DNA of 64,000 bases from contig CP065010.1 of the NCBI GenBank assembly GCA_016699775.1, positions 310,001-374,000 of the forward strand, read 5' to 3'. The DNA is from Candidatus Falkowbacteria bacterium. Its GTDB lineage: Bacteria > Patescibacteriota > Patescibacteriia > Patescibacteriales > Patescibacteriaceae. The position numbers and the translations under genes are program-made. Each line of letters starts with the position of its first letter. Within the stretch, counting starts at the first letter, position 1. Below, in pieces: positions 1-64,000 of the stretch. The notes under the pieces were generated by a model that saw only the letters and a list, made by a program, of their open reading frames with translations, was not told where the DNA came from and did not search any database.

Positions 1-1
1 T

Positions 2-196
2 GATTACACATTGGACTCATACTCAGCAGCTGATACTGATAGCCGAAGCATACGTAATTTAATGCATGCTTCTGGTACAGTTGAAGAAGCTAATCAGGAA
101 ATTGAGATATGGTTTAAGCCAGAAGAGCTTCTGTCATATAAACTAGCTCAAGAGCAAATTTTATATGACATAGATTTTGATGGAGTGAAAGAATAA
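2..196 (+). CDS. ndk: Nucleoside-diphosphate kinase, C-terminal fragment
   Basis: C-terminal part of a nucleoside-diphosphate kinase, which moves the gamma phosphate between nucleotides through a phosphohistidine. The frame is open to the left edge, so the start lies outside the window. The visible residues carry the end of the family: DSYxxAD, then RSIRNLMHAS, where the His is the phosphorylated active-site residue (usual pattern NxxHGSDS, here HASGT), then EIEIWFKPEEL. The roughly 20 residues after WFKPEEL are more than the short bacterial enzymes have. A hairpin terminator follows the stop. The assignment rests on the active-site block; only the C-terminal third can be judged. Confidence 0.8.
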   Translation, partial: DYTLDSYSAADTDSRSIRNLMHASGTVEEANQEIEIWFKPEELLSYKLAQEQILYDIDFDGVKE

Positions 197-216
197 AATA
201 TTAGTAAAAAAAATAT

Positions 217-243
217 AAAGCCCGGTTTATTCTCCGGGTTTTA
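217..243. terminator. Bidirectional terminator between ndk and dtd
   Basis: The arms CCCGG (221-225) and CCGGG (234-238) are extended by A/T pairs and flanked by A and T runs on both sides. It can end ndk on the + strand and dtd on the - strand. Confidence 0.75.
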
Positions 244-247
244 TGTT

Positions 248-685
248 TTATAAATCAAGAATAATAGTAACTGGACCGTCATTAATTAATGAAATTTGCA
301 TGTTGGTTTTGAATTTTCCAGTCACCACAGAAATATTTTTTGCTTGTAAGGCTTGAATAAATTTTTCATAATATTTCTCAGCTTTTGCTGGGTCAGCTGC
401 ATCAGTAAAACTTGGGCGGTTTCCTTGGTTACAATCAGCATATAACGTAAATTGCGAGACAACCAGGATTTCCCCGCCAGTATCAATAATTGAAAGATTA
501 AGCTTTCTGTTATTATCCTCAAAAATTCTAAGCCTAGAGATCTTATCAGCTAATTTATCAATCATTTCTTCGGTGTCATTTTTATGAATAGCTAAAAAAA
601 CCACAAGACCGGACTTAATTGATCCAATTTTTTCCCCCTCACTTCTGACAGAGGCATTTGTAACACGTTGAATAACCGTTCTCAT
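248..685 (-). CDS. dtd: D-aminoacyl-tRNA deacylase
   Basis: Proofreading enzyme that removes D-amino acids (and Gly from tRNA-Ala in many species) from charged tRNA in the cytoplasm. The 145-residue length is normal for the family. It starts MRTVIQRVTNASV, as most members do. The two conserved active-site blocks are present: SQFTLYAD followed by GNRPSF in the middle, and NDGPVT near the C-terminus (cross-subunit Gly-cisPro region; here Gly-Pro). It is convergent with ndk and shares a terminator with it. The ATG at 685 fits the family N-terminus. No neighbour suggests an operon. Confidence 0.95.
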   Translation of the reverse strand: MRTVIQRVTNASVRSEGEKIGSIKSGLVVFLAIHKNDTEEMIDKLADKISRLRIFEDNNRKLNLSIIDTGGEILVVSQFTLYADCNQGNRPSFTDAADPAKAEKYYEKFIQALQAKNISVVTGKFKTNMQISLINDGPVTIILDL

Positions 686-722
686 ATTTATTTATATTAC
701 AGCATATATTAAGAAATACCAC

Positions 723-751
723 TTGTGCTTTTTATTATTCTGTGGTATTGT
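723..751 (+). promoter_or_regulatory. Candidate promoter for the 796 gene
   Basis: TTGTGC, a 17-base spacer, then TATTGT, about 40 bases before the start of the small gene at 796. The -10 box is weak; position is the main support. Confidence 0.35.
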
Positions 752-795
752 GGAATCTTAAGAAATATTCATAAAATAAAAATTAAGGAGTAGTG

Positions 796-1011
796 ATGGG
801 TTCCTCTAATCGTGATCGTGTCAAAGGAAAATTTAATGATCTAATTCCTAAAACTAAAGGAAATGGGAATGGATTAGGAAACAATTGTTGGAAAGGGCCA
901 AGAAATCACAACGAAATCCGTGCGATGGGATCTACAATCAGTAGGTTTGGATCTGATAGCGGAAAGAAGAATCCCCCAAAAAGGGAAAATAACCAAAAAA
1001 GAAATAAATAA
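796..1011 (+). CDS. Small basic hypothetical protein
   Basis: A 71-residue, very basic, Gly/Asn/Lys-rich protein (MGSSNRDRVKGKF at the start, many Lys/Arg/Asn at the end) with one Cys. I do not recognise a family. It is treated as a gene because a strong ribosome site (AAGGAG, 785-790) lies five bases before ATG 796, a GTG one codon upstream is worse placed, and a good terminator follows at 1031-1068. The composition suggests a disordered nucleic-acid-binding protein, but that is inference only. Confidence 0.55.
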   Translation: MGSSNRDRVKGKFNDLIPKTKGNGNGLGNNCWKGPRNHNEIRAMGSTISRFGSDSGKKNPPKRENNQKRNK

Positions 1012-1030
1012 ATCAAACAAACAAGGATAT

Positions 1031-1068
1031 ATGCTGTGGTCTCTAATTTGGCCACAGTATTTTTTTAC
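1031..1068 (+). terminator. Rho-independent terminator after the 796 gene
   Basis: CTGTGG (1034-1039) pairs with CCACAG (1052-1057), extended by flanking A/T pairs, followed by a run of T at 1060-1066. Confidence 0.75.
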
Positions 1069-1138
1069 CAAATTGACAGAATTAGTTTTTTCTATTAAGA
1101 TATACAAAAAATTTCCAGTAAATTAAAAAAAAATTGAA

Positions 1139-1786
1139 ATGGGAAAAATACCGTTATTTGTTTTTACCAGAGAGGGAGTTGACGCAAAACTGTTTTCAGT
1201 TAACATCCTTTCAACCACTCCTGGTATTTTCGAACTAAAGCGCAATAATTTCAAAGTGGATCTTTTGAAATCGCAAAGCAGGCTAACTAAGGATGAGATA
1301 AATCTTGTTTTCTCGAAATGTATTAGGAAGGAAGATAATATAATTTGCCTTGAGTTAAAACCAGGGAAAATTAGGAATATAAAAAGATTACAGCAAAATT
1401 TTCCTTCGTATGCAGGAAATATTTATAAAGGTGTTCCAGATTGCGATGGAATTTTGTTCAAGACAGCTTGGGCCGATCCATGGTTAAGCCCCCGTCGATT
1501 TGAGTTAATTAAAGAGAAATATTCAAAGTTTTCGATTCTCGGTGTTAACTTTTCTATGATTAAAAGTATGGGAAATTTTAGCTCGTTAGCTAAAAAAATT
1601 GTCTCATATCAAGGAGGAGTTGATGCAGTATATTTTGATATCAATGATCGGGAGCTTAAATTTCTTGAAAAAAATTCTAATTGCAGAAATTTTTACGAAG
1701 AAATTGATCATGAATTGCAAGTTGCCTACCAGCAAGAAAGTAATTTTAAGTTCCCAAGTTTATATAACAAAAGCCGATTCGTTTAA
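1139..1786 (+). CDS. Hypothetical protein, 215 residues
   Basis: Unrecognised soluble protein of 215 residues. It has no signal peptide, membrane segment or clear motif. The sequence is mixed alpha/beta in character, with two segments rich in aromatic and acidic residues near positions 100 and 160 (WADPWLSPRRFELI; GGVDAVYFDINDRELKF). It starts at ATG 1139 behind an A-rich stretch without a clear ribosome site. Its last codons form the left arm of the terminator at 1769-1806, which supports that the frame is really expressed. Function unknown. Confidence 0.6.
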   Translation: MGKIPLFVFTREGVDAKLFSVNILSTTPGIFELKRNNFKVDLLKSQSRLTKDEINLVFSKCIRKEDNIICLELKPGKIRNIKRLQQNFPSYAGNIYKGVPDCDGILFKTAWADPWLSPRRFELIKEKYSKFSILGVNFSMIKSMGNFSSLAKKIVSYQGGVDAVYFDINDRELKFLEKNSNCRNFYEEIDHELQVAYQQESNFKFPSLYNKSRFV

Positions 1787-1806
1787 GTAGAGTCGGCTTT
1801 ATTTTA
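1769..1806 (+). terminator. Terminator overlapping the end of the 1139 gene
   Basis: AAAAGCCGA and TCGGCTTT arms (1769-1777 and 1793-1800) with the stop codon (1784-1786) inside the loop region, followed by a T-rich run. The hairpin is partly coding. Confidence 0.7.
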
Positions 1807-1817
1807 TTTTATTAAAT

Positions 1818-3287
1818 TTAGTCTTTGATGCAACGGACGGAGTAAGCTCTGCCACCTGAAATATTTTTTGAACCTCGGGAGATCCCATCACTGGATGAAC
1901 TAATTTCTCTAACAATTATTGAATCTGGATAAGCAGTACCACCATCTACTCTGCTCACTAAATTAGAAGTAATAAAAGAAGCGTAGCTGCCATAATTGTT
2001 AAATTTTGTATTTGTTGGAAAAGGTGGATGTGATGAGCATGCTGTAAGAACAGGGAATTCATAGTAGCTTGGAGGTAGCACAAGGAGTAGGCATGATGCG
2101 CCGTCATTGATTCCTAATCTTCTTCCAGTCAATTCCGCATTAAAGCCTGATGATTCATTAACTTTTAATTTTTTTCCAGCTCCTTGGCATTGATAACTTT
2201 CATTGCGTTGTGGATCACAAGGAAGTGAATTAGCTAGATAGGTTTCTAAAATTGAAAATTCTTGATCAGTTGGAATATGCCAGCCATCTGGGCATAATCC
2301 TTGGACATTTTGATTACTTTTCCATTCACCTGTAGGACTCAAATAAGGTCCACTGCCGGGTTTCTTTGCACAACACATTACATCTGTCTCAGTAGTTACT
2401 GGACAGCCACCAAGAGCGTAACTTTGAGTGTTATTTTGACATTGAAGAGCTTCATAAGGAGAATATAAGGTTCTTCCAGCATCACAGTCTGCTTTAGCGC
2501 CTTGTGTGCCTGTACCTGAGGTACTAATACAATCAAGCCCATCAGCCCTTGATGAAGATGCATATTTAACCCCGTTGAATAACCAGGTGCAATCTGATGT
2601 TGTCATTGTTTGGTTATAATTAATACATACTTCAGGGCCACCACTCCCTATATTGCAATTTGCATCTTTTTCACAGATTCTTGGGGTTCCAGCACAGCGC
2701 TTTTGCGTATTAATACAAGTGCCATTTGGTAATGTTCTCGTCCTCAAATTCTCCGCCATCCAACATTGATTACCAATGCTAACAGTCTTATATTCAAAAC
2801 CATCTCTGTCCGTAATTTTGTCACCGCAGTGGAAAATACCTTCTTTGGTGCTATAAATTAGTTTTCCTTTATTAGGATCACCATCAGCGCCAACACAGCC
2901 GGAGAGTGAGTATGATTGTTGGTCAGTAGCTACTTTATATATAAATTCTGAATCTGGGCAATTATGATCGGTTCTTGGCTGTGGGTTTGAGGGGACTTCA
3001 TCAAGATAAACGATGTTATTTGAACTATTTCGTAACGGTTGGCCGGGAGTAATACTGGTTGGGAAAACTCCATGATCTTTATAATACGCATTTAAGGCCG
3101 TCTGCAAAGTATTAATATTTGATATACGCCTAACATCTCGGGATTTTACTCGAATGCTGGTATAGCTAACCATAGCCAAAGAAGCAATAATTACAATAAT
3201 CAAAACGACAACCATTATCTCAACTAGAGTAAAAGCGTAAATATTTTTGAAGGTAAATATTTTTTTATTTTTTAGGAATGAATTCAT
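1818..3287 (-). CDS. Type IV pilin-like protein fused to a FISUMP domain
   Basis: Likely surface-exposed pilin or pseudopilin with a large C-terminal domain. Residues 19-45 are a class III signal and N-terminal helix: FTLVEIMVVVLIIVIIASL, with the conserved Glu at +5 and Ala18 (not the usual Gly) before the cleavage point. Residues 46-100 fit a pilin helix ending in QTALNAYYKDHGVFPTS. From about residue 155 the sequence matches the Fibrobacter succinogenes major paralogous domain: DRDGFEYKTVSIGNQCWMAEN, LCPDGWHIPTDQEF, SGFNAELTGRR and a final RAYSVRCIKD. An insert with many Cys lies between. 489 residues is about three times a normal pilin. A prepilin peptidase and assembly ATPase are expected elsewhere; none is in this window. 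Confidence 0.85.
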   Translation of the reverse strand: MNSFLKNKKIFTFKNIYAFTLVEIMVVVLIIVIIASLAMVSYTSIRVKSRDVRRISNINTLQTALNAYYKDHGVFPTSITPGQPLRNSSNNIVYLDEVPSNPQPRTDHNCPDSEFIYKVATDQQSYSLSGCVGADGDPNKGKLIYSTKEGIFHCGDKITDRDGFEYKTVSIGNQCWMAENLRTRTLPNGTCINTQKRCAGTPRICEKDANCNIGSGGPEVCINYNQTMTTSDCTWLFNGVKYASSSRADGLDCISTSGTGTQGAKADCDAGRTLYSPYEALQCQNNTQSYALGGCPVTTETDVMCCAKKPGSGPYLSPTGEWKSNQNVQGLCPDGWHIPTDQEFSILETYLANSLPCDPQRNESYQCQGAGKKLKVNESSGFNAELTGRRLGINDGASCLLLVLPPSYYEFPVLTACSSHPPFPTNTKFNNYGSYASFITSNLVSRVDGGTAYPDSIIVREISSSSDGISRGSKNISGGRAYSVRCIKD

Positions 3288-3320
3288 AGTATATATAGTA
3301 TAACATAGTCCTTTTTGGTA

Positions 3321-3887
3321 TCAAAAAGAATTAAAATCGGGTTTAATTTTATCTGTATAATCTTTATATAATTTTTTGATTTTTGGATCTATGACAAGGC
3401 GACAATAACCTTGATTCTGATTTTGATTATAATAGTCTTGATGATAGGTTTCGGCTGGGTAGAAAGTAGAGAGTTTTGAAACCTCTGTCACAAAAGGATG
3501 CGGATAGATTCCTGATTTTTCTAGCAGACTTTTTGTTTCAAGGATGATGCTTTTTTCTTCATCACTGTTATAAAAAACCGCTGAACGATATTGGGTGCCA
3601 ATGTCTGCGCCTTGTTGATTTACAGTTGTTGGATCATGAAGTTTCCAAAAGATATCTAATAATTCCTGTAAGGTGATAATTGTTGTGTCATAGGTTATCT
3701 GAATGGCCTCAGCATGCCCTGTTTTTCCACTACACACTGCATCATAGGTTGGGTGGGTTGTTGTTCCACCGGTATACCCAGAAATGACAGAAATTACTCC
3801 CTTGATTCTTTTAAAAATTGCCTCCAGACACCAAAAACAACCGCCAGCTAATGTAATAGTGTCAGTGGTTTTTTCTAGATGAGGCAT
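3321..3887 (-). CDS. msrA: Peptide methionine sulfoxide reductase MsrA
   Basis: Reduces methionine-S-sulfoxide in oxidised proteins. The catalytic block GGCFWCLEAIF lies at residues 15-25, with Cys17 as the nucleophile. Other family marks are GYTGGTTTHPTYDAVCSGKTGHAEAI, GADIGTQYRSAVFY and AETYHQDYY. Length 188 is close to the family norm. It lies three bases after the helicase gene on the same strand, so the two are probably one transcript from the promoter at 5331-5359. It has no MsrB fusion. Confidence 0.97.
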   Translation of the reverse strand: MPHLEKTTDTITLAGGCFWCLEAIFKRIKGVISVISGYTGGTTTHPTYDAVCSGKTGHAEAIQITYDTTIITLQELLDIFWKLHDPTTVNQQGADIGTQYRSAVFYNSDEEKSIILETKSLLEKSGIYPHPFVTEVSKLSTFYPAETYHQDYYNQNQNQGYCRLVIDPKIKKLYKDYTDKIKPDFNSF

Positions 3888-3890
3888 ATT

Positions 3891-5297
3891 TTAGAATGAT
3901 CTACGTTTTGAATGGAATTTTCCTTGAGTAGGTTTATTAGTAGATCGATTTTTTTGAAATGAATTACCTGAAGCGCTTGAACGAGAATTTGAATGGAATT
4001 TCTTTGATACCGCAAGGGATGAAGGTGAAGTTGATGGTTGAGAAGAGTATGGTGCTCTAGTAGAGCGGAAATTACCACCTGGATTAGGTTTGGAATTTCT
4101 TGGTGCCGGACGACGATTTCTGGAAAAGTTTGATCGTGAATGACTAGGGGATGAAGGACGGGGGGCCGGTGCGTCAATCGTGCCCTTGGTTCCTTTACGA
4201 ACAGGTAATGATTTTTTTATAAGTCGTTCAATATTTTTTACGTCATTTTGTTGATGAGGCATTGCAAAAGAAATTGCATGACCGGCTGATTCAGCGCGTC
4301 CCGTTCGGCCAATGCGATGAACATAGTCTTCGGCATTTTCTGGTAAGTCATAGTTAATAACCAGTTCAATGCCTTTGACATCAATACCTCTGGCCGCAAT
4401 ATCAGTGGCAACTAATACACGATAGCGACCAACTTTAAAACCTTCCAAAGCTTCACGACGTTGACCAAGAGATCTATTAGAGTGAATTTCGGCTGATTTA
4501 TGGCCAGCGGTTTTCAGAAATTTGGCAATTTTTTTGGCCTCATGTTTTGTTCGAGTAAAGACCAAGACACTGCCACGATATTCAGCCAAAACAGTTTCCA
4601 GGACTGATATTTTATTTGCTTTTTCAACAAAAAATAATTCTTGAGTAACATTTTTGCTAGCACTGCCAGCCGGCGCAACTTCAACTCTAATTGGTAGTTG
4701 CATATGCGAGGCGGCGAGGGCAACAATACGTGTTGGCATTGTGGCGGAGAAAAGCATTGTTTGACGTTTCTTTGGTAGTTTTTCTAAAATTATTTTAATT
4801 TGAGGCATAAAACCCATATCAAGCATACGATCAGCTTCATCTAAGACTAGAATCGCTGTGGTTTCTAGTTTTACTGTTCGGCGTTCCATGTGGTCAATGA
4901 GTCTGCCTGGAGTGGCGATGATAATATGTGCTTTGGCTTTTAGACGTCGAAGTTGGCGATCAAAGTTTTCTCCACCAATTAAAACAGCGGTTTTTAAACC
5001 AAAGGAACGTCCAATTTTTTGTAGTGATTCGTCAACCTGAACTGCAAGTTCACGAGTTGGAACCACCACTAAACCTTGCCCACCATCACGGGCTAATCTT
5101 TGTAGCATAGGAATACCAAAGGCTAAGGTTTTGCCTGTGCCAGTTTGGGCAATACCAATTATATCCTTACCTTCAATACCAAAGGGGATTGATTGCTGTT
5201 GGATTGGGGTTGGGGCTGTAAATTTATTTTTTATTAAAACATCAAGGAGTTTTGGAGCAATGCCGAGACCGGCAAACCCGTTAGAGGGCTGGTTCAT
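3891..5297 (-). CDS. rhlE: DEAD-box RNA helicase, RhlE-like
   Basis: ATP-dependent RNA helicase. The Q motif region (FAGLGIAPKLLDVL, TPIQQQSIPFG) is followed by AQTGTGKT (Walker A), PTRELAVQ, TPGRLIDHM, DEADRMLDMGF (Walker B), SATMP, and in the second lobe FTRTKHEAKK, ATDIAARGID and HRIGRTGRAESAGHA. The last 90 residues are a Ser/Arg/Pro/Asn-rich basic tail with short repeats, typical of RhlE-type RNA-binding tails. Total length is 468. It heads a two-gene unit with msrA. The -10/-35 pair lies 34-62 bases upstream, divergent from the structured RNA. Confidence 0.95.
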   Translation of the reverse strand: MNQPSNGFAGLGIAPKLLDVLIKNKFTAPTPIQQQSIPFGIEGKDIIGIAQTGTGKTLAFGIPMLQRLARDGGQGLVVVPTRELAVQVDESLQKIGRSFGLKTAVLIGGENFDRQLRRLKAKAHIIIATPGRLIDHMERRTVKLETTAILVLDEADRMLDMGFMPQIKIILEKLPKKRQTMLFSATMPTRIVALAASHMQLPIRVEVAPAGSASKNVTQELFFVEKANKISVLETVLAEYRGSVLVFTRTKHEAKKIAKFLKTAGHKSAEIHSNRSLGQRREALEGFKVGRYRVLVATDIAARGIDVKGIELVINYDLPENAEDYVHRIGRTGRAESAGHAISFAMPHQQNDVKNIERLIKKSLPVRKGTKGTIDAPAPRPSSPSHSRSNFSRNRRPAPRNSKPNPGGNFRSTRAPYSSQPSTSPSSLAVSKKFHSNSRSSASGNSFQKNRSTNKPTQGKFHSKRRSF

Positions 5298-5330
5298 AGA
5301 ATATAGTTATTTGTCTAAAGTTACCTATTT

Positions 5331-5359
5331 AGTATAGGGGTAGTGGGGTATAAAGGCAA
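5331..5359 (-). promoter_or_regulatory. Promoter of the helicase-msrA unit
   Basis: On the - strand, TTGCCT (5354-5359), 17 bases, TATACT (5331-5336). The predicted start is near 5324, giving a leader of about 27 bases. Confidence 0.7.
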
Positions 5360-5371
5360 TTTTTGTATATT

Positions 5372-5400
5372 TTGATTCTGAGGTATACTATTTATATAGT
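5372..5400 (+). promoter_or_regulatory. Promoter of the 5407-5545 structured RNA
   Basis: TTGATT (5372-5377), 17-base spacer, TATAGT (5395-5400). Its -35 box is only 12 bases from that of the divergent helicase promoter. Confidence 0.65.
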
Positions 5401-5406
5401 ACATCT

Positions 5407-5545
5407 GGTAATACAAAAAAATAGTTGGTTTTTGCTCCCACAGCTCTCTGCTTTATGGAGGGGAATTCAATAGCTTTTACTATTGACTGTGGGGCATAAT
5501 TATATAGATCCTTCTGTTGAATATACGAAGAGATCTTTTTTATTT
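5407..5545 (+). ncRNA. Structured small RNA with a three-way junction
   Basis: A self-contained transcription unit without an open reading frame. After the promoter at 5372-5400 the RNA can form a closing helix (5436-5443 with 5487-5494, CCACAG/CTGTGG core), an inner hairpin of six pairs (CTCTCT 5444-5449 with GGAGGG 5457-5462) and a second inner hairpin (CAATAG 5468-5473 with CTATTG 5480-5485). Together these make a three-way junction. The terminator follows at 5506-5545. I do not recognise it as 6S, SRP, tmRNA or RNase P RNA. The predicted length is about 135 bases. Pairing was found by eye, without an energy calculation. Confidence 0.55.
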
Positions 5546-5546
5546 T
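5506..5546. terminator. Terminator of the structured RNA, overlapping the lexA end
   Basis: AGATC-CTTC (5506-5514) pairs with GAAG-A-GATCT (5527-5536), followed by TTTTT. It overlaps the stop codon of convergent lexA at 5540. Confidence 0.7.
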
Positions 5547-6169
5547 CCTTCAGGCACTACACAAATGACTCGTCCACATATTGCACCTTCAGTAGCAATA
5601 ATTGGTTTATGAGAATTATCACTTGATTCCGGTGCTAACATAATTGCCCCATCGCCTTTGTATAATTTTTTTATTGTCGCCTTGTCGTCAATCACTGCGA
5701 CAACGCGATCACCTTGTTCATAGCCATCTTGCTTACGGATTAAGACCAGCGAATTATCATTGATTCCGGCCTGATTCATTGAAGTTCCGGACGTTTTTAA
5801 CAGATAATAATCTTCTGGTGCGTTTTTTATTAATAAGCTGGCAACTGGTAAATATTCTTCAATATTATTATCAGCAAAAAATTCTGGTGTACCGCACGAC
5901 GCCATACCAAGTAGGGGAATAAGACTTGTTGAGGCGCTGATTGATTCCGTTGGATCAAGTAACTCAATGCTACGAGCATTATGATTTTTTGTGATATAAC
6001 CTTTGGCTCGTAAGGCTTCAAGATACTGACTGACAGAACGAGTGGAACGAAAGCCTAAACTCTCTTGAATTTCCTCAATTGTTGGAGCAATTGAGTGTTG
6101 TTTTAGATAACAATTAATGTAGTCTAAAACGCGCTTTTGCTTTAATGTTAAATTTTTGGTATATTTCAT
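5540..6169 (-). CDS. lexA: LexA repressor (SOS regulator, S24 peptidase)
   Basis: Autocleaving SOS repressor of 209 residues when started at ATG 6169. The N-terminal winged helix matches LexA: LTLKQKRVLDYI, APTIEEIQESLGFRSTRSVSQYLEAL, and GYITKNHNARSIELL. The peptidase domain has the nucleophile in SGTSMNQAGI and the general-base Lys in VVAVIDDKATIK. The cleavage region reads LGMASCGTPEF, so the scissile bond is Cys-Gly rather than Ala-Gly, as known in UmuD-like relatives. A TTG 18 bases further upstream is unlikely because the -10 box (6179-6184) overlaps it. The transcript would then have almost no leader. Confidence 0.95.
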   Translation of the reverse strand: MKYTKNLTLKQKRVLDYINCYLKQHSIAPTIEEIQESLGFRSTRSVSQYLEALRAKGYITKNHNARSIELLDPTESISASTSLIPLLGMASCGTPEFFADNNIEEYLPVASLLIKNAPEDYYLLKTSGTSMNQAGINDNSLVLIRKQDGYEQGDRVVAVIDDKATIKKLYKGDGAIMLAPESSDNSHKPIIATEGAICGRVICVVPEGK

Positions 6170-6178
6170 AATACAGTA

Positions 6179-6207
6179 ATTATACAAAAGTAAAAATATA
6201 AAGGCAA
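6179..6207 (-). promoter_or_regulatory. lexA promoter
   Basis: On the - strand, TTGCCT (6202-6207), 17 bases, TATAAT (6179-6184). The predicted start near 6172 is about three bases before the lexA ATG. Confidence 0.75.
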
Positions 6208-6274
6208 GACCTTAAATTTATTTAATATTAGCTAAAAATAAACATATGAGACAAAACTATGTTCAAAAAAGAGG

Positions 6275-6283
6275 TGTGGATAA
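6275..6283 (-). promoter_or_regulatory. Perfect DnaA-box sequence
   Basis: TGTGGATAA on the + strand is the reverse complement of the consensus DnaA box TTATCCACA. Only one perfect copy lies in this intergenic region, so this is not evidence for an origin. It could be a regulatory DnaA site for the dinB unit or chance. Confidence 0.25.
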
Positions 6284-6346
6284 GTCAGTTTGGAGTAGTA
6301 ATTACCGCCGTTTTAAGAGATTTTTAACTCCTTATTTTTTAATTAT

Positions 6347-6595
6347 ATGTTTGAAAAAGTAAATGAGCCAGTTGAAGTAATGGTTAAATTTTATCGTCGT
6401 AAAGTTTGCCCAACTTTTTTCCGTTGGCGTGAGAAAACCTATCGTGTAGAAAAAGTAAATTTAGTTCATCATGAAGGACGTGGTGATGATAAAATTTATT
6501 ATTTTAGTGTTTCTGATAATGCGAATTTTTTTCGCTTAGCTTTTTCTACCAAAGATTTAGGTTGGAGACTTGAGGAATTATATTTTGAAGGCTAA
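6347..6595 (+). CDS. DUF6504-like protein upstream of dinB
   Basis: A small 82-residue protein. Its pattern EPVEVMVKF, FFRWREKTYRVEKV and a closing FFRLAFSTKDLGWRLEELYFEG resembles the DUF6504 family, often found beside Y-family polymerase genes. It ends 15 bases before dinB on the same strand, so it is probably co-transcribed and part of the translesion or SOS response. There is no catalytic motif; the fold is probably a small beta-rich barrel. The family call is from remembered pattern and should be tested by profile search. Confidence 0.65.
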   Translation: MFEKVNEPVEVMVKFYRRKVCPTFFRWREKTYRVEKVNLVHHEGRGDDKIYYFSVSDNANFFRLAFSTKDLGWRLEELYFEG

Positions 6596-6610
6596 ATACT
6601 AACTATATGT

Positions 6611-7822
6611 ATGCAACGTTTTATTCTCCACGTAGACATGAATTCTTACTTTGCTTCAGTCGAGCAACAAGCCAATCCGTTTTTGCGTGGAAAATCGGTT
6701 GGTGTTTGCGCCTATTTGTCACCGAACGGAGCTATTATCGCTTCTTCAGTTGAAGCTAAGGCTAAAGGTATTAGAACTGCTTTTCGGGTAGTTGATGCTA
6801 GAGTACTTGATCCTAATATTATTTTAGTAGAAAATGAACCAGCAAAATATCGAGCTGTAACAACAAGAATTTTTTCTATTTTAAGAGAGTACACAGATAA
6901 TTTTGAACCATATAGTATTGATGAGGCTTTTATTGACGTCACCAATGCAGTGAATAGTTTTTCCGCTGCTGACATGATTGGTGAAGAAATTAGGCAACGG
7001 ATTTTTTCTGAAGTCGGTGAGTGGTTAAAATGTTCAATTGGAATTTCTTGGACAAAATTTCTTGCCAAGTTTGCCGGTGATACTGCACCCAAAGGCGGAA
7101 CAAAAATTATTAGTCCAGATAATTTAGCTAAGAGTCTAGATTGCGGAGTCACAGAAGCCTGGGGGATTGCCAAAGGTTTAGAACGTCGTTTGCGAATGCT
7201 AGGGATCACCACCTTAAATGAGTTGCGGTTAGCTGATGCCATTAATTTAAAGAAAAATTTAGGCATGGTTGGTTATTATTTGTGGGCTAATGTTAATGGA
7301 CAAGAAATTTCGGTTGTTACTAAAGGTGCTACACCACCAAAATCAATTGGGCATTCCTATTGTCTACCAAAGCAAACAACTGATCATGAATATCTTGATA
7401 AAATATTATATAAATTATGTGAGAAAACAGGACGACGATTACGAGAAAAACAATTAGAGGCACAACGATTATCATTGCAGATTCTTCTGCGATCAGGTGA
7501 GTCTTTTCAGCAAAGTGAAACAGTGGCAGAGCGTTTGTTTACTACCGAAGAAATTTTTGCTGTTGCCATGAAACATTTTCAAGCCATGGAGCTATCAGCT
7601 TCAGTGCGGATGATAGCCATTTCGGTATCGAGATTGTCGCCTGTAACCGGCCAATTGTCGTTATTTACTACAAACACAAAAGGACGTTCGGTGACCGAAG
7701 CCCTTGATGTTATTAATGATAAGTATGGTGAGTATACAGTTGTTAAAGGGGCTATGTTTGGTACGAAAGAGTTAGCCCATGATCGAATTGGGTTTAGGAA
7801 GACGATTAGTTTTGAGGACTAG
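6611..7822 (+). CDS. dinB: DNA polymerase IV (Y family)
   Basis: Error-prone translesion polymerase. The N-terminus is RFILHVDMNSYFASVEQQ, with the first metal Asp. The second acidic pair is in YSIDEAFIDVT. The steric region PNGAIIASSVEAKAKGI follows the usual GVVxxAxYEAR position. Then come CSIGISWTKFLAKFAGDTAPKGG (palm), the helix-hairpin-helix TEAWGIAKGLERRLRMLGI, and the little-finger domain from about 240. The length of 403 is normal. There is no clear beta-clamp motif at the extreme end, though QLSLF near 360 (GQLSLF) is a good internal clamp-type motif. It lies beside lexA (divergent) and follows the DUF6504-like gene. Confidence 0.95.
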   Translation: MQRFILHVDMNSYFASVEQQANPFLRGKSVGVCAYLSPNGAIIASSVEAKAKGIRTAFRVVDARVLDPNIILVENEPAKYRAVTTRIFSILREYTDNFEPYSIDEAFIDVTNAVNSFSAADMIGEEIRQRIFSEVGEWLKCSIGISWTKFLAKFAGDTAPKGGTKIISPDNLAKSLDCGVTEAWGIAKGLERRLRMLGITTLNELRLADAINLKKNLGMVGYYLWANVNGQEISVVTKGATPPKSIGHSYCLPKQTTDHEYLDKILYKLCEKTGRRLREKQLEAQRLSLQILLRSGESFQQSETVAERLFTTEEIFAVAMKHFQAMELSASVRMIAISVSRLSPVTGQLSLFTTNTKGRSVTEALDVINDKYGEYTVVKGAMFGTKELAHDRIGFRKTISFED

Positions 7823-7834
7823 AAAAACTTACTG

Positions 7835-8638
7835 CTACTGAACAGGCAACAGAGATCGAACTTTATCTTTATAAATATGCAGTAAAGAAAGAATAATGAA
7901 AAGAAAAGGAATCAAAGTGATCAAACTAGCTTCAACGTATATATTAAAAATAATGATACTTAGTAATATAAGCGGTAAAGCAAACTTAGCTATAGTTGTT
8001 GCCCATGGTTTTTTATATAAAAGTGGGTAAAGAGTAGGTAATGCAAACATAGAAACTATTCCATGGTCAAATAAATAATCTTTATCAAATGTTGGATTAA
8101 TTATGAGTCCTATGAAGATACTTAAGCATATAAGTAAAATAGAATAGCAGGAGCCTAAAATAAAAAGTCTAAGCAATCTCGGTCCATTTATTCTATGTGT
8201 AAACTTTATTGTGTTTCTTTTAAAAAGAAAGATAACTTTTTGCGCGAAAAGAAGTAAAAGAAAAATTATCACAAAAGTCAATAGAAAGAGAAAAGATAAT
8301 AGATTGTCTATTGATAAACCTTGACGAAAATCCAAGGAAGAAATGGTGATTATTAGTTCGGGTATGATAAATAATATAAGAAAGAAAATACGAAGTTTTA
8401 AATCAGTTTTATTGCCCAAAAAGGTGTGTCGATAGATATAAAAATATAATAGTATTAAAATTGCAACAGAGGAGACAATATATAAAATTATACCTACGAG
8501 GTTTGCGGTGTTATTGCCTATTTCTCTCAGGAATGTAGGAAAAAAATAAGAGAATATCAATATTATTCCGAGTATGTATAGTGCAAATATCCAAAAAAAA
8601 GCTTTTATGCAAAAGGCAAGTACTTGATTATTTTTCAT
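7835..8638 (-). CDS. Polytopic membrane protein, unknown
   Basis: A 267-residue hydrophobic protein with about eight predicted membrane helices (for example residues 10-32, 45-67, 85-100, 112-133, 155-176, 190-208, 215-232, 235-255). Loops are short and basic (RHTFLGNKTDLKLR; LFKRNTIKFTHRINGPR). I do not recognise a family or catalytic residue. It is convergent with dinB, with a 12-base gap and no obvious shared terminator. ATG 8638 is the only good start. Function unknown. Confidence 0.6.
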   Translation of the reverse strand: MKNNQVLAFCIKAFFWIFALYILGIILIFSYFFPTFLREIGNNTANLVGIILYIVSSVAILILLYFYIYRHTFLGNKTDLKLRIFFLILFIIPELIITISSLDFRQGLSIDNLLSFLFLLTFVIIFLLLLFAQKVIFLFKRNTIKFTHRINGPRLLRLFILGSCYSILLICLSIFIGLIINPTFDKDYLFDHGIVSMFALPTLYPLLYKKPWATTIAKFALPLILLSIIIFNIYVEASLITLIPFLFIILSLLHIYKDKVRSLLPVQ

Positions 8639-8693
8639 ATTATTATTATAGACCTATTTTTACTTAGAAACTAGTATAGATATGGAAATACAC

Positions 8694-8699
8694 TATAAT
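8694..8699 (+). promoter_or_regulatory. TATAAT -10 element before the APH-like gene
   Basis: Consensus TATAAT, 17 bases before ATG 8716, with no clear -35 box. A start near 8706 would leave a leader of about ten bases. Confidence 0.4.
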
Positions 8700-8715
8700 C
8701 TGCTAGAATTTCTAT

Positions 8716-9543
8716 ATGAAAATTATTAAAGAATTACCAGGAGCTTATAGCTCTAAAGTTGAGTTGGTGGAGATAGATAGCCAACAGTACGTTTTGAAAA
8801 CTGCTGATTTGGAAGAGATTTCCAATGAGATATTTTTTAATAAAACAATAAGTGATAATGGTTTACCTGCTTTAAAAATAATAAAAAATACTAGTCTATT
8901 AAAAAACCAGATATTAATGGAGTATATTGAAGGTTCACCAGAACTTGAGAAGCACCGCACGGTGGAAAATTATATTAGTTGGGGTGAAGTGACAAAAAAA
9001 ATGCATAGTATTATTTCTCCAAAGCCGTATAAGGTTAATGAAGAAGGGAAGCTAGTAGAGGTTAAGTGGCCAGAGTTTATTGAAGAAGAAATAAAGGCAG
9101 CTGTTTTACGCCAGCAAGAGCGAAATACTAATTTAGATTCAAGATTTATTGATGAGGTTGTACAATTTATTCGACCAGTAGTAAATATAAAGCATGATAG
9201 CTTTTCCCTTGTTCATAGTGATTTACATTCTAATAATGTTTTGATTACAGAACGAGGATCAATTCTATTTGATAAGGGTTCTAATATTATGTACGGAGAT
9301 CCGTTATATGATTTGGCACAAACTGGAATTTCATTTCAAGTGGGATTAAATTCCGAGAAAGAGAACGAGGAAACAGCAAAATTATTGTTAGCTTTTATTA
9401 CAGGCTATGGAATGGATTTTATTAAGAAGGATGAAAAGTTATTCGCTCGGTATATAGCGCTTCGAGCTTTGAGAAACCACCCTAATATTTTTGAACCCTA
9501 TCTAGTGGAATTACTAAAATCAATTCTTAATAAATATACGTAG
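8716..9543 (+). CDS. Aminoglycoside phosphotransferase-family kinase
   Basis: Small-molecule kinase of the APH/choline-kinase fold; the substrate is unknown. The N-lobe has QYVLKTADLEEISNEI with the ATP-binding Lys, and LMEYIEGSPELEKH is the hinge. The catalytic loop is LVHSDLHSNNVLI with Asp and Asn in the expected places. The metal-binding segment is FDKGSNIMYGDPLYDLAQ, where the usual Asp-x-Glu is Asp-Lys-Gly; the GDP-x-x-DLA part is intact. It has 275 residues. It stands alone between a membrane protein and a two-component system, so the context gives no substrate. A resistance role should not be assumed. Confidence 0.85.
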   Translation: MKIIKELPGAYSSKVELVEIDSQQYVLKTADLEEISNEIFFNKTISDNGLPALKIIKNTSLLKNQILMEYIEGSPELEKHRTVENYISWGEVTKKMHSIISPKPYKVNEEGKLVEVKWPEFIEEEIKAAVLRQQERNTNLDSRFIDEVVQFIRPVVNIKHDSFSLVHSDLHSNNVLITERGSILFDKGSNIMYGDPLYDLAQTGISFQVGLNSEKENEETAKLLLAFITGYGMDFIKKDEKLFARYIALRALRNHPNIFEPYLVELLKSILNKYT

Positions 9544-9548
9544 ACATA

Positions 9549-9621
9549 AAAAATCACCCCATAGTCCCAGCATCGACAACCAGGAGGGTGGTTGGCAATA
9601 CTGAGGTAATAGGGTGATTTT
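9549..9621. terminator. Long hairpin between convergent units
   Basis: AAAATCACCC (9550-9559) pairs perfectly with GGGTGATTTT (9612-9621). A nested stem CAACC/GGTTG (9577-9581 and 9590-9594) with further pairs such as CAG/CTG fills the interior. The + strand has TTTT after it and the - strand TTTTTT. It probably ends both the 8716 gene and the histidine-kinase operon, but it is far longer than a normal terminator. Confidence 0.6.
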
Positions 9622-9653
9622 CTGTATATTGATACAGAAATAGTAAAAAAAAA

Positions 9654-9926
9654 TTAGAGAAAAGTCAAGACTGAAACGAGGTTAAAAAAGACCCAATTTC
9701 TTTTTGATAATAAAAAATTGACTGTAAGGTCAAGGATTTGATTTACTTCAGAACTCTTGTTTATGTGTTGTGGACAGTCGAAGATTAATGAGGTGCAAAA
9801 AGTATTTTTAAAAGGTTTTGGTGTTGGTGAGTGTGCTGAAAAAGAAAATGATTGGAAGTTTCCTTGTGCTTGCTGCTCAGATTTGATGAAGGTGAGGATG
9901 CTATTGATATAGAAATCTATTTTCAT
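9654..9926 (-). CDS. Hypothetical ORF coupled to the histidine kinase
   Basis: A 90-residue frame whose ATG overlaps the TGA of the histidine kinase (ATGA at 9923-9926), the usual form of translational coupling. It ends shortly before the large hairpin at 9549-9621. The product is not recognisable: polar, with two Cys and a hydrophobic C-terminus (WVFFNLVSVLTFL). Support is positional only. Composition does not decide, and the frame may be chance in an AT-rich 3' region. Confidence 0.35.
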   Translation of the reverse strand: MKIDFYINSILTFIKSEQQAQGNFQSFSFSAHSPTPKPFKNTFCTSLIFDCPQHINKSSEVNQILDLTVNFLLSKRNWVFFNLVSVLTFL

Positions 9927-10987
9927 GCATCGGTTTTATTAGGAAATGTTAAGGTAAAAATAGTTCCAATTTCTTTTTCGCTTTCAACGGTAATTGTTCC
10001 ATTAAATTCATCGGTGATTATTGATTGCACCATAGACAACCCTAATCCCATGCCTTTTGATGATGGCTTAGTTGAGAAAAATGGATTAAAAATTTGCGGA
10101 AGTATTTTTTCATCAATACCACGACCAAAGTCTTTAATCGTCACTATGATATGACTTTCTGTGGCTCTAATGTAAACAGTAATTGAACGCTGGTTTTGTA
10201 ATCGATCAACTGCTTCATAGCTATCAAAAGCATTAGAAACAAGGTTGGTAATAATTTGGTGGAATTTTAAAGCATTGCCAAATAAAAATACTTGTTCTCC
10301 ACCAACGCATTGTAGGTGTATATTGAGCAATGTAGCTCTATGGGAAAAGAGTGTGAAGACTTCTTGAACGGCACCTTGAATTAAAAAGGCAGTAGCAGGC
10401 GCTTCAGTATTAATCTGTTTGCTGATTGTGGAAATTAATGTATCCATTCTTTGACTAGCTTTGACGGCACGGGCTAAATCTTCTTTGACAAGTGGCATAT
10501 CAGGATGAACAGATTCTTGAATATTATTTAAGTTTAAAACAATCGATGTGAGGGGATTAACGAGATCATGAAACAAACCTAAAGATAATCTGCCAAATTC
10601 TGCAAAACGATATAGTTGTAAAATTTTTTTCGCTTGAGCCATTTCAAGTTCCTTGGTTCGTTCCGCGATTGTGATCTCTACGGAATCTTTCCCAGTTCGA
10701 AATTCTTTCTCAGATGTTTGTGTTCGCAATAAAAGTTTTTTAATATTTCTGGTTGAGATCCAGGAAAATAACGTAATAACAAATATAATTATTGAATATT
10801 CAATTAAATTAAGAGTAGGGATGGTCTCACTACACCAGTCTGGAATTATATTATCAACAGATTCTTCATAATCAAAAATAATAAAAATGATAATTGAAAT
10901 TGTAGCTACTATGACTCCGACCTCACTACTATTCAAGATTGAGGGCATAGTAATTAACAGAGCGAAACTGAGAATGATTGCCGGCAA
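9923..10987 (-). CDS. Sensor histidine kinase
   Basis: Membrane sensor kinase partnered with the response regulator upstream. Residues 1-100 hold two or three membrane helices without a recognisable sensor domain. A coiled linker (EITIAERTKELEMAQAKK) leads to the H-box GRLSLGLFHDLVNPLTS, whose His is the phosphorylation site. The ATPase domain has HQIITNLVSNAFDSYEAV (N box), IKDFGRGIDEKILPQIFNPF (G1 and F boxes) and SKGMGLGLSMVQ (G2). The annotated start is a TTG at 10987. The frame stays open and membrane-like for 37 more codons upstream without ATG, GTG or TTG, so the true N-terminus is uncertain. Confidence 0.9.
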   Translation of the reverse strand: MPAIILSFALLITMPSILNSSEVGVIVATISIIIFIIFDYEESVDNIIPDWCSETIPTLNLIEYSIIIFVITLFSWISTRNIKKLLLRTQTSEKEFRTGKDSVEITIAERTKELEMAQAKKILQLYRFAEFGRLSLGLFHDLVNPLTSIVLNLNNIQESVHPDMPLVKEDLARAVKASQRMDTLISTISKQINTEAPATAFLIQGAVQEVFTLFSHRATLLNIHLQCVGGEQVFLFGNALKFHQIITNLVSNAFDSYEAVDRLQNQRSITVYIRATESHIIVTIKDFGRGIDEKILPQIFNPFFSTKPSSKGMGLGLSMVQSIITDEFNGTITVESEKEIGTIFTLTFPNKTDA

Positions 10988-11147
10988 GATATTGCCCCAA
11001 AGATAGGCACCATAGACGTGCTTATAGAATATAAAATTATGAGTGAGTATGAAGCTAATGAATGTTCTATATATCCTTCGACTAGAGATATATGAATACT
11101 ATACTAGATAGGTATTCAAGAAAAAGTAAAGATTTAGTAAAGTTTTT

Positions 11148-11810
11148 TTAAGCGATTTTATAGCCTCTACCTGGCACACTAATAATGTAATTAGTACGTG
11201 GAGTATTAATCTTTTTTCTTAGGTTTAATATATGAGTTTCAATGGTTTTGGAAAATAAGTCTCCTTCAATATCCCAGACATGCTCAATAATCATACCGCG
11301 CGAGACAACGGAGCCTCTGTGTCTTAAGAGTAGCTCAAGGAGAGCAAATTCTTTGCGAGTTAAATGAATGAGTTTTTTACCACGTCTAACTTCGTAGGTA
11401 GTAGTATTGAGCGTGATATCACCAACTGATAGACAAGTTTCTTGTATGGTTTGGGGTCGACGTAGAATTGCTTTAACACGTGAAAGTAATTCGGAATACG
11501 AAAATGGTTTTGTAAGATAGTCATCGGCACCAGCGTTTAAAAAATTAATTTTATCATCTGTCTCTGATTTCACCGATAATAATAGAATCGGGACGCGATG
11601 ACCTTTTTCTCGTAATACTGTGCAAATCTCTATTCCGCTTTTACGAGGTAGAACATTATCAAGAATTATTAGATCATACGGATTAGTCTCTGCTAGAAAC
11701 AAACCTTTTTCTCCATCCAAAGCACTGTCAACGGCAAAAGATTCTCGTTCAAGCGCAGGAACAAGAAAATCGATGATTTCTGTATTGTCATCAATAACAA
11801 GTAATCTCAT
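11148..11810 (-). CDS. Response regulator, OmpR/PhoB family
   Basis: DNA-binding response regulator of 220 residues from ATG 11810. The receiver domain has the acidic pair in LLVIDDNTEI, the phospho-acceptor Asp in YDLIILDNVLPRKSG, the Thr/Ser switch in ILLLSVKSETD and the Lys in YLTKPFSYSELL. The winged-helix domain from about 125 shows LTRKEFALLELLLRHRGSVV, IIEHVWD and SVPGRGYKIA at the end, all typical of OmpR/PhoB. It is first in the operon with the histidine kinase, after a TATAAT promoter. Confidence 0.95.
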   Translation of the reverse strand: MRLLVIDDNTEIIDFLVPALERESFAVDSALDGEKGLFLAETNPYDLIILDNVLPRKSGIEICTVLREKGHRVPILLLSVKSETDDKINFLNAGADDYLTKPFSYSELLSRVKAILRRPQTIQETCLSVGDITLNTTTYEVRRGKKLIHLTRKEFALLELLLRHRGSVVSRGMIIEHVWDIEGDLFSKTIETHILNLRKKINTPRTNYIISVPGRGYKIA

Positions 11811-11839
11811 ATTCAATATTATTATAATAATTGACTTTT

Positions 11840-11867
11840 ATTATAACGACTATTATTTTTCTGTCCA
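11840..11867 (-). promoter_or_regulatory. Promoter of the two-component operon
   Basis: On the - strand, TGGACA (11862-11867), 16 bases, TATAAT (11840-11845). The start near 11833 gives a leader of about 23 bases before ATG 11810. Confidence 0.6.
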
Positions 11868-11878
11868 TAATTTCTATC

Positions 11879-11907
11879 TTTATTCTCATCCCTTGCCATG
11901 CTATACT
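11879..11907 (+). promoter_or_regulatory. Promoter of the 11914-12240 structured region
   Basis: TTTATT (11879-11884), 17 bases ending TGC, then TATACT (11902-11907). It points into a gene-free stretch. Confidence 0.5.
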
Positions 11908-11913
11908 AGCCTT

Positions 11914-12240
11914 CTAAGGCAGTTCTTTCTTTTCTTGGCTTCATTACACCTGCAGCAAGTTTTGGAACAGACTAACTACATTGGCATCTTCAATTCTAGG
12001 GACTTTGGTGCCTAGAAGAAGGCTAGGGGGTGAATACCTGTTAGCTTCGTTTATCGGATTCGTCTGAGACCGCGGACTAACAGTGTTTTGTTTCACGTAA
12101 CTGTGTAATAAAACCCCACTGGAAATCGGCCAATACTTGTTTCAGGCTCTGGTGATGCCAGGAAAATAAAGAACGCCGGGCTGTAGTATAATGGTAGTAC
12201 GCGTGCATGGGGTGCACTTTATAAGGATGTTTTTTAACTT
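11914..12240 (+). other. Gene-free structured region, possible large RNA
   Basis: About 330 bases without a convincing reading frame, downstream of a promoter. Helices seen by eye: CTTC-A-ATTCTAGG (11979-11999) with CCTAGAAGAAG (12010-12022), CTGTTAG with CTAACAG enclosing a GTC-TGA-GAC hairpin, and CTGG/CCAG near 12160. The last part contains the 5' half of a tRNA-Pro. The base composition is less AT-rich than the flanks, as for stable RNA. I looked for tmRNA and RNase P hallmarks and found none. It may be an unknown RNA or remains of a lost element. Confidence 0.35.
12177..12218 (+). pseudogene. 5' half of a tRNA-Pro(GGG)-like gene
   Basis: CGGGCTG acceptor strand (C1, as in tRNA-Pro), TA, D-arm GTATAATGGTAGTAC, G26, then stem CGTGC, loop ATGGGGT with anticodon GGG, and stem GCACT. 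The 18 bases over the D-arm are identical to those of the tRNA-Gly at 17186-17256. No T-arm follows. A CTGCCCG at 12283-12289 could pair with the acceptor strand at six of seven positions, but it lies much too far away for a normal tRNA. Confidence 0.45.
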
Positions 12241-12245
12241 AGAAT

Positions 12246-12274
12246 TTGACAAGTTTTTGGAGAAAGTTTATAAT
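12246..12274 (+). promoter_or_regulatory. Perfect consensus sigma-70 promoter
   Basis: TTGACA (12246-12251), 17 bases, TATAAT (12269-12274). Both boxes and spacing are exact consensus. It fires into the 3' end of the convergent NYN gene. Confidence 0.75.
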
Positions 12275-12278
12275 GGAT

Positions 12279-12986
12279 TTACCTGCCCGTGGATACGGGT
12301 GTGCGATCCGCAAGACCTGATGTAATGTCAGGTTTTTGCTTTATTAAAGCTATATATTTTTTAATATTTTGAGCGTTCACAACTAAATCAGCTAGCTCTT
12401 TAAGTTGATGAACTATATTCCCACCTTTAATGATAATAACTTTTTTTCTGTGAGCTTTTACATATCGCAGTAGAGAAACAAAATCAGCATCTCCTGAAAA
12501 TAAACAAATCGTATCATATTTTTGAATCATTCGAATTACATCAACAGTAATCTCCACATCAAAATTACATTTTGGTATTTGAATATATATTCCTTCATTA
12601 TCAATAAGTATTGTCCGGGTATTAGAAGGTAATTCTTGAGAGGTTAAGTGGTGCCTTACTTTTTGAATTTGCTTAGTATACACTCTCGACTTTCCAAATA
12701 TATCACGAACTTTTCTAATAAATCCCAGAGATGAGTAATGTTGTGCATCATGTCCATAATAAAAGCGAACATGATTTGAAAAGATTTCAGTAAAACTTTT
12801 TAGACCTTCAAGACTTATCTCAAGTTTCTGATTTTTTCCAAGGGCAACATTTGAGGCATCTTGCCTATCTGACTCAAACCAATAGTTGACATTGCCGAAA
12901 TCGATAAATGTCATTATTGTGCCAAAGTCCTCAGTAATCCCAAGCTCTTCTTTCACAAACTGACTTTTTAATTCTTGCAAATTCAT
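12279..12986 (-). CDS. NYN domain (LabA/DUF88-type) protein
   Basis: Probable RNase of the PIN-like NYN fold, 235 residues. The marks are TFIDFGNVNYW with the first metal Asp, KCNFDVEITVDVIRM with the central Asp pair, and ICLFSGDADFVSLLRYVKAHRKKVIII, the typical SGDxDF block. Residues 1-20 are a short N-terminal extension. The last 17 residues (TSGLADRTPVSTGR) are encoded across the antisense RNA and its terminator and look unlike the rest of the domain. The original stop may have been earlier. It has no operon partners. Confidence 0.9.
   Translation of the reverse strand: MNLQELKSQFVKEELGITEDFGTIMTFIDFGNVNYWFESDRQDASNVALGKNQKLEISLEGLKSFTEIFSNHVRFYYGHDAQHYSSLGFIRKVRDIFGKSRVYTKQIQKVRHHLTSQELPSNTRTILIDNEGIYIQIPKCNFDVEITVDVIRMIQKYDTICLFSGDADFVSLLRYVKAHRKKVIIIKGGNIVHQLKELADLVVNAQNIKKYIALIKQKPDITSGLADRTPVSTGR
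12281..12340 (+). ncRNA. Candidate 60-base antisense RNA
   Basis: The consensus promoter at 12246-12274 predicts a start near 12281. The only thing before the terminator at 12315-12337 is a short segment with hairpins CCCGT/ACGGG (12286-12290 with 12295-12299) and GCG/CGC. The RNA would be fully complementary to the last 50 bases of the NYN-domain mRNA. No reading frame of note starts in it. Confidence 0.45.
12315..12340 (+). terminator. Terminator inside the NYN gene 3' end
   Basis: ACCTGA (12315-12320) pairs with TCAGGT (12328-12333), followed by TTTTTGCTTTATT on the + strand. No T run exists in the other direction, so it acts on the + strand. Confidence 0.7.
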
Positions 12987-13331
12987 ATGGTATTAATTTT
13001 TTTATTGGTAACATTATAGCATGGATAGAACATTTTATATTGTGATTTTTATTTAGTGGATACTAAATATTTTTTTGCAAATGTAGAGTGTTAGAAATAA
13101 CGAACGAGTAGTAACACTAGGTTTTAATTATGCTTGTATAGTCTGCAATATTCTTTTTTAAAACCTTATCAAATTAACATGAAACATGGTATACTTTTCG
13201 AGTTGAGATGGGTGTCATTAATTCCATGTCAATCCTCAAAAATCCCCAAATTCTTTAATACTATTAAAGATTATATATAATTTCTAACTTATACACATCC
13301 CATTTAGTGGCCTACACGCCTACGTAATTTC
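12987..13331. other. Intergenic stretch before the ftsB-like gene
   Basis: AT-rich, no convincing gene. A weak promoter TTATCA-18-TATACT (13166-13195) faces the next gene, and a hairpin TCTTTAA/TTAAAGA lies in the leader near 13252-13270. Nothing else is seen. Confidence 0.4.
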
Positions 13332-13748
13332 ATGTCATTGTTAAAATCATTATTTTCAAAACAATTTCTATTAACCTTGGTCTTAATTGGACTCTTGGTA
13401 CTTATTTCATTTCCGTTAAGCAAAAATTGGCGTCAGAAAAGATCAATTGATCAAGAAATTAAAGGTCTTGAACTTCAAGCCAAAGAATTAGAGGGAAAAA
13501 ATAATAATCTCAAAAATGTTTTGGATTATATGCAGTCTGATCAGTTTGTAGAGAAAGAAGCTCGGACAAAGTTAAACTATAAAAAAGCCGGGGAATCAGT
13601 GGTTGTGATTGAAGGTCGACCAGGTGAGATTCCGATAACAGTAACATCACCTTTTGAAATTCCACCAGAGCCTCCCAAGATTCCAGAATTACCAGCTACA
13701 ATTAACTTTAATAAGTGGTTAGATTACTTTTTTGCAGTGGAGAAGTAA
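13332..13748 (+). CDS. Septum formation initiator-like protein (FtsB/DivIC)
   Basis: Single-pass membrane protein of 138 residues with the FtsB/DivIC layout: short cytoplasmic start, one membrane helix (residues 12-28, FLLTLVLIGLLVLISFPL), then a coiled coil (QEIKGLELQAKELEGKNNNLKN) and the family end DQFVEKEARTKLNYKKAGESVVV, where the EAR-KL-x-x-GE pattern is typical. A Pro-rich tail of 40 residues follows (EIPPEPPKIPELP). It is expected to act with FtsL and FtsQ in the divisome. It stands near other division genes (ftsE, ftsX). Confidence 0.85.
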   Translation: MSLLKSLFSKQFLLTLVLIGLLVLISFPLSKNWRQKRSIDQEIKGLELQAKELEGKNNNLKNVLDYMQSDQFVEKEARTKLNYKKAGESVVVIEGRPGEIPITVTSPFEIPPEPPKIPELPATINFNKWLDYFFAVEK

Positions 13749-13756
13749 GTATTATG

Positions 13757-13829
13757 AGCCGACCGCGGGACTTGAACCCGCAACCTATAGTTTACGATAC
13801 TATTGCTCTACCAGTTGAGCTAGGTCGGC
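13757..13829 (-). tRNA. tRNA-Thr(CGU)
   Basis: Full cloverleaf on the - strand: acceptor GCCGACC/GGTCGGC, D-arm GCTC...GAGC, anticodon arm ATAGT-ATCGTAA-ACTAT with anticodon CGT (13794-13796), T-arm GCGGG-TTCAAGT-CCCGC. The discriminator is T; CCA is not encoded. A promoter lies just upstream at 13840-13867. Confidence 0.95.
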
Positions 13830-13839
13830 GTAGTTATTG

Positions 13840-13867
13840 ATGATATCAAGGAGGAGGAGATAGTCAA
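13840..13867 (-). promoter_or_regulatory. Promoter of tRNA-Thr
   Basis: On the - strand, TTGACT (13862-13867), 16 bases, TATCAT (13840-13845), about 11 bases before the tRNA 5' end. Confidence 0.6.
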
Positions 13868-14045
13868 GGTGATATATTATGTAAGTGTGAATATTATTTT
13901 TAATTAAGAGCATAGAAAAGTAGGCATATCATTGATATTAATTTTAGTTAATTAAACTATAGTTAGGGAGTATGGTTGTAATAAAATTGAAGTTATGTAC
14001 TGAATTTTATGATATACTAATAGATATTAAACATAATATTATTAT

Positions 14046-15935
14046 ATGACCTTCCTTCTTACTGCGGGTTTTACTATTTTACTATTTTTAGTTTTAGATG
14101 TACGTCGTCGATTAAAGGTTTTGGAAGCTCAGGGAGTTAATCAGAAATCTACCGTTGCACAGGAACCACAGAGTTCGCCCTCTACTTATTCTTTACCTCA
14201 AGCATTGTTAACTTATGTTGAAACTCAGCTACATTTGGGGGAAAATTCTGATTCAATTAAGACGGCCTTACTAGCTAAAGGTTGGGAGGCTACAGAGGTT
14301 GATCAGGCACTCTTATTATTAAGTGATTCGCAGAAAATAGTGTCATTACCAGATCAACCCGTTCCAGTTTCTGATAATAAGCCATCGGAGCCTTCTAATA
14401 ATTTTTCCAATCAATTAATTAGTTGGGTAAAAGAAGATTGGCTACTTAAATTGGGAGCTTTATTGCTACTAATTGGTTTTGGTTGGTTAGTTAGTTACGC
14501 TTTTGCTAACAACTGGATTGGTCCGATGGGAAGAATCACTCTTGGCATTATGGCTGGAGCTGTCTTCATTTTACTCGGTTACTGGCGAATTCAAAAATTT
14601 ATCCATCAAGGGGGAATATTCTTAGTTCTTGGCTCAACTATTATTTTATTGACTGTATTTGCAGCCCGGGAAATTTATGACTTCTTTACGCCATTTTCAG
14701 CTCTGATTATTATGTTTTTGAGTACGGTTTTAGTGGCTCTTGCCAGTGTTAAGTATCGTAATAGGATTTTAGCTTTTAGTAGTTTAATACTCGCCACAAT
14801 TGCTCCTTTGTTTACAAGTGCTGCGGTCGCTGATTATGTTAGTTTGTTTACCTATCTTTTGTTCGTTATTTTAGGAACGATTTGGGTGGTGGCTTTAACT
14901 GGATATCGAGAGTTAACGGTAGCTGGTTTGATAGTAGTTGTTTGTTATAGCCTTCCTCATTTATTTGGTTTTACTTCCTCTGACGGTGCTGCTCTCTTGC
15001 TATTGATGTATGGTTTCACTATTGTCTTCTTTCTTTCCAGCACTTTTGGAATTATTAAAAATAGAGATAAGGCTCCAGCTGATTTAATAGCAGCTGGTGG
15101 TAATGGGTTGTTATTAATTCTTTGGATAATGATGGTTGCCCCTGATGAATGGAAAAGTTTTATTATTTCTGCTTGGATGTTGGTTTTTGCTATTGGAGCC
15201 TTTTTGGTTTATCGATCAACTGGTCAAAAACGTCCTTTGTATGTTTATGCCGGAGTCAGTATTGTCATGCTTGGAGCAGCCACTTCGGCTGAATTGACTG
15301 GCTCTGCTTTAACAATCGCTTATACATTGGAAAGTGCTGCTATTGTCGTTATTGGCTATATCCTTCTTAAAGATTATAAAATTGCTGAACACTTGAGTTA
15401 TTTGTTGGCTGTGCCAATTTTGTTGTCACTTGATAACCTGATGTTTGGCTACGAATATTATGATAGTTATTACCGTTCTACAAGTGGCAATCTCTCAGTT
15501 TTGTTGATTTTAGCTCTTACTTTATTCGGCCTTGGTTTTTATTTCCGATATATTGGCCAAGAGAATACCGATAAAAGTTTTCATAAATATAATACTATTT
15601 TATTGATTTCCGGATCGGCTTATATTTTTCGATTAATTTGGTTATGGCAACATGAGGTATTACTAGGGAGTGATATAGCTACAATGATTTGTCTGATTAT
15701 TTATATTATTGTTGGATTAGCATGTTATTTTTACGGTTTATTTAATCAACATCGGGTTCTCCGGATGTATGGAACAACTTTATTGGCTTTGACGATTGCA
15801 CGATTAGTGTTGATTGATGTGTGGGATATGGATCTTACTGGTAGGATTATTACCTTCTTTTTGATTGGTATTTTGTTGATGAGCACAGCATTTTTAAGAA
15901 AAAATAAAATTAATAATAATCCTCCCTCTAATTAA
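14046..15935 (+). CDS. DUF2339 multi-spanning membrane protein
   Basis: Very hydrophobic protein of 629 residues with about 18-20 membrane helices, matching the DUF2339 family. After one N-terminal helix comes a soluble segment with a small helical motif (IKTALLAKGWEATEVDQALL) also seen in other CPR proteins. The DUF2339 core then starts at LISWVKEDWLLKLGALLLL and WLVSYAFANNWIGPMGRITLG. The function of the family is unknown; a cell-envelope role is usually supposed. The next gene (DUF3999) starts five bases after its stop, and these two families often occur together. Confidence 0.85.
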   Translation: MTFLLTAGFTILLFLVLDVRRRLKVLEAQGVNQKSTVAQEPQSSPSTYSLPQALLTYVETQLHLGENSDSIKTALLAKGWEATEVDQALLLLSDSQKIVSLPDQPVPVSDNKPSEPSNNFSNQLISWVKEDWLLKLGALLLLIGFGWLVSYAFANNWIGPMGRITLGIMAGAVFILLGYWRIQKFIHQGGIFLVLGSTIILLTVFAAREIYDFFTPFSALIIMFLSTVLVALASVKYRNRILAFSSLILATIAPLFTSAAVADYVSLFTYLLFVILGTIWVVALTGYRELTVAGLIVVVCYSLPHLFGFTSSDGAALLLLMYGFTIVFFLSSTFGIIKNRDKAPADLIAAGGNGLLLILWIMMVAPDEWKSFIISAWMLVFAIGAFLVYRSTGQKRPLYVYAGVSIVMLGAATSAELTGSALTIAYTLESAAIVVIGYILLKDYKIAEHLSYLLAVPILLSLDNLMFGYEYYDSYYRSTSGNLSVLLILALTLFGLGFYFRYIGQENTDKSFHKYNTILLISGSAYIFRLIWLWQHEVLLGSDIATMICLIIYIIVGLACYFYGLFNQHRVLRMYGTTLLALTIARLVLIDVWDMDLTGRIITFFLIGILLMSTAFLRKNKINNNPPSN

Positions 15936-15940
15936 GATCT

Positions 15941-17101
15941 ATGATAAAAATTAAAATTTTCTTTTTTGGTATTTTGTTGAGCCTGGGTACAATAGTATCA
16001 GCTCAACAAATAATACTCCCACCAGAAATTCAATCAGCAATAAGTCCTTTTCAATTATATAAAGAGGTGACTACTGCCACCTTGGCAGTTCCGACTGTGG
16101 CTGAGATTCAGCTTCCAAGCGATTTTGTTGAACGATCAGGTATAGCTATTTTGAATCGTACCACTAATACATTTGAACCTTATTTTCTCAAAGAGGATAT
16201 TTCTTTACAGAAAACTAATTTAATGATTACTGCTGAGCCGAGTAATAGTAGTGTGCCAATGATGAGTGACGGCAATTCAGTATCGTATGCTGATTTACCT
16301 TTACCGCTTGATTCTCAAGGAACTGCTATTCTAACAATTAGTAGCGCTCGTCCGATTACTTCTTCTGGTTTAAGTTTATTATTGGATGATTATGTGGCAT
16401 TACCTAATTTTATAGAAATTAGAGCTGTAGTTGGCCAGGAAGAAAGAATTGTCGTAGCGCGTCAGAAAATGACTGATCCAATAATTAACTTTTTGGAGAC
16501 AACCTCAGCTTTATGGAAAGTCACTTTGACGTTTGGTCAGCCACTACGGATCAGAGAACTTGACTTTAATCAGAGTAATACTACTCAATCAACCTCTCGT
16601 TCAATTAGATTTTTAGCTCAACCGGGTAATGATTATAGAATCTATTTTAAGCCTGATCGAGCTGTTAATACACCCACAACAGAAGCCGGCAATTTAATCG
16701 GTGCTAGTGATATTGTTGATTTTGATAGTGGGCAAACTCAGCCAAATGAATATTATCAAATAGCTGATTCAGATACAGACGGTATTCCTGATATTAATGA
16801 TAATTGTGTTTCAATATCTAATACTGATCAACTTGATGTTAATAGTAATGGTCGTGGCGATGCCTGTGATGATTTTGATCAAGATGGAATTATTAATAGT
16901 GAAGATAACTGTATTAATAATCCGAACTTAGATCAAGATGATACTGATGGTGATGGCCAGGGTAATACTTGTGATAAAAAAGAAAGTCGTCTCACTGAAC
17001 AATACCCTTGGTTACCATGGGTTGGGATCAGTCTGGCTGGAGTTATGATTATTGTTTTATTATTTTTAACAGCTCGATCTCAGCCAAAAATAGAGCAATA
17101 G
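15941..17101 (+). CDS. DUF3999-like protein with thrombospondin type 3 repeats
   Basis: Secreted, membrane-anchored protein of 386 residues. Residues 1-21 are a signal peptide (FFFGILLSLGTIVSA). Residues 30-255 fit the DUF3999 family: beta-rich, with EIRAVVGQEERIV and a terminal GNDYRIYFKP. Residues 275-345 hold calcium-binding type 3 repeats: DSDTDGIPDINDNCV, DVNSNGRGDACDD, DQDGIINSEDNC and DTDGDGQGNTCD. A C-terminal helix (WLPWVGISLAGVMIIVLLFL) and short basic tail anchor it. It is coupled to the DUF2339 gene. The calcium repeat insertion is unusual for DUF3999. Confidence 0.75.
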   Translation: MIKIKIFFFGILLSLGTIVSAQQIILPPEIQSAISPFQLYKEVTTATLAVPTVAEIQLPSDFVERSGIAILNRTTNTFEPYFLKEDISLQKTNLMITAEPSNSSVPMMSDGNSVSYADLPLPLDSQGTAILTISSARPITSSGLSLLLDDYVALPNFIEIRAVVGQEERIVVARQKMTDPIINFLETTSALWKVTLTFGQPLRIRELDFNQSNTTQSTSRSIRFLAQPGNDYRIYFKPDRAVNTPTTEAGNLIGASDIVDFDSGQTQPNEYYQIADSDTDGIPDINDNCVSISNTDQLDVNSNGRGDACDDFDQDGIINSEDNCINNPNLDQDDTDGDGQGNTCDKKESRLTEQYPWLPWVGISLAGVMIIVLLFLTARSQPKIEQ

Positions 17102-17135
17102 TATATTGATTTATCTGATCAGATTTTCAGAATTT

Positions 17136-17173
17136 CTAATGCAGTCTGGTAATCTGCATTAGTTTGTTTTTTC
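17136..17173 (+). terminator. Terminator after the DUF2339/DUF3999 operon
   Basis: CTAATGCAG (17136-17144) pairs perfectly with CTGCATTAG (17154-17162), followed by TTTGTTTTTT. Confidence 0.85.
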
Positions 17174-17185
17174 GTAGTAGCAAGG

Positions 17186-17256
17186 AGCGGAATACCGGAA
17201 TCGAACCGGCGCTTTAGCCTTGGGAAGGCCACGTACTACCATTATACTAATCCCGC
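17186..17256 (-). tRNA. tRNA-Gly(CCC)
   Basis: Cloverleaf on the - strand: acceptor GCGGGAT/ATTCCGC, D-arm GTATAATGGTAGTAC, anticodon arm TGGCC-TTCCCAA-GGCTA with anticodon CCC, T-arm GCCGG-TTCGATT-CCGGT. Discriminator T, with CC but no full CCA after it. Confidence 0.95.
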
Positions 17257-17388
17257 GAAGTTTGTTTATTTACCTAATATTCGTTGTAATAAATAGGGTT
17301 TGAAAGGAGATGGAATCGTGGTATAATTATATTGTTACAGTCTATCTTCGTCAACATACGTTGACGTTTTGTTTTTAAATATTACTCC

Positions 17389-18972
17389 ATGCAAAAATTA
17401 ACAGTCATTACTTTTTTATTAGTTAGCTTTTTCTATGTTTCTCCATTGGCTTTAATTACTAAAGCGGATGAGCCGGGAGGACAAATTGTATCAAATCAAA
17501 ATTTTTCAGCTAACATAAGTGAGAAAGGTCTTGGCAAAGATCTTTCTTGGCAGGTTTTTGATGAAGAATTACAGGTTGGTATTCCAGTTGGACGGATAAT
17601 AAAACCAGCTTTAGTGACCTTAACCAAAATATCTGAGCCAATCACTCCACCGGCCGGTTTAACAGCCAGTGGTTCAATGTATCAAATCGATATTCCAGCT
17701 GCCTCATTTAGCTCTGGTACATATTATATTAGTTTAAAGAGTAGTGGCTCAAATGCTTATAAGCAAATTTATTTTTTTGATAAAAACCAAGGTTGGCGTC
17801 CACTGTCTACTAATGAAAATTTTGGTAAAGGCTTGATTAGTACTAGTGCTACTTTGCCATTTTTAAGAATTGCCGTATTTGAAAATCCTAAAATCTTAGT
17901 TAAAGGTGAGGCCAGTTGGTATCGTCATAAAAACGGATTGTTTGCCGCTTCGCCAGACTTTCCAGCAGGAACAAAATTGCGGGTTATTAATTTAGCCACC
18001 AAAAAATTTGTTGATATTATTGTTAATGATTTTGGTCCTGATCGTTCGGTACACCCAAACAGGTCTATCGACCTCGATGCAGTCGCCTTTGCAAAACTTG
18101 GGAAACTTGGTCAGGGGACAATGCAAGTGGCTATTGAAAAAATTCCCTCTACAGTTTCAGAAACACCAATTTTAAAACCAGCACCTAAATCGGGTGATAA
18201 TACTCTAACAATCAAATCAAAAGCCGCCTTGGTTCTTAATAGTGTTGATAAAAAAGTCCTATGGAGCAAAGGAGAAAAAACTAAAGTTCCCATGGCTAGT
18301 TTAACAAAATTAGTAGCGATTAAAGTTTTTTTGGATACCAATCCGGATATGAAAAAAGTTGTGACCTACTCCGTTGATGACGAGGGAAAGAATGCTTTGT
18401 ATGCCTTACCAAACGAATCAGCTCGCTTGAGACTTTTGGATAAAGACCAAATTGTTATTAAAGATTTGGTCTACGCTTCTTTAATTGGTTCAACTAACAA
18501 CACAGTGGAAACATTAGTGCGAATTTCCGGTATTTCTCGGGAAAAGTTTATTAAACGAATGAATGATAAGGTAATTGAATGGGGAGCCACTCAAACACGT
18601 TTTGTTGAACCAACAGGTTTGTCAGCAAAAAATATTACGACTCCAAAGGATTATGCTATAATAGCGAGACAGGTATTTCTTGATAATGAAATTGCCGATG
18701 CTTCAGTAAGACCAAGCTATAGTCTTACAACTGTTAACACCAAAAAGAGTTTTACATTCAAAAACACAAATACCTTAGCTCGAGAAAAAGATTCACCAAT
18801 CCTTGGCTCAAAAACAGGGTATACTGACGAAGCTGGATATTGTTTGGCAACAAAGTGGCCAACCAGTAAAGATAAAAATATTATAGTGATATTATTTGGA
18901 GCTCCAAGTCATAGTGCCAGTGTAGAGGATACAAAAAAACTTGTGGCTTTTGCTGAAAAAAATATTAAATAA
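17389..18972 (+). CDS. RlpA-like domain fused to D-Ala-D-Ala carboxypeptidase (PBP5 type)
   Basis: Exported peptidoglycan enzyme of 527 residues. Residues 1-26 are a signal peptide. Residues 180-255 match the RlpA double-psi barrel: GEASWYRHKNGLFAAS, GTKLRVINL, VNDFGPDRSVHPNRSIDLD and AFAKLGKLGQGTMQVAI. Residues 275-525 are an S11 serine peptidase: MASLTKLVAIK (SxxK), GSTNNTVE (SxN) and GSKTGYTDEAG (KTG). The segment between the signal and RlpA (residues 45-160) is beta-rich and unassigned. Cross-wall remodelling at the septum is likely, given ftsE and ftsX directly downstream. The two-domain order is uncommon. Confidence 0.9.
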   Translation: MQKLTVITFLLVSFFYVSPLALITKADEPGGQIVSNQNFSANISEKGLGKDLSWQVFDEELQVGIPVGRIIKPALVTLTKISEPITPPAGLTASGSMYQIDIPAASFSSGTYYISLKSSGSNAYKQIYFFDKNQGWRPLSTNENFGKGLISTSATLPFLRIAVFENPKILVKGEASWYRHKNGLFAASPDFPAGTKLRVINLATKKFVDIIVNDFGPDRSVHPNRSIDLDAVAFAKLGKLGQGTMQVAIEKIPSTVSETPILKPAPKSGDNTLTIKSKAALVLNSVDKKVLWSKGEKTKVPMASLTKLVAIKVFLDTNPDMKKVVTYSVDDEGKNALYALPNESARLRLLDKDQIVIKDLVYASLIGSTNNTVETLVRISGISREKFIKRMNDKVIEWGATQTRFVEPTGLSAKNITTPKDYAIIARQVFLDNEIADASVRPSYSLTTVNTKKSFTFKNTNTLAREKDSPILGSKTGYTDEAGYCLATKWPTSKDKNIIVILFGAPSHSASVEDTKKLVAFAEKNIK

Positions 18973-18999
18973 GTATAGGTTTATATTTGGAATTTGTAT

Positions 19000-19680
19000 A
19001 TGATTCGACTTGATAATGTATCTAAAATTTACAAACCCAATATTAAAGCTCTTGATCATATAAACTTGTCTATTAAGCCAGGTGAATTTGTTTCGCTAGT
19101 TGGACAATCAGGAACTGGTAAAACAACCTTAGTTCGTTGTTTAATTGGTGAAGAACAACCAACAGAAGGTAGTATACAGATTGGTGATTGGGATATTACG
19201 ACAATCGGAAAACGAGAGATCCCATACTTACGTCGACAGATTGCTGTTATTTTTCAAGATTTTAAATTATTGCCAAAAAAAACTCTTGCAGAAAATGTGG
19301 CTTTTGCTTTAGAAGTGGCTGGTAAGAGTAACAAAAAGATAAAAGAACTCGTTCCAAAGGTTATGGGGATTGTGGGTTTGGGTCAAAAAATGAAACGATA
19401 TCCTAATGAAGTTTCTGGTGGAGAACAGCAACGAGCTGCTATTGCTCGTGCGTTAGTTTATCAGCCCAAAGTTTTATTAGCTGATGAACCAACCGGAAAT
19501 CTTGATTCAATTAATGCTCAAGAGATTATTGATTTATTATTGAAAATTAATGAATTTGGTACTACGGTTTTGTTAGTGACGCATAACAAAGATATTGTTA
19601 ATCGTTTAAAACGTCGCGTGGTTACCTTACATGATGGAAAGATTATTTCTGATCAAGCAGTTGGTAAATACATTATTTAA
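19000..19680 (+). CDS. ftsE: Cell-division ABC ATPase FtsE
   Basis: ATPase of the FtsEX complex, which drives septal peptidoglycan hydrolysis. The 226-residue protein starts at ATG 19000 (MIRLDNVSKIYKP); a TTG two codons upstream is not needed. Motifs: GQSGTGKTT (Walker A), IAVIFQDFKLL (Q loop), VSGGEQQRAAIARAL (signature), VLLADEPTGNLD (Walker B, D loop) and LVTHN (H loop). It lies three bases before ftsX and shortly after the RlpA-PBP5 gene, which suggests one functional group. Confidence 0.95.
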   Translation: MIRLDNVSKIYKPNIKALDHINLSIKPGEFVSLVGQSGTGKTTLVRCLIGEEQPTEGSIQIGDWDITTIGKREIPYLRRQIAVIFQDFKLLPKKTLAENVAFALEVAGKSNKKIKELVPKVMGIVGLGQKMKRYPNEVSGGEQQRAAIARALVYQPKVLLADEPTGNLDSINAQEIIDLLLKINEFGTTVLLVTHNKDIVNRLKRRVVTLHDGKIISDQAVGKYII

Positions 19681-19683
19681 TTT

Positions 19684-20595
19684 ATGTTTATATCTTTTGC
19701 CAGAGCCTTAAAATTTAGTCTTCAGGATATCTGGAGAAATGTTTGGCTTTCTATTGTAACCATTGTTATTTTAGTGTTGGCTTTGTTTTCAGTTAATTTA
19801 CTATTAGCAGTTCAGGTGATTTCTGGGGCTGCTGTAGAGACAGTTAGAGATAAAATTGATATTAGTCTATATTTACGAACGGAAGCTTCAGAAAGTGATA
19901 TTTTAGCCCTACGAGCTAAAATTAGTGCCTTAGAGAATGTTCGAGAAGTTAACTATACGTCTAAACAAGCTGCCCTGGAGGCTTTTCAAAACAAGCATCA
20001 GAATAATCTTGATGTAATTAGTGCTTTGCGTGAATTGGATGAAAATCCCTTATCGCCAAGTTTGATTATTCATCCCAAAGATTTGAACCGTTATGATGAT
20101 TTAATTACTGAATTAAATAAGATTAGTGATCCGATTATTGAAACCAGAAATTTTGATGATCATAAATTAATGCTTGAGAAGATAAATGGTATTACGGATC
20201 GAGTAAGCGAAGCGGGATTTTTAGTTAGTTTATTATTTATTTTTATTACCCTACTTGTGCTTTATAACACAATTCGGGTGGCGATATATACGCATCGTCA
20301 AGAGATTGCCATTATGCGATTAGTTGGGGGCTCAAGTTGGTTTATTCGCTCGCCATTTTTGATTTCTAGTATTTTGTATACCTTGATTGGGATGATTATT
20401 ACTACAATTCTTTTCTACTTTTTCCTGACATTATTACAACCATACTTAGAGACATTTTTCCTAAATTATAACTTTAATATTGTTTCTTATTTTAGCGCTA
20501 ATTTTGTGCGATTATTTATTCTAGAATTTTTGGGAGCTGCGGTGATTAATATGGTTGCTAGTTTAGTGGCGGTTAGAAAATATTCAAATATTTAA
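19684..20595 (+). CDS. ftsX: Cell-division membrane protein FtsX
   Basis: Permease-like subunit of FtsEX, 303 residues, four membrane helices. The first is at residues 22-47; the extracellular domain (residues 55-165) contains ISLYLRTEASESDILALRAK and FDDHKLMLEKI; helices 2-4 follow, with the FtsX-family segment RVAIYTHRQEIAIMRLVGGSSWFIRSPF between helices 2 and 3. The gene starts directly after ftsE and ends right before the methyltransferase gene, with no gap. The order ftsE-ftsX is universal. Confidence 0.95.
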   Translation: MFISFARALKFSLQDIWRNVWLSIVTIVILVLALFSVNLLLAVQVISGAAVETVRDKIDISLYLRTEASESDILALRAKISALENVREVNYTSKQAALEAFQNKHQNNLDVISALRELDENPLSPSLIIHPKDLNRYDDLITELNKISDPIIETRNFDDHKLMLEKINGITDRVSEAGFLVSLLFIFITLLVLYNTIRVAIYTHRQEIAIMRLVGGSSWFIRSPFLISSILYTLIGMIITTILFYFFLTLLQPYLETFFLNYNFNIVSYFSANFVRLFILEFLGAAVINMVASLVAVRKYSNI

Positions 20596-21285
20596 ATGTT
20601 AACCGTTAAACAAGAAAAATTAATTCGCTCTCTTGCTACAAAAAAGGGTCGGAATGAATCCGGCTTTTGTTTAGTGGAGGGTGAAAAAAATATTGTAGAG
20701 GCCGGAGATTCAGTTGAGTTTACTTTTACTCCAGATGATTCAAAAGATTTTGCTAGTTTAGTAGAAACAGTTACGCCTCAACCAACAGCTGCCGTGGCCC
20801 GTATTCCAGTTTACACTAAAGATGACATTTTACGATGTGATAGTATTGTTGTTTTGGATGGTGTTCAAGATCCCGGCAACGTAGGAGCAATTCTCCGTCT
20901 CTGCTTAGGTTTCGATGCCTCATTGTTGCTTATTGAGTCAGCTGATCCTTCTAATACAAAAGTGATTCGTTCTTCTGCTGGAGCATTTTTTAATGTTCCG
21001 TGGCTTGAAATTGAACGACCAGGTGCTGAAGAAGAGTTATATTCATTTGGCCGAGAAGTCTATCGTTTAGAAGTTAGTAAGACGGATAATAATATTATTT
21101 TGAATCAAAAAAATGTAAAGACTTTAGCTGAAAAATTATTGTTAATTGCCGGATCTGAAGGACAGGGGATTAAGCTTGGTATTGCTGGCACTTCTTTGTA
21201 TATTAAACATAGTTCAAAATTGGAGTCATTAAATGTGGCTAATGCGGTCGCGATAGTTTTATCAAGACTATATAATCGATATTGA
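20596..21285 (+). CDS. SpoU-family RNA 2'-O-methyltransferase
   Basis: SPOUT-class methyltransferase that methylates ribose in rRNA or tRNA using S-adenosylmethionine. 229 residues: an N-terminal substrate-binding part (KGRNESGFCLVEGEKNIVEA, shortened against RlmB/TsnR) and a trefoil-knot domain with VVLDGVQDPGNVGAILRLC (motif 1), IAGSEGQGI (motif 2) and SLNVANAVAIVLSRL (motif 3). It abuts ftsX with zero gap, so it is probably in the same transcript. The exact target nucleotide cannot be told. Confidence 0.9.
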   Translation: MLTVKQEKLIRSLATKKGRNESGFCLVEGEKNIVEAGDSVEFTFTPDDSKDFASLVETVTPQPTAAVARIPVYTKDDILRCDSIVVLDGVQDPGNVGAILRLCLGFDASLLLIESADPSNTKVIRSSAGAFFNVPWLEIERPGAEEELYSFGREVYRLEVSKTDNNIILNQKNVKTLAEKLLLIAGSEGQGIKLGIAGTSLYIKHSSKLESLNVANAVAIVLSRLYNRY

Positions 21286-21310
21286 CTTTTTTTGTCAATC
21301 GTGGTATTTT
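21282..21310 (+). promoter_or_regulatory. Promoter of the frameshifted Cys-rich gene
   Basis: TTGACT (21282-21287), 17 bases, TATTTT (21305-21310), about 44 bases before the start codon at 21354. Confidence 0.5.
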
Positions 21311-21353
21311 AATATTGATAAAAACGTTGTTTAAAAATTAAAAGGAGGAAATT

Positions 21354-21805
21354 TTGGAAAATTATTGTCCTCGAGGGCCATTATATTTAAGGGATGGAGG
21401 TTATAGAGGGAAAATAAAAAAGAGTTTGGAGCAATTAATGTTTAGTGACTACAAAACAGTTTATGATTTAAAAAATGGCTTCTAAGATACTCCCTTGAAG
21501 AAAGTTCATTCCGTCGAAATATTAATTGGCTTTTTGAGAAAGGTAGAAATATTTGTCCAGTACGGAGTTGTGGTATTGATGGATGTTTAAATTGCGTTAA
21601 ATATTTCTCTGTTAGATTTTCTGATGGCCTAACGTCAATTAATAGGATGTTTATGTGTTGTGACAATGAGGAGTGTATTTCAAAACTAAAATCTCCGGGA
21701 AAATGTTATTTATATGAAATTAAATTTGATGTTCATATTATTAATTTTTCAAAGCTGATTTTAAAAATAATTAAGAGAACCTTTTTGCTTATGCGTGTGG
21801 CATAA
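21354..21805 (+). pseudogene. Cys-rich hypothetical protein with a -1 frameshift
   Basis: A strong ribosome site (AAGGAGG, 21342-21348) lies five bases before TTG 21354. Frame 0 gives 43 residues (MENYCPRGPLYLRDGGYRG...) and stops at 21483. Shifting -1 at the run of six A (21470-21475, context T-TTA-AAA) opens the frame to TAA 21803-21805. The continuation reads KKWLLRYSLEESSFRRN and then a Cys-rich part: CPVRSCGIDGCLNC and MCCDNEEC...GKC. The composite is about 150 residues and may bind zinc. It is either a homopolymer error, a mutation, or a programmed -1 shift. Family unknown. Confidence 0.55.
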
Positions 21806-21955
21806 AAATTAATAAAAAATTTAGTGCTAATTTTGCATTTGAGTTTTTTAAAAGCTGCGCATCAAGGAAAATAGAAATTCAATTCAAATCGTAGATTTAT
21901 AATAATAAAAAGATTTTTGATCTTTAAATTTGAATTTTAAGGTTTTTTCAATAAC

Positions 21956-21985
21956 AAAACCCCCAGTCTTTCGACCGGGGGTTTA
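21956..21985. terminator. Terminator of the RRM gene
   Basis: CCCCC (21960-21964) and GGGGG (21977-21981) arms with A/T extension; a T-rich run follows on the - strand (TTTTGTTATT). It may also serve the + strand. Confidence 0.75.
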
Positions 21986-21999
21986 TTATTGGTAATCAA

Positions 22000-22326
22000 T
22001 TACCAACGGCTGTTGCCACCACGGTCTCCACCGCGGTTGTAACCGCCTCCATTGCCTTCACGGCGAGGAGGACGTTCAGTCATTGGGCGAGCTTCGCTGA
22101 TTGAAAGTGCTCGGCCGTCAAGTTCTTTGCCGTTGAGCATTGCAATCGCGTTAGCTGCCTCTTCATCAGTAGACATTTCAACAAAACCAAAGCCTTTTGA
22201 GCGTCCGGTCATGCGATCCATGATGATAGTAGCTGAAACAACATTACCTGCCTGGGAAAAATATTCACGCAAGGCATCGTCGTTAGAACCATAGGAGATT
22301 CCGCCGACATAAAGTTTCTTTGCCAT
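22000..22326 (-). CDS. RRM-type RNA-binding protein
   Basis: Small RNA-binding protein of 108 residues from ATG 22326. One RRM covers residues 3-80: KLYVGGISYGSNDDALREYF (RNP2 region), DRMTGRSKGFGFVEM (RNP1, GFGFVEM) and ALSISEARPM. A Gly/Arg-rich tail follows (RREGNGGGYNRGGDRGG). Such proteins in bacteria are often cold-induced RNA chaperones. It has a 124-base structured leader (22327-22450), which fits post-transcriptional control. Frames further upstream lie inside that leader and are not used. Confidence 0.95.
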   Translation of the reverse strand: MAKKLYVGGISYGSNDDALREYFSQAGNVVSATIIMDRMTGRSKGFGFVEMSTDEEAANAIAMLNGKELDGRALSISEARPMTERPPRREGNGGGYNRGGDRGGNSRW

Positions 22327-22450
22327 ACTTATCTGTCTCTTAAAGAATAAATTGTAAGTCGACTTGTTCCGCCTGTGGCGGACCTGTTCATACTTTGTTT
22401 TAAGAGACCTTATCGAGGCTCGCAAACTTTCGTAAGAAACACTTACAAGT
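22327..22450 (-). promoter_or_regulatory. Structured 5' leader of the RRM gene
   Basis: GTCTCTTAAA (22335-22344) pairs perfectly with TTTAAGAGAC (22399-22408), enclosing a CCGCC/GGCGG hairpin (22369-22373 with 22377-22381). The closing arm ends nine bases before the start codon. The layout resembles cold-shock leaders that refold with temperature; that role is inferred. Confidence 0.5.
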
Positions 22451-22456
22451 AATTCC

Positions 22457-22485
22457 AGGATATCAGAAAAGGGTTAGCAAGTCAA
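22457..22485 (-). promoter_or_regulatory. Promoter of the RRM gene
   Basis: On the - strand, TTGACT (22480-22485), 17 bases, TATCCT (22457-22462); start near 22450. Confidence 0.6.
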
Positions 22486-22490
22486 GATGC

Positions 22491-23096
22491 TTATAAGCTT
22501 TGAAAATTGCTATTTACCTCTTCCCAATTAATGATACTCCAGAATGCTTCTACATACTCGGCACGTCGATTTTGGTATTTTAAATAATAGGCATGCTCCC
22601 AAACATCAAGACCTAGGATTGGCTTGCCACCATTCATAATTGGGTTATCTTGAAGGGGAGTAGATTGAATTTCCAATTTTCCCTCACCATTTAAGCTTAA
22701 CCATGTCCAACCACTGCCAAATTGAGTACTAGCCGTTTCTGTAAATTGCTTTTTAAAATTATCAAAACTTATGAAATCCCGGGTGATCGCCTTCATTAAT
22801 TCTTCTCCTGGTTCTTCGTTATTATTTATTTTTAATATTTGCCAAAAGAATGAATGATTAAAATGTCCGCCACCATGATTTCGGACAGCCGTTCTAATAT
22901 CTTCTGGAACTGACTCTAGGTTTTGTAATAATGAAATCAGACTTTGATTATATAGTTCTGGGTGTTTATCTAAAGCGGCATTTAATTTATCAACATACGC
23001 TTGATGATGTTTATCGTGGTGAATACGCATTGTTTCGGCATCAATATATGGCTCAAGAGCATTAAAGTTATATTGGAGAACTGGCAAAGTATGCAT
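22491..23096 (-). CDS. sod: Superoxide dismutase (Fe/Mn)
   Basis: Converts superoxide to hydrogen peroxide and oxygen. 201 residues. Metal ligands are seen in MRIHHDKHHQAYVDKLN (first His), NHGGGHFNHSFFW (second His), and GLDVWEHAYYLKYQNRRAEYV (Asp and third His). FGSGWTWL and NPIMNGGKPILG are family marks. GGGHFNHSFFW with Gly at the preceding position does not clearly settle Fe against Mn. There is no signal peptide, so it is cytoplasmic. Together with msrA it points to contact with oxygen. Confidence 0.96.
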   Translation of the reverse strand: MHTLPVLQYNFNALEPYIDAETMRIHHDKHHQAYVDKLNAALDKHPELYNQSLISLLQNLESVPEDIRTAVRNHGGGHFNHSFFWQILKINNNEEPGEELMKAITRDFISFDNFKKQFTETASTQFGSGWTWLSLNGEGKLEIQSTPLQDNPIMNGGKPILGLDVWEHAYYLKYQNRRAEYVEAFWSIINWEEVNSNFQSL

Positions 23097-23166
23097 AATA
23101 ATATATTTATATACGTGAATAAGTCTTTATAGTATACCTTATTTTTTCTATTGTCTTAAATTAAAA

Positions 23167-23200
23167 AAAAGACCCTGAAATCAGGGTCTTTTTGTTTTAA
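23167..23200. terminator. Terminator of the CHRD gene
   Basis: AAAGACCCTGA and TCAGGGTCTTT arms with an AA/T core, A run on one side and T run on the other; usable in both directions. Confidence 0.85.
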
Positions 23201-23203
23201 TAT

Positions 23204-24058
23204 TTAGAATACGATTTGACCTCTGGATAGATCAATTTCACTTACTGCGCCACTCATGTAAACCTGAACATAGTACTCACCATTTATTAACTTTTCTTCA
23301 TCTATAGAATCATTATATTTCCACTCGCCAGTGAAAGTATTATTTGTATTTGTGTCTAATATTTTAACTACGGGACCGATGGTGCCCGGTCGAGCTGGCC
23401 CATGAATTTTTATTACTCTTCCAGTGGCTGAAATATTTTTTAATTTAAACTCATATTTTAATGTATTATTTTTGGTATTGATTGTAAATCTTGCAGTACC
23501 ACCTTTATTAGTGTTAGCAATAGGGTCTACTACGTTTTTTGAAGAAAGAGTTGTTTTATAGGCAAGTTCTGTAAAGGCTGGAATATTAAGGTCTGTTCGA
23601 TAGACAGGGTTTTCAGTTGGATTAGGGTTTAGATCAAAAATCTGTTCTTTACTAACTTCTAACTTATCAAAGATCTTTGGATAGGATACATATTGAGTAA
23701 AGCTCATATATCCAGTTCCATTATTTTTTCTAATTGTTGAACCAATACTTAAACGATAACCTGTTTCAGAATCAAGTAACCAGGCTTGATAGACGTATGA
23801 TTTATCAGCTGAGTTTGCTGGCAAATTTTCCAGACTCAGGGTAACTGCCACTTTATAAGTTGGTCCACTAATGGCAGAGACTTGAATATTTGATTTTACT
23901 TTAACACCAGAAGTTACTTCATTTGGTAAATAGCCAATAAACTTTGGGCTTGTTGTCCAAGGAAATGGATCGGCCGCTGAAGCAATTCCAGTTAACGAAA
24001 AACCAATTACTAAAACTAAGATGAGGCTACTTAGTCTTTGAAAAATATTATTTTTCAT
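23204..24058 (-). CDS. Secreted protein with a CHRD domain
   Basis: Exported protein of 284 residues. Signal peptide at 1-29 (LILVLVIGFSLTGIASAADP). The C-terminal half fits a CHRD (chordin) domain: GGTARFTINTKNNTLKYEFKLKN, IHGPARPGTIGPVVKIL, FTGEWKYNDSIDEEKLINGEYYVQVY and a closing SRGQIVF in place of the usual GEIRGQI. The first half (residues 35-150) is beta-rich and probably a second, diverged copy of the same fold, since it holds YVYQAWLLDSETGYRLSIG. Role unknown; possibly metal or surface binding. Confidence 0.75.
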   Translation of the reverse strand: MKNNIFQRLSSLILVLVIGFSLTGIASAADPFPWTTSPKFIGYLPNEVTSGVKVKSNIQVSAISGPTYKVAVTLSLENLPANSADKSYVYQAWLLDSETGYRLSIGSTIRKNNGTGYMSFTQYVSYPKIFDKLEVSKEQIFDLNPNPTENPVYRTDLNIPAFTELAYKTTLSSKNVVDPIANTNKGGTARFTINTKNNTLKYEFKLKNISATGRVIKIHGPARPGTIGPVVKILDTNTNNTFTGEWKYNDSIDEEKLINGEYYVQVYMSGAVSEIDLSRGQIVF

Positions 24059-24193
24059 ACTTATTAAATTAATAAATAAAAACCAATTATTAAGATAAGA
24101 ATCACAATGATTCTGATTATCTATATAATACTACAATTTTGCTTAAAAGTCTAAAATTTCTGTTAATACTTTTGAACATAATTTAGCTAAGAT

Positions 24194-24221
24194 TTGACTG
24201 ATTTTTGAACTATGATATGCT
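24194..24221 (+). promoter_or_regulatory. mnmA promoter
   Basis: TTGACT (24194-24199), 16 bases, TATGCT (24216-24221). The start would fall at about 24228, one base before ATG 24229. Confidence 0.55.
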
Positions 24222-24228
24222 TGCCGAT

Positions 24229-25302
24229 ATGAAAGTAAAAAATAAAAAAAGAGTGATTGTTGGATTATCTGGGGGCGTTGATTCGTCAGTGGCGGCTGCT
24301 TTGCTTATTAAAAAAGGCTATGAAGTCATTGGTGTTTTTATGAAGAATTGGAGTGAAAATGTTGGGGATTTTTGTTGTAGTTGGACTGAAGATTTAGAAG
24401 ACGCTCGTCGGGTTGCTCAAACCTTAGGTATTCGCTTTTATGTCTGGAATTTTGAAAAAGAATATAAGGAGCAGGTGATTGGCTATTTTTTTAATGAATA
24501 TCGAGCCGGACGCACACCAAATCCAGATGTATTATGTAATAGAGAAATAAAATTCAAATTATTTTTAGAAAAAGCCCTTCGTTTTGGTGCAGATTATATT
24601 GCCACAGGGCATTACGCACGAGTAAAAAAGGTTGGCGAGGTTTATTCATTATTAAAAGGCAAAGATGGGAATAAAGATCAAACCTATTTTTTATATACTT
24701 TGACTCAGAATGAATTACAGCATAGCCTTTTTCCTGTCGGTGATTATAAAAAGCCTGATATTAGGAAATTAGCAGAGAAATATAAACTGCCTACATTTGC
24801 AAAAAAAGATTCACAAGGAATTTGTTTTATTGGTGAAGTTGATATTAAAGAGTTATTACAACAGCAAATTAAACCAAAACCAGGGATAATCGTTAATGTG
24901 AAAGGGGAGAAACTTGGTAAACATGATGGATTTCCTTTTTATACGCTTGGTCAGCGAGGTGGTCTTGATATTGGGGGAAAGGGCCCATATTACGTAGTTG
25001 CAAAAGATAAAAAGAAAAATCAAATTGTAGTCAGTGATAATCCTGATGATTCGATGCTATGGCGTAAAGAGTGTATATTAATGGATGTTACATGGACTCG
25101 AGATATGGTTATTCCAAGGCAGTTGGATGTAACAATTCGGTATCGACACTCAACTTCAGTCGCAACTGTACAAGTTTTATCAAAAAATCGTATAAAATTA
25201 ATTTTTAATGAACCGCAACGAGCAATCACCCCAGGTCAAGCGGCAGTTTTTTATATTAAAGATGAGTTAGTTGGTGGTGGTGTGATTGATGAGGTTTTGT
25301 AG
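24229..25302 (+). CDS. mnmA: tRNA 2-thiouridylase MnmA
   Basis: Adds sulfur to uridine 34 of tRNA-Lys, -Glu and -Gln. From ATG 24229 it has 357 residues. The PP-loop VGLSGGVDSSVAAALL binds ATP. FMKNWSE, the insert with the first catalytic Cys in TPNPDVLCNREIKF, ATGHYARV, GKDGNKDQTYFLYTL, and the second Cys in DSQGICFIG are all present. LGQRGGLDIGG lies in the central domain and a beta barrel ends the protein. A TTG start eight codons upstream is unlikely because it precedes the predicted transcription start. The mRNA would be nearly leaderless. Confidence 0.97.
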   Translation: MKVKNKKRVIVGLSGGVDSSVAAALLIKKGYEVIGVFMKNWSENVGDFCCSWTEDLEDARRVAQTLGIRFYVWNFEKEYKEQVIGYFFNEYRAGRTPNPDVLCNREIKFKLFLEKALRFGADYIATGHYARVKKVGEVYSLLKGKDGNKDQTYFLYTLTQNELQHSLFPVGDYKKPDIRKLAEKYKLPTFAKKDSQGICFIGEVDIKELLQQQIKPKPGIIVNVKGEKLGKHDGFPFYTLGQRGGLDIGGKGPYYVVAKDKKKNQIVVSDNPDDSMLWRKECILMDVTWTRDMVIPRQLDVTIRYRHSTSVATVQVLSKNRIKLIFNEPQRAITPGQAAVFYIKDELVGGGVIDEVL

Positions 25303-25321
25303 ATTGCTATCGTATTTTTTT

Positions 25322-25419
25322 ATATGTCATCCTCTGAATTGCCGAAGGCTATACTGGGCGACTTGAGTAAATTTACATATCACAGTCTCTGTCATCCTCC
25401 GGTTTAACCGGAGGATCTG
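25322..25419 (+). repeat. REP-like palindromes (GTCATCC family), two copies
   Basis: GTCATCC at 25326 and a full palindrome at 25391-25419 (ATCCTCCGG/CCGGAGGAT). The same GTCATCC-stem-loop form recurs at 31919, 34738 and (inverted) 39974, and in the right end of the IS200 remnant at 52160. Confidence 0.7.
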
Positions 25420-25455
25420 AGTATTAATGTTTTGCCCTCTTCTAAATTAATAAAT

Positions 25456-25764
25456 ATGAAGAGTGAAAAGCATTACTATGTTTATATTCTCACAAACCGA
25501 CATAATTCGGTGTTATATATTGGTGTAACCAATAGTTTAGAAAGAAGGCTTGGTCATCATATTCTTCGGGTTAATGAACATTCGTTTACTTCAAAGTATA
25601 AAGTAAATAAGTTAGTTTACTTTGAGATCTATGGAAATATAGGTATGGCTTTGCAGCGTGAAAAACGATTGAAAAAATGGAATAGAGATTGGAAGATAGA
25701 ATTGATTAAAAAAAATAATCCCGAATGGCGGGATTTATATTTTCAAGCCTCAGAAGAAATCTAG
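25456..25764 (+). CDS. GIY-YIG endonuclease-domain protein
   Basis: Small protein of 102 residues from ATG 25456; earlier codons lie in the palindrome region. The GIY-YIG fold is seen as YYVYILTNRHNSVLYIGVTN (VYI and YIG), SLERRLGHHILRVNEHSFTSKY, the Glu in NKLVYFEIYG, and AL-QREKRLKKWNRDWKIELI. This is the YhbQ-like group common next to repeats in many genomes. The nuclease role is a family inference, and the substrate is unknown. It lies between two groups of palindromic repeats (25322-25419 and 25776-25989). Confidence 0.9.
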   Translation: MKSEKHYYVYILTNRHNSVLYIGVTNSLERRLGHHILRVNEHSFTSKYKVNKLVYFEIYGNIGMALQREKRLKKWNRDWKIELIKKNNPEWRDLYFQASEEI

Positions 25765-25775
25765 GTTATACGCAG

Positions 25776-25989
25776 ATTATCCGATATTGCCTTCGGCAAT
25801 TCGGATAATGACATGTTTGTATATAAAGTTCAGTTAAACATTCAGTTACTTCGGTAATTCGGATAATGACACGTTTTTTGAGCAGAAAGACTGGCAATGA
25901 CATTGTATCTATGCACACATCAATTAATGACATAGTTAGTGCGATAATCCGATATATGACAAACACAATCATTAAATCGGATAATGACA
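25776..25989. repeat. Cluster of TCGGATAATGACA repeats
   Basis: Three exact copies of TCGGATAATGACA (25801, 25859, 25977) and inverted copies of GATAATCCGA (25943) and ATTATCCGA (25776). The first unit forms a hairpin: ATTATCCGA/TCGGATAAT with ATTGCC/GGCAAT inside. The end ATGACA is the same as in the GTCATCC palindromes, so this is an AT-rich branch of that family. Spacing is irregular and there is no CRISPR-like regularity. Confidence 0.75.
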
Positions 25990-26026
25990 CGTTGCATGAT
26001 TAGTGGAGATACTGACAACTAACTTA

Positions 26027-26176
26027 TTACAATATCTTTTCACCCTTAATAACCTTAATTAAAACAACGACAATAGCGACTATTAGAAGAATGTGAATAA
26101 ATCCACCCAGGGTGAATTTAGTTACGAGGCCTAATAACCACAGTATTAATAAAACCACGGCGATCGTATACAACAT
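26027..26176 (-). CDS. Small membrane protein, lmo0937 family
   Basis: A 49-residue protein with two membrane helices: MLYTIAVVLLILWLLGLVTK and GGFIHILLIVAIVVVLIKVI, ending GEKIL. The TLGGFIHILL and WLLGLVT segments are the signature of the lmo0937/DUF5670 family of tiny membrane proteins, whose role is unknown, although many are stress-induced. It starts at ATG 26176. It is short but the match is clear. Confidence 0.85.
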   Translation of the reverse strand: MLYTIAVVLLILWLLGLVTKFTLGGFIHILLIVAIVVVLIKVIKGEKIL

Positions 26177-26249
26177 AGACGTAAAATTAATTAATAAGTG
26201 GACTCTTAATTAATAATACGTTGAACAGCGGGTATTGTTACGTTTAGGC

Positions 26250-26639
26250 TTATTTTATAGCGTTTTTGATGTTTTCAGCCATCTCTTCAAGTTCTTCTTT
26301 TGAAGTATTATACGCCCGACGATGATCCAGTTCATATATAGCATTGATCGGTATGAGGTGAATATGAACATGTTCAACACCAAAGCCTTCAACAACATAG
26401 CCGATTCTTTTTGCGTTTGTAGCTTTACGAAGCGATATTGCTAGATCTTTGGCGTTTAAAAATAAATCAGTATATTCTTGATTATTCATATCTAGGACAT
26501 CACCAACAACTTTTTTTGGAACTATCAAAAGATGTCCAGGATTAATTGGTTTAATATCTAGAAAAGCAATATGTTTTTCATCTTCCCAGACAATATAGGC
26601 TGGGATTTCGTGAGCAATGATTTTTTCAAAAATAGTCAT
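26250..26639 (-). CDS. HIT-family hydrolase
   Basis: Nucleotide-binding hydrolase of 129 residues in the histidine triad family (HINT/Hit type). The triad HVHIHLIP is at residues 94-101. Other marks are IFEKIIAHEIPAYIVWEDEKHIAFLDI and PINPGHLLIVPKK. It probably cleaves AMP-linked substrates, but which one is unknown. It follows the dus gene in the same direction after about 60 bases and could be co-transcribed. Confidence 0.95.
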   Translation of the reverse strand: MTIFEKIIAHEIPAYIVWEDEKHIAFLDIKPINPGHLLIVPKKVVGDVLDMNNQEYTDLFLNAKDLAISLRKATNAKRIGYVVEGFGVEHVHIHLIPINAIYELDHRRAYNTSKEELEEMAENIKNAIK

Positions 26640-26703
26640 AGAGAGAGGTTTATAAAGTTAAAAAGTTATAATGTTGTAAGGTTATAAAGAGGGATAGAAA
26701 TAA

Positions 26704-27657
26704 TTATTTTTTTTGTAAAAATTTTTTTACTATTTCTTCAACCTCTTGTATATTTTCTGTTTTCATTAATTCTATCCGTAATTCCTTGGCTCCGTCAAAG
26801 CCATTAGCATAGGCCTTATAATGTTTACGCATAATATGAAAAGATTTGATATCACCAAGTAGCTCCATAAATAATGTACTGTGTTCAATCATTACGCTTA
26901 GTCGTTCAGAAATTGAAATATCAGAAATATTTTTTTCTGTATTAAATAACCAAGGATTTCCAAAAATTGCTCGTCCAAGCATTACGCCATCACAACCTGT
27001 TTGCTCTGCTTTGGCACGAGCATCGGCAATATCCATAGCATCTCCATTACCAACAATTAAGGTTCCTGAACCACGAGCAATTTCAACCGCTTCAGCAATC
27101 GTATCCCAACGAGCAGGAACTTTGGACATTTCTTTCCTGGTTCTACCGTGAACAATAATCATTTCTGGTTTTTCAGCTAATAACTCTGGGAGCCAATCTT
27201 GAAGTGTATTTTTTGTATCACCAATTCTTGTTTTAATCGATAGGGGAATATTTGGTGCGCCGGCTTTGGCGGCTTTCATTAATTCCCGAGCTAGGCTTGG
27301 ATTTTTCATTAAACAGGCTCCCGCTCCTTGCTTCATGACATTTTTATCAGGGCAACCCATATTAATATCAAGGCCATCAAACCCTAGTTCTTGAATTAAT
27401 TTAGCTGCCCCATACATTTTTTCCGGATCAGCCGTAAAAAGTTGGGCAATAATTGGTCGTTCAACTTCTGAAAATAATAAATCTTTTAACAACACTTCTC
27501 GACCCGGGGATAATAAGCCATTAGCTGAAACAAATTCAGTGTACATAACATCTGGTTTTCCGTATTTTGCAATTATTCTACGAAAAGCAGCATCAGTGAC
27601 ATTAGCCATTGGTGCCATAATAAAAAAAGGCTTGGGAAGTTTATGCAAAAAAGACAT
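26704..27657 (-). CDS. dus: tRNA-dihydrouridine synthase
   Basis: Flavoenzyme that reduces uridine in the tRNA D-loop. 317 residues. FIMAPMANVTDAAFRRI (FMN site), YTEFVSANGL, IAQLFTADPEKM, GLDINMGCPDKNVMKQGAGACLMKNP (catalytic Cys in the MGCP block), SIKTRIG and GVMLGRAIFGNPWLF match the Dus family (DusB-like or fungal-type subgroup). It starts one base after the stop of the membrane-protein gene, so those two are coupled. No signal peptide. Confidence 0.95.
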   Translation of the reverse strand: MSFLHKLPKPFFIMAPMANVTDAAFRRIIAKYGKPDVMYTEFVSANGLLSPGREVLLKDLLFSEVERPIIAQLFTADPEKMYGAAKLIQELGFDGLDINMGCPDKNVMKQGAGACLMKNPSLARELMKAAKAGAPNIPLSIKTRIGDTKNTLQDWLPELLAEKPEMIIVHGRTRKEMSKVPARWDTIAEAVEIARGSGTLIVGNGDAMDIADARAKAEQTGCDGVMLGRAIFGNPWLFNTEKNISDISISERLSVMIEHSTLFMELLGDIKSFHIMRKHYKAYANGFDGAKELRIELMKTENIQEVEEIVKKFLQKK

Positions 27658-27658
27658 T

Positions 27659-28222
27659 TTAATTAAACAGTAATTTTACGCCTGTTAGCAATAAATAAAT
27701 ACCTAGAGAGTTGAGAAAAAAGGTCAAAAGAATAAAATGCCATTTTTTCATTTTATTAGCTGACAGTAATGACACTCCAAGTTCATCTGGTAGTGGTGAA
27801 GCGATAATAATTGCTCCAATCACCGGAGTCAACCACACAAAATAACGACTGTGTAAAATATGAGCAATTGGTGAGTGACTTAGTTTTTCAATGATTGGTT
27901 CAAGCTCAGTAAAGATGGTTTCTTTAAAAAAGCTGAAAATAATAAAATCACCGATAACAGAACCAAGACCAGCTAATAGAGATAATTCAATTAAATTTAA
28001 ATTTTCCGAGAAGGTATAGAGAACTGCCAAAGCTGGGGCTGCTGTAAATGTCATGACGGAAAAAATTCCTATAATGATTGCTCCGGCATACCCCCAGTCA
28101 CCAAAATTGGCAATAACTGTTTTTACTGAGGGTGTTTCGGCTACGAAGAAGAAAACAATAATACTTATAGCCAGTAGGCTTAAGTTTTTATAGCGCCAGT
28201 GATGATGTTTTTTGAACCACAT
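27659..28222 (-). CDS. VTT/DedA-like small membrane protein
   Basis: Integral membrane protein of 187 residues with five or six helices. The middle shows GLGSVIGDFIIFSFFKETIF and near the end IIASPLPDELGVSLLSANKM, which are like the re-entrant and GDxxxY regions of VTT (SNARE-associated) proteins. The usual arginine motif is not obvious. It precedes dus by one base, so the two are probably one transcript, without a functional link I can name. The family call is moderate. Confidence 0.55.
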   Translation of the reverse strand: MWFKKHHHWRYKNLSLLAISIIVFFFVAETPSVKTVIANFGDWGYAGAIIIGIFSVMTFTAAPALAVLYTFSENLNLIELSLLAGLGSVIGDFIIFSFFKETIFTELEPIIEKLSHSPIAHILHSRYFVWLTPVIGAIIIASPLPDELGVSLLSANKMKKWHFILLTFFLNSLGIYLLLTGVKLLFN

Positions 28223-28321
28223 AATACTAGTATATGTTTGAAATAAGATTTTTTCAATTTTTATTCATTATTTGCCTAAAAATCAGTATTATTATATTAT
28301 TGAGAGTATTCAATTTATCAT

Positions 28322-28735
28322 ATGAAAAAATTAATTCAAGATTATAGTATACCCGTAGCTCTGGTCCTGTCTATTGCTGGTTTATTAGGAAGCCTTTATT
28401 TTAGCGAAGTTAAAAATTTTATTCCCTGCGTGCTTTGTTGGTATCAAAGAATCGCCTTATATCCTTTAGTTCTTATTTTTTCTATCGGTATAGCTACTCG
28501 TGATACGGGAGTTTGGCGATATGCCTTACCGTTATCGGTTATTAGCCTCGGGATTGGTGTGTATCAGCTATTACTCGTCTATGGAGTGATTACGGCCTCT
28601 TCAGCTTGTTCTGTTGGTGTTTCCTGTGTGGCGATTACCTGGTCATTATTTGGCTTTATTACGATTCCCTTGCTAGCCTTTCTTGAAGCTTTAATTATTA
28701 CAGTTATTCTAATTGCGTATCGTAAATACGTATAA
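28322..28735 (+). CDS. DsbB/BdbC-like disulfide bond formation protein
   Basis: Quinone-linked membrane oxidase that reoxidises DsbA-like proteins. 137 residues with four helices. The first Cys pair is PCVLCWYQRIALYP and the second is SACSVGVSCVAI in the second outer loop, as in the short BdbC group. It ends eight bases before the DsbA-like gene and the two make a complete oxidative folding pair. The frequent Cys in the exported FISUMP pilin and phospholipase-like proteins could be its clients. Confidence 0.93.
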   Translation: MKKLIQDYSIPVALVLSIAGLLGSLYFSEVKNFIPCVLCWYQRIALYPLVLIFSIGIATRDTGVWRYALPLSVISLGIGVYQLLLVYGVITASSACSVGVSCVAITWSLFGFITIPLLAFLEALIITVILIAYRKYV

Positions 28736-28742
28736 ATATTAT

Positions 28743-29384
28743 ATGTCAAAAGAATACAAAATTTTATTAAGCATTGGCTTAGGAGCCGTTATCTTGGCGG
28801 TAGTTTTATTTAAGTTTACTGGGCAACCAGCAACCAAAGCGCCTTTAGTGGAACGAACAGGACTATATATTAAAGGCTCTGCAACAGCTCGAGTAACTGT
28901 TACCGAGTTTGCAGATTTTCAATGTCCAGCTTGTCGAGTTGCTAATGATCTTTCAAATAAAATTTTGGCAGCCTATCCTAATGATGTAAAATTTGTATTT
29001 AGACATTTTCCTTTGTCAGGTCATTTGAATGCTATGATTTCTGCTCAAGCTGTTGAGGCGGCCGGTGCTCAAGGAAAGTTTTGGGAAATGCATGATATTT
29101 TATATGAAAAACAAGCTGAGTGGGGTGATACTGTTAATCCCTTAAGTCGTCAACAGGCCCTAGATTTGTTTAAAGGGTATGCCGAGCAACTTGGACTTGA
29201 TCAAGTCGCTTTTGTGCAAGCTATAGAAAATAATTCTTATGCTGACGTCATTAATCAAGATATGTCGGCTGGAAGTGCTTCTGGAGTTAATGCTACCCCT
29301 TCATTTTTTGTAAATAACGTTTTGATTGGTCAACCAAGCTTTGAAGCTATTAAATCTGAGATTGATAAGGCATTGGCAAAATAA
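28743..29384 (+). CDS. DsbA/BdbD-like thioredoxin-fold protein
   Basis: Exported disulfide oxidoreductase of 213 residues from ATG 28743. A signal or anchor helix covers residues 6-22. The active site is CPAC in VTEFADFQCPACRVAND. The remaining DsbA-like fold includes VKFVFRHFPLSGHLNAM, EAAGAQGKFWEMHDILYE and the cis-Pro loop GVNATPSFFVNNVLIG. It follows the dsbB-like gene, and the two overlap in reach if an earlier start were used. Together they form disulfides outside the membrane. Confidence 0.94.
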   Translation: MSKEYKILLSIGLGAVILAVVLFKFTGQPATKAPLVERTGLYIKGSATARVTVTEFADFQCPACRVANDLSNKILAAYPNDVKFVFRHFPLSGHLNAMISAQAVEAAGAQGKFWEMHDILYEKQAEWGDTVNPLSRQQALDLFKGYAEQLGLDQVAFVQAIENNSYADVINQDMSAGSASGVNATPSFFVNNVLIGQPSFEAIKSEIDKALAK

Positions 29385-29392
29385 ACAAGAAA

Positions 29393-29425
29393 GTAAAAAA
29401 GACTTTGTATGCTACAGAGTCTTTT
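29393..29425. terminator. Terminator between dsbA-like and the 29412 gene
   Basis: AAAAAGACT...AGTCTTTTT with CTGTAG/CTACAG-type inner pairs; it overlaps the stop of the convergent gene at 29412 and suits both directions. Confidence 0.7.
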
Positions 29426-29915
29426 TTTGTTTTCGCCTTTTTTGTATAAACCAAAGTGTATAACCAATAATAATTAAGATCCAGTTTGGAAAAAATATTA
29501 AGGGATGTGACCAGGGTGTGCCATCTATTTTAAAATCTGATAGTGGCCAGAGAAAAGGTGTAGCAAAAAATGAATCAGAATGGGTAAATATATCAAGAAT
29601 AATATGTATGCCCCAGGCCAGTAAGGGGATATATGGTCGTTTAAGAATAAGCCATAGCCCAAGAAAAACCACAGCAAAAATTATAAAACTATGAGTATAG
29701 TTATATAAGACGTGAACGTAAGCGGGAATATCAGCGTTAGTTGGGTTATTTGCCCAGTCAATGCGAGGCTCTATACCAACAAGTTGTGCAATAGTGAAAA
29801 TACCGAAAGATAAAACATCAGGAAGTACACCAAACAAAAAAGCCAACCAATAGTCTTGGCGCTTTGTTCTTCCAAACGCTAATCCTCCCCATAGTCCATG
29901 AGAAACAACATCCAT
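29412..29915 (-). CDS. Predicted membrane-bound metal-dependent hydrolase
   Basis: Membrane protein of 167 residues with about four helices. It starts MDVVSHGLWGGLAFGRTK, and then has LFGVLPDVLSFGIF, a long loop, VHVLYNYTHSFIIFAVVF, LLAWGIHIILDIFTHSDSFFATPFLWPL. The His and Asp residues at the membrane ends (SHG, PDV, THS, HIILDIFTH) are as in the YdjM/DUF457 group of predicted metal-dependent hydrolases. The substrate is unknown. It is divergent from gpmA with a 22-base gap. Confidence 0.75.
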   Translation of the reverse strand: MDVVSHGLWGGLAFGRTKRQDYWLAFLFGVLPDVLSFGIFTIAQLVGIEPRIDWANNPTNADIPAYVHVLYNYTHSFIIFAVVFLGLWLILKRPYIPLLAWGIHIILDIFTHSDSFFATPFLWPLSDFKIDGTPWSHPLIFFPNWILIIIGYTLWFIQKRRKQKKTL

Positions 29916-29937
29916 AAATATATGATATGATAGTAAT

Positions 29938-30625
29938 ATGAAACAAGCAAATCTAGTTTTATTACGACATGGACAAAGTGTCTGGAATAAGAAGAATGTT
30001 TTTACTGGTTGGGTAGATGTTGGTTTATCAAAAAAAGGCGAAGCAGAAGCTAAAGAGGCAGGGCGATTATTACATCGTCGTGGATATTCTTTTGATTTGG
30101 CCTACACCTCTGTTTTAAAGCGAGCCATCAAAACTTTATCTTTAACACTGAAAGCAGCCCATAGTCCAAAGATTCCAACCAAGCAGTCGTGGCGCCTTAA
30201 TGAACGTCATTATGGTGCTTTACAAGGAAAGAATAAACAAACCATTGAAAAGGAATTTGGCACCAAGCAATTTTACTCTGGCGTCGAAGTTACGCTGTTC
30301 GTCCGCCATTATTGTCTAGGCCAATGAAAGGTCAATGCACGCCAGCTCAGTGTGGTCTAAAGCTCAGTGAATTTCCACAAGCTGAGTCTTTGAAGGATAC
30401 ATATAAACGGGTAATGCCTTTTTGGAACCAAGAGATTTTCCAGCCCTTAAACGTGGTGAAAAAATTATTATATCGGCTCATGGTAACAGCTTACGTGCCT
30501 TAGTGAAGCATTTAGATAAGATTAGTGATACCAAGATTACTCAGCTTGAAATTCCTACTGGAAAACCACTTTGCTATCAGATCACAACTAAAGGCCTAGT
30601 GCAAAAGAAATGGTACTTAAAGTAA
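29938..30625 (+). pseudogene. gpmA: 2,3-BPG-dependent phosphoglycerate mutase with two frameshifts
   Basis: Interconverts 3- and 2-phosphoglycerate. Three frames join into one protein of about 229 residues. Frame 1 has LLRHGQSVWNKKNVFTGWVD (catalytic His), AYTSVLKRAI and LNERHYGALQGKNK. Frame 2 starts near 30275 (LWRRSYAVRPP) and runs to 30435. Frame 3 has [20 protein letters not shown] with the second His. Each break is fixed by one extra T, at the T runs 30271-30274 and 30436-30439. All catalytic residues are kept, so sequence error is more likely than loss. If the breaks are real the cell lacks this enzyme unless another mutase exists. Confidence 0.9.
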
Positions 30626-30702
30626 GGTGAAAATGATTAAAAAAATTTAGATAATTATCCATTTGCTTGGGTAATTATTTTTTGTTAGACTGGATGTAAT
30701 CC

Positions 30703-30728
30703 CTCCAAGATTATTAATTTACTTGGAG
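30703..30728 (+). promoter_or_regulatory. Start-site hairpin of coiled-coil copy 1
   Basis: CTCCAAG (30703-30709) pairs with CTTGGAG (30722-30728); loop of 12 bases. The 3' arm holds GGAG and ends one base before ATG 30730. The upstream block TTTTTGTTAGACTGG is shared with copy 2. See copies at 39599, 40060, 40407, 40739. Confidence 0.6.
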
Positions 30729-30729
30729 T

Positions 30730-31068
30730 ATGTATGCAACACAAGAAGATATGGACCTCCTTCTCGAATCAGTTAATAAAATGGCTACGTGTATAGAAGA
30801 ACTATCGGCACGAATGGATGATTTTTCTATACGTATGGATCAATTATCTGCCCGCCTGGAAGATCTAGCTTCGCGTATGGAAGAAGGATTTATACGAATA
30901 GATCAACGACTTAATTATCTTGAGACTAGACTTGAACGAATTGAAAAGAATATGGTTCATAAAGCCCAGTTTAATAGTCTATTAATTATTTTGGAAAAGA
31001 AGCAGGTTATTACCTCGTTTGAAAAGGCTCATATCCTTTTTCCTCCAATTGAAGACCCTTTGTCCTAG
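30730..31068 (+). CDS. Coiled-coil protein, copy 1 of a paralogous family
   Basis: A 112-residue protein. After MYATQEDMDLLLESVNKM comes a long coiled coil (residues 18-75) with repeats such as ARMDDFSIRMDQLSARLEDL. The C-terminal block MVHKAQFNSLLIILEKKQVI and FEKAHILF is shared with the copies at 39624, 40114 and 40434. No known domain is recognised; the C-terminal block could be a small helical binding unit. It lies 9 kb from the other four copies but keeps the same upstream hairpin. It is followed directly by the rpmB promoter. Confidence 0.8.
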   Translation: MYATQEDMDLLLESVNKMATCIEELSARMDDFSIRMDQLSARLEDLASRMEEGFIRIDQRLNYLETRLERIEKNMVHKAQFNSLLIILEKKQVITSFEKAHILFPPIEDPLS

Positions 31069-31071
31069 GGC

Positions 31072-31100
31072 TTGACAGACTCCTTATTTTAAGAGATAAT
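31072..31100 (+). promoter_or_regulatory. rpmB promoter
   Basis: TTGACA (31072-31077), 17 bases, GATAAT (31095-31100), right after the stop of the coiled-coil gene. Confidence 0.7.
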
Positions 31101-31133
31101 GAGCCTATTGCTTAATTTTTAGAAAATATATTT

Positions 31134-31370
31134 ATGAGTACACGATGCCAACTGACGGGCAAAAAAGCTGCGAGTGGTTTTAATAAAAGCCATTCAAATC
31201 GTCGCACTAAGCGTAAATTCCGTCCAAATTTGCAAGAAAAAAAAGTGGTTAATCCAAAGACTGGACGAACAGTTAAATTAACCTTAAGTACTACTGCTTT
31301 AAAGACATTAAAGAAATGGGATAAAGCTGGTAAAGTATACGACTTACAAGCCATTACTGCTAAGCGATAA
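31134..31370 (+). CDS. rpmB: Ribosomal protein bL28
   Basis: Protein of the large ribosomal subunit, 78 residues. [37 protein letters not shown] and the end [22 protein letters not shown] match bL28. The first Cys of the zinc-binding form is present (CQLTGKK) but the other Cys pairs are absent, so this is the zinc-free type. It has its own promoter and terminator. Confidence 0.96.
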
Positions 31371-31379
31371 ACCCGTTAT

Positions 31380-31419
31380 AAAAAAATCCTCCCGGTTAAA
31401 TGCCGAGAGGATTTTTTTA
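31380..31419 (+). terminator. rpmB terminator
   Basis: AAAATCCTCCCGG and CCGAGAGGATTTT arms with loop TTAAATG, followed by a run of T. Confidence 0.85.
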
Positions 31420-31424
31420 TAAGT

Positions 31425-31730
31425 TTATTCTTTCCACTTATCCACATACTGACCAATTCCAAAGTTATTAAATTTATTTCTAAGTTTAGTATTTTTTAAC
31501 ATCCAGATAGCTAAAGTAGCGAAATTAATAAGATAACGATTACGAACTACTTTAAATTTTAAAATTCCAGAATCCAAACCTCTTCTGATGGTTTTTGATT
31601 GAACACCACCTAATTTCGCAGACTCAGAAACAGATAACCATATTGGGCTTATAGCCTCTGCCGGGGGATTTGAAATAATAGGTAATTTATTATTTTTTTT
31701 ATTTTTTACTTTATTATTTTCAGACTCCAT
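31425..31730 (-). CDS. Helix-turn-helix DNA-binding protein
   Basis: A 101-residue protein with a basic, Asn/Lys-rich N-terminus (VKNKKNNK) and an excisionase/MerR-like helix-turn-helix: IWLSVSESAKLGGVQSKTIRRGLDSGILKFKVVRNRYLI. This is the common form used by small repressors and plasmid or phage regulators. Three palindromes containing AGTCTA (31743-31762, 31798-31817, 31842-31856) lie directly upstream and are likely its own operators. The target genes are not clear; the sigma-factor gene 500 bases away on the other strand is a candidate. Confidence 0.75.
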   Translation of the reverse strand: MESENNKVKNKKNNKLPIISNPPAEAISPIWLSVSESAKLGGVQSKTIRRGLDSGILKFKVVRNRYLINFATLAIWMLKNTKLRNKFNNFGIGQYVDKWKE

Positions 31731-31742
31731 ATTCAGGATTTA

Positions 31743-31762
31743 AGTCTACATAATTGTAGACT
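31743..31762. promoter_or_regulatory. Perfect 20-base palindrome (operator 1)
   Basis: AGTCTACA-TAAT-TGTAGACT, perfect arms of eight bases, 13 bases upstream of the helix-turn-helix gene start. Confidence 0.65.
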
Positions 31763-31797
31763 AATGATGATTTATATAGTAAAATATATTATTTTTA

Positions 31798-31817
31798 AGT
31801 CTATAAATTCGTAGACT
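31798..31817. promoter_or_regulatory. Palindrome with AGTCTA arms (operator 2)
   Basis: AGTCTA-TAAATTCG-TAGACT, same outer arms and same 20-base length as operator 1, centre to centre 55 bases. Confidence 0.6.
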
Positions 31818-31827
31818 TATCTCTTGA

Positions 31828-31865
31828 TTCTAATCATTCTTTAGACTTTAAGTCTAGATTAGAAT
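31828..31865. promoter_or_regulatory. Nested inverted repeat (operator 3)
   Basis: TAGACT-TTA-AGTCTA (31842-31856), half sites in the opposite order, inside larger arms ATTCTAATC (31828-31836) and GATTAGAAT (31857-31865). Confidence 0.5.
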
Positions 31866-31918
31866 GGACTTAACTTCTATTTTACAGCTTTTCTATAATA
31901 TTGCAAGTGGAATTGCTT

Positions 31919-31964
31919 GTCATCCCCGCCTGCCTGCCGGTAGGTAGGTGTAGACGGGGATCCT
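31919..31964. repeat. REP-like palindrome (GTCATCC family)
   Basis: GTCATCCCCG (31919) and CGGGGATC (31955-31962), with an inner CCTGCCTGCC/GGTAGGTAGG type stem. Confidence 0.7.
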
Positions 31965-31965
31965 G

Positions 31966-32131
31966 TCGTTATTATGACTATGAATTTAAATTTTTCAAAT
32001 ATGTAATCAGATGTTATTTGAACAAGTCAGTGGTTTAGTTTGATTTTATATATTTATCTATTTTGTTGTTTTTAATTTTGTATTTGCCTGTTTTTACCTA
32101 TTTTAGTAATTGCTCTACTGATGACACTTCC
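31966..32131. other. AT-rich intergenic stretch
   Basis: Between the palindromes and the sigma-factor promoter I see no gene or clear structure, only AT-rich sequence. Confidence 0.4.
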
Positions 32132-32160
32132 TTGTCATTTTATCTCTCTTATGGTATATT
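32132..32160 (+). promoter_or_regulatory. Promoter of the ECF sigma gene
   Basis: TTGTCA (32132-32137), 17 bases, TATATT (32155-32160). A hairpin with ACCC.../...GGGT arms near 32197-32223 lies in the leader. Confidence 0.5.
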
Positions 32161-32255
32161 GTGAGGATTAATAGGGGAATATTGATAGTATTTTTTACCC
32201 CTTGTTTAGCACTAAAAGGGTTACTGTAACACTTTTATTTTTTTTTCGTAATCTA

Positions 32256-32846
32256 ATGGTAAGTCTAAAAGAGACCTTATTTGGAGGGGAAGCAGAACTC
32301 TTCTTAAGGCTAAAAAAACATAAAGATAAACAGGCTTTTATTGAAGCGTATGATCTGTATATTGAGCAGATATGCCGCTTCATATACTTTAAAGTTGGGA
32401 ACCGAGAGGAAGCTGAGGATATTGCCTCAATGGTTTTTTTAAAGTGCTGGAATTATGTCTATGAAGGCAATTTAGGTGATTACCATACTTTAAAATCATT
32501 ATTATATAAGATTGCTCGCAATACGATTATTGATCATTATCGAAAGAATCAAAATCGTAAGAGTGTATCTTTGGATGATATTGCTCAAACTTCTGCAGCG
32601 ATTGATACTGATTCAAGTCCAGAAGAAAAGGCAGCCGTGGCTTTTGACTTTCAAAAAGTTATAGAAGAAAAGTTACCGCTCTTAAAAGAAGAATACCGTG
32701 AAGTAATCATTCTACGTTTTATCAACGAACTTTCAATCACAGAAATTGCTGCTGTGCTTGGTAAGACAAATGGAAATATTAGAGTTATTATTCACCGAGC
32801 TTTAGAATCACTTCAGCAATTAGTCAAAGAAGATAATCAAGATTAA
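32256..32846 (+). CDS. ECF RNA polymerase sigma factor
   Basis: Alternative sigma factor. ATG 32256 gives 196 residues (MVSLKETLFGGEAELFLRLK); an earlier ATG at 32202 adds 18 hydrophobic residues that do not fit the family. Sigma region 2: FIEAYDLYIEQICRFIYFKVG and REEAEDIASMVFLKCWNYV, then LLYKIARNTIIDHYRKNQNR. Region 4: LPLLKEEYREVIILRFINELSITEIAAVLGKTNGNIRVIIHRALESL. The next gene encodes its probable anti-sigma partner, a common CPR arrangement. Confidence 0.93.
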   Translation: MVSLKETLFGGEAELFLRLKKHKDKQAFIEAYDLYIEQICRFIYFKVGNREEAEDIASMVFLKCWNYVYEGNLGDYHTLKSLLYKIARNTIIDHYRKNQNRKSVSLDDIAQTSAAIDTDSSPEEKAAVAFDFQKVIEEKLPLLKEEYREVIILRFINELSITEIAAVLGKTNGNIRVIIHRALESLQQLVKEDNQD

Positions 32847-32914
32847 TAAAATTGTTACATTATTATAGGTTTATATTTCTATATAATCCTGTAACAATTT
32901 AATAAATTTATTAT

Positions 32915-33706
32915 ATGAATGAAAAAGACTTAGTTCGCCATCTCTCAAGTCTTAAAGATATGTCTCCTCGTGCCGATTGGGTCCGCCAAAATCGCGAGGT
33001 TTTGTCATATCAAATTTTTAATGGCCAAGAATCAGTCGCAACTGAGCTTGGATTTTTCAGTCGTTTAAATTTATTAACCCACCGTTTATTGCAACCTACA
33101 CCAATTGCTGCCTTAATTCTTTTATTTTTTGTAGGAAGTGGTTTTGTTAGTATCCGTGCCTCACAGAAGACTACGCCAAATGATGTTTTATATATTGCTA
33201 AAATAATTAGTGAGAAGACTGAATATGCAGCAACCTTTGATGAAAAGGCTAAGGCTCAATTAAATGTCCAATTTGCAAAAAACCGAGCAGCTGAATTAAG
33301 TATGATTGTTGGTAACTCTACAGAAACTAATTCTACTGATCCACGAGTACAAGAATTGTCAGATAGTTTTAAGAAGGAAATTGCCTCTGTCCGTGAACGA
33401 CTTACTCGACTACAAGAAGAAGAAGCTAGACAGGCAACCATTGACGCTCAATCTCAGTCAAGACAAAAAATGAATATTACTACCAAGAAAAATACAGAAA
33501 CTACCGATCCGGCTGATACAAAAACCCCTGAAGATGCTACCGGAGAAAGTGAAGTCTTTAGTGCTGATTCCAGTAAAGATGAAAAGGGAATTGAGATTTC
33601 AATGCCAGTATCCAGTCAAAAAGTATTAGAAGAAGCAGAAAAGCTGTTTAATGAAAAAAATTATAATGAAGCTGTCAGTAAATTAGGAGAAATAATAATT
33701 AAATAA
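32915..33706 (+). CDS. DUF5667-type putative anti-sigma membrane protein
   Basis: Protein of 263 residues. An N-terminal cytoplasmic part (residues 1-62; SPRADWVRQNREVL) is followed by a membrane helix (LLQPTPIAALILLFFVGSGFV) and a DUF5667-like outer part: ASQKTTPNDVLYIAKIISEKT and KAKAQLNVQFAKNRAAELS. A long Thr/Asp-rich linker and a short helical end (VLEEAEKLFNEKNYNEAVSKLG) close it. Its place right after the sigma factor suggests control of that factor. The anti-sigma role is inferred from context. Confidence 0.75.
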   Translation: MNEKDLVRHLSSLKDMSPRADWVRQNREVLSYQIFNGQESVATELGFFSRLNLLTHRLLQPTPIAALILLFFVGSGFVSIRASQKTTPNDVLYIAKIISEKTEYAATFDEKAKAQLNVQFAKNRAAELSMIVGNSTETNSTDPRVQELSDSFKKEIASVRERLTRLQEEEARQATIDAQSQSRQKMNITTKKNTETTDPADTKTPEDATGESEVFSADSSKDEKGIEISMPVSSQKVLEEAEKLFNEKNYNEAVSKLGEIIIK

Positions 33707-33739
33707 CGTTAGTAATAGAACATTAACAATTCGCCTGAT

Positions 33740-34384
33740 ATGTCTTATGTAGAACGTCTCGTAGTAAGTGAAGAGGAGAAACAAACACTTTTATATGATG
33801 AACATATAATTCGTTATGAATTAGTAAGGCCATTTGTCAGTAATAAAATTGTTTTGGATATTGCCTCTGGGTCTGGTTATGGGGCTGATATACTTGCTCA
33901 AGCCGGAGCTAAAAAGGTGATTGGTATTGATATTGATGAGCAGGCGGTTGCCGAAGCCCAGAAACGCTATGGCTCCAATCAGATTGAATTTAAGGTCGGT
34001 AAAACAATAGAAGGCGTTGAGAAGTTAGATATAACTGATAATAGTATTGAAGTTATTGCCTGTTTTGAAACTATCGAACATATTAAGGACTATAAAGGTT
34101 TTTTACAAGAATTGGCACGGGTGCTAACGGCTGAAGGTGTCACATTTATTTCCACCCCAAATCGTGACGTCTTTGGCCAGAAGAATCCGTTTCATATAAA
34201 AGAATTTACAAAAAAAGAATTTATAGAAGAATTACAAAATCATTTTAGTTTTGTCACTGTTCTTGAACAAAAGAATGGTCTAGCTAGTGTGATTTCTGGG
34301 TCAGGTGAGCAAAAGATTTTAGTTCAAGAAAAAAAAACACAAAACATTAAAACAAAAATAATCATTTTGTATTTTGTTATTTAA
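33740..34384 (+). CDS. SAM-dependent methyltransferase
   Basis: Class I methyltransferase of 214 residues. Motif I is VLDIASGSGYGADILAQAGA, motif II VIGIDIDEQAVAEAQKRY, and the acceptor region IEVIACFETIEHIKDYKGFLQELARVL with FISTPNRDVFGQKNPFHIKEF. The EHI..Y..FL..L.R pattern is usual for methyltransferases of glycan or lipid pathways, but the substrate is unknown. It begins 33 bases after the anti-sigma gene and may be part of that transcript. Confidence 0.9.
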   Translation: MSYVERLVVSEEEKQTLLYDEHIIRYELVRPFVSNKIVLDIASGSGYGADILAQAGAKKVIGIDIDEQAVAEAQKRYGSNQIEFKVGKTIEGVEKLDITDNSIEVIACFETIEHIKDYKGFLQELARVLTAEGVTFISTPNRDVFGQKNPFHIKEFTKKEFIEELQNHFSFVTVLEQKNGLASVISGSGEQKILVQEKKTQNIKTKIIILYFVI

Positions 34385-34418
34385 AAGTTTGGTTTTTTAC
34401 TATATATATAGTAGTTCA

Positions 34419-34446
34419 TTGCAGTTAGGTAGTGAATTGATATATC
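34419..34446 (+). promoter_or_regulatory. Candidate promoter of the S-layer-like gene
   Basis: TTGCAG (34419-34424), 16 bases, TATATC (34441-34446). It would give a leader of about 507 bases. Weak boxes; the structured leader after it is the main support. Confidence 0.35.
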
Positions 34447-34452
34447 TATAGT

Positions 34453-34959
34453 AACGCTCTTTTCGAAGAGTGGCAGTATAGAGAAAGACTGGATTTGGTC
34501 TTTGACTGAATTCAGCAGTATGGCCCGAAAGGTCGAAGTTCGTTTTTATAACGAATTGTTGTACTCAATATTTTACAGTGTAAAATATTGCCTTATAAAC
34601 CTTATATATTTTTGAAAAGCTCTCATCAAAACTTTGTACAAAGTAGCGATGAGCACATTCAATTACTGAGTGTGGAATACATCAATTTTGCTTTTCTCCG
34701 CGTCAACTAAAACATAAGTTTAAAAGTTATAAAGTTTGTCATCCCCGCGAAGGCGGGGATCTGGAGTTATAAAGTATATGTTTTTCTTCATAACTTTATA
34801 AACATTATAACCTTCTACTATGTGATGATCGTGGAGTAGTGAATTCCCCCCATAATTTGCTCTCTAGCGTTAATAAAGCTTATGCTTTTGTTGATGCGGG
34901 GAAGCGGGATTCCGATTGATGTGCGCGGTTTTCAAGAATTCTAAAGGATTAAATTACGT
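34453..34959 (+). promoter_or_regulatory. Long structured leader of the S-layer-like gene
   Basis: About 500 bases without a gene but full of hairpins: CTCTT-TTCG-AAGAG (34458-34471), AAGAC/GTCTT (34485-34502), TTCGTT/AACGAA (34549-34565), CAATATTTTAC-AGT-GTAAAATATTG (34566-34592), CTCATC/GATGAG around ACTTTGTACAAAGT (34622-34657), and a REP palindrome (34738-34761). A ribosome site AAAGGA lies near 34943. Long leaders are known to stabilise S-layer mRNAs in other bacteria; here that role is inferred. Confidence 0.5.
34738..34761. repeat. REP-like palindrome (GTCATCC family)
   Basis: GTCATCCCCGC-GAAG-GCGGGGATC; the same form as at 25391 and 31919, inside the long leader. Confidence 0.75.
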
Positions 34960-37900
34960 ATGAATAATACATTACGAAAGATTTTTACTTTCGCTCTTGT
35001 AGTAGCTACTGTTGTTTCGACCAGTGGTATTTTATCGGTTAATTCCGTTAAAGCTGCTGCTCCTGACATGAGCTTAATCAAGATGAGCGGTTTATCAACC
35101 GTTTATTACCTCAAAGGAAGTAAGCGATATGTGTTCCCAAATTCAAAAACTTACATGACTTGGTACCGTGACTTTAGTTCAGTTATGACTATTTCTCAGT
35201 CAGAACTTGAAAGCTACCCATTGGGTGGTAACGTTACATACCGACCAGGTGTAAAACTTGTTAAGATTACAACTGATCCAAAGGTATATGCTGTTGACAG
35301 CAACCGTACTTTGCGATCAATCGTTAGTGAAGCTAATGCTATCAGCCTTTGGGGTTCAAACTGGGCCTCTATGGTTGAAGACGTTCCAGATGCATTCTTT
35401 ACCAACTACAATGTCGGCACTCCTTTGACTGCTGGTATGTATGGTACTGGACAGTTAGCTAAATTAGCTAATAGTTCTGAAGTTAACTATTTTGACGGTT
35501 CATCATGGCGCAAGTTCTCAGGCGAATCTGCATTTAATGCAAACCGCTTTAGCTTTGCTCACGTTGCAACTGCTCCATCTAGCTGGACTTCATTCTCTCC
35601 TGTTGGATCTATGATTTCCGGTGTCGAAGCTTCTTTGATTGACACAGCTTCTGGTGCAGGTGGTGTTGTTAGTACTGGTTCTGGTTTGACTGTTGCTTTG
35701 TCAGCAAGCACTCCAGCCTCTACTACTTACATCCGTGACACTGGCGCTGCTCACTCTCAAGCTTTAGCTCCATTCACTGCTTTAAATTTCACTGCTGCTA
35801 ACGATGGCGATGTCATTGTTAATACAGTTAAATTAACTCGCAGTGGTATCTCTACAGATACTGATCTAGGTACTGTATATTTGTTTGACGGTAATACGAT
35901 GATTGCAGAACATACTTCAATCTCAAATAAAGTTATTACTTTCAACAATAGTAATGGTTTGTTTACTGTTACTAAGGGTGCTACTCGTAACTTAATGGTC
36001 AAAGCTGATATTTCAAATGCAAACGCTAATGTCCCAGGAATTATCCTAGGTGTTAATGCTGCTTCTGATATCGTAGCCTCAGGTGCAACTGTAACTGGTT
36101 CATTCCCAATGAATGGTAATCAGATGGCAGTTAACACTGTTGCTGACCTTGGTTATGCAAACATTACTTCTTTCACAACCTACCCTGCAACTATTGATCC
36201 AGGTTTGTTAAACCAGGAACTATGGCGCTTTGGTATCACTGCCAACGATCAGGATATGGCTGTTGAACAGATTAAGTTAACAGGTGTTGGAACTGTTTCA
36301 ACAACTGACTTAGCTAACTTCAAATTGGAAGTTGGTGGCGTTCAAGTAAGCACAACAGCTGCTACTATGAATGCTTCAAAGGAAATTGTATTTGCCTTTG
36401 CTACTCCATGGGTTATTACTAGTGGTCAAACCAAAACTGTTGTCCTAAAGGGTGACGTTTTGAACGGAACAGGCCGAACTTTCAAGTTCACTATTCGAAA
36501 GTCTGCTGACGTTATGGTCAAAGATAATAGCTATGGTGTATATGTTGCTCCAATGAAGAGTGGCTCAGCCTTCTCATTAGTTGAACCAACAACCGGTTCT
36601 GGTACTTCTATTAATAACGGTACTATAACTGTGTCTGTTTCTTCAGATTCTCCAACAGGAAATGTTCCATCTGCTGGAACAAACATTCCTTTGGCTCGTT
36701 TTGACTACAAAGCTAATGGTGAAGATGTAAAAGTCACAACCGTTAGAGTTTCAGTTAATGAAGAATCAAGCGACTTAAACATTAAGAATGGTAAATTGTA
36801 TTTCAATGGTTCACAGGTTGGATCAACTGACACAGTTGTTACTGATGCAACTGAAAATGCCTTCACAATGACTCAGGTCATTACTGCTGGCACAACTGGT
36901 GTCTTTGAATATCGTGCTGATATCGTAAATAATGCTGATAATACAGGTTTGGCTTCTGGTCAAACTTTAGTAGTCAGCTTGATTGCAGGATCAACTGATG
37001 CAACTGGACAGTCTTCACTTTCCAGTATCGCAACTTCTGCAGCTACTGCAAGAACTATGACTGTTAGAACTGGCTTATTGACTGTTGCCAAGAATCTTTC
37101 TTTGGGTAACTTCACAGTAGCCCAGCCAACTGGCGTTGTAGGTGCTACAAATACAAAGGTTGCTTCCATGATCATTACCGCCGGCTCTGCCGAAGGTGCA
37201 ACAGTCACTCAGATTGTTGTTGGTGATGATGGTGATCAAACTGATTCTGAATTTGGTGCCAACTTCCAGAACCTGACTTTGAAGAGTGCTGCTGGTGTAG
37301 CTTTGGCTACTACTCAAGGTACTTTGTCAACAGCAACAGGTGCTGACTTTACATTCAGTCTAAGCCCAGCTATTACTGTTGCTGCAGGTGCACAATATGT
37401 AGTTGATGTCTATGCGGATATCTTAACTGGTGCCACTGGATTTACAACTACTGGTGAACCAGGTCTAGAATTCGTTAACTTAAGCGCAACAAGCTTGGTA
37501 ACAAGCACAGACGCTTACCCAACTGCTACCATTGCTAATTTGCAAGAAAACGTAATTGTAGCTGGTGGTTCGTTGACTATAACTACTGATTCCAATACTC
37601 CTATTGCTACTCAGATGGTTATGGGTTCAACAGATCAGGAATTTGCTCGTTATAAGTTTGCTGCTGGAACTTCTGAAGACGTTAATGTTAACAGAATTGA
37701 AATTTCAGACAGCTCAACTAACAGCGAGAACTTGAATAACATTTATCTTTGGGATGTTACTTCAGGAACTCCTGTCCCAGTAGGTGGAACTATTGCTGCT
37801 TTTGACGCAAGTCATAATGCTACCTTTAACTTAGCTACTCCTTGGGTAATTGCTAAGGGTACAAATAGAACATTGGTGGTTGGAGCTTCTGTTAATCCTT

Positions 37901-38619
37901 TCCCAAATGCAACTTCTAATGATTCTGTTACTTTAGCAATCAGTTCAAACGCTGACGTTGACAGTATTGGCGCTGCTTCTGGTACCGCTATTACTGAAAC
38001 CGTTACATCTGCTACTGGTACAGCTCAAACTGTAGTTAAGACTAAGCTTTCAGTTACAAAGGCTAGTGATACTCCTTCTGGAGCTTCAACTGGATCTTTG
38101 GCTCAAACTGTTGCTAAGTTCAATGTTACAAACTCAGCTAACGTCGGTACATATGACGCTACATTAAAGTCTTTGACTGTTAATATGGCTTCAACTATTG
38201 CTAACACTGCTGACAGTCTTAAGTACGTAACATTCTACAAAGACTCAGTTTCTGGTACTGCACCTAATCAAGGTAACTCTGGTGTAGGTTCTGGTAATGC
38301 ATTAGCTTCAATTGGTGTTGAAGATGTTGACAACGCAACTAACCCTTGTACAACAGCTGCCCAATTGACTTGTGTAACTGCTAGTCCTGTAACTAAGTTC
38401 ACCAACACAGCAATTCTTGACGCCGCATTTACGGACGTTACAATTGCTTCTGGTGCTACCAAGACAATTATCGTTGTAGCTGATACTGATGACGCTGCAA
38501 CTGGTAAGAACTTCTCTGCTGGTATTGCTTCTGACGGTATTATCTGGAGTGACGGTGTTACTTCAGCTCTTACTTCTGTTAATAGCTTACCAATCATTGG
38601 AAGTACTTTGACTTACTAA
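34960..38619 (+). CDS. Probable S-layer or major surface protein
   Basis: Exported protein of 1219 residues. Signal peptide at 1-33 (TFALVVATVVSTSGILSVNSVKAAA). Residues 38-115 are the CPR surface module YYLKGSKRYVFPNSKTYMTWY and SYPLGGNVTYRPGVKLVKI, TDPKVYAVDSNRTLR. From about 220 to the end there are repeated beta-sandwich units of 100-130 residues, each with a SDSPTG/SNTPIA-type start and VNxxxxRIxxS patterns. Thr, Ala, Ser and Asn dominate; only two Cys. Codon use is richer in AAC, TTC, GAC and ACC than in the neighbours, a sign of very high expression. It has a long leader and a strong terminator. Confidence 0.8.
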   Translation: MNNTLRKIFTFALVVATVVSTSGILSVNSVKAAAPDMSLIKMSGLSTVYYLKGSKRYVFPNSKTYMTWYRDFSSVMTISQSELESYPLGGNVTYRPGVKLVKITTDPKVYAVDSNRTLRSIVSEANAISLWGSNWASMVEDVPDAFFTNYNVGTPLTAGMYGTGQLAKLANSSEVNYFDGSSWRKFSGESAFNANRFSFAHVATAPSSWTSFSPVGSMISGVEASLIDTASGAGGVVSTGSGLTVALSASTPASTTYIRDTGAAHSQALAPFTALNFTAANDGDVIVNTVKLTRSGISTDTDLGTVYLFDGNTMIAEHTSISNKVITFNNSNGLFTVTKGATRNLMVKADISNANANVPGIILGVNAASDIVASGATVTGSFPMNGNQMAVNTVADLGYANITSFTTYPATIDPGLLNQELWRFGITANDQDMAVEQIKLTGVGTVSTTDLANFKLEVGGVQVSTTAATMNASKEIVFAFATPWVITSGQTKTVVLKGDVLNGTGRTFKFTIRKSADVMVKDNSYGVYVAPMKSGSAFSLVEPTTGSGTSINNGTITVSVSSDSPTGNVPSAGTNIPLARFDYKANGEDVKVTTVRVSVNEESSDLNIKNGKLYFNGSQVGSTDTVVTDATENAFTMTQVITAGTTGVFEYRADIVNNADNTGLASGQTLVVSLIAGSTDATGQSSLSSIATSAATARTMTVRTGLLTVAKNLSLGNFTVAQPTGVVGATNTKVASMIITAGSAEGATVTQIVVGDDGDQTDSEFGANFQNLTLKSAAGVALATTQGTLSTATGADFTFSLSPAITVAAGAQYVVDVYADILTGATGFTTTGEPGLEFVNLSATSLVTSTDAYPTATIANLQENVIVAGGSLTITTDSNTPIATQMVMGSTDQEFARYKFAAGTSEDVNVNRIEISDSSTNSENLNNIYLWDVTSGTPVPVGGTIAAFDASHNATFNLATPWVIAKGTNRTLVVGASVNPFPNATSNDSVTLAISSNADVDSIGAASGTAITETVTSATGTAQTVVKTKLSVTKASDTPSGASTGSLAQTVAKFNVTNSANVGTYDATLKSLTVNMASTIANTADSLKYVTFYKDSVSGTAPNQGNSGVGSGNALASIGVEDVDNATNPCTTAAQLTCVTASPVTKFTNTAILDAAFTDVTIASGATKTIIVVADTDDAATGKNFSAGIASDGIIWSDGVTSALTSVNSLPIIGSTLTY

Positions 38620-38655
38620 TCATTTAGTAGCTCAAATCTAAAAGAAGCAATTCTT

Positions 38656-38697
38656 TTATACCCCTTCTGTCATTTGACAGGAGGGGTATTTTCTTTG
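38656..38697 (+). terminator. Terminator of the S-layer-like gene
   Basis: ATACCCCT-TCTGTC-ATTT-GACAGG-AGGGGTAT stem with TTTTCTTTG after it; one of the strongest in the window. Confidence 0.9.
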
Positions 38698-38706
38698 CTT
38701 TTTTGC

Positions 38707-38734
38707 TTGATATTTTTGGTAAAAATGCTATACT
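38707..38734 (+). promoter_or_regulatory. Promoter of the TPR gene
   Basis: TTGATA (38707-38712), 16 bases, TATACT (38729-38734). The predicted start coincides with ATG 38741, so the mRNA would be leaderless. Confidence 0.6.
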
Positions 38735-38740
38735 TTTTGT

Positions 38741-39418
38741 ATGAATATACAAAAAAATAAATCAATTTTTGTTATAATAATTTGTCTATTAGTATTAATT
38801 GGGGCAGGATATATTACCTATTCAAAGGGGTATTTTAACTATTGGCAAAAAGAGACAGGTAATGTAACAAATCAAGATCAAAAAAATCCTGATGAAGAAA
38901 TAAAGTTTACTGATGAAGAAGTTAAACAGTATGAACAGTATCTAAAAGATGCCTCGCCATTAATATTAGCTGGCGATAATGGGAATAAAGAGTCATATTT
39001 AAAGGCTATTGAGTTATATGAAAAAGCGGCCGCTATTGGCAATAATAATGTTTGGATACCATTTTTAAATATTGGTAATATTTATAAAAAAATGGGGGAG
39101 TATGATAAAGCTGAAGAAGCATATAATAAAGCTTTAGAAATTTCAAAGTATGGAAGTGAAACAGTCTATTTGCAAAAGATTGATTTATATCAATATTATT
39201 TGAAAAAATCTAATGAGGATGTAATTAAGATTTATGAAGAGGCCTTATCAACATTAGTTGAAAATGGAAATATAGTTGTAAGGTATTCTGGTTTTTTGCG
39301 TGATATTGGAGAAAATGAAAAGGCTTTAGAATATTATAAAATTCTTCTTGATCGATTCCCGGAAAATGAGTTATATAAAGAAGAAATAGCAAAGCTTGAA
39401 GCAAAGATACAGAAATAG
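38741..39418 (+). CDS. TPR-repeat protein with N-terminal anchor
   Basis: Protein of 225 residues. One membrane helix (residues 9-27, FVIIICLLVLIGAGYITYS), then an acidic linker and TPR units: AIELYEKAAAIGNNNVWIPF, LNIGNIYKKMGEYDKAEEAY-NKALEI, and RDIGENEKALEYYKILLDRFPEN. It is expected to face outward and act as a scaffold for protein contacts. No enzyme motif. It lies between the S-layer-like gene and the coiled-coil cluster, with its own promoter and terminator. Confidence 0.85.
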   Translation: MNIQKNKSIFVIIICLLVLIGAGYITYSKGYFNYWQKETGNVTNQDQKNPDEEIKFTDEEVKQYEQYLKDASPLILAGDNGNKESYLKAIELYEKAAAIGNNNVWIPFLNIGNIYKKMGEYDKAEEAYNKALEISKYGSETVYLQKIDLYQYYLKKSNEDVIKIYEEALSTLVENGNIVVRYSGFLRDIGENEKALEYYKILLDRFPENELYKEEIAKLEAKIQK

Positions 39419-39443
39419 TTTTAATCAATTGTTTTAAAATATT

Positions 39444-39475
39444 CAACCCTCTCCTCACGGAGGGGGTTGTTTTTT
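39444..39475 (+). terminator. Terminator of the TPR gene
   Basis: CAACCC...GGGTTG arms with inner CC/GG pairs and TTTTTT after. Confidence 0.8.
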
Positions 39476-39598
39476 GTTATGCATAATTTTCCTTGTAAAA
39501 TTTGTTCTACTTAATAAATGGCTAAGATAAAAGTTTATTTTTTTATTTTTTCTATTATTTGCCACCACTTTTTCTTTTTGTTAGACTGGGAATATTCC

Positions 39599-39622
39599 CT
39601 CCATAATTTTTAAATTTTGGAG
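39599..39622 (+). promoter_or_regulatory. Start-site hairpin of coiled-coil copy 2
   Basis: CTCCA (39599-39603) pairs with TGGAG (39618-39622), extended by A/T pairs; it ends one base before ATG 39624. TTTTTGTTAGACTGG at 39575-39589 is shared with copy 1 at the same distance. Confidence 0.6.
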
Positions 39623-39623
39623 T

Positions 39624-39944
39624 ATGAAATTTATCACTGAAGAAGAATTTATGGAATATATGGATGTACTATTAGAATCTTTTTCTAGATTAGAACAAAA
39701 GATAGATGATAGATTTGATAGGATTGATGAAAAATTTGCTTCTATTGATCAGAAGTTTGCAGTGATTGACAGAAATTTTGAAAAAGTCTTCCAAGAACTG
39801 AATTATCACAGCTCTCGGCTTAAGTATATAGAAGAGAATATGGTACATAAGTACCAATTCAACAGCCTGGTCGGTATTCTTGAGCGTAAGAAAGTTATCA
39901 CCAACTTTGATGCTAGTCATGTTTTGTATAGGCCTAGTGAGTGA
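39624..39944 (+). CDS. Coiled-coil protein, copy 2
   Basis: A 106-residue member of the same family: start MKFITEEEFMEYMDVLLESF, coiled coil with seven-residue repeats (FDRIDEKFASIDQKFAVIDR), then the conserved end MVHKYQFNSLVGILERKKVI and FDASHVLY. The repeat part differs in length from the other copies, while the two ends are conserved. This pattern fits a rod with two fixed contact surfaces. No known family is recognised. Confidence 0.8.
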   Translation: MKFITEEEFMEYMDVLLESFSRLEQKIDDRFDRIDEKFASIDQKFAVIDRNFEKVFQELNYHSSRLKYIEENMVHKYQFNSLVGILERKKVITNFDASHVLYRPSE

Positions 39945-39971
39945 AGTAAAGGTCATTGCGTTAATTACAAC

Positions 39972-40020
39972 CAGATCCCCGTTTGCACGGGGATGACAGA
40001 GGAAAGACCGGGATGACAGT
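39972..40020. repeat. REP-like palindrome, inverted, with extra half unit
   Basis: GATCCCCG (39974-39981) and CGGGGATGACA (39988-39998), then a second CGGGATGACA near 40009-40018. Confidence 0.75.
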
Positions 40021-40059
40021 GGAGAGTCAAAATGACATGCTAAAAAACTAATTTTACCC

Positions 40060-40085
40060 CTCCTTAACTATTAATTTTTAAGGAG
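40060..40085 (+). promoter_or_regulatory. Start-site hairpin of coiled-coil copy 3
   Basis: CTCCTTAA (40060-40067) pairs perfectly with TTAAGGAG (40078-40085). One base later the usual ATG is replaced by ATA (40087-40089). Confidence 0.6.
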
Positions 40086-40113
40086 TATAAAATTTATTAC
40101 TGAAGAAGAATTT

Positions 40114-40374
40114 ATGCAATACATGGACATATTAAAAGAAACATTTTCTAGAATAGAAAAAAGGATGGACGAAAGATTTGATAGGGTTGAAGAGCAGTTT
40201 GCTGAATTAAGAGATGAAATCAAGTATTTAAACACAAGAGTTGGTAGAATTGAGAAATATATGGTTCACAAGTCTCAGTTCAATAGCCTGCTGATTATTT
40301 TAGAGAAAAAAGAAGTAATCTCATCTTTTGATAAAAGTCATGTTCTGTTTAAGAATACTGATAGATTAGATTAA
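40114..40374 (+). CDS. Coiled-coil protein, copy 3, start codon changed
   Basis: Same family. From ATG 40114 it has 86 residues (MQYMDILKETFSRIEKRMDERFDRVEEQ, then the C-terminal MVHKSQFNSLLIILEKKEVI and FDKSHVLF). The frame is open further upstream, and residues matching copies 2 and 4 (KFITEEEF) are encoded before this ATG, behind an ATA at 40087 where the others have ATG. The gene is thus either starting at ATA, restarting at 40114, or silenced. Confidence 0.7.
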   Translation: MQYMDILKETFSRIEKRMDERFDRVEEQFAELRDEIKYLNTRVGRIEKYMVHKSQFNSLLIILEKKEVISSFDKSHVLFKNTDRLD

Positions 40375-40406
40375 TTTTTAGTTACAGTTTTTGCGTGCAA
40401 ATAACC

Positions 40407-40432
40407 CTCCTTAACTATTAATTTTTAAGGAG
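40407..40432 (+). promoter_or_regulatory. Start-site hairpin of coiled-coil copy 4
   Basis: CTCCTTAA (40407-40414) with TTAAGGAG (40425-40432), identical to copy 3; ATG follows at 40434. Confidence 0.65.
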
Positions 40433-40433
40433 T

Positions 40434-40712
40434 ATGAAATATATTACTGAAAAAGAATTTATGCAATATATGGACATATTAAAAGAAACATTTTCTAGAT
40501 TAGAACAAAGGATGGACGAAAGATTTGATAAAGTCGATGAAAGACTTGATAAGGTAGACGAACGCCTTAATTATCATCAAACCTGGCTTGAACGGATAGA
40601 AGGTAATATGGCGACTAAGGGTCAGTTAAACAGCCTCGCTATTATTTTAAAAGATAAAGAAGTGATTAATTCTTATGAGGTTGCTCATATTAAACAAACT
40701 GATTCAGTGTAG
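40434..40712 (+). CDS. Coiled-coil protein, copy 4
   Basis: A 92-residue member: MKYITEKEFMQYMDILKETF, near identical to copy 3 at the N-terminus, then heptads (RFDKVDERLDKVDERL) and a diverged C-terminal block (MATKGQLNSLAIILKDKEVI, YEVAHIKQ). The N-terminal identity with copy 3 and the identical hairpin point to recent duplication. Function unknown. Confidence 0.8.
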   Translation: MKYITEKEFMQYMDILKETFSRLEQRMDERFDKVDERLDKVDERLNYHQTWLERIEGNMATKGQLNSLAIILKDKEVINSYEVAHIKQTDSV

Positions 40713-40738
40713 TATTATATACTTGTAGTACAGCAAAT

Positions 40739-40767
40739 ATCCCTCCTTTTATTATTAAAAAAGGGAT
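40739..40767 (+). promoter_or_regulatory. Start-site hairpin of coiled-coil copy 5
   Basis: ATCCCT (40739-40744) pairs with AGGGAT (40762-40767), plus TTTT/AAAA inside. The sequence differs from the other copies on both arms but the pairing is kept; ATG follows directly at 40768. Confidence 0.6.
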
Positions 40768-40938
40768 ATGATATCAGAAAAAGAGTATTTAGAGTTATTG
40801 ATAATTATTACTGAGTCTTTTGATCACCTGGAGAGACGGATTGATGATCATTTCGCGTCATTGGAAACACGGATGCGATGTAATGAAATATGGATGAAAC
40901 GCATTGCCGAGATTATAGCTGAAAAAGACACACAATAA
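40768..40938 (+). CDS. Short coiled-coil protein, copy 5
   Basis: A 56-residue member: MISEKEYLELLIIITESFDHL, RRIDDHFASLETRM and a short end (WMKRIAEIIAEKDTQ). It lacks the conserved C-terminal FNSL...ILEKK block of the others, so it is either a truncated copy or a shorter form. The match to the family at the N-terminus and the preserved hairpin argue that it is still expressed. Confidence 0.65.
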   Translation: MISEKEYLELLIIITESFDHLERRIDDHFASLETRMRCNEIWMKRIAEIIAEKDTQ

Positions 40939-40969
40939 TATTCTTGGGATTATTGGTTGAGTACAGATT

Positions 40970-40998
40970 TTGGCAACATTTTAATTTTGTGGTATACT
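40970..40998 (+). promoter_or_regulatory. Promoter of the 41012 gene
   Basis: TTGGCA (40970-40975), 17 bases, TATACT (40993-40998); start near 41005, leaving a leader of about seven bases. Confidence 0.6.
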
Positions 40999-41011
40999 AT
41001 AGAAAAGTATT

Positions 41012-41944
41012 ATGCGATGTCCGAACTGCCAAAAAACAATCCTAGATAATATTAAGAAGTGTCCATATTGTGGACATGACACAACCAAGAAAACAAATAT
41101 TACTGATATGTTTGAAAATCCAGTAAACCCCATGGGGAATGTTCCAAGTAAGGGAGCCGTTCCATTAGCTGAACACCATGAAGCCGTTCAGACGGAAATT
41201 AAAAAACGTCATTGGCAGAGATGGTTTTTGTATGGATTAATTATTGTAATCTTTGTTGGCTTGATTGGGCTTATTGTAAAGATGAATAATGACACTATCA
41301 CATTATTGGCCTCTAGGGACACTTTTTCTAAAGATTTAGAGAAATCAAAGGCGGAGATTGAGGAAAAGAATAGGTTGGTTATGCAGGCCGAAGAAGCGTT
41401 AAAGAAGACTCAGGATGAATTAAATGTTAAAGCTGATCAATATAAAAAAGATATTGAAGTTCAGGCCGGGGCTGTTAAAGATTTGGAGCAATGCAAAATT
41501 GAATTAACAGCATCAGACGCAAATATTTATAATCTAATCTTAACCTTAGGGACTGGAATTTCTAAAAAAGATTTAGCCAGAATCCCTATCGCTGAAGCTA
41601 ATATCAGTACTGGTCTTGATACAGATCAAGATGGCTTATCTGATGATGTTGAGATCGCCGTTGGAACTGATAAAGAGAAAGCTGATACCGATGGAGATAC
41701 ATATACTGACCGAGATGAATTATTACGTAGTTTTGATCCATTAAAAGCTAATGCTTCAATGCCGATTGATATTAATTATAGTAATCAACAGAAAGGAAGA
41801 ATAATCATTGCCGTAGAAGGAAACAAAGAAGCGTGGTATGTTAACCCTGGTGATGGTAAACGTTACTTCCTGGGACATCCTGGAGATGCCTATAAAGCAA
41901 TGCGCAGTGTTGAGTATTGGACTAAGAGTTATAGTAAACAATAA
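41012..41944 (+). CDS. Zinc-ribbon membrane protein with calcium repeats
   Basis: Protein of 310 residues. Zinc ribbon at 1-24 (MRCPNCQKTILDNIKKCPYCG), membrane helix at 72-92 (WFLYGLIIVIFVGLIGLIV), coiled coil to about 170, then calcium-type repeats DTDQDGLSDDVEIAVGTD and DTDGDTYTDRDELL, and a C-terminal CPR module GRIIIAVEGNKEAWYVNP-GDGKRYFLG. The ribbon faces the cytoplasm and the module faces out. The C-terminal module is also present in the 58042 protein. Role unknown; it may link surface proteins to the cell. Confidence 0.8.
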   Translation: MRCPNCQKTILDNIKKCPYCGHDTTKKTNITDMFENPVNPMGNVPSKGAVPLAEHHEAVQTEIKKRHWQRWFLYGLIIVIFVGLIGLIVKMNNDTITLLASRDTFSKDLEKSKAEIEEKNRLVMQAEEALKKTQDELNVKADQYKKDIEVQAGAVKDLEQCKIELTASDANIYNLILTLGTGISKKDLARIPIAEANISTGLDTDQDGLSDDVEIAVGTDKEKADTDGDTYTDRDELLRSFDPLKANASMPIDINYSNQQKGRIIIAVEGNKEAWYVNPGDGKRYFLGHPGDAYKAMRSVEYWTKSYSKQ

Positions 41945-41957
41945 TTTAGGATAATAA

Positions 41958-41995
41958 AATAACACCCCGGCTCTGAGTCGGGGTGTTTTGTTATG
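41958..41995. terminator. Terminator between 41012 and 41997 genes
   Basis: AACACCCCG and CGGGGTGTT arms with TTTTGTT after; convergent genes share it. Confidence 0.85.
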
Positions 41996-41996
41996 G

Positions 41997-42719
41997 TTAT
42001 TTTTTCACCATTAAGCAAAAATGCTGGAATGGGAAAAAGTATGAACCATTTTTTGTATATTCATTTAAAATTTCTTTCAGTTCTTCTGAATGTGAAAGAA
42101 ATAAATTTTTTCGTTCAAGATTACCGTCACTCGCGACGAATGATAACGCTTCAATCATATCGTCTAATGTATCAGTTGTTACTTCAGTGACAACTTTATT
42201 TATTTGGAGATTGCCGAAACTTTTTAAGGTTTCCTCAATAATTGTATAGCAATCTTGGTATTTTTTCAGAGGATTTTCTCCAATCTTTGATAGAAGCGAG
42301 GTCCAGTCATCATCCTTTGCTCTAAATGTAATAATCAATAATATCGCGGAAGTCTTTAAAAGTTCCCAGCCTTTATTAATGAAATCAATTATGAGATTAG
42401 GTTTGTACGTGAGCGAATGTGACATAAGAACCATGTCAAATGACTCATCGATATCCAACGGGAAATCTCCATGCACTATCCTAAGATTAGCTGCTCTGAG
42501 TTTATTTACATACAGTGAATTTGATTCAACTCCCACGTAGTTGTCTACTTCTAAAGACAGAGGAATACTTAATCTTCCATCTCCAGGACCAACATCAAGT
42601 AAGGAAGAAATGTTGTGATCACAAATTTTTTCTTTTATAGCTTTGAGTAAGAGTAATTTTTCACTCGTATGACTCAGAAATTTTTCAAAATCTTTTTCGT
42701 ATTGCTGATTTTTTTTCAT
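41997..42719 (-). CDS. SAM-dependent methyltransferase
   Basis: Class I methyltransferase of 240 residues from ATG 42719 (MKKNQQYEKDFEKFLSHTSEK). Motif I is SLLDVGPGDGRLSIPLSLEV, then YVGVESNSLYVNKLRAANL, IVHGDFPLDIDESFDMVLMSHSL (motif IV region) and FINKGWELLKTSAILLIITF. It has no membrane part. The last 70 residues (EVTTDTLDDMIEALSFVA...) are specific to it. The substrate is unknown. A weak promoter TTGACT-17-TAAAGT lies upstream. Earlier starts add a Lys-rich stretch and are less likely. Confidence 0.85.
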   Translation of the reverse strand: MKKNQQYEKDFEKFLSHTSEKLLLLKAIKEKICDHNISSLLDVGPGDGRLSIPLSLEVDNYVGVESNSLYVNKLRAANLRIVHGDFPLDIDESFDMVLMSHSLTYKPNLIIDFINKGWELLKTSAILLIITFRAKDDDWTSLLSKIGENPLKKYQDCYTIIEETLKSFGNLQINKVVTEVTTDTLDDMIEALSFVASDGNLERKNLFLSHSEELKEILNEYTKNGSYFFPFQHFCLMVKK

Positions 42720-42968
42720 AGAACATTTTATTTTTTTATTTTGTATTCTGAAAACTTTAACAGTATTTGCTATGAAAGTCAACTTGAATATTTTTTTACT
42801 TTTTCTTGAACTTTTCTTGAATGTAATTTTGGTAATGTATATGAGTCAAGATGTGAATACATTTTGACCTATGATCAGACAATCTCAAGTTACTTTGTGA
42901 TGGTTCATTTGGAGGGGTGGACTATTGTAAAGCACTGAGATTGTCCGATTATAGATTAAAAAAAATGT

Positions 42969-43463
42969 ATGATTTTTCAAAAAAAGTATGTCTACTCCTT
43001 CCTGATTATTATTTTTCTTGGTGCATGCCTGACTATTGGTCTGAAATTTTGGAGATATGGGGTATACCTACCTTTTATTTGGGAAAAAATATATGCAGAA
43101 CCAAGCACTACTCCATTGGAAACCTTTGAAAAGTTTCAGCGGGCTCTGTCAGAAAATAATGATAATTATCTTTCATATATAACTAAAGACAAGAGAGATG
43201 GATATAAAAAAATGTTTTCTGATACTGAAATTAAAGACCGGTATCTTGAGCCACTCACTAATGTTCGTGAGGAATATATTATTGATTGTGAGAATAGTTT
43301 AACCTGCGAACGGATCGCAGTATATTCCTATGACTATGTAAGTAATGAGCCATATTGGGAGGAAGTTTCGGGAGAACGTTTTTTAGTCCCTTCCGGTACG
43401 CAAAAGTTGGAAATACGTTTTGTTGAAGTGAAGAAAGGGTATTGGCAAATTAATGAATTTTAA
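42969..43463 (+). CDS. Membrane-anchored hypothetical protein
   Basis: Protein of 164 residues with an N-terminal helix (YVYSFLIIIFLGACLTIGLKF) and an outer domain: TPLETFEKFQRALSENNDNYLSYITKDKRDGYKKMF, then beta-rich segments ending KLEIRFVEVKKGYWQINEF. The shape resembles NTF2-like or DUF4878-type lipoprotein domains (helix, then curved sheet), but the match is weak. The next gene starts nine bases after its stop, so the two are likely one transcript. Confidence 0.65.
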   Translation: MIFQKKYVYSFLIIIFLGACLTIGLKFWRYGVYLPFIWEKIYAEPSTTPLETFEKFQRALSENNDNYLSYITKDKRDGYKKMFSDTEIKDRYLEPLTNVREEYIIDCENSLTCERIAVYSYDYVSNEPYWEEVSGERFLVPSGTQKLEIRFVEVKKGYWQINEF

Positions 43464-43472
43464 ATAAAAACT

Positions 43473-46400
43473 ATGAAAAAACAAAGGAGGGTCTGGTTTT
43501 TATTGCTTCTGTTCTTTTTATTCCCTCTAAATCAAATACAAGCTTTTGATACCTATGTTATTCATCCAAAATTAGCCGGGGTTATTGCTTCATTATTTAA
43601 TGAACAATATCCTGAGTATGCATTAAAAGAAAATGAAATAGACTGGCTGGCCCAAGGTACAATTGAGGAAGATGAACCAATAACCAGAGCTTTCAATCAT
43701 TTTTATAATCCCTTAAATAGACAAGGTTTAAAAATTGCTGGAATACAAATGGGTTTACCGTCGCCGGAGTGGACATTTAACACAGCCAAGCAAAGATCAA
43801 CCGAAGGAGGGGATTGTTCTTGGCAAACAGCCATCAATGCTTATAAAAATAATGATATCGCCAAGGGCATACGATGTTTAGGCCACACCCTTCATTTATT
43901 AGAAGATGTTGGTGTGCCGGCGCATACTAGAAATGATCAACATGCCTTTGGAGACCCCTTTGAAGAATGGGGGAAATATAGCAATCCAGCAGTTATTACC
44001 GAGTCTAATGGTTTTGTCTCAAACTGTAAGAAGGCAGATGATTGTATTATTGAGCTGGCGACGTGGGTAAATAGTAATTTTCTCAGTAAGGACACAATCA
44101 ATAGTAAAAATTTCCCTTCTCCAATGAATAGGGCTATTCGTGAAGACTTATATTTAATGGATAGTTCACGTAAATTAGCAGCCTATAATCCAAAGAACAA
44201 ATCATATTATCTTTCCCAGGAAATTCAATATGAGTATTGGCAAGAAATTTCACCAAAAATTATTGCCTATGGTTTACGTTTACTGGAAATTTTTTATAGA
44301 GAAGTTGGTGTGCTTAAACAAAATACAGTCATTGAAAAAAATAATCCTTTACCAATACCATCAAGCGAGGTCATCCCTCAAGTAAATCAATCAGGAGTTC
44401 CCTTGCAGGTAACAACTTCATCAAATGCAAAGGCAAATACTCCACGAACACCATCAGTTCCTGTGATTCCTAAAGTTTCTGTTGAAAGTCCAAAAAAACA
44501 AATTGTACCAATTCCTGTGCCAGTTATTCCTAGCCAAACACCTAGTTTACCAAATCAACCACCAGTTCAAAATTCTTCAAAAGTCCCGGATACGTATATT
44601 TTAACTCGTCCAGCCTCAAGCACTAATCAGACTACAGCTACTTTTATTTTTTCTTCTGATATTCCGGAAGCTAGTTTTGAATGTAGTGGTAATGGCCGAA
44701 ATTGGCAAAGTTGTTCATCAAATCACCAGATAACAAATTTATCTGAAGGCAAACATGATATTTATGTTCGTGCCATAACCCAGATTGGCTCTGATCAAAC
44801 GCCAATTCATTATAGCTGGACAGTTGATACAACTCCGCCTATAACAGCTCTTATCTCAGATGTTGGATATAATAAGCGATCAGCTACGTTTCGTTTTTAC
44901 TCCGAAATTGGTGCCCATTTTGAGTGTAAGCTTGATGATTCTGCCTGGGCAGAGTGTCTATCACCGAAACAATATACAGATTTGTCTGCTGGGAATCATT
45001 TTTTTCAAGTAAGGGCAAGTGATAAAGTTGGTAACAAAGAAGTAATTGCTTCAGGCCATACCTGGCAAATTGTTATTGATAAGCCAGATGCACCAATTAT
45101 TGTTTTTCCATCATCATCACCTTTCTATACAAATAGTTCTATTATAGAAATTAAAGCCACGACTGAAGAAAATACAAAACTATTAATTAATGGTAGTGAA
45201 GAAAATATTGAGAAACAGGACAATGTCTGGGTGAGTGAACAGTCATTATCTAATAATGACAACGTTTTTACATTAACTAGTCAAAATATATATGAAGAGA
45301 TCAGTGATGCTAATACTATTACCGTAATTAAAGATGCAATAACACCCTCAGCGATTATTGAAAATTTGTCTGAGAGTTATGATCAATTACAATTTACTGT
45401 GCAATGGCGTGGCTTTGATTCTAATAGTGATAATCTACGGTTTGATGTCCAGTCTCGGTTGGCTGAGGCTGATTGGCAAGTCTGGCAAGACATGACAACT
45501 GAATTGCAAGCTGAATTCATAACACCATATCTTGGTCCACCAATATCTTTTAGAGTTAGAGCTCGTGATCAAGCTGGTAATATTAGTGACTGGTCAGAAA
45601 TAGCTACAACAAGTTATTCTTTTAATCCAATTAGCCATGTCGTTATTAGCCAAGTTATAACTAATGGTCCACAAGGTAGTTTAGATGAATTTATTGAGTT
45701 ATATAATCCAAGTTCGGCGCATGTTAATCTGCAAGGCTATATCTTACAAAAAAAATCTCAGATTGGAATTTCTTGGCTTGATAGTACGGCCACACATTCT
45801 TTTGATGGTATAACTATTCCACCTTATGGGTATATCTTAGTTTCTGGGAGAGACTATAGTTACCAAACAATTTCTGACCTACGCATAACTAATGAGCTAG
45901 CGTTTGATGAAAATGGACATATTAGAATTATTAATTCAGCTGGTGAAGAGATTGATCGTTTGGGCTATGGCTCAGCAACTAACCCAGAAGGCTTAGCAGC
46001 CCCGTCCCCAAATCAATCAATTTCCTTACAACGAAAAGCATATTATTCATCAACAGCCCATAGTCTTCAGACTAACCCGCTTGAAGGTAATGGATATGAT
46101 TCTGATTATAATTTATTTGATTTTGTTCTGCAGAATATTGTGATCCCAAGAGCTTCACATAATCAAGCGCTGGTGTCAGGAAATGTGGAAGCAGGGTTAC
46201 TATATCTTTGGCATTTTGATGAGTGCAATGGGGCAACCTATGATAGTCTTAATCTCTCAACCACATATCAAACCTCTTCTTGGTCAGTGGGAAAGTATGG
46301 TTGTGGGATGTACCAAAGTTGGCAGACGGATCAAGAAATTAATTGGAATCTACCAACTTCAATTACTTCAGGCGAGCTAACACTATCATTTTATAGAAAA

Positions 46401-47375
46401 GAAATATTTAATGCCTCTGCTAGCACTATGTGGTTCTTAAATAGCCAGCGAACAGCTGGTATTGGCACAAAACTTTCTCCTCATGGCATTAATCCATTAT
46501 TTAACAACCAAGAAATTCTTTCCGGAATTTCACCACTACCTGTAGGCACCTGGCATCATTATTCAATTGTTTATAGTAATAATTACTTAGCAATTTATAT
46601 TGACGGTATCTTAAAGAAGAAAATCCTTGGAGATTATAGTTTAAATCAAATTTTAACCAATGTCGCTATTGATGAAGATAATCAACCCTATAAGTTTGAT
46701 GAAATTGCAGTTTGGAATCGGGCATTGAGTAGTGAAGAGATTATTGCTTCTTTGGGTAGGCAACTTTCACCTCATATGCTTAGGCCAGCGCAAACATCAG
46801 CTCAAACTGTTCACTATTGGAATTTTGATAATCAGGGGAATGCTATTGATTTGATTGGAGGAAGAGAAATAGTTAATCCCGAAATAATTCCTGGTCGCTT
46901 GGGAAATGGTTTGCATATCACCTGGCAACGACAACTGGCGAATACTTCCATTTCTACAATTACAAACAAAGATGTTTCTCTCTCATACTGGCGTAAACGT
47001 GGTTTAACGGGAAATGGCGGGGGAGCTGTAGCAATTTCTAACCAACAAACTGGACGTCATTTTGGAATGGGAGGCGGCTATGGGGAATCATACTATTATT
47101 TTAATGAGAGTGTTGATGGTTTAGGGTGCTATATTCCGGCTGATAATAATTGGCATCATATTGCTCTGGTCTATGATTCATATTTGTATCAATTACGGTA
47201 TTATATTGATGGGATATTACAAATAACACGTGAACAAGTTTGGCTTTGGGATAGCTTTAATTCTCTTGTAATCGGTGAACAACAGTATTCTTATATACTT
47301 GATGATCTAAAAATATGGGAAGGAGCTCTTACTAATCAACAAGTAGCTGAAGAAGCTAGTCTAGGTGAACTATAG
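43473..47375 (+). CDS. Large secreted phospholipase C-like protein with LTD and LamG domains
   Basis: Exported protein of 1300 residues. Signal peptide 1-25. Residues 30-285 look like a zinc-dependent phospholipase C/P1-nuclease fold: RAFNHFYNP, GDCSWQTAINAY, CLGHTLHLLEDVGVPAHTRND and DPFEEWGKYSN supply His and Asp ligands. A Pro-rich linker follows (about 290-375), then two Ig-like repeats (ATFIFSSDIPEASFECS; DKVGNKE), further beta domains, a lamin-tail domain (DEFIELYNPSSAHVNLQGY, PPYGYILVSG), and two LamG/concanavalin-like domains (GTWHHYSIVYSNNYLAIYID; NWHHIALVYDSYLYQLRYYID). It probably acts on lipids or host surfaces. Confidence 0.85.
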   Translation: MKKQRRVWFLLLLFFLFPLNQIQAFDTYVIHPKLAGVIASLFNEQYPEYALKENEIDWLAQGTIEEDEPITRAFNHFYNPLNRQGLKIAGIQMGLPSPEWTFNTAKQRSTEGGDCSWQTAINAYKNNDIAKGIRCLGHTLHLLEDVGVPAHTRNDQHAFGDPFEEWGKYSNPAVITESNGFVSNCKKADDCIIELATWVNSNFLSKDTINSKNFPSPMNRAIREDLYLMDSSRKLAAYNPKNKSYYLSQEIQYEYWQEISPKIIAYGLRLLEIFYREVGVLKQNTVIEKNNPLPIPSSEVIPQVNQSGVPLQVTTSSNAKANTPRTPSVPVIPKVSVESPKKQIVPIPVPVIPSQTPSLPNQPPVQNSSKVPDTYILTRPASSTNQTTATFIFSSDIPEASFECSGNGRNWQSCSSNHQITNLSEGKHDIYVRAITQIGSDQTPIHYSWTVDTTPPITALISDVGYNKRSATFRFYSEIGAHFECKLDDSAWAECLSPKQYTDLSAGNHFFQVRASDKVGNKEVIASGHTWQIVIDKPDAPIIVFPSSSPFYTNSSIIEIKATTEENTKLLINGSEENIEKQDNVWVSEQSLSNNDNVFTLTSQNIYEEISDANTITVIKDAITPSAIIENLSESYDQLQFTVQWRGFDSNSDNLRFDVQSRLAEADWQVWQDMTTELQAEFITPYLGPPISFRVRARDQAGNISDWSEIATTSYSFNPISHVVISQVITNGPQGSLDEFIELYNPSSAHVNLQGYILQKKSQIGISWLDSTATHSFDGITIPPYGYILVSGRDYSYQTISDLRITNELAFDENGHIRIINSAGEEIDRLGYGSATNPEGLAAPSPNQSISLQRKAYYSSTAHSLQTNPLEGNGYDSDYNLFDFVLQNIVIPRASHNQALVSGNVEAGLLYLWHFDECNGATYDSLNLSTTYQTSSWSVGKYGCGMYQSWQTDQEINWNLPTSITSGELTLSFYRKEIFNASASTMWFLNSQRTAGIGTKLSPHGINPLFNNQEILSGISPLPVGTWHHYSIVYSNNYLAIYIDGILKKKILGDYSLNQILTNVAIDEDNQPYKFDEIAVWNRALSSEEIIASLGRQLSPHMLRPAQTSAQTVHYWNFDNQGNAIDLIGGREIVNPEIIPGRLGNGLHITWQRQLANTSISTITNKDVSLSYWRKRGLTGNGGGAVAISNQQTGRHFGMGGGYGESYYYFNESVDGLGCYIPADNNWHHIALVYDSYLYQLRYYIDGILQITREQVWLWDSFNSLVIGEQQYSYILDDLKIWEGALTNQQVAEEASLGEL

Positions 47376-47476
47376 TAAAAAATAGCTAATATTAAATAAA
47401 ATATTACTATCTAAACTTGAAAAATAATTTGTAGCAAACCTTTGTTTTCTAGCTCTTGAGAAAAGCCTTGTATTTA

Positions 47477-47505
47477 TTGTAGTTTTTTTAAAGATAGGGT
47501 ATAAT
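47477..47505 (+). promoter_or_regulatory. HU gene promoter
   Basis: TTGTAG (47477-47482), 17 bases, TATAAT (47500-47505), about 50 bases before ATG 47556. Confidence 0.7.
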
Positions 47506-47555
47506 TATTAATAGATAAAGGCTTTTTGCCTCTTAATAATTTAACTTAGTCTCAT

Positions 47556-47828
47556 ATGACAAAGTCACAGTTCATGGAAGCCTTGTCTTCCAAATCAGGT
47601 ATGGCGAAGAAAGATGTCGTCAACCTAATGACCGTTTTAGCCGATATGGCTTATAGCGAAGTTAAGCGTAATGGCGAATTTGTTTTGCCTGGTTTCGGAA
47701 AGTTAGTAAAAATGAAGCGGGCAGCTCGTCAAGGACGTAACCCAGCTACTGGTGCAACAATCCAGATCCCAGCTAAGACAGTTGTTAAGTTCCGTCTTTC
47801 AAAAGCAGCTAAGGATGCAGTTCTCTAA
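47556..47828 (+). CDS. hup: HU-type DNA-binding protein
   Basis: Nucleoid protein of 90 residues. MTKSQFMEALSSKSGMAKKDV, GEFVLPGFGKLVKMKRAARQGRNPATGATIQIPAKTVVKFRLSKAAKDAVL: the beta-arm block GRNPATGATIQIPA is diagnostic. It bends DNA non-specifically, and many CPR genomes have several copies. It is a single gene with its own promoter and terminator. Codon use is biased as in highly expressed genes. Confidence 0.97.
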   Translation: MTKSQFMEALSSKSGMAKKDVVNLMTVLADMAYSEVKRNGEFVLPGFGKLVKMKRAARQGRNPATGATIQIPAKTVVKFRLSKAAKDAVL

Positions 47829-47839
47829 ACAAATAGTTT

Positions 47840-47880
47840 AAAAAATCGCCAGGTCATCTGACTGGGCGATTTTTGTTTTA
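47840..47880 (+). terminator. HU gene terminator
   Basis: AAATCGCC-AG.../CTGGGCGATTT arms with inner GTC-ATCT-GAC stem and TTTTGTTTT. Confidence 0.85.
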
Positions 47881-47894
47881 CGAGATAATGTAAA

Positions 47895-50108
47895 TTATAA
47901 AATTAACCTGCTTAATAAATATGAAAGGGTTGATTCAGCTCCTTGGTTTAGATTGATTTCATTTTCTCGTAAACCATCATAGCATCCACCTGAGCTTTGA
48001 TCATACATAATTCGACCCAAAACATTTCCACCCAGGAACCAATCAAAGGTTTTATAAGCACATTTTTGATAATATCTATCTTGGCTAATTTCATACATGC
48101 TTTTTAAAGCCGTAATTGTCGTGGCCACATCTTCGGGCTGTTGATCAAATTTATGACGATGACCTCCACGTTTAAACCATCCATCTTGACCGATTGGAAT
48201 ATAGATTCCATCTTCAAATGTATGGGAGATTAAAAAGTCCAAAGTTTTTTTGCCAATTGTATAATATTCTTGGTTTCCAGTAATTTTTGAACTGATTATC
48301 AAAGCTTCGGGAATAGCTCCGTTTGAATAGGATAAAATTTGCTCAAACCATTCCCAGTCTTTTGCATTATTAGCTCGGTAATGGCTAACCAAGAGATCGC
48401 ATCCGGCAATAAGGTTATCTAAATATTTAGGATTTGCTTCTTCTTTAAGAAAAATGGCTAAACTTTTAATATATGAGGCAATGGCTCGGGGTGATGTAAA
48501 TTTTTTTGCATTTTCAATACTTTTTTCATACATTTGACGAGCTTTATTTTTTATTTCTTTGGGTAAAAAATGAGCTGTGGCTGTTATTGATAACGCGTAA
48601 AGAGCTCGACCATTGGCATCTTCTAGATTTTCATGATTATTTTGGATACTACTATGAATACGTTCAGCTGTAACATAGTTTTCAAAGACCCCGTTTTCGT
48701 GATGAACAAAGGCTAAAAAATGTAAATAGATTTCAATTAGACGTAAAATTGTCTTTGATTTTTTATGTTGATAGTAGAGAACCGTGAATTGTAAGGCTCT
48801 AGCGTTGTCATCTAAGGTATAGCCTGAAGTAAGATCAGGCTCAGTTAATAATGCAAATTGAATAATTCCAAAATCAGTAGTTAATTTTTTTAAATGCCGT
48901 AAACTTATTTTTGGAGCTCTTTTTTCACTTTCTTTTAATTCTGGTACATTGCGGACAAAAGTTCTCATATAAGCAATACAAACATTGGCCCACGTCATAT
49001 TACGGGTTTTGAAATAGGCTAATTTTCCTAAGGAATTTTGACGTTCAGGACTACTAAGTAAGTTGATAAGGGCTTGGCTTATCTGTTTAGAATTTCTAAA
49101 ATCTACCAGAATCCCAGACTCAGAAGTTACATCTTCTTTGGCTTGAGCAAAAGCAGTAGAAATAACCGGTCGACCAGCGCCCATTGCATAGGATAATGTT
49201 CCAGAAACGGCTTGATTGGGGTCAAGCGGTGTGGCCAGATAAATATCTGTAGCACTTAAATAGGTTAAGAGTTGGCTGGTTTTAATATATGAATTAATAA
49301 AACGTATGTTCTCGTTTAGACCTAGTTCTGCAATACGTTGTTGTAGAGAATCTCGGTACGCTTCGCCCTCTTCTTGAATAATTACCGGGTGAGTAGCTCC
49401 AATAATAAGATAGAGAATATGTGGATACTGTTTAATAACTTCGGGTAACGCTTCAATAACATATTCAATACCTTTGCCTCGACTTAATAAACCAAATGTT
49501 GAAATTATTGTTTTGTCAGTCGGTAGTCCAAGAATTTTTTTTGATTGAATGCTTGGGGCAAAAAGAGTTGGATGAATTCCATGTGGGATAACAGTAATTT
49601 GCTCGGAAGGGATGGCATAGATTGACTCCAGAATTTTCTTTGAAGTATGAGTCATGGTGGTGATTTGCTGTGCTCGTTTGGCCAAGGCTTGAACAACTTG
49701 TTTCATTTCCGGTGGGGGATCAGGGAGAACGGTATGAAAAGTTATGATCAAGGGTTTTTCTAAGGCTGAAGTAAAATGAAGTAAGTAATCACCATAATTC
49801 CCACCATAAATTCCAAATTCGTGTTGAATGGACACGACTTTAATTTGTGGTGCAGTGTTAATTTTTTCAGCTATTTTTACATAGTCTTCAAGGTAATTTT
49901 TTCTAAGATAGGCAACGACATTACTTGGATATTGATCTATAATTGCCGGGTCGCTATTAATAGCAATAATTTTTGATTCAATGGCCGGAGCATATAATTG
50001 ATTAAAAGCGGTTGATAAATCACTGGTAAACGTCGCAATACCACATTTCTGAGGTGGAAACGTTGAAAGAGACACAATCCAAGATTTATGTGGTTGTTTA
50101 GTAAACAT
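47895..50108 (-). CDS. GT4-like glycosyltransferase with alpha-helical C-terminal domain
   Basis: Protein of 737 residues. Residues 10-395 are a GT-B glycosyltransferase: TFPPQKCGIATFTSDL, IQHEFGIYGGNYGDYLL, TITFHTVLPDPPP-type segments, VIPHGIHP, TFGLLSRGKGIEYVIEAL and ATPLDPNQAVSGTLSYAMGAGRPVIST in the donor site. Residues 420-737 are mostly helical with repeated AxxxYxxS and W/G patterns (DNARALQFTVLYY; ANGRALYALS; QQPEDVATTITAL), like an (alpha/alpha)6 barrel. The GH130 gene lies upstream by 20 bases on the same strand; both probably act on mannose-type glycans. Confidence 0.85.
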   Translation of the reverse strand: MFTKQPHKSWIVSLSTFPPQKCGIATFTSDLSTAFNQLYAPAIESKIIAINSDPAIIDQYPSNVVAYLRKNYLEDYVKIAEKINTAPQIKVVSIQHEFGIYGGNYGDYLLHFTSALEKPLIITFHTVLPDPPPEMKQVVQALAKRAQQITTMTHTSKKILESIYAIPSEQITVIPHGIHPTLFAPSIQSKKILGLPTDKTIISTFGLLSRGKGIEYVIEALPEVIKQYPHILYLIIGATHPVIIQEEGEAYRDSLQQRIAELGLNENIRFINSYIKTSQLLTYLSATDIYLATPLDPNQAVSGTLSYAMGAGRPVISTAFAQAKEDVTSESGILVDFRNSKQISQALINLLSSPERQNSLGKLAYFKTRNMTWANVCIAYMRTFVRNVPELKESEKRAPKISLRHLKKLTTDFGIIQFALLTEPDLTSGYTLDDNARALQFTVLYYQHKKSKTILRLIEIYLHFLAFVHHENGVFENYVTAERIHSSIQNNHENLEDANGRALYALSITATAHFLPKEIKNKARQMYEKSIENAKKFTSPRAIASYIKSLAIFLKEEANPKYLDNLIAGCDLLVSHYRANNAKDWEWFEQILSYSNGAIPEALIISSKITGNQEYYTIGKKTLDFLISHTFEDGIYIPIGQDGWFKRGGHRHKFDQQPEDVATTITALKSMYEISQDRYYQKCAYKTFDWFLGGNVLGRIMYDQSSGGCYDGLRENEINLNQGAESTLSYLLSRLIL

Positions 50109-50128
50109 ATATTCAGCGCAATAGAATG

Positions 50129-51163
50129 TTAAAGAGTTGGTGGGTATTTTTTAAGTTCAGTAAGTAAATTGGAAAGGGAAGTAGATTTTAGGCCAATACG
50201 GGTATCAGCCGCTCCATAGTAAATATCTAATGTATCGTCATGAATGATGGCGCTGGTTGGAAAGACAACATTATTAACATTGCCTTCTTTTTCCCATGTT
50301 TCTTCTGGAGAAAAAAGTGGGTAAGGTAGACGGCCAATAATTTTTTTGGGATTTTCTAAATCAAGGAGAGCAGCTCCGGCAGAGTAACGAACAATATGAT
50401 CATTTTCTTCCACGGCATGATAAATGAGAAGCCAGCCGTCAGGAGTCTCAAGTGGGGGGCAACCACCACCAATATACCTATTTTCAAAAGGAAACTCTGG
50501 TTTAAGCAAACTTGTGTTATTAAAATGTTCAAAATAGTGGTGCCAGAAAGCTGGACTTAAATCGGAAAAATCTTTAAAGGTAACAACTTGAATGCTTGGC
50601 ATTATTCGATGTGCCATCCAAAAAAGTCCATTAATTTTTTTAGGGAAAATAAATATATCTTTATCCCAGACACGAACATCTAGTCCGTTATATATCATTA
50701 CTTGGCGAGCATATTCAAAATAAAGACGTGGAGTATGAGCATTTTCCTCTATCAAGGCTAATGCTTCACGATAGGGAATTTGTGGGGAAATAATACCTTG
50801 CTTTGTAAAATGTACTAAGTCTGGGCTTGTGGCATAGGCTCCAAGTGCATTTTTTCCATCAAAGGCAGTATAAAATAAATAATAAGTTCCTTCTAAGAAA
50901 ATAATTCGTGGATCTTCCATTCCGTGCTTTTCATATTCAAATTCCGGAACTAAGACAGGATGATCAAGTCGTTTGATTACTGTATGATCTTTTATTTGAC
51001 AATATCCAATACAAGAAAAAGTTCCTTCTTGAACTGCTCGGTAGAACATATGAACTATGCCATCAATTTCTATGCAACCAGGATTAAAGACACCTTGATT
51101 TTCAAATGGTAGTTCTGTTGATTCAAGAATAATTCCTTGATTATTAATCCGTATTTGTGACAT
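50129..51163 (-). CDS. GH130-family glycosidase/phosphorylase
   Basis: Five-bladed beta-propeller enzyme of 344 residues. GVFNPGCIEIDGIVHMFYRAV, YCQIKDHTVIKRLDHPVL, GMEDPRIIFLEGTYYLFYTAFDG (the catalytic Asp block), YIGGGCPPLETP, DGWLLIYHAV and NVVFPTSAIIHDDTLDIYYGAADTRIG match GH130 (mannoside phosphorylase or beta-1,2-mannosidase group). Whether it is a phosphorylase or hydrolase cannot be told. It starts the pair with the GT4-like enzyme, in the order GH130-GT4. Confidence 0.93.
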   Translation of the reverse strand: MSQIRINNQGIILESTELPFENQGVFNPGCIEIDGIVHMFYRAVQEGTFSCIGYCQIKDHTVIKRLDHPVLVPEFEYEKHGMEDPRIIFLEGTYYLFYTAFDGKNALGAYATSPDLVHFTKQGIISPQIPYREALALIEENAHTPRLYFEYARQVMIYNGLDVRVWDKDIFIFPKKINGLFWMAHRIMPSIQVVTFKDFSDLSPAFWHHYFEHFNNTSLLKPEFPFENRYIGGGCPPLETPDGWLLIYHAVEENDHIVRYSAGAALLDLENPKKIIGRLPYPLFSPEETWEKEGNVNNVVFPTSAIIHDDTLDIYYGAADTRIGLKSTSLSNLLTELKKYPPTL

Positions 51164-51303
51164 AGATCTGACTGCAAAAGTTCAAAATATCGCACCTCTT
51201 CTTAATGCTAGTTTAGCATTTTAAGACTAAAGATGATACTTGCCAAATCATTAAAAATAAGCTATAATTAAAGCTAATTAGCGTATATAAAAAATATTTT
51301 TAT

Positions 51304-51563
51304 ATGATAGATCCCCAAGCTTTAGATCAACTAATAACACAATTAATACATAAAAAAATCAGGAAATTAATGATGAAAATCGTGTTTCTTTTACTGAAGA
51401 AATAGTTGATCGTATAAATGATAGTATTTTGCGCAATATCCCCGATGAGAAGTTACCGGAATTTGAACAAATTCTTGAAGAAGGGGATGAGGAAAAAGTA
51501 AAAATTTTTATTCGTCAACAGATTCCAAATTTGGAATATGTTGTAACACATGCCCTAAGTTAA
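51304..51563 (+). pseudogene. DUF5663-like protein with a frameshift
   Basis: ATG 51304 starts MIDPQALDQLITQLIHKK, then the frame shifts at a run of seven A (51352-51358). One more A restores NQEINDENRVSFTEEIVDRI and the conserved end LPEFEQILEEGDEEKVKIFI, IPNLEYVVTHAL. This is the pattern of the DUF5663 family of short CPR proteins. The restored length is about 86 residues. A terminator follows at 51592-51630. Error in the homopolymer is the simplest reading. Confidence 0.7.
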
Positions 51564-51591
51564 TTTACTTTACTATCGTAAAAATTTTGAG

Positions 51592-51630
51592 AAAAAAAAT
51601 CCCCCCGGTCATTCGACTGGGGGGATTTTT
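51592..51630 (+). terminator. Terminator after the DUF5663-like gene
   Basis: AAATCCCCCC and GGGGGGATTT arms with inner GTC-ATTC-GAC, then a T run. The same inner stem-loop GTCATTCGAC recurs in the cspA terminator. Confidence 0.9.
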
Positions 51631-51637
51631 AAGGAAC

Positions 51638-52197
51638 CTGTACAACATCACGAGATCGTGAGTGCAGGATGAATGCCCACTTACCACTCCCGAGTGAGCG
51701 AGGGAGGGGTACGCTATAGGCATGAGAATTCGAAGCCTTAACCATTCGTCATATCAGCACCAGTATCATATGTGGGGAACTAAGTACCGACGCAAGTTTC
51801 CCAAAAGCAGTTAAACCAGAGCTCGAGACTATCTTCATCATGCCAGAAAAACCCAGAGCTCCATATGATAGCTATAACACTGATCATGACCATCTATGCA
51901 AATTGAAACCCCAGATATAACAGTGTCTACCGTCGTGCAACAACTCAAGTCACTTGCGAGTGCTCATCTCAAGAAGAAATATAAATTTATCAAAACATGT
52001 ATTTAGACGGCAGTCTGAGCGTTGGGTATTTCTCATCCACCATTGGCCTGAATGAACAACAGATTAGGAAATATATTGAGTACCAGGGAAAAGAGGATCT
52101 TCCCAAGCCAGCAGGCTTTGAATTCTCATGAACCCCAAAGGAAACCCCGTATGAAAAAAGTCATCCCGAAGGGTGACTTTTTGAGTGCGGGGAGGAG
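51638..52197 (+). mobile_element. Decayed IS200/IS605-family element
   Basis: A left-end hairpin (CCTG...CAGG with CACGA-GA-TCGTG, 51638-51667), a broken tnpA (51722-52131) and a right-end structure (CCCCG/CGGGG enclosing AAAGTCA...TGACTTT, 52145-52193) give an element of about 560 bases. Base composition is richer in G and C than the flanks, consistent with transfer. No tnpB is present. Exact ends and the target site cannot be set without an intact relative. Confidence 0.7.
51722..52131 (+). pseudogene. tnpA: IS200-type transposase TnpA, broken
   Basis: Y1 (HUH) transposase fragments in several frames. MRIRSLNHSSYQHQYHMWGTKYRRKF is the N-terminus; a stop or shift follows. DHDHL is the HUH pair region. 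Then QIETPDITVSTVVQQLKSLAS and HLKKKYKFIK in one frame, and MYLDGSLSVGYFSSTIGLNEQQIRKYIEYQ in another, with the catalytic Tyr in IRKYIEY. At least three frame changes and one stop make it inactive. It keeps good similarity otherwise, so the decay is recent or partly due to sequence error. Confidence 0.85.
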
Positions 52198-52210
52198 GTC
52201 ATTATAGGAC

Positions 52211-52606
52211 TTATTTTTTTATGTCTTGCCAGACGCCAATTGTATTACCTTCTGTATCTTTGATATAGGCATACCAGCCCATTCCACCAACGACCTTTTT
52301 TTCCATGACAACTGATCCACCTGAAGCTTTGATTTTTTCAATAATAGTATCAAGGTCATCCACAACTACTGCAATAGTTGGGGTAGTAATAGGAAAATCT
52401 TGACCACGTTGAAACATTCCACCATTGATAAAACCTGTTTCTAGCATTTTGTTTTGTTCATCCATGGGGCCAGTATAAAGTCCAATATAGGGAGCGCCAT
52501 CTGGCATTGGCCAATCCATTGTTTTCCAGCCAAAAATATTTTCATAAAAAGCTCGAGCGCGGCCAGTATCATCAACCGGAATTTCAAAATGTTGTACTTT
52601 ATTCAT
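52211..52606 (-). CDS. VOC-family (glyoxalase-fold) protein
   Basis: Small metal-dependent enzyme or binding protein of 131 residues. HFEIPVDDTGRARAFYENIFGWKT is the usual start of this group (first metal His). VDDLDTIIEKIKASGGSVV, PITTPTIAVVV and GWYAYIKDTEGNTIGVWQ (last Glu/Gln ligand region) follow. This is the YdcF/lactoylglutathione-lyase-like subgroup often found singly. The substrate is unknown. A second VOC gene lies 40 bases upstream on the same strand, so they are likely co-transcribed. Confidence 0.93.
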   Translation of the reverse strand: MNKVQHFEIPVDDTGRARAFYENIFGWKTMDWPMPDGAPYIGLYTGPMDEQNKMLETGFINGGMFQRGQDFPITTPTIAVVVDDLDTIIEKIKASGGSVVMEKKVVGGMGWYAYIKDTEGNTIGVWQDIKK

Positions 52607-52645
52607 AGATATATGTTTATTAATAAATTTTATAAAAATATAGTA

Positions 52646-53131
52646 TCAGGAATTAGTTAATTCTGCTAGTAGATTATTAAGATCAAGTGGTTGTGAAATC
52701 ATTTCTATTTTTCCTTGAGCATTTTTTGGCCATTGATTATTTGGTCTATCGATATATAGTTCAACGCCAATGTTATCAGGATCTTTTAAATAAATTGCTT
52801 CAGAAACCCCATGATCAGAAGCACCTTCAAGTGGGTAGTTTGCTTGTTGTATGTTTTGCACAACTTTTGCTAATTCAAGACGACTTGGTAATAAAATAGC
52901 AAAATGATATAAACCAGCTTGTTGTGAATTTGCTGGTCCAATCCCTGGACCTGACCAGGTATTTAATCCAATGTGGTGATGGTAGCCCCCTGCTGATAAA
53001 AAAACCGCAGAATCACCATAGTAAGTAACAACTTCAAAACCCAGAATATCACGATAAAAGGTAAGTGATTTTTCTAAGTTTGAGACAGTTAGATGCACAT
53101 GACCGATCCTTGTTTCAGGATGAATTGACAT
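52646..53131 (-). CDS. VOC-family dioxygenase-like protein (CatE group)
   Basis: Protein of 161 residues with one VOC fold: IGHVHLTVSNLEKSLTFYRDILGFEV (first His), LSAGGYHHHIGLNTW (His pair), GLYHFAILLPSRLELAKVV (second half) and SEAIYLKDPDNIGVELYID with the Glu ligand. This is the first domain of catechol 2,3-dioxygenase-like CatE proteins; the usual second domain is missing. Start ATG 53131 is supported by the family N-terminus. Reaction unknown. Confidence 0.92.
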   Translation of the reverse strand: MSIHPETRIGHVHLTVSNLEKSLTFYRDILGFEVVTYYGDSAVFLSAGGYHHHIGLNTWSGPGIGPANSQQAGLYHFAILLPSRLELAKVVQNIQQANYPLEGASDHGVSEAIYLKDPDNIGVELYIDRPNNQWPKNAQGKIEMISQPLDLNNLLAELTNS

Positions 53132-53150
53132 ACTCTGATGTTTAATAGAT

Positions 53151-53321
53151 TTAAATACCCTGCGAAAGTTTATAACCAGCCCAGATTCCTAGGCCTCCAC
53201 CGACCGCACTAAGGATTACTCCTAAAAATGAAAATGTATTTCCTCCCCAGAGGAGAGGAATAAAACTTCCGACGGTTGAACCAATAAGTAGGCCTAGCCA
53301 GATTAAGAATTTTGAGTTCAT
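53151..53321 (-). CDS. Small membrane protein, unknown
   Basis: A 56-residue protein with two Gly-rich membrane helices: FLIWLGLLIGSTVGSFIPLL and FLGVILSAVGGGLGIWAGY, with a short loop WGGNTF between. It starts at ATG 53321 and ends at TAA 53151. It sits between the VOC gene and the DUF2061 gene, all on the - strand with small gaps (about 20 and 6 bases), so it is probably in one transcript with them. The helical hairpin pattern resembles GlsB/YeaQ-type small proteins, but that is only a guess. Confidence 0.7.
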   Translation of the reverse strand: MNSKFLIWLGLLIGSTVGSFIPLLWGGNTFSFLGVILSAVGGGLGIWAGYKLSQGI

Positions 53322-53327
53322 ATACAA

Positions 53328-53534
53328 TTAGTTTCGTTTTGCCCAGTGAATATTATTCCAGATTCGTTCATAAAGATAGTAGGTTGCCATAATAACAAGG
53401 GCAGAGATAATAGTGATTTGGGATGACTGGCCAATATCACCAGTATAGAGCCAAGCGACAAACCAGGTGATTGAAGACCCAATGATTCGCCAAATAATAG
53501 TTTTTACCAGGGTTCGTTGGTGAGAGTCTTTCAT
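53328..53534 (-). CDS. DUF2061 membrane protein
   Basis: A 68-residue protein with two helices. RTLVKTIIWRIIGSSITWFVAWLYTGDIG and ALVIMATYYLYERIWNNIHW fit DUF2061, where the WR.IG..T and YY.YER.W blocks are conserved. The role of the family is unknown; it is often found near sulfur or membrane genes in other bacteria. It starts at ATG 53534 after a terminator-like hairpin, and six bases separate it from the next small gene. Confidence 0.9.
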   Translation of the reverse strand: MKDSHQRTLVKTIIWRIIGSSITWFVAWLYTGDIGQSSQITIISALVIMATYYLYERIWNNIHWAKRN

Positions 53535-53581
53535 TACAGAATGTTAAGTAAATATATAATAGTAGTATATCATTAATCAAC

Positions 53582-53612
53582 AAAAAAGCCGGTATTAACC
53601 GGCCGTTTTGTT
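53582..53612 (-). terminator. Terminator of the 53630 gene
   Basis: GCCGG (53588-53592) and CCGGC (53599-53603) with T run on the - strand. Confidence 0.8.
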
Positions 53613-53629
53613 TGCTATGAGTTTTTTGT

Positions 53630-54154
53630 TTATTTAATTGTAGAACGAAATTCCTTTGGTCCAAAGCCCATACCATGGGTTTTGTGATGACCAATACCTT
53701 TGCCAACCATACCAAACATTAAATATTCTTTAGGAATATTATTGTCTTGTGCCCACTGCTTGAGAGAATCCATTTGTTCTTTCATAGCAGTTCGACGCTC
53801 GGCCTCAGTTTTACTGTCCAAGCTTGCCATAAATGATTTAATTTCATTTGATTTGGCAATGATTGTATCAGCTTGTTTCTGAGTCAATTTCTTATCAGCT
53901 ACCGCCTGGTTAAGACGATTAGTGAAAGCTGTGAGATGCAGAGCTTCCATGCTTGCACGTCGCTCGGTTTTAACTTGATCAACTACAGTTTGTACTTCAG
54001 TTGGATTAAGATTAAATTTTGTAGCTAGTGCGCTGACAAGTGCATCGCTTGGGGTTTGCCCTTCAGATTTTGAGGCAGCAAAGGCTGTACTTACCCCTAA
54101 TATTGCCAATCCCAACACCGGTAGAATGACATAGGGGATAATTTTTTTATTCAT
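53630..54154 (-). CDS. Exported helical protein, DUF2680-like
   Basis: Exported protein of 174 residues. Signal peptide 1-27 (IPYVILPVLGLAILGVSTAFAA). The mature part is helical: SDALVSALATKFNLNPTEVQTVVDQV, then RRASMEALHLTAFTNRLNQAVADKKLTQKQADTIIAK. This two-helix pattern (N-P-x-x-V and KLTxxQADxI) is found in DUF2680-type and related proteins in Gram-positives and CPR. A His/Gly/Met-rich tail (GKGIGHHKTHGMGFG) may bind metal. Role unknown. Confidence 0.75.
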   Translation of the reverse strand: MNKKIIPYVILPVLGLAILGVSTAFAASKSEGQTPSDALVSALATKFNLNPTEVQTVVDQVKTERRASMEALHLTAFTNRLNQAVADKKLTQKQADTIIAKSNEIKSFMASLDSKTEAERRTAMKEQMDSLKQWAQDNNIPKEYLMFGMVGKGIGHHKTHGMGFGPKEFRSTIK

Positions 54155-54264
54155 GAGCGTAAATTAAATTAATTATTAGTAAGTCGACCTTTGATCACCA
54201 TATCCAAGAAAGGATAATGGCAAGGGTTGGAGATGGATCCGTTCTCCTACTTATTAATACAAAT

Positions 54265-55062
54265 CTATTTCAGTTTTATTTCATTATTTTTTTCGTGATT
54301 TTTTTCTTTTGAATCACGACGATATGGAGCTGTGCGAACTCCATACGGTGTGCCAACCGGTTGTACCCCATAGGCTTTAATAATATTACCCTGTCTATCT
54401 CCTAAGACAACCACTACTTCTTCAACTCGGATGCCTTGTCGAGGAAAGATAGTTCGTGGAGAGACTTCAACCATGAGAATTTCAAATTCTTGATTTCGTA
54501 AACTAAAGCCAGAAGGAATTTTTTCTATAACTTTACCCATCGTTATATTATTTGGATGTTTATTACAAAATCTATTATACATTCCACCAGCTACGGGAAG
54601 GTTTTTTTCTTCAGCTTGCAGGAGTAATCCAGAGTGCAGGGGAGTAAGAGCAATTAGAAAACCACCAACTGAAGCAAAAATGATAATTCCCAGTGCTGAA
54701 TATAGGAGTGGACGACCATAGGCAAAGGAATATTTTTTAACTAAGAAGCCAACAATGATAACAAACAATAAAGCTAAGAAAATAAGGAGCCAGGGGAGTG
54801 AAATGAATAAAGCACCCCAGCCTTGTACTCCAAAACTTGGCATAAACCAACTTCCATTTTGACGAAGGGTAAAGACAATAAAGCTAACAAGATAGAGTAA
54901 ACTTAGAGCGGCTAAAATTGTCCCAACAACTAATAAAGAGATATTAAGAATAAAATGCCATTTTGGTCGCATGCGCACATCATCTTTTTGAATAGTTTCT
55001 AAGATGTTTTCAGCTAAAGGCGATTGTTTTTTTATATTTTTTGATGTGGATTCGGAATTCAT
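54265..55062 (-). CDS. Membrane protein coupled to the ECF sigma gene
   Basis: Protein of 265 residues. A cytoplasmic N-terminus (SPLAENILETIQKDDVRMRPKWHF) is followed by three membrane helices (residues 38-62, 82-108, 118-140), and an outer C-terminal domain with one Cys (RFCNKHPNNITMGKVIEKIP) and a basic Lys/Asn-rich end. The ATG overlaps the sigma-gene stop by four bases. This is the usual CPR arrangement of an ECF sigma factor with a membrane regulator, so it probably acts as the anti-sigma factor. No standard anti-sigma domain is seen. Confidence 0.75.
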   Translation of the reverse strand: MNSESTSKNIKKQSPLAENILETIQKDDVRMRPKWHFILNISLLVVGTILAALSLLYLVSFIVFTLRQNGSWFMPSFGVQGWGALFISLPWLLIFLALLFVIIVGFLVKKYSFAYGRPLLYSALGIIIFASVGGFLIALTPLHSGLLLQAEEKNLPVAGGMYNRFCNKHPNNITMGKVIEKIPSGFSLRNQEFEILMVEVSPRTIFPRQGIRVEEVVVVLGDRQGNIIKAYGVQPVGTPYGVRTAPYRRDSKEKNHEKNNEIKLK

Positions 55063-55619
55063 ATGGATGGGTGATTTTTTAAATACAGTTTTTGCAATAA
55101 TTTTTTACCTCTTCGTAACCGTATTCCGACTGTTGCAACCGGTATATGCATGATTGAAGAAATTTGTATATAGTCCATGTCTTCAAAGTAGTAAAGAATA
55201 AGTGGTTCACGATATTTTACATCTAGTGTTTCAAGGCAGGTTTCCAGGGCATCTTTTAGATCTTGCTCATTAATTTCTTTGTCAGGTGGATGAGCGGAAA
55301 CAGGATGAGGAAAAATTGTATCGGGATCAAAAAAAGCGACGGGCTCTCGACCACGTTTTTTTATTATATTAATAAATTCATTGTGGGCAATGCGGTAGAG
55401 CCAGGGTGAAAAACGACGTGTTGGGTCAAAACTTTTGATGTTTCGATAGGCTTTAATGAAAACTTCTTGAATGGCGTCTTGAGCATCATCATAACCAAAC
55501 AAAAATCGCCTCGCATAGCGCATCATTTTTGGTTCATAGCGATTAACAAGTTCTTTAAAGGCATAGACATCACCGCTTTGGACAAGCAGGACGATTGCCT
55601 CATCAGTTTGTGTAACCAT
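55059..55619 (-). CDS. ECF RNA polymerase sigma factor (RpoE-like)
   Basis: Sigma factor of 186 residues. Region 2: AFKELVNRYEPKMMRYARRFLFGYDDAQDAIQEVFIKAY and FSPWLYRIAHNEFINIIKKRGR. Region 4: ALETCLETLDVKYREPLILYYFEDMDYIQISSIMHIPVATVGIRLRRGKKLL. It is closer to the RpoE/SigW type than the factor at 32256. It is translationally coupled with the membrane protein at 54265. The promoter targets are not apparent in the window. Confidence 0.95.
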   Translation of the reverse strand: MVTQTDEAIVLLVQSGDVYAFKELVNRYEPKMMRYARRFLFGYDDAQDAIQEVFIKAYRNIKSFDPTRRFSPWLYRIAHNEFINIIKKRGREPVAFFDPDTIFPHPVSAHPPDKEINEQDLKDALETCLETLDVKYREPLILYYFEDMDYIQISSIMHIPVATVGIRLRRGKKLLQKLYLKNHPSI

Positions 55620-55711
55620 AGGTGTTGTTATGTATATAATACACCACAGTAGGCTATTTGTTTCATTTTTTATCTATAATAAGCAAAAATCAAGGTATTT
55701 CTAATGAAACC

Positions 55712-55740
55712 TTGACACAAATAATTATTTATGATATAAT
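55712..55740 (+). promoter_or_regulatory. Perfect consensus promoter of cspA
   Basis: TTGACA (55712-55717), 17 bases, TATAAT (55735-55740). The start near 55747 gives a leader of about 80 bases. Confidence 0.8.
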
Positions 55741-55827
55741 TAATTTGTAATATATAAGAGGTTTGTGACGTAGTCGATTCAAAAAAACATCTATCTATCT
55801 TACGCTTTTATTCACTCAATAAAATCC

Positions 55828-56026
55828 ATGAACGGTACAATTAAAAAATTTGACGGAAAAGGGTTTCGGATTCATTTCTTCTGAAGGTCAGGAAAAGGAT
55901 TTGTTCTTCCATAGTAACAACTTGGTAGGCGTCCAATTCAGCGATCTTCGCGAAGGCGATGCTGTTTCTTACGAAACAGAACAATCTGAAAAAGGTTTGA
56001 ACGCCGTCAACGTTCAACGCATCTAA
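55828..56026 (+). pseudogene. cspA: Cold-shock protein with a frameshift
   Basis: RNA chaperone of the cold-shock domain. MNGTIKKFDGKGF then a shift: one T too many in the TTT at 55864-55866 gives a stop after a few codons, while removing it restores the RNP1 end (GKGFGFISSEG), RNP2 (DLFFHSNNL) and the terminal LREGDAVSYETEQSEKGLNAVNV. The restored length is 65 residues, the normal size. The strong promoter, leader and terminator show that the gene is expressed, so the shift is probably a sequence error. Confidence 0.92.
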
Positions 56027-56035
56027 GACATTTGT

Positions 56036-56075
56036 CTTAAAAAAACATCCAGTCATTCGACTGGGTGTTTTTTTA
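56036..56075 (+). terminator. cspA terminator
   Basis: AAAACA-CCCAGTC-ATTC-GACTGGG-TGTTTT type stem followed by a T run; inner loop as in the 51592 terminator. Confidence 0.9.
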
Positions 56076-56150
56076 TATTTACTTTATTCTTAAGCAATCC
56101 TTTCCATCATAATAGACCTGGAAAGGGATTATAATTTTAGACTGTACTTA

Positions 56151-56792
56151 TTATAATATCTGCTTAGAAAAAATATCTACTGTTTTAGGGTATAATAAGG
56201 GGACTCTTTCCTTAATAGACGTGTCATCTCTAAATTGACTTACCTTTATTGCAACTTTATCAAAGGTGGTTTCGTCACCTGAATATTCCAGCTGCATTTT
56301 TTTGTAATCGTTAATATGAATAGATGGAGCAGAATGATACAGATCAATGATAAGTTGATTGTAGCGTTCAAGAGTCTGTAAATTCTCTCCATTTGGAGTT
56401 TCTACATAATTGAGTAATGGCAGAATTATTTGTATTTCAAAATTACTAATATCATTCATATCTTGAAGCATTTTTATAGCCGTTCTGGTTATCCAATTTT
56501 CATCTCCATAGAAAATTTCTGATTGGGGGACTATGTCAGAAAAAATTTCTCCTATAAGCTCGAATTGAATTTTGTCATATATAAGATGAGCTACCCAGCC
56601 TTTTTTAAAATCATTATGTTGATAAAAGTTTTTATCAAAAAACTGATTACCATGAGTAAGGTTTCTTTCAATCTTGGTCATATAACGACTATCAGGATAG
56701 ATAGTCCCACTTAGATATTTATTAAGATCTTGGATTTGAAATCTTTCTTGAACATCTACTGCAAAACGTAGATGAGTGCCCTCAAATGCCAT
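56151..56792 (-). CDS. Hypothetical protein with phospholipase C-like pattern
   Basis: Protein of 213 residues. FEGTHLRFAVDV, YLSGTIYPDSRYMTKIERNLTHG and FKKGWVAHLIYDKIQ contain His, Asp and Arg residues in the spacing seen in zinc-dependent phospholipase C-like hydrolases, which have paired His and Asp around helices. There is no signal peptide, so if it is an enzyme it acts inside the cell. It follows the 56863 gene by about 70 bases on the same strand and they may be co-transcribed. The family assignment is tentative. Confidence 0.6.
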   Translation of the reverse strand: MAFEGTHLRFAVDVQERFQIQDLNKYLSGTIYPDSRYMTKIERNLTHGNQFFDKNFYQHNDFKKGWVAHLIYDKIQFELIGEIFSDIVPQSEIFYGDENWITRTAIKMLQDMNDISNFEIQIILPLLNYVETPNGENLQTLERYNQLIIDLYHSAPSIHINDYKKMQLEYSGDETTFDKVAIKVSQFRDDTSIKERVPLLYPKTVDIFSKQIL

Positions 56793-56862
56793 ATAGTTTT
56801 TATTCAGAATTATAAATTGAGAATGGATTGAAGATTGTGATTTATTTATTTAAAGATAGCTT

Positions 56863-57522
56863 TTATTCTTTCTTTATTAATTCAATAGTATTTTTTATTG
56901 CTTGTCTAATTTCTGATTCTTGTACATTTTCACCCACTCTTGAGGCTTTGTATTCAGCAAAAAATTGTTTAATCCCATTTTTTTCTAGTTCGTCGGCTAT
57001 GTCATCCATTTTTTCTTCTTTAGTTTTTGAAGATTCATCAAAAAGAATTTTTTGTGCTTCTATTATAATTAATGCATTCTTCTTAATCCAATTATACAGA
57101 TCTTCAAAGGAATTATATGTAAATTTTTTTTGCTTCTTGTAGGTTTTAAATTTTTCTTCCAAGGTTGCCATTAGACTTGGATTGGCTCTTTTAAATCTCT
57201 CCCAGCCACGTTCCCAAGCATCCACCTCTTGTGCATAGAGTACTTGATGTGTTTTTGATGTATTTTTTAATTTGGGGTTTAAGCTCTCTTGTCGTAAATG
57301 ACCTAATTCATGGATGGTTGAAATATATGATAAAAATATATCGCCAACTGGAAATTTAACTTCAAATCGCATATTTTCTTCACTAGTGGTTTTTCCTCCT
57401 CCTCGAAATTCTAGTGGCCAATCGAGTTTTCCTAATTTACCAGACAACTTTGGGGGTTTGGTTATGGCCTCTAAACTGATTTCTTGATTATCAAGAGAAG
57501 GGAATTGATTAATTTTTTCCAT
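56863..57522 (-). CDS. Hypothetical protein with HELGH metallopeptidase motif
   Basis: Protein of 219 residues without a signal peptide. IFLSYISTIHELGHLRQES holds HELGH, a HExxH zinc motif, and 30 residues later AQEVDAWERGWERF could give the third ligand (Glu), as in gluzincins and ImmA/IrrE-type peptidases. The second half is helical and Lys/Glu-rich (KTYKKQKKFTYNSFEDLYNW). This suggests a zinc protease, but the substrate and family are not known. It is followed by the 56151 gene. Confidence 0.65.
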   Translation of the reverse strand: MEKINQFPSLDNQEISLEAITKPPKLSGKLGKLDWPLEFRGGGKTTSEENMRFEVKFPVGDIFLSYISTIHELGHLRQESLNPKLKNTSKTHQVLYAQEVDAWERGWERFKRANPSLMATLEEKFKTYKKQKKFTYNSFEDLYNWIKKNALIIIEAQKILFDESSKTKEEKMDDIADELEKNGIKQFFAEYKASRVGENVQESEIRQAIKNTIELIKKE

Positions 57523-57644
57523 ATTTTTTATCTATACATATATGGTACCCCTAAGTGAAAATTTTTGCCAAGGGTATTTATAATGATCCCAATAGTATTT
57601 AAATATGGAATATATGGGTAAGAGTAATTTTTTAATAAAAAACA

Positions 57645-57734
57645 CCCCTCCAGTATAATTGAATAAAGCTCCTTCACGAGAGACCAATTCACAAGAATAT
57701 GGCGCGAAGGATTTTATTAATTATACTAAAGGGG
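57645..57734. repeat. Long imperfect inverted repeat
   Basis: Arms of about 30 bases: CCCCT/AGGGG, AGTATAATT (57652-57660)/AATTATACT (57719-57727), AATAAA/TTTATT and TCCTTC (57670-57675)/GAAGGA (57706-57711), with a loop of 30 bases. On the - strand a T run follows the stem. It is either a miniature element or the stem of a small RNA. Confidence 0.6.
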
Positions 57735-57739
57735 ATAGT

Positions 57740-58041
57740 AAGCTAAAGAGAGTGCTTACGAGATTTGAAATCAAAGAACGCTGATGTATGTATTGCCCAC
57801 CTTAGTATACTTTTTGAAAAAAGTCAATACTTTGTAATGATCAAATAAATTGGAAAATTACTACATATAGAAAGTCTAAAAGTCTATAATTTAGCATTGT
57901 ATTAGTTATAATAATGTGGTATTATCTTATATATAATTTTAGATTAATTTATTAGCTTTTTGGCTACAGTTCAATTTTGCGAATGATCTGAAATTTTTTT
58001 AAATAATTGTGTTTGTCCGATATTTTTCTGTTTAAAAAATA
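57740..58041. other. AT-rich leader of the beta-propeller gene
   Basis: No gene. Contains two AGTCTA units close together near 57886-57897 (AGTCTA-AA-AGTCTA), the half site of the palindromes at 31743-31856, and several TATAAT-like boxes; no single promoter stands out. Confidence 0.35.
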
Positions 58042-61000
58042 ATGTTTTACATCAAAAAAATGGGTCATTTTACTAGCTCTAGATCACTTTTAATCTCCTT
58101 TGCCATAGGTATATTTTTAGTTGGTTTATATTATACAACCAATATTGTTAAGGCTTCGCCAACAAATTATTGGTTTAATAATGCAGTTAATACTAGCCCG
58201 GCAACTTTAGGTAACTATTGGCTTAATGCAGGTTTAACTGTGCCTGCTTCTGAGCTCCCTGATTTAAGTGAAGACATAGTTAATATTGTAGCTGGCGTGA
58301 CGTATAACGGAAATGTGACTCTCCGGGGTAGTGCCGTTAATGAAGGGACTATTTCCGGTAATGCTCTTTTTTATGATACAGCTTCAAATCAAGGAACTGT
58401 TGATGGTGATGGTACATTTTATGAAGATGGTACTGAGAATCTTGGTACGATAGGTGGTACTAAAATCCGTAAATATACAATAACCGATTTTGCGGCAGGG
58501 CGGGATTATGTTTCAGATGGACCCTGGACTGTAGTAGCAGCAGCTACGGGAATTAATATAGAAGATACCAGCTGGGATTTTGATACTGTTTTTCAAAGAG
58601 AGAACGGTGGTTATTTTGAGGCTGGAATTAGCCCTAATAATGTTTTGGCAGCTAACCAGTCTGTTTCTTTATTCTATCTTTATGATTTAATTCCCGGAAC
58701 AAACATTACGCCTTCTGATTTTACGGTGACAATTAATGGTAGCTCGGTTGCGGTTAATCAGGTGACTGTTCATTTTAATAAAGTGGTTTTGACACTTGGA
58801 ACAGCAGTTACTCCAGGAGATACTGTGCTTGTTAGTTACTCAACTATTGGTAGTAATGCTGTTGTTCTGGATCCAAATGGTTTAAATGTCAGCATTTCTA
58901 GTCAAACCGCTTTTACTCTAACACTTACTAATGATGCTCCGGTCTACGGAACTGCCTTAGGAACAAAATTATATATTAGTAATAATCATAGTGCGACTGT
59001 TTCAGTAATCAATACAAAGACAGACACAATTGTTAAGTCAATTCCCGTTGAATCTTATCCGGAGTTTAATTATATTGTTGGAAAAAAGTTGTATGTTAAT
59101 AATCTTCAAAGTGATACGGTAAGTGTTATTGATACTACAACAGATACCTCCCTCGGTGTAATCAGGGTGGGAGATGGACCTTATTTTGCCACTGTTGTCG
59201 GACGTAAGATTTATGTTAGTAATACTAATAGTAATACTGTCTCTGTTATAGATACTTTTACGGATACTGTCACTGCCACAATTACTGTTGGTGGAAGTCC
59301 CTGGAATAGTGGAGTTATTGGCACAAAATTATATGTTCCTAATAGATTATCAAATTATATTTCTGTAATTGATACTACGACCGATACGGTTGTGGCAAGT
59401 ATTGCGACAACAGCCAGTTCAGTTGGTACCCGAGCTTACCCGATTGGCTCAAAAATGTATGTTGGAAGTGGTAATAATATTGTGACGATTAATACTTTAA
59501 CAGATACAATTACTAGCACCATTCCTGTAGGTACTACTCCTTATTTTACCTGTGCGTATGGTGGAAAACTATATGTACCAAATCGTGCTTCGGGTACTGT
59601 GTCGGTTATAAATAGTAGTTCGGATACTGTTGTGGGGACCTTGGCAACTGCCAATGATGGTCCGTCATCATGTGTAGTTTTTGGTTCGCGAATATATGTT
59701 ATGCAAGATCGTAATCCAAATAATTCAATTACCGTGATTGATGGACTAACTGATACGGTTGTGCAACATGTCACTACTGGTTATAAACCGTTTTATGGCA
59801 CTATTGCTGGTAATAAATTATACACAAGTAATAACTGGAGTGATGATTTTACTGTTATAGACACAACTACTATTTCCACTGAGCTACCTAATTTAGTTTC
59901 ATTCACAACTGATTCGGCTGATGGAATGTATAATGAAAACGATACGATTGAAATTCAGGCAAATTTTGGCCAGACTTTATTAGCTGGTTCAACCATGACG
60001 GTTCAACTAAATTCAGGTGGATCGGTAGTGCTAAATTCAGTAGCCGGTTCTCAGCTCTATGGGCTTTATACAGTTGGTGCGGGAGAAACTTCCCCAGACT
60101 TAGCAGTTTCTGCCATTACAAGCGCTTCAGTTACCAATACTTTAGCCCAAACAAGAACAAATTATACTATCCCTTCATATCAGCCTGATAATCCAAATTT
60201 AATTGCTGAAAATTCTTTTATAACACGTGATCTTGGAGACAATTCTAATATTGTCGTTGGCTCATATTTCTCGGTGGCCACAGGGGATAATCCATATCAA
60301 ATTTCATCACCCGTGACAATAGATGGAATTAAATATATGTATATTGCTAACCAAGGAGAGGCAACTGTTTCAGTTCTTCGTCTTAGTGATCAAACTGTAG
60401 TAGCGACTATCCCAGTGGGACTTGAGCCTTATGGTTTTGCAAATATAACACTAAGTGGAACAACCTTTGTGTATGTAACTAATACTGGCTCAGATACTGT
60501 TTCGGTGATTAATCCTATAACTAATACAGTCATTGCTACAATACCGGTTGGTGTTCGTCCATATTACGCAGCAGCCTATGGAAATAATATATATGTAACT
60601 AATAGTTTAACCAATGATGTTTCAGTAATCAATGCGGAAACAAAAACAGTTATTGCCACTGTTCCTGTGGGCTCATATCCACGTGGAATTAAAGCAGCCG
60701 CTGGATTCATTTACGTTGCTAATTACGGAGATTTAAATTACAGTGGCGGAAATTCTATATCTGTTATTAATCCAGCTACGTATACTGTTAGTGAGACTAT
60801 TATTTCACCAAGAGGTAGTGATGGTCCCCGGGGATTGAATGTTTTGGGAACAAAAGTTTATGTAACTAATTTTCGTTCAAATAATGTTTCCGTGATTGAT
60901 ACAGCTAGTAATACTATTACCGATACGATCGCTGTTGGTCGTGGTCCGCGGGGTGTGGCTGGTTCTGGAACCAAGCTATATATTGAAAATTTTGAAGATG

Positions 61001-62013
61001 GCACGATTTCAATTATCAATACAAACACAAATACCGTTCTTGAAACTATTTCTTCCGGACATTCTCCAACAGGAATAATATTTGACGGTACTGATATATA
61101 TCTAACTCGTTTTCAGGATGGCTCTGTGTCAATTTTAAACTCCACTACAGATACATTACGTCCTGCACCTCCGATCATATCTAATATGACTACCAGTAAT
61201 ATAACTACAGATAGTGTTACTATTAATTGGACAACTGATACATCTGCTTCATCAAGAATTGATTATGGAATTGGCTCTATACATAATAATAGCGTTACTT
61301 CACCAACTCTAACAACAAATCATTCTGTAGTCCTTTCTAATCTTTCTGGAGGTCGTTTGTATCGTTTTCGTATAGCTGTTACTGATGCACTTGGCACTGT
61401 TCGTTATTCGTCTGAATATACCTTTGTGACTGCTGGCGGAGGAGGAATAAATATCTGCACAAATAATAATTGTATAGGTTCTTCTCATACCGTTGATCCG
61501 TCTGGACCTGATTCATCTGCACCTGACAATACTACCACGCCTACAGAACAAATCGGTAATATGGTAAATCATTTTCTATGTAAAGGCTGGTCACGTCTTC
61601 TTCCTACAAATATAATTAATCAAAGATTGTTATCTAACACCATTGGTCGATTTCTATTGGCAACGGAAGATCGAGGAAAATTATGGTATGTTGATCCAGA
61701 GACAAAATATCGTTATGAGGTAGCGAAGCCAGTGGCACTTTGTTTGTTTGAATATGCCTCGCTGGGTATTACGGAAGATAATTTAAATAAGATTACTGAA
61801 GATACCTCTGAACAGGGATCAACAGCTTTAGGCAAGAGACTAAAAGGAAATATTCTGCTTAATGTTCAAGAGAAAGGACAGACGTGGTATGTTGATCAAT
61901 TGGGCTTTCGTCATAAATTAAATATTGAAAACCTTATTTCTTTGGCTTCTCGTTTTGCTCTTGGGATTAATAATTTTAACCTTTCATTATTACCAGTGGG
62001 TGGAAAATGGTAG
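58042..62013 (+). CDS. YVTN beta-propeller surface protein
   Basis: Exported protein of 1323 residues. Signal peptide at about 12-36 (SLLISFAIGIFLVGLYYTTNIVKA). Residues 55-300 are beta-rich (DFTVTINGSSVAVNQVTVHF). Residues 305-620 and 735-1030 are two propellers made of YVTN units such as TKLYVSNNHSATVSVIN, DTVTATITVGGSPWNSGVIG, FVYVTNTGSDTVSVINPI. A fibronectin type III domain (ITTDSVTINWTTDTSASSRIDYG) is at about 1050-1130. The end carries two CPR modules with RFLLATEDRGKLWYVDP and NILLNVQEKGQTWYVDQLG. Expected to bind surface targets; no enzyme activity is indicated. Confidence 0.85.
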   Translation: MFYIKKMGHFTSSRSLLISFAIGIFLVGLYYTTNIVKASPTNYWFNNAVNTSPATLGNYWLNAGLTVPASELPDLSEDIVNIVAGVTYNGNVTLRGSAVNEGTISGNALFYDTASNQGTVDGDGTFYEDGTENLGTIGGTKIRKYTITDFAAGRDYVSDGPWTVVAAATGINIEDTSWDFDTVFQRENGGYFEAGISPNNVLAANQSVSLFYLYDLIPGTNITPSDFTVTINGSSVAVNQVTVHFNKVVLTLGTAVTPGDTVLVSYSTIGSNAVVLDPNGLNVSISSQTAFTLTLTNDAPVYGTALGTKLYISNNHSATVSVINTKTDTIVKSIPVESYPEFNYIVGKKLYVNNLQSDTVSVIDTTTDTSLGVIRVGDGPYFATVVGRKIYVSNTNSNTVSVIDTFTDTVTATITVGGSPWNSGVIGTKLYVPNRLSNYISVIDTTTDTVVASIATTASSVGTRAYPIGSKMYVGSGNNIVTINTLTDTITSTIPVGTTPYFTCAYGGKLYVPNRASGTVSVINSSSDTVVGTLATANDGPSSCVVFGSRIYVMQDRNPNNSITVIDGLTDTVVQHVTTGYKPFYGTIAGNKLYTSNNWSDDFTVIDTTTISTELPNLVSFTTDSADGMYNENDTIEIQANFGQTLLAGSTMTVQLNSGGSVVLNSVAGSQLYGLYTVGAGETSPDLAVSAITSASVTNTLAQTRTNYTIPSYQPDNPNLIAENSFITRDLGDNSNIVVGSYFSVATGDNPYQISSPVTIDGIKYMYIANQGEATVSVLRLSDQTVVATIPVGLEPYGFANITLSGTTFVYVTNTGSDTVSVINPITNTVIATIPVGVRPYYAAAYGNNIYVTNSLTNDVSVINAETKTVIATVPVGSYPRGIKAAAGFIYVANYGDLNYSGGNSISVINPATYTVSETIISPRGSDGPRGLNVLGTKVYVTNFRSNNVSVIDTASNTITDTIAVGRGPRGVAGSGTKLYIENFEDGTISIINTNTNTVLETISSGHSPTGIIFDGTDIYLTRFQDGSVSILNSTTDTLRPAPPIISNMTTSNITTDSVTINWTTDTSASSRIDYGIGSIHNNSVTSPTLTTNHSVVLSNLSGGRLYRFRIAVTDALGTVRYSSEYTFVTAGGGGINICTNNNCIGSSHTVDPSGPDSSAPDNTTTPTEQIGNMVNHFLCKGWSRLLPTNIINQRLLSNTIGRFLLATEDRGKLWYVDPETKYRYEVAKPVALCLFEYASLGITEDNLNKITEDTSEQGSTALGKRLKGNILLNVQEKGQTWYVDQLGFRHKLNIENLISLASRFALGINNFNLSLLPVGGKW

Positions 62014-62152
62014 TTGTGGAAAAATTCTTTTTAGTATACATAGTCATTGTTTAATAAAAAAACTTCACAGCAGTGAGGTTTCTTAATTTTAAGGATTTTA
62101 GTAATGCCCTTTAATTTTGTCATAGTGTAGGGACAGTGATACAATAGAATTA

Positions 62153-62533
62153 ATGCAAAAGATTTTTTCCCCTTCATTTTTAAAATATTTGGCAATTGGA
62201 GTAAGCACGGTTGCTCTTGATTTTTTATCTCTTATAGCCTTTAAACATCTTTTATTTTTAAGCGCTACAGTGGCGGTGGCGCTTAATCAACTATTTGTCT
62301 GGATGTTTAATTTTACTCTGAATAAACACTTTACCTTTAAAAATAAAGCGCTTCCATATGCTCAATTTCTACGTTATTCCTTTCTGGCTGGTCTAAACTA
62401 TATTTTTTCTGTTATAACTATGCATTTTTTTAGTGATAGATTGGGTTATGATTACTTAGTAGTGCGAGGAGGCACTATCGTTATTATGACTTTATGGAAT
62501 TACTTTATTTATAAATACTGGATCTATGCTTGA
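62153..62533 (+). CDS. GtrA-family membrane protein
   Basis: Four-helix membrane protein of 126 residues: FLKYLAIGVSTVALDFLSLI, ATVAVALNQLFVWMFNFTLNKHFTF, FLRYSFLAGLNYIFSVITM and GTIVIMTLWNYFIYKYWIY. The conserved NFxxNKxFTF segment is present in full. Such proteins are thought to move polyprenyl-linked sugars across the membrane for surface glycan synthesis. The next gene starts inside its last codons (ATG 62526), so the two are translationally coupled. Confidence 0.93.
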   Translation: MQKIFSPSFLKYLAIGVSTVALDFLSLIAFKHLLFLSATVAVALNQLFVWMFNFTLNKHFTFKNKALPYAQFLRYSFLAGLNYIFSVITMHFFSDRLGYDYLVVRGGTIVIMTLWNYFIYKYWIYA

Positions 62534-63998
62534 AACACTTTCTTTTGAATTGGCTCAAAATATTATGGTTGCTAAAATTTGCTTAGTGGTGGCCATGAGC
62601 TTGGGAATAACGGGAATATTTACCAAAAAAATAAAGGCTTGGGTATTTTTAGTAGGCATTGGGCTATGTATGGGATTGGCGTATTACTCGCTTGTTCATA
62701 ATTTAGAGCTACCGTTATGGGGTTTGGTTGGTGATGAAATTACTATCTCAGCGATGTATACGACCTTTACTCATCACAGTATTTTTTCTGATTTTGCTTA
62801 TCACCACTTACCGCCCTTTTATCCGCCCTTATTTTTTATAGTTATAGCACTGGGTGGTAAGTTATTAGATTTGAATGGAATTGCTACGGCAAAACTAGGA
62901 GCAACTCTTACCTTTATCTTTTTCCCAATTATTGTCTATGGTATCCAGAAATTATACTGGCGAGGTAAAAATAAGTTTGCTCAGGCCGAAGTAGCATTCC
63001 TATCTGCTCCTTTATTAATTTTGACCTTTGTTAATGTTGATGAAGTTATTGGGAAGCCCTATGAACTATTTGCAGCTGTCGGAGCTGTCTATTGGTTGCT
63101 TTTTTTATATTTAGAACTTAAAAAAAATAACTGGACGTATAAAAAAGCTCTAATTTTTGGAGTCACTGGTGGGCTTATTTTTATGACCTATTATTTATGG
63201 TTAATTTTTGCAGCCATTGCTCTGTCTCTTCTTAGTTTAGGTATTAGCAAAGAGAATCAGTTTAAATTTTTTAGGCGCCTGGCTCTAGTATTTGCGCTGA
63301 CGTTTCTAGCTAGTTTACCCTTTTTATTCCCCCTTATTAAAGTATATGCCACGACAGGGTCTGAAAATTGGCAAGCGGCTCTTTTTACAATAGCTAACAT
63401 AAATTGGCGAACATTATTTTTTGACACGTTAAGCTGGAAGTCATTGCTGATGTTGAGTGGTTTTATCGCAATTATCTATAACTATCGGTTGGAAAAAAAT
63501 AAACCACTCCTGGCGGCTATGACAACAGTGTATATTTGGTGGGGGATGGGTTTAATCACTCTTTTGTTATTTGCAGTACCGATGCAAGAATTCCGAGGTT
63601 TCTACTTTTTCTTTCCAACTATTTTGGGAGTTGGTCTATCCTTCGGAATAGCTCAGGGCTGGGAATATCTAGATAAATATAAAAATGGCCAGACGATAAA
63701 AATTGTTATGGCCTTGGCGGGTTTAGTATTATTTGTTCAATTGAGTATTCTTGGAACTTTTATTGATGAGCCAATTGTTCATCAACGGCTAATAGCTTCA
63801 AAGGTCGCTCCAGCTAATTTAAAATCACTGTCCTCTTTTCTTAATGATCATTCAAGTGATGAATTAACCTTAAATGCTGTGCCATCTCTTTCAGCTTGGG
63901 TGCCAATAAATTCAGTAATTTACTTTAATCAGCACAATAGTCATCCTGCCTCTCATTTCTCTAATCGCTTAACTTATATCAAAACATTAGCTGAGGCT
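62526..63998 (+). CDS. GT-C-like membrane glycosyltransferase, cut by the window end
   Basis: Open from ATG 62526 to the right edge (at least 491 residues). Ten or more membrane helices. The first outer loop has GDEITISAMYTTFTHHSIF and the segment HHLPPFYPPLFFIVIALGGK, similar to the arabinofuranosyltransferase AftA group (acidic residue in loop 1, then PP-x-YPPL). WRTLFFDTLSW and EFRGFYFFFPT are further loops. It overlaps the gtrA end by eight bases. A role in adding sugars from a polyprenyl carrier outside the membrane is likely, but the sugar is not known. Confidence 0.75.
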   Translation, partial: MLETLSFELAQNIMVAKICLVVAMSLGITGIFTKKIKAWVFLVGIGLCMGLAYYSLVHNLELPLWGLVGDEITISAMYTTFTHHSIFSDFAYHHLPPFYPPLFFIVIALGGKLLDLNGIATAKLGATLTFIFFPIIVYGIQKLYWRGKNKFAQAEVAFLSAPLLILTFVNVDEVIGKPYELFAAVGAVYWLLFLYLELKKNNWTYKKALIFGVTGGLIFMTYYLWLIFAAIALSLLSLGISKENQFKFFRRLALVFALTFLASLPFLFPLIKVYATTGSENWQAALFTIANINWRTLFFDTLSWKSLLMLSGFIAIIYNYRLEKNKPLLAAMTTVYIWWGMGLITLLLFAVPMQEFRGFYFFFPTILGVGLSFGIAQGWEYLDKYKNGQTIKIVMALAGLVLFVQLSILGTFIDEPIVHQRLIASKVAPANLKSLSSFLNDHSSDELTLNAVPSLSAWVPINSVIYFNQHNSHPASHFSNRLTYIKTLAEA

Positions 63999-64000
63999 AG

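Follow-up and report, generated by a model that had tools for sequence, protein, structure and literature searches.

Repressor hairpins that sequester the Shine-Dalgarno (SD) sequence carry a 5' arm that complements a purine-rich 3' arm just before the AUG, and bacterial messages can also carry stabilising stem-loops at their 5' ends. In the cyanobacterial hsp17 RNA thermometer, as set out in the part of PMC4477652 drawn on here, the ribosome-binding site and the start codon are held in separate stems. For starts that lack an SD sequence, the corresponding part of PMC3121790 describes no conserved structural motif and a need for unfolded AUGs, and structure at the start codon is reported there to lower the expression of SD-less reporters in Escherichia coli.

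The window (the whole 64,000-nucleotide stretch of DNA that was analysed) contains five genes for small coiled-coil proteins, each directly preceded by a hairpin. The features are as follows, all on the plus strand:

30683..30691, +: extended minus-10-like box TGTTAGACT of copy 1, predicted promoter, 38 nt to the ATG
30703..30728, +: hairpin 1, stem CTCCAAG/CTTGGAG
30730..31068, +: coiled-coil protein copy 1, 112 aa
39579..39587, +: extended minus-10-like box TGTTAGACT of copy 2, predicted promoter, 36 nt to the ATG
39599..39622, +: hairpin 2, stem CTCCA/TGGAG
39624..39944, +: coiled-coil protein copy 2, 106 aa
40060..40085, +: hairpin 3, stem CTCCTTAA/TTAAGGAG
40087..40374, +: coiled-coil protein copy 3; the codon after the hairpin is ATA and the first ATG is at 40114
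40407..40432, +: hairpin 4, same sequence as hairpin 3
40434..40712, +: coiled-coil protein copy 4, 92 aa
40739..40767, +: hairpin 5, stem ATCCCT/AGGGAT plus TTTTA/TAAAA
40768..40938, +: coiled-coil protein copy 5, 56 aa, without the C-terminal block

All five hairpins are present where the initial annotation had put them (30703, 39599, 40060, 40407 and 40739). It had the 3' arm ending one or two bases before the start codon; the gap measured 1 nt in copies 1-4 and 0 nt in copy 5, in which pairing is able to run on into the AT of the ATG. All five hairpins do abut start codons as claimed, except that the codon of copy 3 reads ATA. The sequence upstream of the identical hairpins 3 and 4 has diverged. 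The pattern CCCTCC..GGAG matched the window six times against 0.31 expected, four of the six matches being copies 1-4, and a search of the window with Rfam 15 left the hairpins unmatched, only two tRNAs scoring above the gathering threshold. Elsewhere in the window, a gene that by eye resembles phosphoglycerate mutase (29938-30627) is split across two frames (ORFs 29938-30327 and 30422-30625), and positions 39970-40035 hold GGGATGACA-type repeats, which we take to resemble dispersed repeats in other genomes.

The family products are small coiled-coil proteins made up of an N-terminal block and a heptad rod, both variable, and a C-terminal block. The conserved end, NMxxKxQFNSL..IL..K.VI..F...H, is present in four of the five window copies, as originally described, and missing from copy 5, whereas the N-terminal block that had been called shared differs in copy 1. 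The 57 family proteins that were aligned are acidic without exception (pI 4.8-6.8, median charge -4.4). The AlphaFold model of copy 4 shows a long helix accompanied by two short helices (mean pLDDT 90.3, pTM 0.46), and a fold search of the PDB with this model gave no good match (best E 1.8); the sequence matches of the family in PDB and PHROGs look like coiled-coil noise and were rejected. The Mycoplasma DUF16 family (PF01519) likewise comprises small multicopy coiled-coil proteins, and its profile matches four window copies weakly, at 13-21 bits, below the cut-off of 40 bits. The family proteins (P0001-P0061, e.g. P0013 and P0014) look mosaic, with the same N-terminal blocks, rods and C-terminal ends variously combined.

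Protein searches returned 16 matches in one case and 245 in another, and approximately 60 proteins (P0001-P0061 less P0059) were assigned to the family by eye among the 120 matches listed of the 245. Seven genome members were found outside the window in three genomes, G413 (three), G388 (three) and G432 (one), all of which fall within one order (111 genomes). This order is in the class of G002, the Magasanikbacteria genome that holds locus L002, and its lineage is therefore Patescibacteria; the window is grouped with the order by gene similarity only. The analysis at the DNA level covers 12 members in four genomes, the metagenome members being known as protein only. Two pairs of loci are syntenic: the genes that flank G413b also flank G388c (67-86% identity), and four neighbours of copy 1 recur around G413a (48-70%), the window having two extra intervening genes. 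A 379-genome sample of the phylum yielded G413 and two distant homologues, G062 and G224, which were left out of the member count; the closer of the two, G062, belongs to another order and has no family-type hairpin, its leader folding weakly through A-T pairs that include the ATG. No relatives were found in viral contigs, nor did phage records, which were searched with copy 4 only, contain any. The relatives found first (L001-L004) turned out to be another coiled-coil family, with no CCTCC..GGAG hairpin upstream of the gene. The coding part of G413c (L067, G413 C4:565600-566700) has an in-frame TAA, and its hairpin is kept. The region between G413a and a 2007-aa RHS/SpvB-like gene (L087, G413 C4, about 7133-7500) holds a leader whose long complementary arms are nested and which by eye resembles a structured RNA.

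The hairpin was found in all seven genome relatives with different arms, including CTCTTTTAT/ATAAAAGAG in G413b, CTCTC/GAGAG in G388a and G388c, and ACCCT/GGGGT in G432; the hairpins of G413a and G413c are longer (60 and 43 nt, with gaps of 5 and 4 nt). The 3' arm has at least four purines of five in every one of the 12 members, which is itself a test condition, and the base of the stem has 4-7 G+C of 10, compared with 0-39% in the remainder. As controls we used 539 other genes of at least 100 aa from the window and from stretches of G413, G388 and G432, taken as longest-ATG ORFs, so that some of their starts are wrong. A relaxed test detected a hairpin in 12 of 12 members and in 14 of the 539 controls. 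For compact hairpins (35 nt or less, gap 0-2), the best hairpin of 10 of the 12 members qualified, whereas a compact hairpin of any rank was present in 1 of 539 controls (Fisher P about 1e-18, under criteria fixed after the family was seen). Sister-type coiled-coil genes, which end in [LFM]xPF, gave one hairpin in nine by the relaxed test, that of L116 (33 nt, gap 5, doubtful start). The sole compact hairpin outside the family, ACCCTCC..GGAGGGT with a gap of 0, heads an RHS-repeat fragment gene immediately after member G388b (L103, G388 C35:1-20000, minus strand, about 1869 to 799), the product of which ends in what by eye resembles a CHAP-type domain.

A 0.63 Mb scan for a short pyrimidine/purine hairpin and a TAnnnT box before ATG matched 21 of 18,149 ATGs, a rate not above that of other triplets; the signal was confined to gene starts, and the matches heading ORFs of at least 70 aa numbered seven, five of them family members and one the RHS-fragment gene. 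In 86 genomes of the Magasanikbacteria order, CCCTCC..GGAGTATG had one match, by eye within a coding stretch, against three for the backwards control. Across the family's order (111 genomes), CTCC..GGAGWATGA occurred at 34 places in 25 genomes (backwards control 16) and CTCT..AGAGWATGA at 42 places in 36 genomes (backwards control about 37). Inspection covered 60 of these loci, with 16 listed places outside it; two (G413b and G388c) were clear gene starts, one (L127, 295-aa ORF, weak stem) was a possible start, and the remainder of the 60 were tiny or internal ORFs.

Folded singly, the leaders of copies 1-5 gave z values of -1.16, -0.41, -2.53, -2.08 and -2.93, respectively; these values are not significant for copies 1 and 2 and moderate for copies 3-5. 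In a separate comparison with 200 dinucleotide shuffles each, 20, 31, 0, 10 and 3 shuffles reached copies 1-5. The combined folding P for all 12 members was about 4e-9, which is too generous because the members are related. Alignment of the leaders by sequence placed the stems out of register. In a swap test, for which arms were not hand-picked, the last 10 nt of each member were paired with its own or with permuted upstream regions; 11 members were included, copy 3 being omitted because it is near-identical to copy 4. Own partners summed to -86.8 against a permuted mean of -61.5 (sd 5.1), and 1 of 20,000 permutations was as good, a figure that became 0 of 20,000 for the nine members that remain without the two long G413 hairpins. 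The own partner ranked best in its row for 5 of the 11 members and worst for G413c, the 5' arm of which falls outside the searched region; the region of G413a was set by hand. When arms were chosen by hand, two-sided changes were seen in all five pairs and the covariation score was 1.03 versus 0.40 in shuffles (0 of 500 as high), while shuffles were as high in 53 of 500 cases for pairs with two-sided changes and in 395 of 500 for pair types; such hand-chosen counts are biased upwards, and two of the five measures were no better than shuffles. Furthermore, the stems differ at the syntenic loci G413b/G388c and copy 1/G413a. The swap test and these loci uphold the original observation that both arms change while pairing is kept; together with the family specificity, they support a shared cis-acting hairpin under selection.

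The setting of this hairpin was assessed from SD cores and promoter-like boxes. An SD core situated 22 to 4 nt upstream of the start was found in 1 of 49 genes of the window (1.2 in shuffles), 26 of 322 in G413 (18.2), 15 of 121 in G388 (10.7) and 0 of 9 in G432 (0.7). Of the 41 core occurrences in G413, 16 are at 6-7 nt from the ATG and none at 1 nt. The 16S tails of G413 and G388 retain CACCTCCTTTCT, so that a weak SD system probably exists. Minus-10-like boxes cluster 5-9 nt upstream of the ATG relative to reversed sequence (8 versus 0 for 54 window genes, 19 versus 5 for 132 genes of G388, 32 versus 16 for 344 genes of G413), and this pile-up, together with the scarcity of SD cores, suggests that many messages of the lineage are leaderless. 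In family members the box lies 33-38 nt from the ATG in 7 of 12 cases, at 58 nt in G413c and, by eye, still further upstream in G413a; no clear box was found for copies 3, 4 and 5. Since the box is 33-38 nt away in those seven, the hairpin is probably almost the entire leader, and family transcripts are predicted not to be leaderless.

We favour, at a probability of roughly 45%, a translational gate in which a 5'-terminal hairpin with a basal clamp bars the start codon from the ribosome until it is opened. Each gene would be driven by its own predicted promoter, the hairpin would begin at most a few nucleotides from the predicted 5' end of the transcript and make up nearly all of the 5' leader, and the G+C-richer base of the stem would sit against the AUG. 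In genomes that rely little on SD pairing and in which many messages seem to be leaderless, one would expect unfolded start codons, and a duplex just before the AUG would deny that codon access to the ribosomal P site for as long as the stem base stays closed. Because the bases before the AUG must be single-stranded in an initiating ribosome, a closed stem should block initiation, in keeping with the reporter result of PMC3121790, and some opener would be called for, whether an RNA chaperone, a helicase, another protein or an RNA. Speaking for the gate are the presence of the hairpin in all 12 members, pairing that follows the individual member, stems that differ at syntenic loci, the G+C-richer stem base, the rarity of the hairpin before sister-type genes and the displaced minus-10 box of seven members. 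Several results argue against it, namely that the folding of copies 1 and 2 does not surpass that of shuffles, that a clear minus-10 box stands at the expected place in only 7 of 12 members, that the gap widens to 5 nt in G413a and 4 nt in G413c, and that the distant homologue G062 is without a family-type hairpin. A wider proposal, which we put forward tentatively and judge to be on the unlikely side, is that the hairpin represents a new kind of element, a 5'-terminal 'lid' between the promoter and the AUG of otherwise leaderless-type messages, which, by way of one shared trans-acting opener, would gate SD-independent initiation in a multigene family and in an RHS-fragment gene next to a member.

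The hairpin may also be a protector of the 5' end, which fits almost as well as the gate. As the main rival, this reading holds that short-leader messages owe protection from 5' attack by RNase J or a pyrophosphohydrolase to their terminal hairpin, which touches the AUG only because the leaders are so short. Box distances and hairpin lengths predict that the hairpin lies 7-11 nt after the minus-10 box, a G+C-richer stem base would suit such a cap, and RNase J is listed among the factors retained in Patescibacteria in the part of PMC12641178 used here. We nevertheless consider a cap unlikely, as it leaves unexplained both why 10 of 12 hairpins end 0-2 nt from the AUG, where initiation would suffer, and why the 5' arms are constantly pyrimidine and the 3' arms purine.

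Improbable to a greater degree is that the purine-rich 3' arm is an SD sequence masked by an anti-SD-like 5' arm. The retained 16S tails and the purine content of all 12 3' arms (the test condition noted above) would agree with it, and SD hiding is possible in G413a and G413c, where GGAG and GAGG lie 5 and 4 nt from the ATG. For the family at large, the initial annotation's view of the GGAG as an ordinary hidden SD mostly fails: cores are at the level of chance in the window and exceed it only slightly in two relatives, GGAG is missing from the hairpins of several members, and the gap of 0-2 nt in 10 of 12 members leaves no SD at working distance there, a GGAG at 1 nt being badly placed because G413 cores peak at 6-7 nt. 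Its suggestion of an anti-SD decoy fares no better, given that CCTCC is absent from the 5' arm of some members.

That warmth melts the hairpin and frees the start codon, as the same annotation had considered, is very improbable. The hairpin pairs the initiation region in 12 of 12 members, as in an RNA thermometer, and the upper stem is AT-rich; between 5 and 37 C, however, the predicted unpaired fraction rises appreciably in G413c (0.22 to 0.53) and G388b (0.29 to 0.46), as partial exceptions, but by 0.10 or less in the other ten members (copy 4: 0.01 to 0.04), and no clear thermometer emerges from predicted melting. Slightly less credible again is a special case of the gate in which each hairpin is kept closed through binding of the coiled-coil protein encoded behind it: the link of the hairpin to one protein family, and to a sole RHS-fragment gene right after a member, would be consistent with autoregulation, but the 57 acidic proteins and the variation of stems and loops between members speak against it. 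We give equally little credence to a DNA-level inverted repeat marking a recombination or conversion boundary rather than an RNA signal, for although copy 3/copy 4 similarity starts at the hairpin foot, the proteins look mosaic and a hairpin heads the RHS fragment in G388, its place and orientation are fixed between minus-10 box and start codon and the syntenic loci are old.

The excerpts of the literature on translation initiation, Shine-Dalgarno use, leaderless messages and coiled-coil expansion in Patescibacteria/CPR that were consulted describe no such element. If the gate is true, these genes would offer a clean natural case for start-codon finding without SD pairing, with a conserved duplex that touches the AUG, and a first point of entry to the gene regulation of an uncultured lineage. 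Like the 5'-terminal stabilising stem-loops, the family hairpin is placed at or near the predicted 5' end; unlike them, it additionally abuts the start codon. With SD-sequestering translational repressor hairpins it shares a 5' arm that pairs a purine-rich 3' arm before the AUG, but the 3' arm is too near the AUG in 10 of 12 members, and these genomes scarcely use SD cores. In the hsp17 thermometer, according to the same part of PMC4477652, one small start-codon hairpin is the whole regulatory element, as it would be here; the family hairpins differ in that they contain no ordinary ribosome-binding site and are predicted to melt little below 37 C.
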